DNA of 40,113 nt from Eubacteriales bacterium (GTDB taxonomy: Bacteria; Bacillota; Clostridia; Monoglobales; Firm-18): contig JAQVDK010000009.1 of NCBI GenBank assembly GCA_028697835.1, forward strand, positions 1 through 40,113. The letters run 5' to 3'. The position numbers were made by a program, and so were the translations under genes. Under the pieces are notes generated by a model, which was given only the letters and a program-made list of their open reading frames with translations, made no database searches and was not told the origin of the DNA. Of this stretch, positions 1 to 40,113 are shown piece after piece. The stretch's first letter is position 1, and each line of letters begins with the position of its first letter.

Positions 1-692
1 AAAAGCCCCAGCATAATGTCAATAACGCTAAATATTATGGAAAAAACAAGCGTGGATTTAAACCCTTTGCCAAGCTGCAGGGCGGTTGCCACAGGAAGGG
101 TAATCATGGAGCTTAAAACCAAAACACCCACAATTCTAATTGATACAGATATGGCAGAGGCTACAAGTATGGCAAAAACATAATTAATAATCCGCACTTT
201 AACCTTTGCAACTTTGGCGGCTTCTTCGTCATAGGCAATATAGACTAATTGATGGTATAGAAGAATCAGCGCAGCCACAGAAACAACACTTAAAATTGCC
301 ACCATAACCATGTCAGCTTTTGTAACGGTTAATATGCTTCCGAACATAAAGGAGTCCGCACTTACCTTTAGCCTGCCCGAGCTTATTATGGTTATAGCCG
401 TTCCAATGCCAAGGGACAGCACAATGGATAGTATCAAATCAGTATGTTTTTTGAAATGGCCGCGTAAAAACTCGATTAGCGCTCCGCTTAGCGATGTAAA
501 AATAAATGCGCCCAATATAGGGTTTTGGTTAAAGAGCAGCCCCAGCGCAACTCCCGCCAAAGAGGAGTGGGAAAGCGTGTCGCCAATCATGGAATAGCGC
601 CTTAGCACCAAAAAAACTCCTATACATGGGCATAGAATGGAAATGCACATGGAAACAAATATTGCATTTTGCATAAAGGTATAACTAAGCAT
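1..692 (-). CDS. znuB: Metal ABC transporter permease, ZnuB/AdcB-like (3' part outside window)
   Basis: Inner-membrane permease of a zinc or manganese uptake ABC transporter (ABC-3 family). About 230 codons are visible and the C-terminus runs off the left edge. The protein starts MLSYTFMQNAIF and has several hydrophobic segments. It carries the family signature GDTLSHSSLAGVALGLL near residues 37-53 and VGVLVLSSMI further on, both typical of ZnuB/MntB permeases. The ATG at 692 overlaps the end of the ATPase gene by 8 bases (stop at 685-687), so the two are translationally coupled. Metal specificity cannot be read from the permease. The His-rich binding protein encoded next door favours zinc. 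The partial status comes only from the window boundary. Confidence 0.9.
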   Translation of the reverse strand, partial: MLSYTFMQNAIFVSMCISILCPCIGVFLVLRRYSMIGDTLSHSSLAGVALGLLFNQNPILGAFIFTSLSGALIEFLRGHFKKHTDLILSIVLSLGIGTAITIISSGRLKVSADSFMFGSILTVTKADMVMVAILSVVSVAALILLYHQLVYIAYDEEAAKVAKVKVRIINYVFAILVASAISVSIRIVGVLVLSSMITLPVATALQLGKGFKSTLVFSIIFSVIDIMLGL

Positions 693-1359
693 TGTTGTCC
701 TCCCCGTTTATATTTAAAAATTCTTCCGCATATTGCTTTGGTGTGCAAAGGTGACCTTTGCCTTTGTCCAAATGATAAATCAAGGTGGAGTTTGAAATTG
801 CGGCGCTTAAATTATGCTCTACGGATACAATTGTTATGTTTTTTTCCATGTTCATCTTTTTCAAAAAGCTGTAAATTTCCTCCTGGCTTTTAGAATCTAT
901 ACCGGTAGAAGGCTCGTCAAGCAAAAGCAGCTCCGGCTCACCCATAAGCGCCCGGGCTATAAAAATCTTTTGGCTTTGCCCCCCGGACAAGGTACCCATC
1001 AGCGCATCTTTAAATTCAACCATTCCCACCATCCGAAGGGCATTATAAACTGCATTTTTATCCTTGACTTTAATAATTTTTCTATATGAATTTAGCGCTT
1101 CATAAACAGTAATGGGGAAGTTTGAGCCGTTAAAATCCTTTCTTTGGGGAACATAGCCCATCCTTTTGGCGTTGTTTGTTATTTTTCCCCTTGTGGGCTT
1201 TAAAAATCTTAGCATAAGCTGAATAAGCGTGCTTTTTCCCGAGCCGTTGCTTCCGATAATGGATAAATATTCACCCTTTTTTATTTCAAGATTAATCCCG
1301 TTTAAGACATACGGGGCAGCGCCTGTATATGAAAACGTAAGATTTTCTGCTTTTATCAT
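685..1359 (-). CDS. znuC: Metal ABC transporter ATP-binding protein, ZnuC-like
   Basis: Cytoplasmic ATPase (about 224 aa) that powers uptake through the permease encoded directly downstream. Visible motifs are Walker A GSNGSGKST near residue 37, the ABC signature LSGGQSQ, and Walker B LLLLDEPSTG followed by a His in the H-loop (VSVEHNL). The frame stays open to 1422. I choose the ATG at 1359 because it gives the usual start MIKAENLTFSY and has AAAGGGTG about 6-10 bases upstream. The longer form would add 21 residues unlike the family and would use part of the operator region as coding sequence. Transcription is divergent from znuA. Metal specificity is inferred from context. Confidence 0.93.
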   Translation of the reverse strand: MIKAENLTFSYTGAAPYVLNGINLEIKKGEYLSIIGSNGSGKSTLIQLMLRFLKPTRGKITNNAKRMGYVPQRKDFNGSNFPITVYEALNSYRKIIKVKDKNAVYNALRMVGMVEFKDALMGTLSGGQSQKIFIARALMGEPELLLLDEPSTGIDSKSQEEIYSFLKKMNMEKNITIVSVEHNLSAAISNSTLIYHLDKGKGHLCTPKQYAEEFLNINGEDNNA

Positions 1360-1386
1360 GGGCAGACACCCTTTCTGTTTAAATAT

Positions 1387-1404
1387 AAATGCGAATGATT
1401 TGCA
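1387..1404. promoter_or_regulatory. Candidate Zur/Fur-family operator 1
   Basis: TGCGAAT-G-ATTTGCA is a near-palindrome within this span. On the minus strand it aligns with operator 2 as TGCAAAT-N-AT-NN-GCATTT. It lies just upstream of the -35 of the znuA promoter and within the presumed 5' leader of znuCB. Binding by a Zur-like repressor is inferred from the palindrome and from the metal-uptake genes on both sides. Confidence 0.55.
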
Positions 1405-1405
1405 C

Positions 1406-1435
1406 TTGACATGGGCATACAATTTATGTTATTCT
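1406..1435 (+). promoter_or_regulatory. Probable sigma-A promoter of znuA
   Basis: A perfect -35 TTGACA (1406-1411) is followed after 18 bases by TATTCT (1430-1435, 4 of 6 matches). Transcription would start near 1442, leaving a short leader that contains operator 2 before the GGAGG at 1484-1488. Confidence 0.6.
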
Positions 1436-1444
1436 ACTTTATAT

Positions 1445-1474
1445 ATTATACATGCAAATGCATATCATTTGCAA
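1445..1474 (-). promoter_or_regulatory. Probable sigma-A promoter of znuCB
   Basis: On the minus strand, TTGCAA (1469-1474) is followed after 18 bases by a perfect TATAAT (1445-1450). The operator 2 palindrome (1453-1473) fills the -35 and spacer, so a bound repressor would directly block RNA polymerase here. Confidence 0.55.
1453..1473. promoter_or_regulatory. Candidate Zur/Fur-family operator 2
   Basis: A perfect inverted repeat: TGCAAATG, five bases CATAT, then CATTTGCA (21 bp in all). It sits inside the znuCB promoter and about 10-30 bases downstream of the predicted znuA start. Size and symmetry fit Fur-superfamily operators. The regulator gene is not in the window, so its identity is inferred. 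Confidence 0.65.
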
Positions 1475-1496
1475 GTGTTTTTTGGAGGTTTATAAA

Positions 1497-2408
1497 ATGC
1501 TCAAAAAATTTGCGCTTGTTTTACTTGTTTGCCTTGCAATAACAAGCCTTTTTGCTTGCAGAGGCGATTATAACACTATCTCAAACAGCGGTGAAAAACT
1601 GAAGGTTTTGGTAACCTTTAACGCAATGGCGGAATTTGCCAAGGCTGTTGGCGGGGACAAGGTAGAGGTTTCAACAATCATACCGGACGGGGCAAGTATT
1701 CATGATTTTGAGCCAAAAGCACAGGATATGGCAAAGATAAGCAAGGCTGATGTTTTTATATATAACGGGCTTGGAGCGGACCCATGGGCGGAGAATGTAA
1801 TAAAAGCTTCGTCAAACGACAATTTGATTGTTGTTGATGCTTCCTTTGGCGCAAGCATAATTGAGCACACGGAAGATGACGAACACGACCATGGACATGG
1901 CGGGAGCGACCCTCATTTGTGGCTTGGCATAAAGGGCGCCAGGGCTCAAGCGGAAAACATTAAAAATGCCTTTGCTTTGGCAGATTCGGAAAACGCAAGC
2001 TTTTATGAGCAAAACTTTAGCGAATTTGCCGCCCAGCTTGACGGCCTTTACAACGAGTTTAAAGAAAAATTCGATTCCCTTGAAAAAAAGAATTTTGTTA
2101 CAGGACATGCGGCTTTTGGGTATTTGTGCCACGATTTTGGTCTGGAGCAAAAAAGCGTTATGGACATATATGCCGAGGGCGAGCCAAGCGCAAGGCAGCT
2201 TGCAAGGCTGGTGGAATATTGCAGGGATAATAATGTTACCACCATATTTGCCGAGGAGATGGCAAGCCCCCAGGTATCAAAAACCCTTGCCGAAGAAGTG
2301 GGGGCAAGGGTAGAAACCATATATACCATTGAAAGCAGTGAAAACGGAAAAACTTATTTGGAAAGAATGCAAGAGAATTTAAGCAAGATATATGAAAGTA
2401 TGCTATAA
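1497..2408 (+). CDS. znuA: Metal-binding lipoprotein of ABC transporter, ZnuA/AdcA-like
   Basis: Substrate-binding lipoprotein (303 aa) that captures Zn2+ (or Mn2+) outside the membrane and delivers it to ZnuB. The N-terminus is a lipoprotein signal ending SLFAC with Cys21 as lipid anchor. The cluster A-I fold is recognisable from DGASIHDFEPKAQDMAKI, the His/Asp-rich loop around EHTEDDEHDHGHGG near residues 122-135, DPHLWL, and FVTGHAAFGYL. The acidic His loop is typical of zinc rather than manganese binders. Start: the ATG at 1497 has GGAGG eight bases upstream and gives a proper signal peptide; the frame extends to 1452 but would fuse extra residues before the signal. It is divergent from znuCB and shares the operator region with it. 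Confidence 0.93.
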   Translation: MLKKFALVLLVCLAITSLFACRGDYNTISNSGEKLKVLVTFNAMAEFAKAVGGDKVEVSTIIPDGASIHDFEPKAQDMAKISKADVFIYNGLGADPWAENVIKASSNDNLIVVDASFGASIIEHTEDDEHDHGHGGSDPHLWLGIKGARAQAENIKNAFALADSENASFYEQNFSEFAAQLDGLYNEFKEKFDSLEKKNFVTGHAAFGYLCHDFGLEQKSVMDIYAEGEPSARQLARLVEYCRDNNVTTIFAEEMASPQVSKTLAEEVGARVETIYTIESSENGKTYLERMQENLSKIYESML

Positions 2409-2410
2409 GT

Positions 2411-2604
2411 TAATTCCTGCTGAATAATTTGCTTTGCGAATTAAAAAGGCATAGGACTCGTTGAAAATGGCGAAATAGGCCCATTTTCAACGAGTCAGGA
2501 ATTACCTGATATCTCACTGAATTTTGTTTTTTCAAAAAAGCAAAATCTAAAATATTCTGTAAGCCGTTTGCGGCGTGGATTTTAGAATTATTCAGCGGAA
2601 TTTA
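2411..2604. repeat. Inverted-repeat element, possible MITE, between znuA and thiD
   Basis: A non-coding 0.2-kb block with several nested inverted repeats. The ends match as imperfect terminal inverted repeats: TAATTCCTGCTGAATAATT on the left and, on the minus strand, AAATTCC-GCTGAATAATT on the right, differing mainly by one indel. Inside is a perfect 16-bp stem GACTCGTTGAAAATGG (2455-2470 with 2481-2496) and a second 9-bp pair TAATTCCTG (2411-2419 with 2496-2504). An A/T-rich hairpin lies near 2522-2547. None of the stems is followed by a convincing T-run, so it is not a plain terminator. The right end covers the thiD stop codon. Only one copy occurs in the window, so mobility is inference. 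Confidence 0.5.
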
Positions 2605-3379
2605 AGTTAAAGCAGTGATTAAGAGGTCCGCTGCCTTTGCCTAAATCAAGCTGCGCCAAAAGGGCGCCTGTAATATAGGCTTTGGCAGAGCGTACAGCCT
2701 GGATGGTATCCTTGCCTTCTGCCAAGCCGCAGGCGATAGCGGAGGAAAGGGTACAGCCTGTACCATGGGTGTTAGGGTTGTTTATTTTTTCCTGCTCAAG
2801 CCAGAAAACCTCTCCCTTATGGTACAAAAGGTCGTCGGCGCTTTCTTTTAGATGCCCGCCCTTTACCAAAACGCTTCCCTTTAGTTTTTTGCCTATTTTT
2901 TCAGCCGCTTTTAGCATGTCGGTTTTGTTTTCTATCTTAAAGCCGCAAAGCTTTTCTGCTTCGGAGATGTTCGGCGTTATCACATCTGCAACAGGCAAAA
3001 GCTTTGTAATTAAAGTTTCCATGGCGTCCTCGCTCATTAGGGCATGTCCGCTTGTCGAAAACATTACAGGGTCAACAACTATGTTTTTTGCACCGTACCG
3101 CACAAGTTTTTTTACAATGCTTTCAATTATAGCAGCGGAAGATACCATTCCTATTTTAACGGAGTCGGGAAAAATATCTGTAAATATACAGTCCAGTTGA
3201 TTTTCCAAAAAATCCTTGCCTGCTTCCAAAACTCCATAAACTCCTGTTGTGTTTTGCGCGGTAAGTGCGGTTATGGCGCTCATGGCATACATTTTATGTG
3301 CGGTTATTGTTTTTATATCTGCTTGTATTCCTGCACCTCCGCTGCAGTCGGAGCCTGCTATGGTCAGCACCTTTTTCAT
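2588..3379 (-). CDS. thiD: Hydroxymethylpyrimidine/phosphomethylpyrimidine kinase
   Basis: ThiD (263 aa) phosphorylates HMP and then HMP-phosphate to HMP-pyrophosphate, the pyrimidine half of thiamine. Ribokinase-fold motifs are AGSDCSGGAGIQADIKT at the N-terminus, VDPVMFSTSGHALM near the middle, and the anion-hole segment NTHGTGCTLSSAIA. The length is normal for a stand-alone ThiD. It is the last gene of the thiamine operon, and its ATG overlaps the upstream HAD stop as ATGA, so it is translationally coupled. The final residues (about NLNSAE) and the stop lie in the right arm of the inverted-repeat element. That suggests the native 3' end was altered there, while the catalytic core is intact. 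Confidence 0.95.
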   Translation of the reverse strand: MKKVLTIAGSDCSGGAGIQADIKTITAHKMYAMSAITALTAQNTTGVYGVLEAGKDFLENQLDCIFTDIFPDSVKIGMVSSAAIIESIVKKLVRYGAKNIVVDPVMFSTSGHALMSEDAMETLITKLLPVADVITPNISEAEKLCGFKIENKTDMLKAAEKIGKKLKGSVLVKGGHLKESADDLLYHKGEVFWLEQEKINNPNTHGTGCTLSSAIACGLAEGKDTIQAVRSAKAYITGALLAQLDLGKGSGPLNHCFNLNSAE

Positions 3380-4032
3380 TTGAATATATCCTCCTTTAAC
3401 AAATCCTCAAAAGTGTCGGCGTATATGTGGCTAACTTTTTTGATTTCTTCTATCTCGTCTTTAAAAGACTCGTCATAAATACCGATAGTTATAAAGCCTT
3501 CTTCATTTGCGGAAATTATGCCATGCAGGGCATCTTCCACAACAATGGTATCATAAGGTTTGGTCCCAAGCCGCTGGCCGCTGACACGGTAAATTTTGCC
3601 GTCGGTTTTTGAAGCGTCAACATCGGCACAGGTTAAAATAAACTCGAAATAATCAGAAAGCCCAACATGCTCTAAAGCTTCAACGGTCAAATCATAATCA
3701 TTTGCCGTTGCAACGCACATTTTTACTCCCATGGACTTTAGCTTGTCCAAAAATTCTTTGGCATAAGGCTTTGCGCAAACCTTTGTACGGTAAAAATCCC
3801 GCATAATTTCCAGGCAGCGGTTTTTTATCTCGTCGGCAGTCATCTGAACCCCTAAAACCTCGATAAAATACCGAACACACTCATTCATAGAGTATGTTTT
3901 AAAAATATCGTCCAAGTTGGGAGGAACTTCAATGCCGCATTCCTCCAAAAGGACTACGTCTGCATAATGCCAAACATACATGGAATCCAGTATTGTTCCG
4001 TCAAGGTCGAAAATTGCACCTTTAATTTTCAT
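3376..4032 (-). CDS. HAD-superfamily phosphatase in the thiamine operon
   Basis: Haloacid dehalogenase-like hydrolase (218 aa, beta-phosphoglucomutase/phosphatase-type cap). Motif I is DLDGTILDS near residues 9-17, with nucleophile and acid/base aspartates. Motif II is the Thr in VATAND, a Lys follows in DASKTDGK, and motif IV is VVEDALHG. It is coupled by ATGA overlaps at both ends, to thiE upstream and thiD downstream, so it is made together with the thiamine enzymes. A role in removing phosphate from thiamine monophosphate, HMP-phosphate or a damaged intermediate is plausible from this position. HAD substrate specificity cannot be read from sequence, and a general house-cleaning phosphatase is equally possible. 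Confidence 0.85.
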   Translation of the reverse strand: MKIKGAIFDLDGTILDSMYVWHYADVVLLEECGIEVPPNLDDIFKTYSMNECVRYFIEVLGVQMTADEIKNRCLEIMRDFYRTKVCAKPYAKEFLDKLKSMGVKMCVATANDYDLTVEALEHVGLSDYFEFILTCADVDASKTDGKIYRVSGQRLGTKPYDTIVVEDALHGIISANEEGFITIGIYDESFKDEIEEIKKVSHIYADTFEDLLKEDIFK

Positions 4033-4667
4033 TTAAATACCTCGTTTGATATATTATATAGCTTTTTGGCGGCGATAAAAATATCCTCCTTGGCAAACAA
4101 AGCCGAAACAACAGCAACGCCATCTATGCCGCTATTTTTTAGCTTATGAATATTATACTCGTTTATTCCGCCAATTGCAACCACAGGAATATCTACCGCG
4201 GCGCAAATTTTTTGCAGCGTTTCAAAGCTTACATTGTCTGCATCCTTTTTTGTGGAGGTGGAAAAAACGGCGCCAACGCCCAAATAATCAGCGCCTTGAG
4301 ATTGGGCAAGAAGTGCCTGCTCTACATTTTGAACGGAAACTCCCACAATTTTGTCCTTACCAAGAACTTCTCGAGCCAAGGTGCAGCTTGTGTCGCTTTG
4401 CCCAACATGAACACCGTCTGCGCCGGATTTTTGTGCTATCTCCACATTATCGTTTATAACAAAAGGCACATTATACTTTTTTGCAATTTCTTTTATTTTG
4501 ATTGCTTCTTCAAGAAAATCATCAAAAGGCATATCCTTTTCACGAAGCTGCAAAAACGTTACCCCGCCTTTTAGGGCGTCTTCAATTTGGGCGAAGAAAT
4601 CTTTGCTTCCAAGCCAGCTTCTGTCGGTCACCGCATAAAGGCGCATAGAACTTTTATCTAATTTCAA
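4029..4667 (-). CDS. thiE: Thiamine phosphate synthase
   Basis: ThiE (212 aa, TIM barrel) couples HMP-pyrophosphate with thiazole phosphate to give thiamine monophosphate. Recognisable segments are LREKDMPFDDF (pyrophosphate end), FVINDNVEIA, DGVHVGQSDTS, VGVSVQN, DYLGVGAVFSTSTKKDA and the phosphate-binding VVAIGGIN. The length is standard. The start lies 14 bases inside the thiM 3' end (thiM stop at 4654), and its own stop overlaps the HAD start, so translation is coupled along the operon. It receives its two substrates from ThiD and ThiM, both encoded here. Confidence 0.96.
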   Translation of the reverse strand: MKLDKSSMRLYAVTDRSWLGSKDFFAQIEDALKGGVTFLQLREKDMPFDDFLEEAIKIKEIAKKYNVPFVINDNVEIAQKSGADGVHVGQSDTSCTLAREVLGKDKIVGVSVQNVEQALLAQSQGADYLGVGAVFSTSTKKDADNVSFETLQKICAAVDIPVVAIGGINEYNIHKLKNSGIDGVAVVSALFAKEDIFIAAKKLYNISNEVFK

Positions 4668-5478
4668 TTTTTGCTCCTCCTCCCAAGGTGGCTGCGTCCA
4701 AATTGCTCATGGCGTCAATAAGATGCATACGGAAGGAGGAAGTACCCCCGCCGCTTTGGACTGCCTTTTCATAGGCGATTTCCCCACAAATCCCCATTGC
4801 GCATACCGCTGCGGCTGTTGCGGCAAGCAAGTTTTCGGAGTTTGCACCGCAAAAAGCGCCAATCAGGGACGATAGCATACATCCGGCACCGGTAATTTTC
4901 GACATCATGGGATGTCCGTTTTTTATGATATATGCCTTCTGGCTGTTTGCTACTATGTCGATGGGACCTGTTATGGCGATTACCGCTTCGGTTTGTGCGC
5001 TAAGCCTTTTTGCAAGGGCGACTGTTTCGTCTAAATTGTCACTGCCCACCAAATCACCTTCGTCCGCCTCAACGCCCTTTGTTTTGGCAGCTTCATTAGC
5101 TATGCATTTTATTTCAGAGATGTTGCCCCTTATAACGGAAAATTTAACTTCTTTTACAAGGGAAAGAGCAGTGTTGGTGCGAAGGGTGGAAGCGCCCGCT
5201 CCAACAGGGTCCAAAACTGTGGGGTGGGAAAGCTCGTTTGCCTTCTTTCCTGCGGCAAACATTGATTTTATAGTGCGCTCGTTTAGTGTGCCTATATTTA
5301 TAACAAGGCTTGTGCAGATGGAAGTTATTTGCTCCACTTCGCCAATATCGTCCGCCATAATTGGCGCACCGCCACAGGCTAATACAATGTTTGCACAGTC
5401 GTTTACCGTAACATAATTTGTAATATTATGTACCAGGGGTAATTTTTCTCTAACATTATTTATGATTTCTTGAAACAT
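4654..5478 (-). CDS. thiM: Hydroxyethylthiazole kinase
   Basis: ThiM (274 aa) phosphorylates 4-methyl-5-(2-hydroxyethyl)thiazole, a salvage step for the thiazole half of thiamine. Family motifs are HNITNYVTVNDCANI near the N-terminus, GGAPIMADD, VLDPVGAGAS, and the catalytic-loop segment ITGAGCMLSSLIGAF with its conserved Cys. The length is usual. Its start lies inside the cytX 3' end (cytX stop at 5456-5458) and its end overlaps thiE. A ThiM-based route with no ThiG, ThiH or ThiC in the operon points to salvage rather than de novo synthesis at this locus. Confidence 0.96.
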   Translation of the reverse strand: MFQEIINNVREKLPLVHNITNYVTVNDCANIVLACGGAPIMADDIGEVEQITSICTSLVINIGTLNERTIKSMFAAGKKANELSHPTVLDPVGAGASTLRTNTALSLVKEVKFSVIRGNISEIKCIANEAAKTKGVEADEGDLVGSDNLDETVALAKRLSAQTEAVIAITGPIDIVANSQKAYIIKNGHPMMSKITGAGCMLSSLIGAFCGANSENLLAATAAAVCAMGICGEIAYEKAVQSGGGTSSFRMHLIDAMSNLDAATLGGGAKIEIR

Positions 5479-6646
5479 ATTTCATACCTCCGTTTATAAT
5501 AATTGATAAAGCCATGGTAATTAGCACTACAGGAATTGTGCTTCCCAAAACGGTGTCTATGTTTATAAATAATCTGTATATCGCAAAGCCTGCCACCCAC
5601 AGCCCTAAGTTTACATAATTTAGCCCTTGGGTTATCGTTTTCTTTTTAAATATAAAATAGTCCGTTATTAAAATGGCGGTCATGGGAACAAAAACGCTGC
5701 CGATAAGGTAAAGGAAGTTTTCGTACTGGCTAATTGGCGTAAATATGGCAATTAATGTGCCTGCCACACCTAAAATTATCGATGCTTTTTTCTCGCTGAC
5801 CTTTTTAACGTTTACAAAGCTGACACCGGCGGAATAAACATCCAAGAAGGTTGTGGTAACGGTTGAAAGAAGGATAATTATGATTGCAAAGGTGCCAAGC
5901 CCTGCCTTTAGCATAATTTCGGATATATCGGATGTTCCTGCATAAATTGCCGCAAAAAGCCCAATTAGATACATCCAGCAGCTTCCGAAAAAGTAACTTA
6001 TAACGCTTGCAAGGGTTGCCGATTTTGGTTTTTGTGCGTGCCTTGTATAGTCGGAGATAAGCGGCAGCCACGATACAGGCATTGCAACGCTTAGCTCAAC
6101 CGCGCCTGCAAACGACATTTCCCCGCCAAGGATGCCGCCTTCGGAAGGCCTTAGCACAACCGCGCTTAAGATAGCGCTTAAAACAAGCAGGGCGCCAACC
6201 GCAACTGTGTTTAGCTTTCCTAAATTTGTAATGCCCACTGCTACCCAAACCAGGATTAAAAGCCCGATAGCCGCGCTCCAAAGCATTTCGTTGTCAATGC
6301 CCCAAAGCTGTTTTGTTACGTGGTTGAATGCGCCTGCCCCGATAATAATCATTACCGCTGTCCAGCCGATTAGCTGAAGCACATTCAAAACGGAAAAGAT
6401 GCGAGAGCCGCCTTTTCCAAAAGAAACTGCGCTGGACTCAAGAGAAGCCATTTTGGTTTCCGCTCCTATTATTCCCGCAAAATAAAACAAAATACAGCCG
6501 ATTGCATGGCCCAAAACAATGGCAAAAATGCCTTTTGCAATGCCTAAAGGTGCAATTAGTGCGCCGGTTACAATTTCTGCAATCGAAACTGCGGCGCCAA
6601 ACCATAAAATACCGTTGCTAAGTGTTGATGTTTTTCTTTCGCTCAT
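5456..6646 (-). CDS. cytX: NCS1-family HMP permease, CytX-like
   Basis: Integral membrane transporter (396 aa, about 12 hydrophobic segments) of the nucleobase:cation symporter-1 family. It begins MSERKTSTLSNGILWFGAAVSIAEIVTG and contains the NCS1-like stretch SVAMPVSWLPLISDYTR. The TPP riboswitch directly upstream and thiM/thiE/thiD downstream identify it as the thiamine-associated subgroup (CytX), predicted to import hydroxymethylpyrimidine. Start: I choose the ATG at 6646 because GGAGGG lies about 6 bases upstream. The frame is open to 6685, but that extension would run into the expression-platform hairpin. The substrate is assigned from context, since NCS1 proteins also carry cytosine, allantoin and other bases. 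Confidence 0.88.
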   Translation of the reverse strand: MSERKTSTLSNGILWFGAAVSIAEIVTGALIAPLGIAKGIFAIVLGHAIGCILFYFAGIIGAETKMASLESSAVSFGKGGSRIFSVLNVLQLIGWTAVMIIIGAGAFNHVTKQLWGIDNEMLWSAAIGLLILVWVAVGITNLGKLNTVAVGALLVLSAILSAVVLRPSEGGILGGEMSFAGAVELSVAMPVSWLPLISDYTRHAQKPKSATLASVISYFFGSCWMYLIGLFAAIYAGTSDISEIMLKAGLGTFAIIIILLSTVTTTFLDVYSAGVSFVNVKKVSEKKASIILGVAGTLIAIFTPISQYENFLYLIGSVFVPMTAILITDYFIFKKKTITQGLNYVNLGLWVAGFAIYRLFINIDTVLGSTIPVVLITMALSIIINGGMKYVSRNHK

Positions 6647-6668
6647 TTTTTCCCTCCAAAACTCAAAA

Positions 6669-6698
6669 TGGGATATGCCAAACAAAAGGCATATCCCA
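6669..6698 (-). terminator. Expression-platform hairpin of the TPP riboswitch
   Basis: A perfect 11-bp stem (TGGGATATGCC with GGCATATCCCA, 8-base loop) lies between the TPP aptamer and the cytX ribosome binding site. On the minus strand it is followed by ATTTTGAGTTTT, an interrupted T-run. This fits a riboswitch-controlled intrinsic terminator, though the T-run is weak. Confidence 0.65.
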
Positions 6699-6713
6699 AG
6701 TTAACTTGATAAA

Positions 6714-6818
6714 GATTTCCCTACGTTGGCATTATCCAAATCAGGTTCTTGCAATTTTTTAGATTGCAAAGGGTCTCAGATTCTAATCTGACTCTCAGCC
6801 CGGCACACGGGCTCCCCT
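6714..6818 (-). ncRNA. TPP riboswitch (THI element)
   Basis: Minus-strand sequence shows the THI-box landmarks in order: GGGGAGCCC, GGGCTGAGAG, GACCCTTTGCA, GAACCTGATTTGGATAATGCC and GTAGGGAAA. The closing P1 stem can form from GATT and AATC. Binding of thiamine pyrophosphate would lower expression of cytX-thiM-thiE-HAD-thiD. The variable P3 arm (AGATTAGAATCT) is short. Confidence 0.96.
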
Positions 6819-6842
6819 AATCCCGATATTAAATTTTTCTAA

Positions 6843-6871
6843 AGTATAGCATATTTTGTATGCGTTGTCAA
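6843..6871 (-). promoter_or_regulatory. Sigma-A promoter of the thiamine operon
   Basis: TTGACA (6866-6871), 17-base spacer, TATACT (6843-6848) on the minus strand. It lies just upstream of the TPP riboswitch and right after the hydG stop codon (6875-6877), so the thiamine operon is a separate transcription unit. Confidence 0.8.
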
Positions 6872-6874
6872 CTG

Positions 6875-8263
6875 TTAAAAATAAAGGTCTCTGTCACCTT
6901 GCAAAATTTTATCAACCTGCTTTTTCAAAGCTTCTTTAATTTTTTCGTCCTCGAGCTGGTCGATGCTTTTTTGTATATATTCCATGCCTTCCGCCTTAAG
7001 ATTGTCCGTTCCGTAGTCGCAGATATATTCCAAAAGCGTCATGATGGCATTTGGCTGGCAAACATTTTTAATTTCGCCGGAGCGTGCAAGCTCGAAAAAC
7101 CTGTCGCCGGTCCTGCCCATGCGATAACATGCGGTGCAATAGCTGGGAATAAACCCGTCTCGCATAAGTTCTAAAATAACATCGCCTACTTTTCGGTTGT
7201 CCGAAACTTCAAACTGCAGGTTTTCTTTAAGGTTTTCCTCCTCGTCTTTATAGGCGCCAACACCCGTTGCAGAGCCGGCGCTAATCTGGGAAATTCCATA
7301 GTTTATGGCTTCTTTTCTAAACTCTGCGGTTTCCCTTGTGGATAAAATCATGCCCGTGTATGGAACGGAAATTCTGATTATGGCAATTACTTTTTTAAAC
7401 TCCTCGTCGTTTAAAAGATAAGGAAAGCCTTTTAAGGAGTTGTTGCCCATGGCGGGCTTTAGGCGAGGCACCGATATGGTGTGGAAACCTGCGCCATAGG
7501 TTTTTTCCAAATGCTCGTTGTGAATCATAAGGCTTAAAACCTCGTATTTATAGTCATAAAGCCCAAACAAAACCCCTGCACCCACATCGTCAATGCCCCC
7601 TTGCATTGCCCTGTCAAAAGCGGTAAGGTGGTATTCATAGTCGCCTTTAATGCAATTAGGGTGCATTTTCTCGTAGGTTTCCCTGTGGTAGGTTTCTTGG
7701 AACAAAATATATGTCCCAATTCCCTTTTCCTTTAGTTTTCGATAGTTCTCAACCGAAGTTGCTGCAATGTTTATATTAACCCGTCGAATTTCGCCGTTTT
7801 TTTGCTTTGTGCTGTAAACCGCGTCAATGGCGTCTAAAATATATTCAATGGGGCAGTTTTCGTAGTCCTCGCCAAATTCAAGGGCAAGCCTTTTATGCCC
7901 CCTGTTTTCCAATATTTCAACTTCCTTTTGTATCTCCTCTATGGAAAGCTTTCGGCGCTTGAATTTATTGCTGCATTTATACCCGCAGTAAACACAGTTG
8001 TTTACGCAATAGTCGGAAATGTAAAGGGGTGCGAAGATAACAACCCTGTTGCCGTATATTTCGTTTTTAATCTTGCCTGCCAGTTTGAAAATACGGCTTA
8101 GCTTTTCCTCATCGTCAATATTTAAAAGAATTGCAATGTCCATGTGGGACAGCTTTTCTCTGTTTTCAGCCTTTGCCAAAACCGCCTCTTTGTCGCTGTC
8201 AGTTGCGTTTTCGGCTTCTGTTAGGATGTTTTTTATATATTTGTCATTAATAATCAATTTCAT
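6875..8263 (-). CDS. hydG: [FeFe]-hydrogenase maturase HydG (radical SAM tyrosine lyase)
   Basis: HydG (462 aa) cleaves tyrosine with SAM to make the CO and CN ligands of the hydrogenase H-cluster. The radical-SAM motif is CVNNCVYC (C86-x3-C90-x2-C93). The C-terminus has CTAC with a third Cys 22 residues later (about C376, C379, C402), the CX2CX22C motif that binds HydG's second cluster. The related ThiH lacks this arrangement and is shorter. Its ATG abuts the hydF stop with no gap. The product acts with HydF and with HydE, which is not in the window. An adjacent thiamine operon could tempt one to call it ThiH, but the C-terminal cluster motif and the HydF neighbour decide for HydG. Confidence 0.95.
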   Translation of the reverse strand: MKLIINDKYIKNILTEAENATDSDKEAVLAKAENREKLSHMDIAILLNIDDEEKLSRIFKLAGKIKNEIYGNRVVIFAPLYISDYCVNNCVYCGYKCSNKFKRRKLSIEEIQKEVEILENRGHKRLALEFGEDYENCPIEYILDAIDAVYSTKQKNGEIRRVNINIAATSVENYRKLKEKGIGTYILFQETYHRETYEKMHPNCIKGDYEYHLTAFDRAMQGGIDDVGAGVLFGLYDYKYEVLSLMIHNEHLEKTYGAGFHTISVPRLKPAMGNNSLKGFPYLLNDEEFKKVIAIIRISVPYTGMILSTRETAEFRKEAINYGISQISAGSATGVGAYKDEEENLKENLQFEVSDNRKVGDVILELMRDGFIPSYCTACYRMGRTGDRFFELARSGEIKNVCQPNAIMTLLEYICDYGTDNLKAEGMEYIQKSIDQLEDEKIKEALKKQVDKILQGDRDLYF

Positions 8264-9484
8264 CTACTCCAATCCGTTATTATTTAAAAGCGGTTTTGTG
8301 GCCCGATTTAGTATGCCTGTCAAATACGCCAGCAAAATCCCATAGTTTACAATGGGAACGTTTGTATCTACAGCCAGTTTCAAGCGGTGCATCATCTCTT
8401 TGCGATTTAGCATGCAGGCGCCGCAGTGTATTACAAGCTTGTATCCGGACAAATCTTTTTTATATCCAAAGCCCGAGGTATGTTCGAAAACAAGCTGTTT
8501 TCCCGTATGTTTTTTTAGCATGGCGGGGATTTTAACCCGTCCTATGTCATCGCATTGAGCATGGTGGGTGCAGGCTTCCGCAACAAGGATTTTGTCGCCG
8601 TCCTGCAAGGCTTCAACAGCCTTCACACCTTCCATAAGCTTATCCAAATCCCCTTTAAAACGGGCAAACAGAATGGAAAAGGAGGTAAGGGGAATACTAT
8701 CCGGTAAAACCCTTGACACCTTTGCAAAAACCTGGGAGTCGGTTATTGCCAAAGACGGTTTGTTTTTAAGCATTGACAAGGTCTTTTCGATTTCATCCTC
8801 TTGAATCACCATGCATATTGCATGTTTGTCCAAAACCTCGCGTATTACCTGCTGCTGCGGCAAAATCAAGCGTCCCTTGGGGGCGGAGGAGTCAATAGGG
8901 GCAATGAGTAAAACCAAGTCATCTTTGCCGATTAGCCCTTGCAGGATGGTTTTGTCATCGCCTGTGGGTGCGGCTTTTGAAAGCAGAAGCTTAAGTTCCC
9001 GGATACCCTCGCCTGTTTTTGCACTGACCATGCAAGCTGGTATTTTAGTTGCTTTTGTAAAATCTTCAACATCTTCTTTGGTTATACCGTGAAGGTCGGC
9101 TTTGTTTAAAGCTGCTGCCAAAGGTATTTTCTTTTCCCTGATTTTTTGTATGATTTTTTCTTCGGTATCGTCCAAGGGCAGGCAGCCATCTTTTACAAAA
9201 ATGGCTATGTCGGTTTTGTTTAGCACTTCATAGGTTTTTTCAATGCGAAGCTTGCCTAAATCACTATCATCGTCCAAACCGGCCGTGTCAATGATAACAC
9301 AGGGGCCTATGGGCAAAATTTCCATGCTTTTAAAAACAGGGTCCGTGGTTGTGCCTAAAACTTCGGACACAATGGCGATTTCCTGCCCCACAAGGGCGTT
9401 TATAAGGCTTGATTTTCCCGCGTTGCGCTTTCCGAAAAAGGCAATATGCACCCGGCTTGACCTTGGGGTTTGGTTTAAGCTCAT
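8264..9484 (-). CDS. hydF: [FeFe]-hydrogenase maturation GTPase HydF
   Basis: HydF (406 aa) is the GTPase scaffold that assembles the 2Fe subcluster and hands it to apo-hydrogenase. GTPase motifs are G1 GKRNAGKS (18-25), switch region GTTTDPV, DTAGLDD, and NKAD. The C-terminal iron-sulfur motif is CTH in EACTHH followed about 50 residues later by HCGAC, matching the HydF pattern CxH...HCxxC. Start: the ATG at 9484 has AGGAGA eight bases upstream. The frame also offers an ATG three codons earlier at 9493, but that sits too close to the ribosome binding site. It lies between the TM1266-like gene and hydG on the same strand. Confidence 0.95.
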   Translation of the reverse strand: MSLNQTPRSSRVHIAFFGKRNAGKSSLINALVGQEIAIVSEVLGTTTDPVFKSMEILPIGPCVIIDTAGLDDDSDLGKLRIEKTYEVLNKTDIAIFVKDGCLPLDDTEEKIIQKIREKKIPLAAALNKADLHGITKEDVEDFTKATKIPACMVSAKTGEGIRELKLLLSKAAPTGDDKTILQGLIGKDDLVLLIAPIDSSAPKGRLILPQQQVIREVLDKHAICMVIQEDEIEKTLSMLKNKPSLAITDSQVFAKVSRVLPDSIPLTSFSILFARFKGDLDKLMEGVKAVEALQDGDKILVAEACTHHAQCDDIGRVKIPAMLKKHTGKQLVFEHTSGFGYKKDLSGYKLVIHCGACMLNRKEMMHRLKLAVDTNVPIVNYGILLAYLTGILNRATKPLLNNNGLE

Positions 9485-9502
9485 ACAATACATCTCCTAA
9501 AT

Positions 9503-9763
9503 TTAATCGATTTTCACACCTGCTTTTGAAACAGAGGTTTTTACCGTTACATTCTTTATGTTTCCCAGCTTGCCTGTTAAGTGGTTTATCTCGTCCAGCT
9601 CGCCGATAACGGTAATTGCAATCGCCGAAAGATTAGCCTCGGGAATGGGTATTCCCATCCTGCCTTTGATAATTCCTTTAAACTGCGATACAACCAAGTT
9701 AAATTGGTGCTGACACTCCTGGGGGTTTTCCAAAATTGCACTTACAACCGCCACACGTTTCAT
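9503..9763 (-). CDS. TM1266-type iron-only hydrogenase system regulator
   Basis: Small protein (86 aa) of the TM1266 family, which is often encoded next to [FeFe]-hydrogenase maturation genes and is usually annotated as a putative regulator. It begins MKRVAVVSAILENP and contains SQFKGIIKGRMGIPIPEANLSAIAITVIG, split here as a conserved RMGIPIPE core. The predicted fold is ACT/ferredoxin-like, as in the NikR ligand domain. No DNA-binding segment is visible, so direct DNA binding is doubtful. It starts with AAAGAAGGTG upstream of the ATG and leads hydF by 18 bases. The structured leader with a terminator lies just upstream of it. Confidence 0.88.
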   Translation of the reverse strand: MKRVAVVSAILENPQECQHQFNLVVSQFKGIIKGRMGIPIPEANLSAIAITVIGELDEINHLTGKLGNIKNVTVKTSVSKAGVKID

Positions 9764-9789
9764 GGCACACCTTCTTTCATACTAAATAT

Positions 9790-9818
9790 AAAAAAGCCTT
9801 CCCAATCGAAAGGAAGGC
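9790..9818 (-). terminator. Intrinsic terminator in the leader of the hyd operon
   Basis: On the minus strand, GCCTTCC, a 9-base loop and GGAAGGC are followed by six T. This is a clean rho-independent terminator placed about 27 bases before the start of the TM1266-like gene. It either ends an independent small RNA or acts as an attenuator for the hyd genes. Confidence 0.8.
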
Positions 9819-9999
9819 GCAAATAGACAAGGCAAAAAGCCTAAGTAACAAATATGCACTCACCGCCTTTCAGATTAGTTTGAACTTTTCTGTCAGGTAT
9901 GACTTTTTATTATAAAAAGCTGTATCCAAGGCAAATATCCGTCTTTGCCTGTAGCCGCACACAGAGCATACAAGAAGGCTTTGCAACTTGTATGCTCTG
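9819..9999 (-). ncRNA. Candidate structured leader or small RNA upstream of the hyd genes
   Basis: A 180-base non-coding stretch between the lipoprotein gene and the terminator. It holds a 13-bp perfect hairpin CAGAGCATACAAG (9962-9974 with 9987-9999), a GGCAAA/TTTGCC stem (9930-9935 with 9944-9949), a CTTTTTAT/ATAAAAAG hairpin containing TATAAT (9909-9914), and GGC-rich sequence before the terminator. The 13-bp hairpin begins 13 bases after the lipoprotein stop and may belong to that gene's 3' end. I could not match the stretch to a riboswitch class I know (TPP, FMN, SAM-I, cobalamin, glycine, c-di-GMP-I, T-box). No strong -35 pairs with the TATAAT. Confidence 0.4.
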
Positions 10000-10012
10000 A
10001 AACTTTTGCGAC

Positions 10013-10885
10013 TTAGCTTTCTTTGTTTTTTTCTCTTTCCACCTCATCCATTACCTCTTGCAGGTCCGAGCTTTGGGTGGAAGTTACAACCTGCTTTTCA
10101 CCTTCCATGCCAAAGGTGATGTTTTCCTGGGTGGTGTATTTGGCGCCGGTGGAATCTGTATAAACATAGTAGATTACAGCCGAATTTTCGCCTTTTTCTA
10201 TTGTATAGTCAACAACCCATGGGCTTGACGTGCCGATGGACCATACAACCTCACCGTCAACGGTTTCAAGGGTTTTAATAAAATCCTCCCTCACATCCTC
10301 ACTCATAATTGCATAGCGTAGCTTGCCGTCTCTTGATTGGCGTGCAGATGCCCAAATCTCCGCCAAATAGCTTTGATATTTTTCGGTATCAAGCTTTAGC
10401 TTAACGGATTTTATTACCTCCAGCTGGTCGGCCTGGGCAGTCTTTTCAGAATCGAAATAAATGTCTATTAAAATATTATGCTCGCTTACAGGGAACAGGT
10501 AATGCTCAAAAACCCTTTGGTCAGTATTCTCGTTAGAGTCAGGAGATGATTGCCTTAGCACTACCTTATAAACCAAATAATTAAATTCCGTCAATACTTC
10601 TTGCGATATTATTTCGCCTTGCTCCTTGGCATGAGAAAATTCCAAGCCGCCATCTTCGTTTTTTCTTGGATATGTCTTAACGCTTAGTCCGCCTACATAC
10701 TCAGATTTTTCATTATAAATTTTATCGCCGTCTTTGCTGCTCCAGCCTTGGGGAAGGGAATAGCTGTACCAGTTTTCTTTCTTTTCGTTTATGTTAACAC
10801 GGCATGCCGAAAGCAGTCCTATAGAAAAAATCAGCAATAAAATTAATGAAAAATATGAAAAAAGCGTTTTTGTATTACTATTCAT
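10013..10885 (-). CDS. Predicted lipoprotein of unknown function
   Basis: Exported lipoprotein (290 aa). The signal peptide ends in lipobox LLSAC, with Cys28 as the lipid anchor. The mature part appears to have two regions. Residues about 38-165 (WYSYSLPQGWSSKDGDKIYN onwards, ending LEVIKSVKL) look like a PsbP/DUF1795-style beta domain. Residues about 170-275 have an NTF2-like look with SSPWVVDYTIEKGE and repeated short strands. The tail is charged (EVMDEVEREKNKES). I do not recognise a named family. It has its own promoter and AGGAG nine bases before the ATG. Its neighbours (folC upstream, hyd genes downstream) do not suggest a function. A sensor, an envelope-stress or an antibiotic-response role would be speculation. 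Confidence 0.8.
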   Translation of the reverse strand: MNSNTKTLFSYFSLILLLIFSIGLLSACRVNINEKKENWYSYSLPQGWSSKDGDKIYNEKSEYVGGLSVKTYPRKNEDGGLEFSHAKEQGEIISQEVLTEFNYLVYKVVLRQSSPDSNENTDQRVFEHYLFPVSEHNILIDIYFDSEKTAQADQLEVIKSVKLKLDTEKYQSYLAEIWASARQSRDGKLRYAIMSEDVREDFIKTLETVDGEVVWSIGTSSPWVVDYTIEKGENSAVIYYVYTDSTGAKYTTQENITFGMEGEKQVVTSTQSSDLQEVMDEVEREKNKES

Positions 10886-10948
10886 ACTAAACAGCTCCTG
10901 TTATGTATTTGGCGAAATTGTGAAAAATCATCAATTCCTCTCAATACT

Positions 10949-10977
10949 ATTATACTCCTGAAATCAGGATTTGTAAA
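10949..10977 (-). promoter_or_regulatory. Sigma-A promoter of the lipoprotein gene, with inverted repeat in the spacer
   Basis: TTTACA (10972-10977), 17 bases, perfect TATAAT (10949-10954) on the minus strand. The spacer contains TCCTG-ATTT-CAGGA, a small inverted repeat well placed for a repressor. The leader to the ATG is about 55 bases. Confidence 0.7.
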
Positions 10978-10999
10978 GGGTAAGAAATTTTTTACAAAA

Positions 11000-12232
11000 T
11001 CACCACTCCAAAGAGCCAAAAAGATACAAGGAGCCGCAAATGATTATAACGTCGCTATCGCCTGCATTTTCCTTTGCCATGTTAACCGCTTCCTGCCTGT
11101 TTGGGGTTGACATGGTATGTTTTGTATATCCTTTGGCAATGCTTTCAAGCTCTTTTGCATCAAGGCTTCGAGGATTGTCCGGCTGGGTGGCAATGAAAAG
11201 GCTTGATAGAGGAGCAAGCTCGCAAACCGCTTTTTCATATTCCTTATCCTTTAGCATGCCCATTACTAAAACTATCCTTCTGCCCGGAAAATATGATAAA
11301 ATGGAATTTTTTAGGGCAGTCACACCGGAATAATTATGAGCACCGTCAACAATAATCAAAGGCTTTTTGGAAACAACCTCAAACCGCCCTGCAAAACGGG
11401 TGTTTGCAAGGCCTTCTTTAAGCTTTAGGTCAAGGCCCAAAAGCTCCAAGGCGCATATTGCCGTCACTGCATTATAAACTTGATGAACCCCCGGCATATG
11501 AATTTCGTATTTTTCGCCCTTGTATGAAAAAACTGTTTTTTCAATATCGGTCAAGTGAATTTTTATATCGTTTATATCTGCCATTTTCAAGTGGGAGTTG
11601 CAAGAGTTAACCTTTTGTTTGATTACTTTTAGGGCTTCGGGCGGATTTAAAGGGTAAGCCGCCACAGGGCAGTTTTCTTTAATTATGCCGCATTTTTCAA
11701 AAGCAATCTCTTCTATGGTATCTCCTAAAAGGTCCGTATGGTCAATGGAAATACTGGTTATTACCGAAACCTTTGGCGCAGGAATAACGTTGGTTGCGTC
11801 AAGCCTGCCGCCAAGCCCCACTTCCAATACCACAAAATCGCAATCGGAATGCAGAAAATGAAGCATCCCGATTGCGGTAATAACTTCAAATACCGTAGGG
11901 GGAAAAGTGTCGTCAATTACGCTTTTTACCCTTTTAGCGTACATTGCAAGTTCCTCTTTTGAAATATGTACGTTGTTTACTTGGATTCTTTCGGTAAAAC
12001 AACGCACAAACGGGGATATATACATCCCCGTTTTAAAACCGTTTGCCATAAGGACATTGGCAATAAAGGCAGAGGTCGAGCCTTTGCCGTTAGTGCCTGC
12101 AACATGAATAAATTTTAACTTTTTATGCGGGCTTCCAAGGCGCTCTAAAAGAATGTTTATGTTTTTAAGACCAAGCTTTGTGCCCAGGGATTGCCTGCTG
12201 TATATAAAATCTAAAGCCTGCTGGTATGTCAT
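11000..12232 (-). CDS. folC: Folylpolyglutamate synthase / dihydrofolate synthase
   Basis: FolC (410 aa) adds glutamate to dihydropteroate and/or folates with ATP. Motifs are the P-loop GTNGKGST (46-53), the Mur-ligase-family stretch [34 protein letters not shown] and DGAHNYSG, the last two marking the C-terminal glutamate-ligase domain. Length and domain order are normal. Its ATG overlaps the valS stop as ATGA, so it is translationally coupled to valS, a pairing seen often in Firmicutes. Whether it has both activities or only the polyglutamate one cannot be told here; no other folate genes are in the window. Confidence 0.95.
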
Positions 12233-14853
12233 TTTAAGCTTTCCAATCCGGCAAGGACTTTATCAAGCATTTCTTGATATTTTTTGCCTTTTTCCCTTTC
12301 GTTTTCTACAATTTCGGCAGGGGCTTTGTTAACAAAGCCGGGATTGCCAAGCTTTCCTTCCACCCGTTTTATTTCATCTCGAAGCCGCTTTTCCTCACCT
12401 TTAAGGCGTTCTATTTCCTTTTCCTTGTCAACGAGGTCGCTTTGAGGTATAAATATTTCAGCCTTTTCAACCACAAGAGAAACAGCGTTTTCAGGAATTT
12501 GGCTTCTTTCGTTGGTCACAATAACGTCACTTGCCCATGCAAGCTTTTTGAAAAACACATCTCCTTGTGAAAACAGGTCGGTGTTTTCAGTAATGATTAC
12601 AAGCTTTGCCCTTTTAGACGGCGGAACATTCATTTCGGCTCTGATGTTTCTTATGGCTTTTATTGCATTTTTAATTAGCTCCATTTGCGAAACATCTTCC
12701 GGGAAATCCAGCTTGCTTGTGTATTCGCACCAGCTTGAAACCATTATGCTGTCTTTGTCTTCTACGGGTAGGTAGGAATATATTTCCTCCGTAATAAATG
12801 GCATAAAGGGATGAAGAAGCTTTAAAACATTCGACAGCACATAAACCAATACATTTTGCGGGCTGTTTTTTGAGGATTTTTGGTCAGTAAGCCTTGGCTT
12901 TACCATTTCAATGTACCAGTCGCAAAACTCATCCCAAATAAAGTCGTAAAGCTTTTGCACTGCAATTCCAAGCTCGTAATTATCAAGGTTTTCGGTAACT
13001 TCCCCGGCAAGAACATTAAGCTTGCTTAAAATCCACTTATCCTCAAGCTCTAAATTTTCGGGCAGTGTGTCGCTTGCATTATCGTCAAGGTTCATCAAAA
13101 CAAATCGGGATGCATTCCAAATTTTATTGGCAAAATTCCTGCTTGACTCAACGCGTTCTTTGTAAAAGCGCATGTCATTTCCCGGTGAATTTCCCGTTGC
13201 AAGGGTAAACCTTAGGGCGTCAGCGCCGTATTGGTCGATAATTTCAAGGGGGTCAATGCCGTTTCCTAAAGATTTGCTCATTTTTCGGCCTTGACTGTCA
13301 CGCACGATTCCATGAATGAATACGGTGTGGAAAGGCGCATCTCCCGTATGCTCCAAGCCGGAAAAAATCATTCTTGCAACCCAGAAGAATATTATGTCAT
13401 ATGCGGTGACCAAAACGCTTGTGGGATAGAAATATTCCAAATCACGGGTTTTATCAGGCCACCCCAAGGTTGCAAAAGGCCAAAGAGCAGAAGAAAACCA
13501 TGTATCCAAAACGTCCTCGTCTTGATGTGTCTTGCCGCCGCATTTCGGGCAGGAGACAATGTCCTCCTTGCTGACGGTGGTCTCCCCACACTCGCCACAA
13601 TAGAAGGCGGGAATCCTGTGTCCCCACCAAAGCTGGCGTGAAATACACCAATCATGCACGTTTTCCATCCAGTTTGTATATATTTTTGCAAAACGCTCCG
13701 GAACAAATTTGATAGTTCCGTCTTTAACAGACTCCAGGGCAGGTCCTGCCAAAGGCTTCATTTTAACAAACCACTGTTTTGATGTAATAGGCTCGACCGT
13801 TGTGCTGCAGCGGTAGCACTGTCCAACGTTGTGGCTGTGGTCCTCGATTTTTACCAACAAGCCCTGCTTATCAAGGTCGGAAATTATTTGCGCTCTTGCT
13901 GAATATCTGTCCAAGCCCTCGTATTTTCCGCCAAAGCTGTTTATGGTGGCGTCATCGTTCATAACCTTAACCTGCGGAAGGTTATGGCGAAGCCCCACTT
14001 CAAAGTCGTTAGGGTCGTGGGCAGGAGTTATTTTTACGCACCCCGTTCCAAAATCCTTGTCCACATATTCATCTGCAATAACCGGGATTTCTCGGTTTAC
14101 AAGTGGAAGAATCAAAGTTTTTCCGATAAGGTGACGATAGCGCTCGTCCTCGGGATGGACAGCAACCGCTGTGTCGCCCAATAGGGTTTCGGGCCTTGTA
14201 GTTGCAATAACCACATATTCGTCGCTATCTTTTACCATGTATTTAATATGCCAAAAATGCCCTGCCTGCTCGGCATATTCAACTTCTGCATCGGACAAGG
14301 CAGTTATACAGCTTGGGCACCAGTTGATTATCCTGTTGCCTTGGTATATAAGGCCTTTGTTATACAAATTAACAAACACTTCACGAACAGCTTTTGAGTA
14401 TTGCTCGTCCATTGTAAAGCGCTCTCGGCTCCAGTCACAGGAGCTTCCAAGCTTTTTAAGCTGGTTTATAATACGGTTTCCATACTTTTCTTTCCAATCC
14501 CACACACGCTCTAAAAATTTTTCTCGGCCCAAATCGTGGCGGGTTAAACCTTCGGTTTCTCTAAGGTATTCCTCAACCCTGATTTGAGTTGCAATACCTG
14601 CATGGTCCGTGCCGGGAAGCCAAAGGGCTTCCTCGCCCTTCATGCGGTGGTATCTGATTAGAATGTCTTGCAGGGTTTCGTCAAGGGCATGACCCATATG
14701 AAGTTGTCCTGTTACATTCGGCGGAGGAATGACTATTGTAAAAGGTTTTTTATCAGGATTTGGGCTGGCATGAAAATATCCGCCATCTTGCCATGTTTGA
14801 TAAATTCTGTCCTCCACCTGCTTCGGGTCATATTTGGTATCTAAGTTTTTCAC
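12229..14853 (-). CDS. valS: Valyl-tRNA synthetase
   Basis: Class I aminoacyl-tRNA synthetase (874 aa) charging tRNA-Val. Catalytic signatures are [13 protein letters not shown] (HIGH motif as HMGH at 52-55) and [10 protein letters not shown] near residue 525. The editing (CP1) domain is present ([19 protein letters not shown]), as is a zinc-like CxxC set (CGECGE, CPKCGG). The C-terminal arm is the expected coiled coil (about 805-874). The start codon is GTG at 14853, supported by AGGAGTG nine bases upstream. It has its own strong promoter. No T-box leader is visible although many Firmicute valS genes have one. Confidence 0.98.
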
Positions 14854-14912
14854 TTAATTATCACTCCTATAATTATGGATGAATTAAAAAGCTATACAGG
14901 CTACTCCAAACA

Positions 14913-14941
14913 ATTATATTAAACTACTTTAAAAAAGTCAA
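14913..14941 (-). promoter_or_regulatory. Sigma-A promoter of valS-folC
   Basis: TTGACT (14936-14941), exact 17-base spacer, TATAAT (14913-14918) on the minus strand. The leader to the GTG start is only about 50 bases, too short for a T-box. Confidence 0.82.
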
Positions 14942-14967
14942 CATTTGGGAAGATTTTTATACAAAAT

Positions 14968-15777
14968 CTATAAAAGGTCACCGTTTCGTGCATCAAAAAA
15001 GTATTCCTCATTTTGCGTGCAAAGCTTCCAAACGGGTATCAGGCTTATGCTTACTTTGTTTTGCCTGTCACCCACAAAGTAGCCAAATTCAATGGAGGTT
15101 ACCTGCTGGATGCTTTGAAACTGTGAATTCACAGCAAAATCCACTAAAATTTCGGTAATGGGTTTTGTTGGGGAAATTCCGCCGCTTAGAACATAATCGC
15201 ACAGCCAGTTGTCGCCAAAAATTCTATAAAGTCCATGCTGGTTGAATTCAAAAATCAAAGCCGTGTCCAAAACCTTTGTTCCCTCATAAATTTGGTTATA
15301 GGTAATTTTTACATGGTTTTCAAAATGCTCTATCTTGGATTCAATGTTCATTTTATCATCAAGGCCTAAAGCGGAGACGATTTTTCCCGCCAGCTTGCTT
15401 GCATTTTTCAAGTCAAAGGTTTTTGATGTGTCCACATCCGCAATATATTCAAAGGTCCTTTCGGTAACCCTTGTTCTTTGGGGGCTGAAATAGTCCCAGT
15501 CTTGCGTCTTCGCTTTTTCCCAAAAGGCATCAGCCGCTTTTTTCGGCGTTTCGTATATTTTTTTCAGCTCAAAAGTCCTTGTGTCCTGATAGGTTTTGGG
15601 AATGATGTGGGCATCTATAACAATATTATGTTTTTTAAGAATTATGGCGGTGCTTTCTAAGGTTTTGTCATCTATGGAAAAGCTTGTTTTTGTGTTTGAA
15701 AAATAGCTTATAAACAAAACAACATTTACAACAAAGAAAATACCTATCATAATTGATTTAACCCTTGACCATTCCAT
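14968..15777 (-). CDS. yycI: YycI-like regulatory membrane protein
   Basis: Membrane-anchored extracytoplasmic protein (269 aa) of the YycI family. It starts with the typical MEWSRVKSIMIGIFFVVNVVLF, a short cytoplasmic N-terminus plus one transmembrane helix, followed by a long outside domain. In Bacillus, YycI and YycH pair with each other and restrain the WalK (YycG) sensor kinase that controls wall metabolism. Start: ATG at 15777, ten bases after the yycH stop with GAGGTGG upstream. A GTG nine bases earlier (15784-15786) would add MAF and is less likely. No walK or walR is in the window, so the partner must be encoded elsewhere or differ. Confidence 0.85.
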   Translation of the reverse strand: MEWSRVKSIMIGIFFVVNVVLFISYFSNTKTSFSIDDKTLESTAIILKKHNIVIDAHIIPKTYQDTRTFELKKIYETPKKAADAFWEKAKTQDWDYFSPQRTRVTERTFEYIADVDTSKTFDLKNASKLAGKIVSALGLDDKMNIESKIEHFENHVKITYNQIYEGTKVLDTALIFEFNQHGLYRIFGDNWLCDYVLSGGISPTKPITEILVDFAVNSQFQSIQQVTSIEFGYFVGDRQNKVSISLIPVWKLCTQNEEYFFDARNGDLL

Positions 15778-15787
15778 GAAAGCCACC

Positions 15788-17245
15788 TCAATTCTTTATC
15801 AAAACTATATCTTCCATGCCTTTTATTTTAAATCCCCACACGGGGGATGAGATGTCGGTCTGCGAATTATAGCATTTAAAAACTTCTTGAATTTCCAACG
15901 TTTCTTCCCTGCCGATTTGCTGAACAAGCATATCCAAAGCACCTATTTTCGTGCCCCCTGTAATGCAGGGTCCTAAAACTGCGTTTTCCCCCGGCTTGCC
16001 AAAGGTTCTAATCAGTAGCTTAAATGCTGTAATATATCCCCTTTCCACCTTTGCGTACAAGGCGTTTTTCACACCTTCGGCATTTAACTGAGATATAACA
16101 GGCAATCCGCCATAGGTATAATTCATTTTGATTATATATTCATCCTCGCTTGCTTTAAGGTCGGACACCAAATGCAAATCCGTCAAATGTTCCACCCCTG
16201 CGGCGCTGAATATCTGCTCTGCAATTTTAGTAACTTGGCTGACAGCGAGGTATGGTGCATACATTCCGTTTTGCAGGGGAATGCCTTTTTCTGTTTCTAC
16301 AGCGCTGTATTCAACAACTCCCGCGGGGCTTATGCGAATGGTGGCGCTGTTTTCCACATAGCTTGCAGTTCCGTCCTGGGCAACGGATTTTCGCAGTACG
16401 CTTGGGGTATAGCCCAAGGCGGAGACAATATTGTCAAAGGAGGAGGTGTCTGATTCCAACGGGTTTAAAACCTCAAATGTTTCAAACTCCTCATCTTCAA
16501 TGGAAAGCAAAACCCTTGAATCCAGCAAAATGCGCTGAACAATTTTTGCATCTTTCAGCGGTCGGTCAAGCTTTAATTCAAAGGCAAAAACCTTGTCTTG
16601 AGATTTTCCAAAAGTGGAAGAGTCGATATATTTAATGATTTCATCTCCTCTGTAATCCACAAAAAACTTAACAGCCGAATTGGCGGAGGAGTCAAGCATG
16701 CACACAATGGATTCTTTAGTAAGCGTATCGCCTGTTATAATAATGTCGGATACATTAAAGCTGCCCGGCAAAACCGAGGTAAAGTTCTTTTTAAAAGCTT
16801 CGGAAAGACTACTGGGGTCCAAGCTGAAGCCAAAGCTTAAATATACGGATTTGCCTTGAAGCAAGGTGTTAAAATCACTTACCGACATGGTGGATGTTCT
16901 TACGGATTGAGAGGAAGTAAGGCTTTCAAAGATTCTGTCAACCTGAAGATAAGCAGAGTCGTATTTTTCCTCGCCGGGGTGGTAAACATCCCGAGCATTT
17001 CCGCTGCTTAGAACAATCTTTGAAGGGCGCACGGTGCTAAGATATGGCTTGTCTATTTGTTTGCCATCCGATAGAGGAAAAAGGGACTTTAAAGCGTTTG
17101 TAAGCTTGGTATTTTGGATAGAATTAAAAAAATTATAGCCAGAAGGCCATAATTTTTTGTTGTTAAACCATATTTGACCCATAAGCTGCAGGCAGTTTAA
17201 AACAAGCAATACCAAAATTGCAGATTTAATCCGTTCCTTATACAA
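15788..17245 (-). CDS. yycH: YycH-like regulatory membrane protein
   Basis: Protein (485 aa) with one N-terminal transmembrane helix (about 8-28) and a large exterior domain. It is assigned to YycH from its length, architecture and position directly before yycI. The start is GYxFF-like ...WPSGYNFFNS after the helix, followed by RPSKIVLSSGN. The start codon appears to be TTG at 17245 with AGGAG ten bases upstream; no ATG precedes the helix. The family forms a YycH-YycI complex at the membrane and modulates WalK in Bacillus. Sequence similarity within YycH is low in general, so this call leans on context. Confidence 0.75.
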   Translation of the reverse strand: MYKERIKSAILVLLVLNCLQLMGQIWFNNKKLWPSGYNFFNSIQNTKLTNALKSLFPLSDGKQIDKPYLSTVRPSKIVLSSGNARDVYHPGEEKYDSAYLQVDRIFESLTSSQSVRTSTMSVSDFNTLLQGKSVYLSFGFSLDPSSLSEAFKKNFTSVLPGSFNVSDIIITGDTLTKESIVCMLDSSANSAVKFFVDYRGDEIIKYIDSSTFGKSQDKVFAFELKLDRPLKDAKIVQRILLDSRVLLSIEDEEFETFEVLNPLESDTSSFDNIVSALGYTPSVLRKSVAQDGTASYVENSATIRISPAGVVEYSAVETEKGIPLQNGMYAPYLAVSQVTKIAEQIFSAAGVEHLTDLHLVSDLKASEDEYIIKMNYTYGGLPVISQLNAEGVKNALYAKVERGYITAFKLLIRTFGKPGENAVLGPCITGGTKIGALDMLVQQIGREETLEIQEVFKCYNSQTDISSPVWGFKIKGMEDIVLIKN

Positions 17246-17268
17246 GGAAAATCAACTCCTAAATGCAC

Positions 17269-17302
17269 CATAAGGGTTTAAACAAAAGTTTAAACCCTTA
17301 TG
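17269..17302. repeat. Perfect 15-bp inverted repeat before yycH
   Basis: CATAAGGGTTTAAAC, AAAA, GTTTAAACCCTTATG: a perfect 15-bp stem with a four-base loop. It starts 7 bases past the 3' end of the small exported protein gene. On the minus strand no T-run follows, so it may stabilise the upstream mRNA or cause partial termination before yycH. Confidence 0.7.
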
Positions 17303-17309
17303 AAGAAGA

Positions 17310-17756
17310 TTAAAATGGAATGCTGGTAGGGTCAACAGTGATACCGTTGATGATATTTTGAATGTTGCTTCCTAAGTAAGTAATTTCCAAATCGGCATGT
17401 TGAATCAGGCCGCTTGGGTCTGCCGCGCGTATGCGAAGGTAGTTTTTCCTTTGAGTAAGCTCAATCGGTGCGGCAAAGCATGTGCTGGCGCCAATCGTCC
17501 AACTGTAATCTGTTCTAACATACACACCGTTTGCCAGCCTGTAAACCGTTACAACAGTGCCTTCCTTGCCATAGCCCGAAATAACATAAGAACGGTCGAA
17601 GGTTGCCGATTGGTCCTTCGGCGGCTTTGTAATGACAATAAGGTCGGCTGTGTTTCCGCTGTCTCCCGGTGAAATGGTATCAGGTGCGGCAAAAGCGGAA
17701 ATGGTAAGTAATAAACCGAAAACAGCAATAACCATAAGAGCCTTTAAAAATTTCAT
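17310..17756 (-). CDS. Small exported protein of unknown function
   Basis: Secreted protein (148 aa) with a classical signal peptide (MKFLKALMVIAVFGLLLTISAFA, cleavage after AFA). The mature part has an Ig-like or bacterial-Ig (Big) flavour. It contains ITKPPKDQSATFDRSYVISGYGKEGTVVTVYRLANG, which resembles domains with a 'safety-pin' beta motif, then RKNYLRIRAADPSG. There is no LPxTG or lipobox, so it is probably free or loosely bound outside. RBS GAGGTGA precedes the ATG. It lies in the yycHI block and has a promoter of its own. No named family is recognised. Confidence 0.8.
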   Translation of the reverse strand: MKFLKALMVIAVFGLLLTISAFAAPDTISPGDSGNTADLIVITKPPKDQSATFDRSYVISGYGKEGTVVTVYRLANGVYVRTDYSWTIGASTCFAAPIELTQRKNYLRIRAADPSGLIQHADLEITYLGSNIQNIINGITVDPTSIPF

Positions 17757-17796
17757 ATAATCACCTCATAAATATGAGTTACAATTTGCTACATAC

Positions 17797-17825
17797 ATTT
17801 TATCATAACACAAATATAAAATCAA
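17797..17825 (-). promoter_or_regulatory. Probable promoter of the small exported protein gene
   Basis: TTGATT (17820-17825), 17 bases, TAAAAT (17797-17802) on the minus strand. It lies between the acidic membrane protein gene (end 17844) and the exported protein start, and may also feed yycH and yycI. Confidence 0.6.
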
Positions 17826-17843
17826 TTACAATTGTGTTACAGA

Positions 17844-18752
17844 TTAGTTTTCGGCTGTATCTTCCGTATCAAAATTTTCGCTTAATTCTTCGTTAATATC
17901 AAGGCCGGCTTCTTCTGCAACCTCATCCAAAATTTCCTCAAGCTCCAAGTTGTCATCCAAGTTTTCGTCACTTTCTTCAAAAAGCTCCATTTCCTCTTCG
18001 GTAAGGGCGATTTCGTCGGCGGAGGCATCAATATCCGAAGGTAAGGTATTGCCGGCGTCCTTACGGCTTTTGGTAAGTGCAAAAAGCAGTATCAATAAAA
18101 CAGCGGCAATGAAAATAGCGGTTATAGTCGGAACTATATTAATCTTTTTGAAATTAAGCTCAATGGCGTTTTTTTGACCGGAGGATATTGTCCACACATG
18201 AGTTTTGCCACCGTTTGAAATTGCCTGTGCGTTTGAATGTATGGGCTTTACGGGTGTGTTAACCGTAATGGTTAAATAAACCTGACCTTCCGGCTGGTTT
18301 TCAAGGTTAAATGAGGAGTTTTTAATTCCATACCTTGATGAGAAAAACTCTTTAAACTCCACGAATTCATACATGCCAACATTGTAAGGAAGGTTAAAGT
18401 CCAATACATATCCGTCCTCTGCCGGATATTGCTTTGAAATGGACAAAGAAGTTGGGTTATCGTTTTTGGTAACGGTATAACCCATATTTGTAAAGCTTTG
18501 CTCAACATAAGGCAGTGTTTGTTCCAATTCGGCGGAGTTCATCTGCTGATTGAACGTTGTGTCGGTTGTTCCATCGGAATTCAACGTGATTTGCAATGTG
18601 GGAAGATGTGGTTCTGAAAGGTCGTTTGCTTGTTCGTCTTGTTCCACTTGCTGGGACTGCTCGCTGTTTTCAACTGGCTCTGCGAAAATAGATACTCCCA
18701 TGGAGAAAATAAGGGCTGTCAGCGCAAAAAGAGCCAAAAATCGTTTAAACAT
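17844..18752 (-). CDS. Exported membrane protein with acidic cytoplasmic tail, unknown
   Basis: Type I membrane protein (302 aa). It has a signal peptide (MFKRFLALFALTALIFSMG...IFA), an exterior domain of about 180 residues, one transmembrane helix near 205-226 and a cytoplasmic tail of about 75 residues very rich in Glu and Asp. The exterior part resembles LppM/DUF3153-like domains, with a beta-rich body ending in THVWTISSGQKNAIELNF just before the helix. The match is by general appearance only. Start: ATG at 18752 with AGGAG ten bases upstream; a GTG three codons earlier is too near the RBS. Its strong promoter probably starts the block running into yycHI. Confidence 0.82.
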   Translation of the reverse strand: MFKRFLALFALTALIFSMGVSIFAEPVENSEQSQQVEQDEQANDLSEPHLPTLQITLNSDGTTDTTFNQQMNSAELEQTLPYVEQSFTNMGYTVTKNDNPTSLSISKQYPAEDGYVLDFNLPYNVGMYEFVEFKEFFSSRYGIKNSSFNLENQPEGQVYLTITVNTPVKPIHSNAQAISNGGKTHVWTISSGQKNAIELNFKKINIVPTITAIFIAAVLLILLFALTKSRKDAGNTLPSDIDASADEIALTEEEMELFEESDENLDDNLELEEILDEVAEEAGLDINEELSENFDTEDTAEN

Positions 18753-18789
18753 TAAATACACACTCCTATATTACATATATAATAAAACA

Positions 18790-18818
18790 ATTATACCTTT
18801 TATATATAGAATAGTCAA
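18790..18818 (-). promoter_or_regulatory. Sigma-A promoter of the 17844-18752 gene
   Basis: TTGACT (18813-18818), 17 bases, TATAAT (18790-18795) on the minus strand. It sits in the 332-base interval 18753-19084, whose other contents are the tandem repeats. Confidence 0.78.
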
Positions 18819-18861
18819 TAAAAATATTAAAATAAAATTCAGACAAGTGCCAATAGGCGCT

Positions 18862-18943
18862 GCAAAGCATACAGCCGTGCAGAAAAAATCGCCCTTAGAG
18901 TGAACTAAGAGCGATACAGCCAGCGGGCGCTTGCCGACAGGAC
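18862..18943 (-). repeat. Tandem 82-base repeat, copy 1
   Basis: Nearly identical to copy 2, which starts 99 bases later; I see two mismatches, both in the small stem. On the minus strand each unit reads hairpin GTCGGC-AAGC-GCCGAC (imperfect in this copy), then GGCTGTATCGC, then a terminator, then GCACGGCTGTATGC. The 17-base spacer between copies is unique. Confidence 0.9.
18882..18915 (-). terminator. Intrinsic terminator in repeat copy 1
   Basis: ATCGCTCTTAG, six-base loop, CTAAGGGCGAT, then TTTTTT on the minus strand. It forms an 11-bp stem with one G-T pair. It is the second of two terminators met by transcripts leaving prsA. Confidence 0.8.
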
Positions 18944-18960
18944 AATGCTAGTCGGGAAAA

Positions 18961-19042
18961 GCAAAGCATACAGCCGTGCAGAAAAAATCGCCCTTAGAGT
19001 GAACTAAGAGCGATACAGCCAGTCGGCGCTTGCCGACAGGAG
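18961..19042 (-). repeat. Tandem 82-base repeat, copy 2
   Basis: Second copy of the unit at 18862-18943. Here the small stem GTCGGC (19022-19027) with GCCGAC (19032-19037) is perfect. It starts about 40 bases after the prsA stop. Confidence 0.9.
18981..19014 (-). terminator. Intrinsic terminator of prsA, in repeat copy 2
   Basis: Same 11-bp stem and six-T tail as in copy 1. It is the first terminator downstream of prsA. Confidence 0.85.
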
Positions 19043-19084
19043 AAAAATAGTTTATCATAATTTTTTAAAAACTAAAGGATGGTT

Positions 19085-20092
19085 TTACTTTATGGCATTA
19101 TACACTTTATCAACTTTTTCAATTTTTGCTTCTGCCTTCCACTGGTCAAGCATTTCATCAAACACGCTGTTTTTTGTATATGCTAAAACCTGTTCTTTGT
19201 TTTCTTCAAAAACACTTTCGTCGTTTTCGTATCTTTTTATAATATGATATCCGTATCTTGTTTCAACAATATCGCTGACTTCGCCAACCTCAAGCTCTAA
19301 CGAAGCTGTTTCAAATTCGGGCACCATGCCTCCTTCGCTGCCCAAAATAAAGCCTTTTCCCAAGTAGTATCCATCAGGCTGGGAAGTAGAGCCCGGGTCC
19401 TCTGAATGTTCCGCTACAAGCTTGTCAAAATCCTCTCCGCCCTTTGCCCTTTCCAAAAGCTCATCAGCTTTTGTTCTTGCGGCAATGGCTTCGTCCCCGC
19501 TAAGGTTTTCGCCTGTATTCATATCGGTGGATAAAATTAATATATGCTTAACCCTTGCAATGTTGTTTTTAAAGTATTCTTTTGCCTGCTGCTCGTCAAC
19601 ATCTTGGGTTAGAAGCTCGACCAAATTTGCCCTGTAATAGCTGTTTTCAAGCTGTTTTTCGTAAATTTTTGATGTAAGCCCGAATTGAGATAAGTATTCA
19701 TCAACCCCGTCTTTTCCGTGGGTTGCGACCAACTGGCCCAAAGCGGCATTTATTTGCTGGCGTTGTTCGCTTTTGATTTTCACATTATTTTCAATGGCCT
19801 TTTGCTTTGCGATGAAAGACTTTACAATCTCTTCCAAGGCTTTTTCCTTGGCGTTTTCAATAACCTTTTGACCGTCTATTTCGGCGGTGTCCCAAAAATC
19901 TTCGGGAATATCATTGTCCTGTTCGTTTTCTATCTGTGATTTAACGCTGGTTAAGTAATACATAAACTCTTGTTTTGTAATCTTTTCACCGTTAACGGTT
20001 GCAACGATTGCGTTTTTGGAATTGCAAGCTGCAAGGACGGTGACAGTTGCAACTGCTACCACTAAAGACAGTACTTTTATAAATTTATGCAA
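19085..20092 (-). CDS. prsA: PrsA-like foldase lipoprotein (parvulin peptidyl-prolyl isomerase)
   Basis: Extracytoplasmic lipoprotein (335 aa) that helps exported proteins fold. The signal ends in lipobox VLAAC (Cys23). After a helical SurA/PrsA-type N-terminal domain (AIVATVNGEKITKQEF onwards), the parvulin domain spans about residues 173-285. It has RVKHILILS, DFDKLVAEHSEDPGS, GYYLGKG, MVPEFETA and YGYHIIKRYE in order. The start codon is TTG at 20092, supported by AGGAGG nine bases upstream and by the signal peptide. It has its own promoter inside the mfd 3' end and is followed by two tandem terminators. Whether it is the main PrsA or one of several paralogs cannot be told. Confidence 0.92.
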   Translation of the reverse strand: MHKFIKVLSLVVAVATVTVLAACNSKNAIVATVNGEKITKQEFMYYLTSVKSQIENEQDNDIPEDFWDTAEIDGQKVIENAKEKALEEIVKSFIAKQKAIENNVKIKSEQRQQINAALGQLVATHGKDGVDEYLSQFGLTSKIYEKQLENSYYRANLVELLTQDVDEQQAKEYFKNNIARVKHILILSTDMNTGENLSGDEAIAARTKADELLERAKGGEDFDKLVAEHSEDPGSTSQPDGYYLGKGFILGSEGGMVPEFETASLELEVGEVSDIVETRYGYHIIKRYENDESVFEENKEQVLAYTKNSVFDEMLDQWKAEAKIEKVDKVYNAIK

Positions 20093-20142
20093 GAAAAATT
20101 ACCTCCTTTGTAATGATGTTCCAAAACATTAACATTACTAAC

Positions 20143-20171
20143 ATTATACATTATTTGCCCTCTGATTTCAA
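20143..20171 (-). promoter_or_regulatory. Sigma-A promoter of prsA
   Basis: TTGAAA (20166-20171), 17 bases, TATAAT (20143-20148) on the minus strand. The -35 lies inside the last codons of mfd (stop at 20151-20153). Confidence 0.8.
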
Positions 20172-23100
20172 TTGTTTAAAGTCTTGTAATAAAGTTTTAA
20201 TATTAGGTATAATGTCCGTACCCTTTGTTTTTAATGTAAGATAAGGCTTGGTGCTTGGTGAGAACAAGAGCTTTCTGTCATATTTTTTCAGCAGCCCTGT
20301 AATGTTCTCAAGGTCAAGGGTAATGTCCTTTGAAAAGCTTAGCACAACATTTTTTTCCTTTTGCTTTATTTCATCAATGCCTAAAGATGACGCAACATTT
20401 CTAATTAGGGATATGTCAATCAAATTTGTTACGGTTTTAGGAACATCGCCATACCTGTCTTGAATCTCGTCATAAACGTCAAGCCAATCTTCCTGGTTTT
20501 CAACGGAGGCAATTTTTTTATATATTTCAATACGGTAATTTTCGCCTACTATATAGTCCTTGGGTATAAAAGCATTGACATTTATGGAAACAACGGTTTG
20601 AACCTCGGGGGCGAGCGGCTCTCCTTTTAATAGGGACACAGCCTCGGCAAGCAGCTTGCAGTACATGTCATAGCCCACCGCTTCCATATGCCCATGCTGC
20701 TGGGCGCCTATAATATTGCCTGCACCCCTTATCTCAAGGTCCCTAAGGGCAATTTTAAACCCGCTTCCAAACTCCGTAAAATCACGAATTGCGCTTAGGC
20801 GTTTTTCAGCCACCTCGGAGAGCACCTTGTCACGCTTATACGACAAATAGGCATAAGCAATCCTGTTGGAGCGCCCTACCCTTCCCCTAAGCTGGTATAG
20901 CTGGGAAAGCCCTAATCTGTCCGCATCTTCAACGATTATGGTATTAACATTTGGGATGTCCAAGCCCGTTTCTATGATTGTTGTGCATACCAGAACATCA
21001 ATTTCCTTGTCAAAAACCTGCTGCATAATGTCCTCCAGCTCACGCTCGCTCATCTTTCCGTGGGCTACGGCTACACGCAAATCTTCTGAAAATGCACGAA
21101 TTTGCGCTGCGACGCGGTTTATGGACTGGACACGGTTGTAAAGGTAATACACCTGACCGCCTCTTGCAATCTCTCGCAGGATGGCGTCCTTGAAAACCTC
21201 GGGGCTGTATTCCAAAACATAAGTATTTACGGGATAGCGGTCCTTTGGCGGATTTTCCAAAATACTTACATCCCTAATTCCCGCAAGGCTCATATGCAAG
21301 GTGCGGGGGATGGGGGTTGCCGTCAGGGTTAAAACATCAACGGAGCTTTTCAGCTCTTTTAAATGCTCCTTGTGCGCCACCCCAAATCGCTGCTCCTCGT
21401 CTATGATTAAAAGCCCAAGCTTGTGGAATTTCAAGTCCTTTTGAAGTATTCTATGAGTGCCTATTACAATGTCCACTTCACCGGTTTTGCACCTTTTTAC
21501 TGTTTCTTTTTGCTCTTTTACTGTTCTAAAACGGGATAGCATTTCAACTTTTATAGGAAAGTCCTTCATACGCTCGCAAAATGTCATGTAGTGCTGGTTG
21601 GCAAGTATTGTGGTGGGCACCAAATATGCAACCTGATACCCGTCCATAACAGCCTTGAACGCTGCGCGCAGGGCAACCTCTGTCTTTCCATAGCCTGCAT
21701 CGCCGCAAAGAAGCCTGTCCATAGGCCTTGAGTTTTCCATGTCTTTGCGGACTTCTTCTATACAGCGCAGTTGGTCCTCTGTTTCCTCATAGGGAAAGGT
21801 TGCGGCAAACTGCCTGTGCCAGTCGCCGTCAGGAGAAAACGCAATGCCGGGGCTGTTTTGCCTGATTGCGTAAAGCCGGATAAGCTGGTCCGCCATGTCG
21901 GCGGCACTTTGCTTTACCTTTTGCTTTGTTTTTTGCCATTCTGTCCCGCCCAGCTTGCTAAGCCTTACTTGACCGGAATCCTTGCCTGTGTACTTGAATA
22001 TTAAATCCAACTGGTTTACGGGAACATATAAAGAGTCGTTTCCTCTGAATTTTATGTGCACATAGTCGGAGGTGGCTCCGTCAACAGTCATGGTTTTAAT
22101 GCCTGCAAACTGACCTATTCCGTGATTTTGATGCACAACAAAGTCGCCTATGTTAAGGTCTGTAAGGCTGGTTATTTTTTCGTGGCTTTTTTTAGTCCTG
22201 CGGCGCACTTGCCGCCTGCTGCGCCCGAAAATCTCCCTGTCGCCAACAATTGCAAGCTTTAAGGTGGGGTATTCAAAACCCTGGGTTATCTCACCGGGCA
22301 GGATTATTACTTGTCCTTCCTTGGGGGGACTTTCTAATGCTTCAAGATAAACCGCTTCTATTTTTTCATCTCTTAAAGTGCCGGCAAGATTTTTTGCTTT
22401 GGTTTCGCTCCCGCCGAAAATGATTGTTGTGTATTCGTTGCTTCTGTAGTGGTGCATGGCTTCAAAAAACAGCTCTATTTTGCCATGATACAGCCCTTGC
22501 TGTTTAACAGCGAAGCGCAAAATATGCTTTGGACGGTAATCAATATTGGCTTGGGAAAGCCTTGAAAAGCCTATAAGCTTCATTTTAGTCATTTTAAAAA
22601 CGGCAGAGCCGTATCCCAAATGCCATTGACCGTCGCAGCGGGGGATAATGCTTTTTTCCATAAAATCAGCTACTTGCTCGCCAAGCTGCCAATCAATGTT
22701 TTCGCCGCTTTCTTTAATTTTTGCAGGCTCATACAGAAAAACGAAGGAGTTTTCGTCAAAATAGTCCAGTAAAGTTGGAGTTTCATCATAAATTAAAGGC
22801 AGGTATTTGTCAATAGAGTGGAAGTATGTTCCGTTTTCAAGCTTTTCTATGTCTTTGTTTAGATTTGCCTTTAAAGTTTCATCTTTTGTGTCCGTAAATT
22901 TTTTCAGCTTGGGGATAAGTTTTTCAAGAACCTTGGGTGATATTAAAATCTCGCCTGCCGGGGCGGCGGTTGCTTCTTCTAAAGCGTCCAAAGAGCGCTG
23001 CGTAAGCGGGTCAAAATTGCGGATTGAGTCTATTTCGTCGCCAAAAAGCTCCACACGAACGGGAAGCTCCTCGCCATGGGGGTAAAAGTCGATAATCCCG

Positions 23101-23639
23101 CCCCTTATTGAAAACTGCCCCTTGCCCTCCACTATGTTTTCACGGACATAGCCAAGGGAAATAAATTTTTCGGCAAGGGTTTGCATATTGTAAATGCTGC
23201 CTTGCTTGAAGATTATCCTTTTCTCGAATGCGTCTTTTGGTAGGGAAGGCCCCATAACCGCCGAAATTGTGGCAATAACAAGCGGTGCGCCGCCGCTTGT
23301 TTGGCTTAAACCTTCCAAAACCGTCATACGCTGGGTAATTATGTCCTTTGCTTGAGCCTCTATGTCGTAGAAGATAAGCTCCCTTTCCGGGTACACAGCC
23401 ACATTTTCCCCATAGAAAAGCTGAAGGTCAAAAAGCAGCTTTTGTGCCGAAATCCCATCCGGCACAACTATAAGAGCGGGTTTTTCCGAACTTTTGCGCA
23501 AGCAAAAAATGAGGTGTGCAGCAGAAGACTCTGACACCCCTGTTATATTGACGGGCAAAATGCCCTTGTTTATGCATTTTATAAGCTCCTGATACTCGCC
23601 CAAAGGGGCGAGTATCTCGGAAAAACCATTAAGCTTCAT
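20151..23639 (-). CDS. mfd: Transcription-repair coupling factor Mfd
   Basis: Mfd (1162 aa) removes RNA polymerase stalled at DNA lesions and recruits UvrA. The order is a UvrB-like N-terminal module, then the polymerase-interaction region near 500 (LNIGDFVVHQNHGIGQFAGI). The RecG-like motor follows with Walker A GDAGYGKTEVA (about 645), IIDEEQRFG (DEEQ box), LTATPIPRTLHMS and QLRGRVGRS. The C-terminal TRCF domain (about 1010-1110) includes NVNAFIPKDY. Length is normal. It starts 21 bases after the icd stop with AAAGG upstream, so it is probably read through from acn-icd, an arrangement I do not regard as standard. Confidence 0.98.
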   Translation of the reverse strand: MKLNGFSEILAPLGEYQELIKCINKGILPVNITGVSESSAAHLIFCLRKSSEKPALIVVPDGISAQKLLFDLQLFYGENVAVYPERELIFYDIEAQAKDIITQRMTVLEGLSQTSGGAPLVIATISAVMGPSLPKDAFEKRIIFKQGSIYNMQTLAEKFISLGYVRENIVEGKGQFSIRGGIIDFYPHGEELPVRVELFGDEIDSIRNFDPLTQRSLDALEEATAAPAGEILISPKVLEKLIPKLKKFTDTKDETLKANLNKDIEKLENGTYFHSIDKYLPLIYDETPTLLDYFDENSFVFLYEPAKIKESGENIDWQLGEQVADFMEKSIIPRCDGQWHLGYGSAVFKMTKMKLIGFSRLSQANIDYRPKHILRFAVKQQGLYHGKIELFFEAMHHYRSNEYTTIIFGGSETKAKNLAGTLRDEKIEAVYLEALESPPKEGQVIILPGEITQGFEYPTLKLAIVGDREIFGRSRRQVRRRTKKSHEKITSLTDLNIGDFVVHQNHGIGQFAGIKTMTVDGATSDYVHIKFRGNDSLYVPVNQLDLIFKYTGKDSGQVRLSKLGGTEWQKTKQKVKQSAADMADQLIRLYAIRQNSPGIAFSPDGDWHRQFAATFPYEETEDQLRCIEEVRKDMENSRPMDRLLCGDAGYGKTEVALRAAFKAVMDGYQVAYLVPTTILANQHYMTFCERMKDFPIKVEMLSRFRTVKEQKETVKRCKTGEVDIVIGTHRILQKDLKFHKLGLLIIDEEQRFGVAHKEHLKELKSSVDVLTLTATPIPRTLHMSLAGIRDVSILENPPKDRYPVNTYVLEYSPEVFKDAILREIARGGQVYYLYNRVQSINRVAAQIRAFSEDLRVAVAHGKMSERELEDIMQQVFDKEIDVLVCTTIIETGLDIPNVNTIIVEDADRLGLSQLYQLRGRVGRSNRIAYAYLSYKRDKVLSEVAEKRLSAIRDFTEFGSGFKIALRDLEIRGAGNIIGAQQHGHMEAVGYDMYCKLLAEAVSLLKGEPLAPEVQTVVSINVNAFIPKDYIVGENYRIEIYKKIASVENQEDWLDVYDEIQDRYGDVPKTVTNLIDISLIRNVASSLGIDEIKQKEKNVVLSFSKDITLDLENITGLLKKYDRKLLFSPSTKPYLTLKTKGTDIIPNIKTLLQDFKQLKSEGK

Positions 23640-23660
23640 AACTTAATACCTTTTATATTT

Positions 23661-24809
23661 CTATAATGACTTGATTGTCTCCATCACATAGTCAGCAAAT
23701 TGCGCAGAGGTTGCACCTGTATCCCTTCCTGTGATAACAAGCTTTTTCTCCTCGTGCATGCAAATATCAAGGGCTCTTTCAAGCCTTTTGGCTTTTTCTG
23801 TAAATCCTATATGCTCCAAAAGCATAACTGCTGCCCGAATCATGCTGCATGGGTCCGCATACTTGGCTCTGCCCTCTTTGACCATTCTTGGCGCGCTTCC
23901 GTGGATAGCCTCAAACATTGCGTATTTTTTGCCGATGTTTGCGCTTCCGGCTGTTCCAACGCCCCCTTGAAACTCCGCAGCTTCGTCCGTAAGTATGTCG
24001 CCGTATAGGTTTGGCAGAACAAGAACTTGAAAGTCCGTGCGCCTTTTGGGGTCTATTAATTTTGCGGTCATAATGTCGATATACCAGTCGTCAAACTCAA
24101 TTTCCGGATATTCCTTGGCAACTTCCTTGCAAATTTCCAAAAACTTTCCGTCGGTTGTTTTAACAACATTTGCTTTTGTAACGCATGTAACCCTTGTTTT
24201 ACCTGCTTTTTTAGCATATTCAAAAGCCGCCCTTGCTATACGCTCGCTGCCTTCGGTAGTTGTTACGGTAAAGTCTATTGCAAGCTCGTCCGTAACATGA
24301 ACGCCTTTTGAGCCGACAGCGTATGCCCCCTCGGTGTTTTCACGGAAAAATGTCCAGTCTATGCCTTGCTCAGCTACCTTGACAGGGCGGACATTTGCAA
24401 AAAGGTCAAGCTCTTTCCTCATTGCAACGTTGGCGCTTTCGATATTCGGCCATGGGTCGCCCGCTCTTGGAGTTGTTGTGGGGCCTTTTAGTATAACGTG
24501 GCATTTTTTAATTTCTTCAAGCACGTCGTCGGGAATTGCTTTGCCAACAGCCGCACGATTTTCAATGGTGCACCCGTCAATAACTCTAAATTCAACCTTT
24601 TCCCCTTCAAGAAGGAACTCCAAAATCCTTTGAGCCTCGTTTGTTATGGAGGGACCGATTCCGTCGCCGCCAACAACGCCTATTATGATTTTGTCAAGCT
24701 CATCATAATTTATAAAATCTTTATCCTCTTTCATCTTTTCGATACGAAGCAGCTGCTCTTCTAACAGCTTTTCAAACTTTTCCTTAGCTTTATTAATATC
24801 CACATTCAT
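23661..24809 (-). CDS. icd: Isocitrate dehydrogenase (isocitrate/isopropylmalate dehydrogenase family)
   Basis: Beta-decarboxylating dehydrogenase (382 aa) converting isocitrate to 2-oxoglutarate. Conserved parts are VVGGDGIGPSI at the nucleotide end, RKELDLFANVRPV (substrate arginines), FFRENTEGAYAVG, KANVVKTTDG, LPNLYGDILTDEAAE with metal-binding Asp, and FEAIHGSAPRM. An N-terminal helical extension of about 40 residues, rich in Lys and Glu, precedes the catalytic core. Isopropylmalate or homoisocitrate dehydrogenase are the family alternatives; the aconitase gene five bases upstream favours isocitrate. The pair supplies 2-oxoglutarate for glutamate. Coenzyme preference is not assigned. Confidence 0.88.
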   Translation of the reverse strand: MNVDINKAKEKFEKLLEEQLLRIEKMKEDKDFINYDELDKIIIGVVGGDGIGPSITNEAQRILEFLLEGEKVEFRVIDGCTIENRAAVGKAIPDDVLEEIKKCHVILKGPTTTPRAGDPWPNIESANVAMRKELDLFANVRPVKVAEQGIDWTFFRENTEGAYAVGSKGVHVTDELAIDFTVTTTEGSERIARAAFEYAKKAGKTRVTCVTKANVVKTTDGKFLEICKEVAKEYPEIEFDDWYIDIMTAKLIDPKRRTDFQVLVLPNLYGDILTDEAAEFQGGVGTAGSANIGKKYAMFEAIHGSAPRMVKEGRAKYADPCSMIRAAVMLLEHIGFTEKAKRLERALDICMHEEKKLVITGRDTGATSAQFADYVMETIKSL

Positions 24810-24814
24810 ATCAT

Positions 24815-26746
24815 CTATTCCTCACTTTGCATTTTAGTATAGTTTAAAAGCCCGCCTGCCAAAATCAACTTGCGCTGACGTGCAGACAGCGTCAATTCGA
24901 GTGGAATTTCCTTGTTTTTCGTTTTGTTCAAAAGAACAATAGGCTGTGATTTTTCAACCTTTTCCCTTATGTTTTCAAGCACCAGTACATCATCTATGTC
25001 AACTTTATCGTAGTCATCCTCGTTTGCAAAGGTAAGCGGCAGGATTCCGGAATTTATTAAATTTGCCATGTGTATTCTGGCAAATGATTTTGCAATAACC
25101 GCCTTAATTCCCAAATAAAGAGGCACCAGTGCGGCGTGTTCCCTGGAAGAGCCCTGTCCGTAGTTGGAGCCGCCTATTATAAAGCCTCCGTTTTTCTCCT
25201 TTGCTCTGGATGGAAAATGCGGGTCGCACGGAGCAAAGCAAAATTCCGAAAGATAAGGAATGTTCGAGCGGAAAGGAAGAAGCTTCGCATTGGAAGGCAT
25301 GATATGGTCGGTTGTAATGTTATCGCCGACTTTAATCAGCGCCTGGGCCTTAATATCCTCCGCTAAAGGAACGTTAACAGGGAAAGGCTTGATGTTTGGT
25401 CCTCTTACAACTTCAACGCTATCCCCGTTTTCTGCGGGCGGGTCAATCATGTTGTCGTTTACTATGAACTTTTCAGGCTCTTTTGCGGCCTTTGGCTCGC
25501 CCCATGTGCGCGGGTCTGTAAGAACGCCCGAAATAGCGCTTGCCGCAGCGGTTTCAGGGCTTACGATATATACTTTAGCACTTGCTGTGCCGCTTCGACC
25601 TTCAAAGTTTCTGTTGTTGGTCCTAAGCGAAACCGCGTCTGTCTTTGGAGCCTGACCCATACCGATACAGGGACCGCATGCACTTTCCAAGATTCTTGCT
25701 CCGGCGTCAATCATGTCTGCTAAGGCACCGCTTCGTGCAAGCATATTTAAAACCTGCTTCGAGCCGGGTCCTATTACAAGGCTTACGTCAGGATGCACCG
25801 TTTTGCCTTTTAGCATTTTTGCAACCGTTTCCATATCCCTGTATGACGAGTTTGTACAGCTTCCTATAAACACTTGGTCAACCTTTATAGAGCCCACGTT
25901 TTCAACGGTATCCACATTGTCCGGCATGTGGGGCTTTGCCACAAGAGGAACAAGGCTTGAAAGGTCGATGGTGATTTCATCATCATAAACAGCGTCGCTG
26001 TCTGCCGAAAGCTCTATCCAATCCTCTTCCCTGCCCTGGGCCTTCAAAAACTCCCTTGTAACCTCGTCGCTTGGGAAAACCGAGGTTGTTGCGCCAAGCT
26101 CTGCACCCATATTGGTTATTGTGGCACGCTCGGGAACTGTAAGGGACTTTACGCCCTCGCCGGCGTATTCCATAATGTATCCAACGCCGCCTTTTACCGT
26201 AAGCTGTCTTAAAACTTCAAGAATAACATCCTTTGCGCTTACCCAAGGGCTTAATTTTCCAACCAAATTAACCTTTCTAACCTTGGGCATTGCCAAGTGG
26301 TATGCGCCGCCGCCCATTGCCACCGCAACGTCAAGACCGCCTGCGCCAATTGCAAGCATTCCAAGCCCACCGCCTGTGGGGGTGTGGCTGTCAGAGCCCA
26401 AAAGGGTTTTTCCGGGCTTGCCAAATCGCTCTAAGTGAACCTGATGGCATATGCCGTTTCCGGGGCGTGAAAAGTGTACGCCATATTTTTTGGCTACGGT
26501 TTGAATGTATTTATGGTCATCGGCGTTTTCAAATCCTGCTTGCAATGTGTTGTGGTCTATATATGCAACGGATATTTCTGTCTTAACACGTGGGATGCCG
26601 ATTGCTTCAAACTGAAGATAAGCCATGGTACCTGTTGAGTCCTGCGTTAAGGTTTGGTCAATTTTAATTGCCACGTCCTCGCCGGGCTTCATCTGTCCGC
26701 TTACCAAATGGCTTTTTATAATTTTTTGTGCTATGTTATAGCCCAT
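24815..26746 (-). CDS. acn: Aconitate hydratase
   Basis: Aconitase (643 aa, the shorter monomeric form found in Clostridia and other anaerobes) interconverting citrate and isocitrate with a [4Fe-4S] cluster. Cluster ligands are the Cys in VFIGSCTNSSY (about residue 298) and the pair in ESACGPCIGMG (about 358-361). Substrate-binding parts include LLGSDSHTPTGGGLG and the C-terminal swivel-domain GGSNYGQGSSREHAA. Start ATG at 26746 follows AGGAGG. It leads the acn-icd-mfd block and has its own promoter. A citrate synthase gene is not in the window. Confidence 0.96.
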   Translation of the reverse strand: MGYNIAQKIIKSHLVSGQMKPGEDVAIKIDQTLTQDSTGTMAYLQFEAIGIPRVKTEISVAYIDHNTLQAGFENADDHKYIQTVAKKYGVHFSRPGNGICHQVHLERFGKPGKTLLGSDSHTPTGGGLGMLAIGAGGLDVAVAMGGGAYHLAMPKVRKVNLVGKLSPWVSAKDVILEVLRQLTVKGGVGYIMEYAGEGVKSLTVPERATITNMGAELGATTSVFPSDEVTREFLKAQGREEDWIELSADSDAVYDDEITIDLSSLVPLVAKPHMPDNVDTVENVGSIKVDQVFIGSCTNSSYRDMETVAKMLKGKTVHPDVSLVIGPGSKQVLNMLARSGALADMIDAGARILESACGPCIGMGQAPKTDAVSLRTNNRNFEGRSGTASAKVYIVSPETAAASAISGVLTDPRTWGEPKAAKEPEKFIVNDNMIDPPAENGDSVEVVRGPNIKPFPVNVPLAEDIKAQALIKVGDNITTDHIMPSNAKLLPFRSNIPYLSEFCFAPCDPHFPSRAKEKNGGFIIGGSNYGQGSSREHAALVPLYLGIKAVIAKSFARIHMANLINSGILPLTFANEDDYDKVDIDDVLVLENIREKVEKSQPIVLLNKTKNKEIPLELTLSARQRKLILAGGLLNYTKMQSEE

Positions 26747-26778
26747 GTTCCTGCCTCCTTTTATTTATAGCTTCTTAT

Positions 26779-26807
26779 ATTTTATTGAATATACGAAAAA
26801 TTGTCAA
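26779..26807 (-). promoter_or_regulatory. Sigma-A promoter of acn-icd(-mfd)
   Basis: TTGACA (26802-26807), 17 bases, TAAAAT (26779-26784) on the minus strand, about 35 bases before the acn start. Confidence 0.8.
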
Positions 26808-26854
26808 GCTGTTATTTCACAAAAAGCAAGTTTTAGGATAAATTATGCGCCTGT

Positions 26855-27655
26855 TTACCAATTTTCTTTTAAGCATAGCTTTTTTGTTTTATCAAACGAG
26901 GTTTTAAGCTGGTCCAAGCTTTTATAATTAGAATTATAAACCTCTATAATTGCATTGCCCCTGTATCCCTTTTGCTTTAAATAATCAAAATATTCCGAAA
27001 AGTCCACAGTCCCCTCCCCCGGAAGGAGGCAAGTGGCTGTGTCGTTGTTGTCATTTAAATGAAGGTTTACAAGACCTTCTCCCATAACTTCAATATATTC
27101 ATAAGGAGAAATACCGGCTCTTTTGGCTTGCTTTATATCAAGAGTGTGCTTTAGATTAGTGCTTTTTGTAATCTCTTTTATTCTTTTTATAAACTCCGGC
27201 CTTGACGACTGGCACCAAGCAACATTTTCCCATGCAAGCTGTACCCCGTAAGAGCATGCCATGTTCGCCAAAAGGTCAAAGCACTTTCCATAGTGTGCAA
27301 AGTCTATCGAGTCAAAATCGTCCGCGCGTTTGTCACCATGGAAGGTATAAATATTGCACCCCAGCGCCGAGGCAGCCTTTAAAACCTTCTCAAAGGATTT
27401 TAGGGCATCTTTTCTGCGCCTTTCATAGTCGGAAAAAAGCTGCGCCTCAAAGGGGGCGCAAAACGCATGGACAGAGTTTGGTTTTATATTGTATTTCGTA
27501 AGCCTATCTTTAATGAGGCTTGTAAATTCAGGCTCGTATTCACATTCCGCTTCAAAGAACACTTCGCATACACTTGCTCCAAGGCCTGCTATTATTTCCA
27601 GGGTTTGTTCCGTTTGCATGGGATAAAAGCAAGCTGTTGATATACCTATTTCCAT
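26855..27655 (-). CDS. Sugar phosphate isomerase/epimerase-like TIM-barrel protein
   Basis: Xylose isomerase-like TIM barrel (266 aa, AP-endonuclease-2 fold). Metal-ligand candidates in order are His in NSVHAF, His in YTFHGDK, Glu in LAWENVAW, Asp in HTLDIKQA, His in LVNLHLNDN and Glu in AIIEVYNS. The full set suggests an active metalloenzyme rather than a relic. The substrate is not predictable: the fold covers sugar epimerases, inositol enzymes and DNA endonuclease IV, and no sugar transport or catabolic genes lie nearby. Start ATG at 27655 follows GGAGG. The minus-strand TATAAT at 27713-27718 is a likely -10; its -35 region overlaps the palindrome at 27733-27748. Confidence 0.82.
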   Translation of the reverse strand: MEIGISTACFYPMQTEQTLEIIAGLGASVCEVFFEAECEYEPEFTSLIKDRLTKYNIKPNSVHAFCAPFEAQLFSDYERRRKDALKSFEKVLKAASALGCNIYTFHGDKRADDFDSIDFAHYGKCFDLLANMACSYGVQLAWENVAWCQSSRPEFIKRIKEITKSTNLKHTLDIKQAKRAGISPYEYIEVMGEGLVNLHLNDNNDTATCLLPGEGTVDFSEYFDYLKQKGYRGNAIIEVYNSNYKSLDQLKTSFDKTKKLCLKENW

Positions 27656-27732
27656 TGTTTTACCTCCATAGGAAAAAAATATTCATTGTATCTTCATAGG
27701 TTTTATGTTACCATTATAGTATATAGAAAGAC

Positions 27733-27748
27733 ATATGTTCTAACATAT
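27733..27748. promoter_or_regulatory. Palindrome between divergent genes, operator candidate
   Basis: ATATGTT-CT-AACATAT, perfect 7-bp arms. It overlaps the expected -35 of the isomerase-like gene on minus and lies just before the ribosome binding site of the small membrane protein on plus. It could control both, but no regulator is identified. Confidence 0.45.
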
Positions 27749-27770
27749 ATTATCAGGGGGGGTGTCCCTT

Positions 27771-28028
27771 ATGAGAGAGATTGCGAAAAAGCTGGGTCAG
27801 CTAACCCAAGTGTCAATACTTATTTTAAAGTATGGCATGCAGCTTGCCTGTGCGGTGCTTGGGGCAGGTCTTTTTATGCAGATTTTTAATATCAATTCCG
27901 GAAGCTACAGCTTAAGCCTATCGGAGCAGGCAACTGCCACGGTAGAGTCGGCGGTAAGTATTTTTGCAATAGTTGTAATCGGCAGCTTGCTTTTTGATTA
28001 TACTTATAAAAAACATAACTGCGAGTAG
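27771..28028 (+). CDS. Small two-TM membrane protein, unknown
   Basis: Protein of 85 aa, starting MREIAKKLGQLTQVS. Two hydrophobic segments lie at about 17-37 and 60-78, separated by a loop rich in Ser and Thr (INSGSYSLSLSEQATATVESAVS). The C-terminus is short and basic (YTYKKHNCE). I choose the ATG at 27771, preceded by AGGGGGG about eight bases upstream; a GTG three codons earlier is possible but close to that site. A strong terminator follows at once, so it is a single-gene unit. No family is recognised. Good RBS, clean terminator and coding-like composition support a real gene. Confidence 0.72.
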   Translation: MREIAKKLGQLTQVSILILKYGMQLACAVLGAGLFMQIFNINSGSYSLSLSEQATATVESAVSIFAIVVIGSLLFDYTYKKHNCE

Positions 28029-28031
28029 CTA

Positions 28032-28063
28032 AAAAAGGGGGGTGGTTTCACACTCCCCTTTTT
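28032..28063 (+). terminator. Intrinsic terminator, possibly bidirectional
   Basis: AAAAAGGGGGGTG, six-base loop, CACTCCCCTTTTT: a 13-bp stem with one G-T pair. The A-run on the 5' side would give a U-run on the other strand, so it may also stop minus-strand transcripts leaving the phosphoribosyltransferase gene. Confidence 0.88.
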
Positions 28064-28143
28064 GTGTATAGAAAACTGCGCTAAGATGAAAACCCTTACT
28101 TTTTTTGTAAAGGCTTTTGCGCCTAAAGCTTTTGGGTTTTAGA

Positions 28144-28704
28144 TTATTCGATGGGGTTTCCTTCGCCGTCAAGGAGGGGGATATATCCAAGAGTTATAAT
28201 ATCGTCACGATATTTTGCATCGCCCTCCGCTAAAATAGCCATTTTCCCCACCACGTTGCCCCCTGCCTGCTTTACCAGCTTTTCAACCGCAATCAAAGAC
28301 TCGCCGGTGCTTATAACATCGTCTATAATAACAACGTTTTTTCCTTTCATAAACTGGGCGTCCGCTCCGTCTATAAAAAGCTGCTGGCGTCTGGCAGTGG
28401 TAATGGATTGAACCTCCACTGAAAAAATATCCCTCATGTATAATTTGGTTGATTTTCGAGCGATAATATACCTGCTTTCCCCGCATTGCCTTGCCATTTC
28501 GTGAACAAGGGGGATTCCCTTTGCTTCCGCAGTGATAAGCACGTCATGGGGCGGTGCTTTTTTCAAAAGCTCCTGTGCGGCCTTTACAGTCATCTCCACA
28601 TCGCCGAATATAACAAAAGCGGCTATGTATAAATCGTCGCTTACTTTGCAAATCGGCAAGGAACGCTTAAGGCCGGCAATTTCAACGTCATAATACTTTT
28701 TCAT
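28144..28704 (-). CDS. Purine phosphoribosyltransferase, Apt-like
   Basis: Type I phosphoribosyltransferase (186 aa) that would join a purine base with PRPP to form a nucleotide. The PRPP motif is VVIIDDVISTGES near residues 123-135. DVLITAEAKGIPLVHEMAR precedes it and resembles the adenine PRT hood/PPi loop. Start: ATG at 28704 gives MKKYYDVEIAGL; the frame continues to 28782, but that extension runs through the promoter. Adenine PRT is the nearest match. Xanthine or another purine base is possible, so I give no symbol. Transcribed divergently from thrC. Confidence 0.82.
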   Translation of the reverse strand: MKKYYDVEIAGLKRSLPICKVSDDLYIAAFVIFGDVEMTVKAAQELLKKAPPHDVLITAEAKGIPLVHEMARQCGESRYIIARKSTKLYMRDIFSVEVQSITTARRQQLFIDGADAQFMKGKNVVIIDDVISTGESLIAVEKLVKQAGGNVVGKMAILAEGDAKYRDDIITLGYIPLLDGEGNPIE

Positions 28705-28754
28705 TGGTTTTAAGCCTCGCTTTATATAAAAGTTCAAAAAATTCACCAAAAAAT

Positions 28755-28782
28755 ATTTTATCATATCTGCGCAAAATGTCAA
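28755..28782 (-). promoter_or_regulatory. Sigma-A promoter of the phosphoribosyltransferase gene
   Basis: TTGACA (28777-28782), 16 bases, TAAAAT (28755-28760) on the minus strand. Confidence 0.7.
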
Positions 28783-28804
28783 CTGCCTGCATGGCGGTTT
28801 TTTT
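28781..28804 (+). terminator. Small intrinsic terminator upstream of thrC
   Basis: AACTGCC, five-base loop TGCAT, GGCGGTT, then a run of T on the plus strand. The 7-bp stem has one T-G pair. It would stop plus-strand transcripts antisense to the phosphoribosyltransferase gene before the thrC promoter. Confidence 0.55.
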
Positions 28805-28833
28805 ATATTTTTAAAATATTTGTATCAAAATAC

Positions 28834-28862
28834 TTTACATTTTCGTAAATTTATATTATTAT
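28834..28862 (+). promoter_or_regulatory. Sigma-A promoter of thrC
   Basis: TTTACA (28834-28839), 17 bases, TATTAT (28857-28862), followed by AAAGGAGG and the ATG at 28894. Confidence 0.7.
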
Positions 28863-28893
28863 GTAGTTTGGTAGTAAAGGAGGAAATAATATC

Positions 28894-30393
28894 ATGAAAT
28901 ATAAAAGTACTCGAAGCAGAAACCTTGAATGTTCTGCGGCAGAGGCTATAAAAATGGGGCTGGCGGCAGACGGCGGCCTGTTTGTCCCTGAGCGCTTTCC
29001 CGCATTTTCTCTGCAGGAAATAGAAGATATGAAATCCCTTAGCTATAATGGACGTGCTGTGAAAATCCTAAGCCGTTTCCTCACAGATTTTACCGAAGAA
29101 GAAATTAAAGAGTGCGTTGATGCTGCTTATAATAAGTCGAAGTTTGAAACAGAAAGCATTACACCTGTTTACAAGCTGAACCAGCAGGTGTATTTCTTAG
29201 AGCTTTGGCACGGCATAACCTGTGCATTTAAAGATATGGCACTTCAAATTTTGCCCCATCTTTTGACCAAATCAATCAAAAAAACAAACGATGACAAAAC
29301 TGTCGTTATTTTGGTGGCAACCTCCGGCGATACCGGCAAAGCGGCACTGGAGGGCTTTCGGGATATAGATGGAACAAAAATTGCTGTTTTTTATCCCGAA
29401 AACGGTGTTTCAAGCATGCAAAAGCTTCAAATGACCACCCAAGAAGGCGAAAATGTTGTTGTCGGCGCAATCTGCGGAAATTTTGACGATGCCCAATCGG
29501 CGGTAAAGGCTATATTTACAGATGAGGAATATAAAGCATACCTTAACAAAAAAGGATTTATGCTCTCTTCCGCCAATTCTATAAATTGGGGGCGCTTGGT
29601 TCCGCAAATTGTTTATTATTTTTCCTGCTATGCGGATATGCTTTTAAGCGAGGAAATTACCCTTGGCGAAAAGGTTAATTTTGTGGTGCCCACGGGTAAT
29701 TTTGGCGATATTTTGGCGGGATATTACGCCATGCTTATGGGGCTTCCCGTAAACAAGCTGGTTTGTGCTTCAAACAAAAACAATGTCCTTACGGACTTTA
29801 TAAACACCGGCATATACAATAGGAACAGAACTTTCTATACAACCTCGTCACCTTCCATGGATATTTTAATTTCCAGCAACTTGGAAAGGTTTTTATATGA
29901 TATTACAGGTAATGACTGCGCAAGGGTAAAAGGCTGGATGGAGGAGCTTGCTGCGGAAGGCAGGTATGAAATTCCGGATATAAGCAAGCAAAAGGTCAAA
30001 GAAATTCTTTGGGGAGGGTATTGCGGCGAAGAGGATACGCTTCTTGCCATTAAAGACACCTTCGAGGCATATGGATATGTAATGGACCCTCACACTGCTG
30101 TGGCTAAAAATGTTTACGACCAGTATTTTTTCGAAACAGGGGACACTACAAAATCGATAATTTTATCAACCGCCAGCCCTTTTAAATTTAACAGGGATGT
30201 TTTAAAGGCCCTTACGGGCGGCGTGGCAGAGGATGCTGACGAATTTTCTTTGCTTGACGATTTGGCGAAAATTTCCGGCATGAAAATTCCTCAATCGCTT
30301 GCGCAATTGAAATCAAAGTCTGTAAGGTTTGACGAAACTTTGAAAAAAGCCAATATGCGTGATTTTGTAAATAAAAGCCTTGGTATAAATTAG
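28894..30393 (+). CDS. thrC: Threonine synthase
   Basis: PLP enzyme (499 aa) converting O-phosphohomoserine to threonine. The N-terminal domain begins MKYKSTRSRN. The PLP lysine is K113 in ITCAFKDMALQ. The phosphate-binding loop ATSGDTGKAALEG and VPTGNFGDILAGYYA are clear. Length matches the longer, bacterial/fungal-type ThrC. It is a single-gene unit with its own promoter; no hom or thrB is nearby. A hairpin follows the stop and separates it from the convergent DUF1540 gene. Confidence 0.96.
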   Translation: MKYKSTRSRNLECSAAEAIKMGLAADGGLFVPERFPAFSLQEIEDMKSLSYNGRAVKILSRFLTDFTEEEIKECVDAAYNKSKFETESITPVYKLNQQVYFLELWHGITCAFKDMALQILPHLLTKSIKKTNDDKTVVILVATSGDTGKAALEGFRDIDGTKIAVFYPENGVSSMQKLQMTTQEGENVVVGAICGNFDDAQSAVKAIFTDEEYKAYLNKKGFMLSSANSINWGRLVPQIVYYFSCYADMLLSEEITLGEKVNFVVPTGNFGDILAGYYAMLMGLPVNKLVCASNKNNVLTDFINTGIYNRNRTFYTTSSPSMDILISSNLERFLYDITGNDCARVKGWMEELAAEGRYEIPDISKQKVKEILWGGYCGEEDTLLAIKDTFEAYGYVMDPHTAVAKNVYDQYFFETGDTTKSIILSTASPFKFNRDVLKALTGGVAEDADEFSLLDDLAKISGMKIPQSLAQLKSKSVRFDETLKKANMRDFVNKSLGIN

Positions 30394-30404
30394 GCCTTAT
30401 AAGG

Positions 30405-30447
30405 TTCAAAAGAAGCAATGCCTCTTTCTTTTGAAGAAAGAGGCATT
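30405..30447. terminator. Overlapping hairpins between thrC and the DUF1540 gene
   Basis: A perfect 12-bp stem AATGCCTCTTTC (30417-30428) with GAAAGAGGCATT (30436-30447). A competing 10-bp stem TTCAAAAGAA (30405-30414) pairs with TTCTTTTGAA (30426-30435). The two share bases and cannot form together. T-runs are poor on both strands, so termination strength is uncertain; convergent placement suggests a shared transcription end. Confidence 0.6.
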
Positions 30448-30458
30448 CGGAAGTTTGG

Positions 30459-30614
30459 CTATCTGCTGTTTTTTGGCTTGTAAGTTATACAGTCTGCACT
30501 GCTGCTGCTTTTTTCACTTACCTGAATATATTCCGCCGCGCATTTTTCTTTTGTGTTGTATGCGCACTGCACCACTGTACAGTTAATTTCAGGTATAACT
30601 TTTGCATGACTCAT
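30459..30614 (-). CDS. DUF1540 small cysteine-rich protein
   Basis: A 51-aa protein with four cysteines in the DUF1540 pattern. NCTVVQCAYN holds the first pair, KEKCAAEYIQV the third and ADCITYK the last. The family is common in Clostridia and is thought to bind metal; its role is unknown. The ATG at 30614 has GGGAGAG about nine bases upstream. A TATAAT (30658-30663, minus strand) is a likely -10, with no good -35. It converges with thrC and is divergent from the metallophosphoesterase gene. Confidence 0.85.
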   Translation of the reverse strand: MSHAKVIPEINCTVVQCAYNTKEKCAAEYIQVSEKSSSSADCITYKPKNSR

Positions 30615-30685
30615 TTTATATCACTCTCCCATAGATATTTTATGAGATTTTGTATTTATTATACCGTAGAAACAGGAGAAGTTTT

Positions 30686-31360
30686 ATGGCGCTTTTTGCT
30701 ATTTCGGATTTGCATTTGTCTCTTGGAACAGACAAGCCTATGTATGTTTTTGGCGATAATTGGAAGGACTATGAGTCGAAGCTTAAAAAAAATTGGGAAG
30801 ATTGTGTATGTGATGAAGATTTTGTCATTATAAACGGCGATAATTCGTGGGCTACATACCTTGAAAACGCCAAAGACGATTTTGCTTTTATAAACAGCTT
30901 GCCCGGCAAAAAAATTTTAACCAAGGGAAATCACGATTATTGGTGGACAACCATGAAAAAAATGAATGATTTTTGCAGGGAAAACGGCCTTGATACCATT
31001 AGTTTTTTGCAAAACAATCATTTTATGTATGGCGATATGGCTATTTGCGGCACCCGTGGCTGGCAGCTAACCTGCGGCGATGAGCAGGATTTGAAAATCC
31101 ACAGCAGAGAGCTTGAAAGGCTAAGACTTTCGTTTAACTCTGCAAAGGCTTCAACCCCGGCGCAAATAATAGTTGCCCTGCATTACCCGCCGGACGAGGC
31201 TTTCAAAGCCTTGATGCAGGAGCATGGTGTTACCCAGTGTTATTACGGGCATCTTCACGGGAATTCTCACCGGCTTGCGCTTGTGGGTATGTCAAATAGC
31301 ATAAAATATCAATTGGTTTCGTGTGATTTTTTGGACTTTAAGCCGTTTAAAATATGTTGA
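30686..31360 (+). CDS. Calcineurin-like metallophosphoesterase
   Basis: Metallophosphoesterase (224 aa). Metal and catalytic motifs come in the expected order: DLH in AISDLHLSL, GDN in VIINGDNSW, GNHDYWW, the His in VALHYPP, and GHLHG near the C-terminus. The start is the ATG at 30686 with AGGAG eight bases before it, giving MALFAISDLHLS; the frame is open to 30650 but without a supporting site. The substrate (nucleotide, phosphodiester or protein phosphate) is not predictable. Its TGA stop forms part of the -35 hexamer of the tig promoter. Confidence 0.87.
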   Translation: MALFAISDLHLSLGTDKPMYVFGDNWKDYESKLKKNWEDCVCDEDFVIINGDNSWATYLENAKDDFAFINSLPGKKILTKGNHDYWWTTMKKMNDFCRENGLDTISFLQNNHFMYGDMAICGTRGWQLTCGDEQDLKIHSRELERLRLSFNSAKASTPAQIIVALHYPPDEAFKALMQEHGVTQCYYGHLHGNSHRLALVGMSNSIKYQLVSCDFLDFKPFKIC

Positions 31361-31386
31361 AATATATTTTGAAAATATGGTATAAT
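31357..31386 (+). promoter_or_regulatory. Sigma-A promoter of tig-clpP-clpX
   Basis: TTGAAA (31357-31362), 18 bases, perfect TATAAT (31381-31386). The hexamer includes the stop codon of the metallophosphoesterase gene (TGA at 31358-31360). Confidence 0.78.
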
Positions 31387-31420
31387 TAATAAGTATGAAA
31401 AAATTTAGGAGGAGTAAATA

Positions 31421-32698
31421 ATGGCGGTTAGTTTGGAAAAGATTCAGGACAATACAGCGGAATTTAAAATAGAAGTGGATTCTGCAAAATTTGAAGAGGG
31501 GATAAACAAGGCGTTTTTAAAAAATGCAAGTCGTTTTTCGGTCCCCGGCTTTAGAAAGGGCAAGGCACCAAGAAAAATAATCGAACAATATTATGGCGAA
31601 GGCATTTTTTATGAAGATGCAATTAATATAATTTTCCCTGAAGTGTATGATGCGGCTGTGCAGGAGCTTAAAATTGAGCCGGTGGACAGACCCGAGGTTG
31701 ATATTGACGAGCTGGACGGTGAAAAAGGACTTGTTTTAAGTGTAAAGGTTACCGTAAAGCCGGAGGTTAAGTTAGGCAAATACCAAGGTATAGAAATAAA
31801 AAAAGTTGAGTATAATGTTACAGATGAAGACGTGGAAGCCGAGCTTAAGAGGGCTCAGGACAGAAACGCAAGGATTATAACCGTTGACAGCAGAAGCGTT
31901 CAAGAGGGCGATATTGTAACCATTGACATTCAAGGCTTCAAGGACGGAGAGCCTTTTGAAGGCGGCGAAGGAAAAGGTTATGAGCTTACCATAGGCTCGG
32001 GACAGTTTATTCCCGGCTTTGAAGAGCAGCTAATCGGCAAGGAGGCCGGCGCGGAAACGGAAGTTAAGGTAACATTCCCCGAAGATTACCATGCAGAGGA
32101 CTTAAAAGGCGCAGATGCTGTATTCAAAGTTAAAATCCATTCCATAAAAATGCGAGAACTACCCGCCCTTGATGACGAGTTTGCAAAGGATATTTCTGAA
32201 TTTGACACCCTTGAGGAATATAAAAATGATTTAAAAGCAAAGCTGGAACAGCAGGCGGAGCGCAGACAGAAAAACGAAACGGAAAATATGGCTGTGGAAG
32301 CGGTTGTGGAAAATGCAGAGGTTGACATTCCTCAATGCATGATAGACGAGCGCATTGAAGCTATGATTCGTGATTATGAAATGAGCCTTATGCAGCAAGG
32401 GATAAACCTTGACAGATATTTTGAAATAACACAAACGAGCATGGACGATTTGAAAAAGCAGTTCGATGAGCAGGCAAAGGTAAGGGTTAAGACAAATCTT
32501 GTTTTGGAGGCAATTGTAAAGGCCGAGAACATAGAGGCTTCCAAGGAGGAAGTTGAAGAGGAATACGCAAGCCTTGCCGAAGCTTATAATATGAATGTGG
32601 AAGATGTTAAAAAATATGTTGTGGCGGATGAGCTTTCCGCTAATGTAAAGTTTAGGAAAGTTGTTGAAATGATTGTAGCAAAAGCGAAAGTGAAATAA
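31421..32698 (+). CDS. tig: Trigger factor
   Basis: Ribosome-associated chaperone and prolyl isomerase (425 aa). The N-terminal ribosome-binding domain contains the signature [11 protein letters not shown]. The FKBP-type PPIase domain spans about 158-245 ([20 protein letters not shown] to [10 protein letters not shown]). The C-terminal helical arm domain follows, rich in charged residues. Start ATG follows AGGAGGAG. It is first in tig-clpP-clpX, a common order in which folding and degradation genes are co-transcribed. Confidence 0.97.
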
Positions 32699-32723
32699 TA
32701 TAAATAGAAGGAGAGGGGAAATT

Positions 32724-33308
32724 ATGAGCTTAGTGCCAATAGTAGTTGAACAAACCAATCGTGGCGAGAGGTCCTACGATATTTTTTCAAGATTACTTAA
32801 AGACAGGATAATATTCCTTGGCGAAGAAGTAAATGATGTAACAGCAAGCCTTGTTGTTGCGCAAATGCTTTTTTTGGAGGGTGAGGACCCGGATAAAGAC
32901 ATTAACTTTTACATCAACAGCCCCGGCGGTTCAATAACCTCAGGAATGGCCATATACGACACAATGCAGTTTATCAAATGCGATGTTTCAACAATTTGCG
33001 TGGGCATGGCAGCCAGCATGGGTGCATTCTTGCTTGCCGCAGGCACTAAAGGCAAGCGCTTTGCACTTCCCAACAGCGAAATTATGATTCACCAGCCGTC
33101 AGGCGGCATGAGGGGTCAGGCGACGGATATGAAAATCCACACAGACAGGATTATAAAAATCAGAAAAAATTTAAACGAACTTCTGTCGAAACACACAGGT
33201 CAGCCCCTTGAGGTAATCGAGCGCGACACAGAGCGTGATAATTTCCTTTCCGCCAGCGAAGCTGTTGCTTATGGCTTGGTGGATAAAGTATTGGAAAAAC
33301 GTCTGTAG
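32724..33308 (+). CDS. clpP: ATP-dependent Clp protease proteolytic subunit
   Basis: ClpP (194 aa), the serine protease barrel that degrades proteins fed in by ClpX or other Clp ATPases. The catalytic triad is visible: S98 in [10 protein letters not shown]123 in MIHQPSGG and D172 in ERDTERDNF. The oligomer handle and the [10 protein letters not shown] strand are normal. GAAGGAGAGGGG precedes the ATG at 32724, 25 bases after the tig stop. It lies between tig and clpX in one operon. Confidence 0.98.
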
Positions 33309-33331
33309 CTTAAATATATTGGAGTGATTAA

Positions 33332-34627
33332 ATGAGCAAGCATGATAATGGCAGGACGGTAAGATGCTCTTTTTGCGGCAAGCATGAGGACCAGGTAAAA
33401 AGGCTTATTACCGGACCCGGAGAGGCTTATATCTGTAATGAGTGTGTAGAGCTTTGCTTTGACATAATTACAGAAAACGATTATGAAGACATTGCTGCCG
33501 CAAGCTATGCCGACATTCCCAAGCCCAAGGAAATATACAGCATTTTGGATGAATATGTTGTAGGGCAGTCGGCGGCTAAAAAAGCTTTGTCGGTGGCTGT
33601 TTATAACCATTACAAAAGAATTGGCGAGGAGTCTTTTGGTGATGTGGAAATCCAAAAGAGCAATATTTTGCTTTTAGGCCCCACCGGTTCCGGAAAAACA
33701 CTTCTTGCACAAACCCTTGCTAAAATATTAAACGTTCCCTTCGCCATTGCAGACGCCACTTCCCTTACAGAAGCCGGCTATGTGGGCGAGGACGTTGAAA
33801 ATATATTGCTAAAGCTGATACAAGCGGCGGACTATGATATTGAAAGCGCCGAAAGAGGCATTATATACATTGACGAAATTGACAAAATTACACGCAAAAG
33901 CGAAAATCCTTCGATAACCCGTGATGTTAGCGGTGAGGGCGTGCAACAGGCGCTTCTTAAAATTCTTGAAGGAACGGTTGCGTCGGTGCCTCCTCAAGGC
34001 GGCAGAAAGCACCCCCACCAGGATTTTCTGCAAATTGACACAACAAATATTTTATTTATATGCGGCGGCGCTTTTGATGGCCTTGACAAAATAATAGAAA
34101 ACCGTATAGGAAAAAAAGCTTTGGGCTTTGGCGCAGAAATCGTCAGCAAAAACGATAAGGAAATTGGCGATGTTCTTCGCAAGCTTGTGCCTCAGGACCT
34201 GCTAAAATACGGACTGATACCCGAGTTTGTAGGCAGGCTTCCCGTGGTTACGGTTTTGGATTCGCTTGACGAGGAGGCTTTGGTGAAGATTCTTACAGAG
34301 CCTAAAAACTCTTTGGTTAAGCAATACAAAACGCTTTTTGAGATTGATGATGTTGTGCTTGAGCTTGAGCCCGAGGCTCTTAGGGCAATTGCAAAAAAAG
34401 CGATAGAGCGCGACACTGGTGCAAGGGGTCTTCGTGCCATTATGGAAGAATCTATGATGGATTTAATGTTCGAGATTCCTTCCAACCAAAAAATTGAAAA
34501 AGTTACTATAACTGCGGATTTCATTACAGATGGTGCCCAGCCGAAAATTTCTGTTACAGAAAACAGAAAGCCTTTAAATCGTGCTGCGCAGCGCAAATCC
34601 AAAATAAAAAAAGAGTCCGTATCTTAA
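33332..34627 (+). CDS. clpX: ATP-dependent Clp protease ATP-binding subunit ClpX
   Basis: AAA+ unfoldase (431 aa) for ClpP. The N-terminal zinc-binding domain has C12, C15, C35 and C38 ([10 protein letters not shown] and ICNECVELC). Walker A is [12 protein letters not shown] near 116; Walker B is [10 protein letters not shown]. The ClpP-binding IGF-type loop is seen as [14 protein letters not shown]. Length and domain order are standard. It is the last gene of the operon and is followed by a large terminator-like stem. Confidence 0.97.
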
Positions 34628-34631
34628 AAAC

Positions 34632-34702
34632 AAAAGCCTTCTTTGTAAGGGGCGCCGGGAGTTTTAAAAATCTTCTTCGCCCCAATACCAAGACGGCTTT
34701 TT
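34632..34702 (+). terminator. Terminator after clpX
   Basis: Nested stem: AAAAGCC (34632-34638) with GGCTTTT (34695-34701), enclosing GGGGCG (34659-34664 region) with CGCCCC. A T-run ends the second arm (34698-34702). The stem is long, with an internal loop, but both parts are exact. Confidence 0.7.
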
Positions 34703-34777
34703 AATGGATATGTATATTAAAAAATCATAAGGCTTGCTTTGCAGCCCAAATCCAAAACTTTAACTACGGAGGATAAA

Positions 34778-36523
34778 ATGAGTATAGCTAATATTATAAC
34801 GTTGCTTGGCGGTCTTGGCATGTTTCTTTACGGCATGGACAAAATGAGCGAAAACTTAGAGCGCGCAGCAGGGGATAGATTGCAAAAAGTTATTGAAATG
34901 CTTACAAGCAACATATTCAAAGGTATCTTAATAGGCGCAGTTGTTACGGCAATCATTCAAAGCAGCAGTGCTACGACCGTTATGGTTGTAGGCTTTGTTA
35001 ATGCCGGCATTATGAGCCTGGCTCAAGCTGTTGGGGTTATCATGGGCGCAAATATCGGTACCACCATGACAGCTTGGATTATTTCATTGGGAGATTTATC
35101 AGGTGTCCTGTCAATATTCAAGCCAAGCTTCCTGGCGCCTGTGTGCTTAATAGTTGGCGTGGCTTTATCCATGGTATTTTCTAAAAATAAAAAGCTCAAC
35201 GACTATTTGGGAATACTAATTGGTTTTGGTCTTTTGTTTTTAGGTATGCTCACCATGGAGCAGTCCGTATCCGTTTTAAAAGACCTGCCAAGATTTCAAG
35301 AGGTTTTTTCTTCTTTTAAAAATCCCGTTTTAGGTGTGTTGGTTGGAGCGGGTGTTACCGCCATAATCCAAAGCAGCAGCGCATCGGTGGGTATATTGCA
35401 GGCAGCGGCGGCAGCGGGTCTTGTCACTTTTTCCGCAGCTGTTCCGATTGTTATGGGACAAAATATCGGCACCTGCGTAACTGCTCTTTTGTCCAGCATA
35501 GGCGCCAACAAAAATGCAAGGCGCGCGGCTATGCTTCATTTGTATTTTAACCTTATTGGAACGGTTGTCATTATGGCTTTAATATACATAGCCAAAAGCA
35601 CGATTGGTATCGGTTTTTGGGACAGCATTGTTTCCCGTACCAACATTGCCCAGTTCCATACGGTATTTAATGTTACCAACACCATCATTTTACTTCCTGC
35701 AACCCGTCTTCTTGTCTGGCTTGCCAACAAAACTGTAACAGGCGGTCAGGAAGAGGCAATTACAAAATACATCGACAACAGGTTTTTATCCACTCCATCC
35801 CTTGCCCTTTCTCAAACGATGAAGGAAATCCTGCGCATGGGGCATATAGCGCAGGAGAATGTCATGCTTACCGAGCAGCTTATTTTAAACAAGGACAAGT
35901 CCGTTGTGGATAAAATTATTAAGAACGAAGAAACCATAGACACCCTTGAAACGGAGCTTACAATATATCTTACCAAAATTGCGGAAAAGCAAGTAAATGT
36001 TGAGGACAACAGGATTATTCCGGGGCTTTTCCATACAATAAACGATTTAGAGCGCATCGGTGACCATGCCATGAACATTATGGAAATTGCTGTGGATACC
36101 TACGAGAGGAAATGCGAATTTTCCGACACGGCGCAAAACGAGCTTTCCACACTTTACGAGTGTACTTATAAAATCATTGATATAACCTTGATGGCATATA
36201 AAGAGGACAGTGTGGAAATTGCCCAGAAAATAGAGCCTTTGGAAGAAGTTATCGACGAAATCATAGAAAGCCTTAAAGAAAGGCATGTAAAAAGGGTTAT
36301 TAACATGGAATGCAACGTTCAGTCAAGCTATAATTTCATGGAGCTTTTAAACAACTTCGAGCGTATCGGCGACCACTGCTCGAACATTGGCATTTCCACA
36401 ATTCAGCGAAATGACAAATCGGTCAGCGCCAACTTCCACGAGTATTTGCAAAAGCTTCACGAGAATGCGGACGAGTCATACAAAGAAAACTACAAAAAAT
36501 ACCTTGAAAGATATCAGATTTAG
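34778..36523 (+). CDS. Na/Pi cotransporter family protein with PhoU-like C-terminal domain
   Basis: Membrane protein (581 aa) of the NptA/YjbB-type Na/Pi cotransporter family. The two inverted halves are marked by AIIQSSSATTVMVVG (about 47-61) and AIIQSSSASVGIL (about 203-215), each followed by a GxNIGT motif (MGANIGTT, MGQNIGTC). After about eight or nine hydrophobic segments comes a helical PhoU-like domain (about 350-560) with ERIGDHAMNI and ERIGDHCSNI. Start: ATG at 34778 with GGAGG eight bases upstream; the frame is open to 34739 without a good site. It probably moves phosphate across the membrane, with direction and regulation unknown. Confidence 0.9.
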   Translation: MSIANIITLLGGLGMFLYGMDKMSENLERAAGDRLQKVIEMLTSNIFKGILIGAVVTAIIQSSSATTVMVVGFVNAGIMSLAQAVGVIMGANIGTTMTAWIISLGDLSGVLSIFKPSFLAPVCLIVGVALSMVFSKNKKLNDYLGILIGFGLLFLGMLTMEQSVSVLKDLPRFQEVFSSFKNPVLGVLVGAGVTAIIQSSSASVGILQAAAAAGLVTFSAAVPIVMGQNIGTCVTALLSSIGANKNARRAAMLHLYFNLIGTVVIMALIYIAKSTIGIGFWDSIVSRTNIAQFHTVFNVTNTIILLPATRLLVWLANKTVTGGQEEAITKYIDNRFLSTPSLALSQTMKEILRMGHIAQENVMLTEQLILNKDKSVVDKIIKNEETIDTLETELTIYLTKIAEKQVNVEDNRIIPGLFHTINDLERIGDHAMNIMEIAVDTYERKCEFSDTAQNELSTLYECTYKIIDITLMAYKEDSVEIAQKIEPLEEVIDEIIESLKERHVKRVINMECNVQSSYNFMELLNNFERIGDHCSNIGISTIQRNDKSVSANFHEYLQKLHENADESYKENYKKYLERYQI

Positions 36524-36531
36524 GAGAAAAA

Positions 36532-38901
36532 ATGAAAGAAAAAACCTTAAAGGTATTGGAATTTGACAAAATAAAAGAGCTTTTGGCAAAAGAAGCGACA
36601 AATGATTTTTCACGCAAGATGGCAATGGATTTGTTGCCATCTTGTGATATTTCTCATGCAGCCGCTTTGTATAAAGAACTTTCGGAAACCCTTGACCTTT
36701 ATGTAAAGCATGGCATGCCACAGATTTTTGGAATGAAGGACATATCAGCCGCCCTTCGCAGAAGCGAGGTGGGCGGTGCTTTGAATGCTGCGGAGCTTTT
36801 GGATGTGGCATTGGTACTTAAAATTACAGGAAATCTTTTATCTTATTACAATGAAAACAACGAGGATTCTCTTTCCATAGACAAGTATTTCGGCATGCTT
36901 TCGCCAAATCGCAAGCTGGAAAATTCTATTTTCGAGGCAATTATTTCAGAGGACGAAATTGCAGACGACGCAAGCCCGAACCTTCGTGGCATAAGGCGGC
37001 AAATACTTAATACCCACGAAAAAATCAGGGGGCATTTAAACAACATTATCCACAGCAGTCATTATCAAAAATATCTGCAAGAGCCTATAATCACAATTCG
37101 TGGAGGAAGGTATGTTGTCCCCGTTAAAGCAGAGTATAGAGCCGAATTTGGCGGCATAGTCCATGATATGTCTGCAACCGGCTCCACTGTTTTTATAGAG
37201 CCGGGTGCCGTTGTGGCGGCAAATAACACCCTTCGGGAGCTTGCCGCAAGGGAAAAGGCGGAAATTGAGCGTATTTTGGCGGAGCTTTCCGCAAAAGTTG
37301 CCGAAATGGCAGACGCACTTTTTGTAAACCAAAGGGTAATCGCCGAGCTGGACTTTTTGTTTGCAAAAGCAAAGCTTGCGACAAAGCTAAAGGCGGTAAT
37401 ACCTGAGATAAACGACAAGGGGATTGTTAACATCATAAAGGGCAGGCACCCGCTTCTTGACGAAAAGAAGGTTGTGCCTATTACCGTTTATTTGGGCGAA
37501 AGCTTTAAAACCCTTGTTATTACAGGGCCGAATACGGGCGGAAAAACCGTTTCGCTTAAAACGGTGGGGCTTTTTAGCCTTATGGCGGCATCCGGGCTGG
37601 CTGTGCCGGCGGCGGACGGGACGCAGCTTTGCATTTTTGACAGAGTTTTTGCGGATATTGGCGATGAACAAAGCATTGAGCAATCCCTTAGCACATTTTC
37701 CTCCCATATGACCAATATTGTCAGCATTTTAAGCAATATTACCGAAAAGTCCCTGGTACTGTTTGACGAGCTTGGCGCCGGCACCGACCCTACCGAGGGC
37801 GCAGCGCTGGCTATTGCCATTTTAAAATATGTCAAGGATTTTGGGGCATGCACTGTTGCAACTACCCACTACAGCGAGCTTAAGCTTTATGCCCTATCCA
37901 CCGAAGGCGTGGAAAACGCTGCCTGTGAATTTGATGTAAACTCCCTTAAGCCTACTTATAGGCTTTTAATTGGCGTTCCGGGCAAGAGCAATGCGTTCGC
38001 CATATCAAAGCGCCTTGGGCTTCCCGAGTTTATCATAGACAGCGCAAACAAGCATTTAACGGAAGAGAGCATACGTTTTGAAGATGTTGTAGCCAATTTG
38101 GAAAAAAACAGGCAGGAAGCGGAAAAAGAGCGTGAACAAGCCCAAAGGCTGCGTTTGGAGGTTGAAAGCCTTAAAAAGGAGCTTGAAGCGGAAAAAGCAA
38201 AGCTTTTGCGTGCTAAGGAAAAGCTGGCAGATAATGCAAAGCGTGAGGCTAAAGCGGTTTTGGAAAACGCAAAGCGGGAAGCGGAAGAAGTTATAAACAG
38301 CATAAAAGAGGCTCAAAAGCTAAAAGACAAAAAAGAGCTTGACAGGGCATTGGCCCAGTCGAAACAAAGGCTGATTGAAGGCATTAAAAAAATGGATAAG
38401 CCCAGGCCGCAAAAAAGAGCCAATGTTGGCGCCCCGCCCAAAAACCTTTTGGCAGGCAGCAGCGTGTACCTTTTGGACATCGGGCAAAACGGCATTGTTG
38501 TGTCCCCGCCCAAGGACGATGGAAGTGTTACCGTGCAGGTGGGGATAATGAAAATAAATTCCCATATTTCAAACCTGCGCCTTGTGCAGGAGCAGGAAGT
38601 AAAAAAACCGACTCCCGCCACTAAAGGAAAATCCGGCTCACTGCGCTCTGATTCAATAAAAAGTGAAATAGACCTTCGCGGCACCACTGTTGACGAGGCG
38701 CTTATCTTAACTGAAAAATATTTGGACGATGCATACCTTGCCTCCCTAAACACAGTTACAATTATTCACGGCAAGGGTACGGGGGCTTTGCGCCAGGGAA
38801 TCCATAATATGCTAAGGCGAAACCCACATGTTAAGTCTTTTCGCCTTGGTACGTTCGGCGAAGGCGAAAGCGGCGTGACCATTGTTACGTTAAAGCCTTG
38901 A
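36532..38901 (+). CDS. mutS2: Endonuclease MutS2
   Basis: MutS2 (789 aa). A helical MutS-like core precedes the ATPase with Walker A ITGPNTGGKTVSLK near 330, then DRVFADIGDEQSIEQSLSTFSSHM and LVLFDELGAGTDPTEGAA. A long coiled coil rich in Glu, Lys and Ala (about 510-600) follows, then a KOW-like part and a C-terminal Smr nuclease domain (about 710-789: EIDLRGTTVDEAL, IIHGKGTGALR). It lacks the mismatch-reading N-terminal domain, as expected. The family acts on branched DNA and on collided ribosomes in Firmicutes. It starts eight bases after the Na/Pi gene stop. Confidence 0.97.
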   Translation: MKEKTLKVLEFDKIKELLAKEATNDFSRKMAMDLLPSCDISHAAALYKELSETLDLYVKHGMPQIFGMKDISAALRRSEVGGALNAAELLDVALVLKITGNLLSYYNENNEDSLSIDKYFGMLSPNRKLENSIFEAIISEDEIADDASPNLRGIRRQILNTHEKIRGHLNNIIHSSHYQKYLQEPIITIRGGRYVVPVKAEYRAEFGGIVHDMSATGSTVFIEPGAVVAANNTLRELAAREKAEIERILAELSAKVAEMADALFVNQRVIAELDFLFAKAKLATKLKAVIPEINDKGIVNIIKGRHPLLDEKKVVPITVYLGESFKTLVITGPNTGGKTVSLKTVGLFSLMAASGLAVPAADGTQLCIFDRVFADIGDEQSIEQSLSTFSSHMTNIVSILSNITEKSLVLFDELGAGTDPTEGAALAIAILKYVKDFGACTVATTHYSELKLYALSTEGVENAACEFDVNSLKPTYRLLIGVPGKSNAFAISKRLGLPEFIIDSANKHLTEESIRFEDVVANLEKNRQEAEKEREQAQRLRLEVESLKKELEAEKAKLLRAKEKLADNAKREAKAVLENAKREAEEVINSIKEAQKLKDKKELDRALAQSKQRLIEGIKKMDKPRPQKRANVGAPPKNLLAGSSVYLLDIGQNGIVVSPPKDDGSVTVQVGIMKINSHISNLRLVQEQEVKKPTPATKGKSGSLRSDSIKSEIDLRGTTVDEALILTEKYLDDAYLASLNTVTIIHGKGTGALRQGIHNMLRRNPHVKSFRLGTFGEGESGVTIVTLKP

Positions 38902-38926
38902 CAATATTTCCTTTAAATTATATAAT
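38898..38926 (+). promoter_or_regulatory. Consensus sigma-A promoter of the esterase gene (and tyrS)
   Basis: TTGACA (38898-38903), 17 bases, TATAAT (38921-38926): a perfect match at both boxes. The TGA of mutS2 (38899-38901) is part of the -35 box. Confidence 0.87.
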
Positions 38927-38969
38927 AACTTTTAACATCGTGGCTGTATAAAGAAAAGGTTGGTGAAGC

Positions 38970-39716
38970 ATGGCTTTTTTAAAACTGGAATTAAAATCGG
39001 AAATGCTAAACAGCGAAACTTCCGTAAATATCATTCTCCCTGAAAAGAGGATAAAAGGAAAGCCCCTTCCGACTGTTTATCTGCTCCATGGCTTTACCGG
39101 CGGCGAAAACTCGTGGTGCAGGCAAACATCCCTTGCCCGCTATGTAAGGTATAAGAACGTGGCTGTTGTAATGCCCAATGGATTCAACAGCTTTTATACG
39201 GATATGGCAAATGGTGTTTACAATTGCTACAGCTATATTATAAAAGAGCTAATCCCTTTTTGTATAGAAAATTTTAATCTTTCGCCCAAAAGGGAGGACA
39301 CATATGTTGCAGGAATTTCCATGGGCGGTTATGGGGCGTTTAAGCTTGCCCTTTCAAATCCCCATATGTTTGGCGCGGCGGCATCATTTTCCGGAGCAAT
39401 GGATATGAAGCGCCTTGCCGGCGAAAATGATATGTCCATGGTTTTTGACAAGCCTGTAGAAGGCTCTGAAAACGACCTTTTTTATTTGGCGGAAACAATC
39501 GGCCATGTAAAGCCAAGGCTTTATCAATGGTGCGGCACAGAGGATTTTTTATATCAAGACAATATCAAATTCAGAGATTTTATAAAAAACAAGGGCTTTG
39601 ACTATACATATAAAGAAGGCCCGGGAGACCATGAGTGGAAGTTTTGGGACGAACAACTTCGCAAGATTTTTTCATGGTTTGGCATAGCAAACAATCCTAA
39701 ATCGGAAAGGAATTGA
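38970..39716 (+). CDS. Esterase of the EstA/FrmB-like alpha/beta hydrolase family
   Basis: Alpha/beta hydrolase (248 aa) of the tributyrin-esterase/S-formylglutathione hydrolase-like group (esterase D family). The oxyanion region is [14 protein letters not shown]. The nucleophile elbow is [12 protein letters not shown] with S117. The acid is probably the Asp in CGTEDFLY, and the His is in [10 protein letters not shown]. There is no signal peptide, so it is cytoplasmic. The true substrate is unknown; acyl esters, including acetylated sugars, are typical. It starts with GGTGAAGC upstream and precedes tyrS by five bases, so both are read from one promoter. Confidence 0.88.
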
Positions 39717-39721
39717 AAAAA

Positions 39722-40113
39722 ATGAGTGTATTTAGCGAATTGGAGCAAAGAGGGCTTATTGCCCAAATGACACACCCGGAAGAGATAAAAAGGCTTCTTG
39801 AAAACGAAAAAGTTTGCTTTTATATCGGTTTTGACCCTACTGCCGACAGCCTGCATGTTGGTCATTTTCTGCAAATGGTGGTTATGGCGCATATGCAAAA
39901 GGCTGGGCATATCCCCATTGCTCTTATGGGTGGCGGAACAGGCATGATAGGCGACCCCTCCGGCAGAACCGATATGCGTGCAATGCTGACGGAGGAAACC
40001 ATAAAGCACAATATTTCCTGCTTTAAAAAGCAAATGGGGAATTTTTTAGACTTTTCCGATGGTAAGGCAATTATGGTCAACAATGCCGATTGGCTTATGG
40101 ACCTTAAATATAT
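39722..40113 (+). CDS. tyrS: Tyrosyl-tRNA synthetase, 5' part (runs off the right edge)
   Basis: First 130 codons of a class I synthetase for tRNA-Tyr. [20 protein letters not shown] contains the HIGH-like motif as HVGH, and [14 protein letters not shown] is the TyrS-specific loop next to it. The start is the ATG at 39722, five bases after the esterase stop; AAAGGA lies about nine bases upstream. There is no T-box before it, in keeping with a position inside an operon. The KMSKS loop and C-terminal S4 domain lie beyond the window. Confidence 0.95.

Follow-up and report, generated by a model that had tools for sequence, protein, structure and literature searches.

The window analysed here is a stretch of 40,113 nucleotides from an Eubacteriales bacterium (GenBank assembly GCA_028697835.1, contig JAQVDK010000009.1, positions 1 to 40,113), and the genes of interest lie on its minus strand. 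Read from right to left, the transcript order is a lipoprotein-like ORF (10013-10885), approximately 250 non-coding bases, a TM1266-like gene (9503..9763), hydF (8264..9493) and hydG (6875..8263). The TM1266-like protein matches PF21699 with 79.8 bits, has PDB entry 2nzc as a sequence relative, and belongs to a family described in Pfam as a putative hydrogenase-system regulator. The hydF product carries the HydF tetramerization and dimerization domains, and the hydG product carries Radical SAM and BATS domains and is 40-66% identical to its counterparts in relatives. Their spacing suggests that TM1266, hydF and hydG form a single operon, of which TM1266 would be the first gene. Directly 3' of hydG, a TPP riboswitch (6701-6828, minus strand; 54.9 bits versus a gathering cutoff of 54.3) precedes a transporter-like ORF and an ORF that resembles thiM by eye.

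The initial annotation described a structured, non-coding leader of about 210 bases before TM1266. The region is indeed non-coding and folds well (z = -4.97 for a 225-nt leader, whose fold beats all 200 dinucleotide shuffles), but the conserved element comprises only positions 9902-9788, or about 115 bases. Outside the conserved core, a strong 13-bp inverted repeat that is not followed by a U run occupies positions 9962-9999, right after the lipoprotein-like gene.

The leader begins with a core hairpin (9861..9902, minus strand) supported by matches to two covariance models described below (49.8 bits with R1 and 45.7 bits with R2), by pair counts and by its predicted fold. Its basal helix P0 pairs 9897-9895 with 9868-9866 and is followed by a GA/AA internal loop; P3a then pairs 9892-9889 with 9874-9871 and is followed by an AA/AA internal loop, and P3b pairs 9886-9884 with 9879-9877. 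The 3' strand of the hairpin is overlapped by a putative antiterminator strand, GAAAGGCGG (9863..9871, minus strand), which lines up with the hydG Shine-Dalgarno region of relatives. Downstream lies an intrinsic terminator (9788..9818, minus strand) with an 8-bp GC-rich stem, a 7-nt loop and a U-rich tail, in which the stem-loop spans 9818-9796 and TTTTTTAT extends to 9788. Positions 9813-9808, comprising part of the terminator 5' arm and loop, are the predicted partner of the antiterminator strand. As the initial annotation stated, 27 bases separate 9790 from the ATG at 9763. A pattern scan finds 7 terminator-like sites in 5.5 kb versus 7.3 expected, such that this terminator on its own is not above chance; it is convincing because of the comparison with relatives rather than because of the scan.

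Directly upstream of the core is a candidate -10 box (TATAAT, 9909..9914, minus strand). This box, proposed from its letters and lacking a good -35 box, would set the start of the transcript at approximately 9902, and a like placement is seen by eye in two members (L152 and L201). It is absent from the output of the promoter scan of the window.

The initial annotation could not match the fold to a riboswitch class, in agreement with searches of Rfam 15. Only the TPP riboswitch reaches the gathering cutoff in the window, and no gathering-level match is present at the leader in either the window or the loci of 22 relatives (2, 11 and 9). The top weak match in the window, RT-16 RNA (RF03019), reaches 20 bits over 9840-10000 versus a gathering cutoff of 50 (E 1.8), and the ribosomal protein L10 leader (RF00557) reaches 17.6 bits over 9780-9915 versus 44 (E 2); the leader was judged to be a member of neither class. 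A search for direct DNA similarity to the leader in eight genomes of the same family gave nothing convincing (best non-own E 0.147). Matches at query positions 143-162 were rejected, as they correspond to the start region of an mraZ-like gene (G001) and to a coding stretch (G003), and an exact 16-mer of this stretch is found in one of 51 genomes of the order, the window's own.

Relatives of the leader were collected by way of the downstream genes. With the HydF protein as query against genome contigs, one distant match was obtained (28% identity, residues 17-172). In the order, three of 30 HydF loci (those of the window genome, G002 and G003) have TM1266 within the fetched flanks, and the leaders of these three genomes share ACCTGMCRRAAAAG, the hairpin and then CTRATYTGRAAGG. 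TM1266 matches were found in 234 of 391 genomes of the class, and the motif was located, partly by eye, upstream of 16 of the top 30 matches, a set that includes the window itself. The seed was a MAFFT alignment of seventeen sequences that lie upstream of TM1266 genes, with G002 and G003 contributing two; L075 was left out as nearly identical to L072.

The resulting covariance model, R1, yields 59 matches (58 non-own) in 51 of the 391 class genomes at E <= 0.05, with the caveat that E-values from R1 and from the refined model R2 are rough and that the fast filters used lose matches. All 42 matches at E <= 1e-3 were kept, and 41 of these precede TM1266, hydG, hydE, hydF, ABC transporter genes or a nitrogenase-like operon; the remaining one, L129, ends with its contig. 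Fifteen of the 42 are seed sequences. The 27 that lie outside the training set precede TM1266 or hyd genes (20), an ABC transporter (5) or a nitrogenase-like operon (1), or are unreadable at a contig end (1). Among the 17 weaker matches, 7 were kept and 10 (L155, L157, L162, L163, L164, L166, L168, L169, L170 and L171; each E > 1e-3) were judged false because they fall within coding frames or are not near related genes. Model R2 finds matches in 15 of 398 genomes of the phylum and 6 of 51 genomes of the order, and all 17 of its new matches, in 16 genomes not used for model building, precede TM1266, hydE or hydG. These match rates indicate that a minority of genomes carry the element, although absence by R2 is not reliable because one of its searches missed a known member genome (G112). 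The final set of 68 members comprises 49 R1 matches (the window's own included), the leaders of G002 and G003, and the 17 R2 matches; several copies occur in some genomes (three each in G117 and G071).

The conserved hairpin of approximately 32 nt has the form YCU-RA-4 bp-RA-AGA-loop-UCU-RA-4 bp-RA-AGR, with two purine-rich 2x2 internal loops. Its strands read YCU-RA-N4-RA-AGA and UCU-RA-N4-RA-AGR, and the stem is therefore pseudo-twofold symmetric. In the MAFFT alignment of 17 sequences, which does not lean toward the structure of any model, the 7-pair hairpin has 95.0% of its cells paired versus 77.1% after shuffling, and a covariation score of 0.610 versus 0.235. Alignments made with a model do lean toward the structure of that model. 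A 51-row model alignment adds the basal helix, in which YCU pairs with AGR. Across 10 pairs, this alignment has 71 cells in which both sides have changed versus 19.9 after shuffling, and a covariation score of 0.465 versus 0.204, neither of which is reached by any of 500 shuffles. In its 7-pair version, the number of pairs with a change on both sides is reached by 36 of 500 shuffles. The outer basal pair is C-G in 27 rows, U-A in 8, U-G in 5 and A-U in 2, and is unpaired in 7.

Similar results were obtained with the 17 held-out matches, which have 25 cells changed on both sides versus 8.4 after shuffling and a covariation score of 0.406 versus 0.160 (0 of 500 shuffles for each). Two of the five measures are not beyond shuffles in this set, namely the number of pairs with a change on both sides (65 of 500) and the number of further pair types (310 of 500), and 7 of the 15 rows with letters there lack the outer P0 pair. 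These findings establish a conserved, covarying 5' leader structure of the kind expected of a riboswitch.

A second conserved hairpin, UUCAAAY..YUUGAGAGnnnUCUUGAR..RUUUGUU, was noticed by eye approximately 20-70 nt before the core in 19 leaders (L114-L120, L122, L026, L130, L136, L137, L139, L159, L160, L191, L196, L199 and L200). Its 14 pairs include 53 cells changed on both sides versus 19.8 after shuffling. This hairpin was not recognised in the window.

An intrinsic terminator lies downstream of the hairpin and outside coding sequence in 37 of the 68 members. Two further members, L146 and L153, were left out of this set because the site found lies inside hydG or hydF, and the terminators of L025, L121 and L141, seen by eye only, are likewise outside the 37. 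The strand 3' of the hairpin pairs better with the 5' arm of its own terminator (mean -15.5 kcal/mol) than with swapped arms (-11.1 kcal/mol), and none of 10,000 permutations is as good, although part of this difference could come from shared base composition or relatedness. In L115, for example, CCGAAAGGGAAUUAGG pairs with CCUAACUUCCGUUUCGG. The own duplex is weaker than the swapped mean in 4 of the 37 members (L124, L139, L142 and L165), and is not below z = -2 relative to letter shuffles in 8 of the 37. One member, L193 (G777), has two copies of the element in one gene cluster, before TM1266 and before hydG, each with a terminator-like site.

The corresponding duplex in the window has a predicted energy of -16.1 kcal/mol (z -2.3 versus letter-shuffled strands). 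For the complete leader, the core plus terminator fold (-32.2 kcal/mol) is 1.7 kcal/mol better than the antiterminator fold (-30.5 kcal/mol). Before the 3' arm of the terminator is made, the antiterminator fold (-23.4 kcal/mol) is instead 1.6 kcal/mol better than the core fold (-21.8 kcal/mol). The alternative folds are thus nearly balanced, and modest stabilisation of the hairpin would favour termination.

In 25 other members, a start codon is located 3-13 nt after the core (hydG in 22, hydF in 2 and a substrate-binding protein in 1). For L147, L194, L204 and L205, the spacing of 7-9 nt was determined by eye, because the script gave no codon or one located upstream. This placement makes AAAGAAAGGA, AAAGGTGGA or a similar run the Shine-Dalgarno region; L153 has a separate AGGAGG after the core. 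Neither arrangement was recognised in L129, L148 or L167. Since the 3' strand of the hairpin either pairs with a terminator or constitutes the Shine-Dalgarno region, one hairpin appears to serve two expression platforms, transcription attenuation and translation block. By computation, therefore, the platform is formed as an alternative to the conserved structure, as in riboswitches.

The next gene could be read in 67 of the 68 members and is TM1266, hydG, hydE or hydF in 60. The script counted TM1266 in 26, hydG in 26, hydE in 6, hydF in 2, an ABC transporter in 6, a nitrogenase-like gene in 1 and no readable gene in 1 (L129), some of its queries being proteins of L124, L137, L139 and L142 themselves. 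The HydE proteins of L137 and L159 and the HydG protein of L160 are backed by NCBIfam equivalogs, and the other identities rest on similarity to these three proteins and to those of the window. Upstream genes vary while the element keeps the same downstream genes.

Among the transporter-associated members, L141 and L142 have SsuA-family substrate-binding proteins above the subfamily cutoff, with a transporter permease as the first gene. The substrate-binding proteins of L124, L148, L152 and L156 fall below the SsuA-subfamily cutoff and match NMT1/Phosphonate-bd; those of L140, L148, L152 and L156 are 49-72% identical to the L124 protein. In L159, hydE is followed by an ABC permease, an ATPase and an SsuA-like protein, and in L115 and L120 the protein after TM1266 is just above the cutoff as an ECF transporter S-component. 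The L139 leader (G117), which has both the second hairpin and a terminator, precedes a nitrogenase-like operon whose genes encode a NifH-like protein scoring under the nifH cutoff, two proteins resembling nitrogenase component 1 and a Peripla_BP_2 protein. Sequences resembling TTGTTAANNNNTTAACAA, the operator of clostridial Rex (an NADH-responsive repressor), were seen by eye in promoter regions upstream of the core in L061, L074, L137, L147, L159, L196 and L200. Such operons may be under redox control at the DNA level, with the hairpin RNA as a second layer.

We propose that the element belongs to a class of cis-regulatory leader RNAs that was not found in Rfam, and that it controls H-cluster maturation genes; we hold this with considerable confidence. 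The initial annotation had suggested an attenuator linked to H-cluster assembly, an interpretation supported by the covarying stem, its recurrence before those genes and the coevolving antiterminator. It had also stated that a lack of stem conservation among relatives, or a promoter between the terminator and TM1266, would count against its proposal; the covariance search of relatives' leaders shows a stem conserved with covariation, and the promoter scan lists no promoter in that interval. The underlying observation of a terminated leader is confirmed.

Other explanations of the element were evaluated against the same data. The element might be the ordinary 3' terminator of an upstream operon, or the stand-alone small RNA that the initial annotation had offered as another option; in favour of these readings, terminator-like sites occur at chance rate in pattern scans. 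Both are very unlikely, given that downstream genes are constant while upstream genes differ, that the antiterminator coevolves with its terminator and that the core stops 3-13 nt short of a start codon in 25 members, the last point also speaking against the small RNA in particular. A leader-peptide attenuator, in which translation of a 28-codon ORF from GTG 9863 to TGA 9777 (VSAYLLLRLFALSICAFLSIGKAFLYLV; minus strand) controls the overlapped terminator, is highly improbable. This ORF is hydrophobic, remains open through the terminator and is preceded by the Shine-Dalgarno-like AAAGGCGG, which resembles the start region of a relative's mraZ-like gene. However, an ORF from the same place extends past the terminator in only 10 of the 37 members (window included), and the sequences look unrelated, such that no conserved peptide emerges and this reading was rejected. 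Moreover, in 25 members a start codon, usually that of hydG, comes shortly after this strand. Least probable of all is a DNA operator for a repressor. The element is an inverted repeat near promoter-like sequences in several members, but conservation keeps the purines of both internal loops non-complementary, some pairs are G-U, the flank on the 3' side coevolves with a terminator arm, and members are found beside start codons inside gene clusters.

The leader RNA that we favour would operate as follows. The hairpin runs directly into a GAAAGGAAGG-type strand, the first part of which closes the hairpin, and a formed and stabilised hairpin would hide this strand. No antiterminator could then form in terminator-bearing leaders, where transcription would stop, and in leaders close to a start codon the Shine-Dalgarno region would be covered. 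If the hairpin is not stabilised, the strand would be available to the 5' arm of the terminator, permitting read-through, or to the ribosome. Sequence comparison supports the predicted hairpin and its covariation, the coevolution of the antiterminator, the use of two platforms and the gene associations. Pairing logic suggests that the stabilised hairpin corresponds to the OFF state, and the stabilising signal presumably reflects the assembly of the H-cluster or the supply of its building blocks.

Two versions of the leader-RNA model differ in how this signal would be sensed. The hairpin might bind a small molecule or ion directly and so represent a new riboswitch class, with candidates including an H-cluster building block, a by-product, or a nutrient that the associated transporters import; we give this version a little short of an even chance. 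One compact hairpin is used on both transcriptional and translational platforms, G117 and G071 each carry three copies, and the neighbours include NMT1-type ABC transporters and, next to TM1266, an ECF-type S-component, the transporters favouring a metabolite signal. Such a mix is familiar from metabolite-sensing RNAs. Against this version, the core is only about 32 nt and no pocket was identified.

Alternatively, the hairpin could be bound by a dimeric RNA-binding regulator; the most attractive candidate is TM1266, which would then autoregulate its own operon. We regard this version as a tentative possibility. Per-position agreement between the half-sites of the stem is 0.57, whereas shifted comparisons give 0.43 at most, PF21699 is described as a putative hydrogenase-system regulator, and a TM1266 gene adjoins the element in 26 of the 68 members. 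TM1266 matches are present in 42 of 43 class genomes with a kept motif versus 192 of 348 others (Fisher p 2e-9), an association biased by seeding the model with 17 sequences upstream of TM1266 and uncorrected for the possession of hyd genes at all; they are also present in 15 of 16 further motif genomes. This co-occurrence and the symmetry of the stem make TM1266, whose fold we take to be ACT-like, a candidate RNA-binding partner. In contrast, two motif genomes (G237 and G681; 93 and 94% complete) have no PF21699 match, and six TM1266 proteins were near neutral by count (10-12 K+R versus 7-11 D+E). Direct sensing seems somewhat likelier than sensing mediated by a protein.

RAT antiterminators recognised by BglG/LicT-type proteins are imperfect hairpins with two internal loops that suit a dimeric protein and compete with a terminator. 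The hairpin described here likewise has two internal loops, but it opposes the antiterminator whereas the RAT hairpin is the antiterminator, and its gene context is hydrogenase maturation. As in riboswitches with interchangeable platforms, a conserved structure is followed by an alternative antiterminator and terminator or by a covered Shine-Dalgarno region, and the associated genes are for biosynthesis and transport; the element differs in its very small core and in matching no Rfam 15 class in the searches made. The biochemistry of [FeFe]-hydrogenase maturation has itself been dissected.

Passages of PMC5651825 and PMC9481103 mention Moco and tungsten-cofactor (Wco) riboswitches preceding genes for hydrogenase complexes. 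Like these, the element is an RNA before hydrogenase-related genes, but it has no match to those classes and precedes H-cluster maturation genes rather than hydrogenase complexes. An RNA before [FeFe]-hydrogenase maturation genes was not found in the titles and abstracts of the open papers covered; supplements and most subscription journals may describe the class. Nor is one described in passages of PMC11109978, PMC8632094, PMC6429828, PMC9481103, PMC10418091, PMC6239172, PMC5651825, PMC5640608 and PMC3543383.

We consider it more likely than not that the element is the first RNA known to sense assembly of the [FeFe]-hydrogenase cofactor, in which a compact pseudo-symmetric hairpin reads a signal related to the H-cluster, whether by direct binding, which would make it a new riboswitch class, or via TM1266 as a previously unrecognised RNA-binding regulator, and shuts maturase and transporter genes by two platforms. 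The element names a regulon composed of TM1266, hydE, hydF, hydG, NMT1-type ABC transporters, an ECF-type S-component and a nitrogenase-like operon. The signal shared by these genes should reveal what cells keep track of as they build the H-cluster. It also gives the TM1266 family a possible job, and could serve as a reporter of H-cluster assembly.
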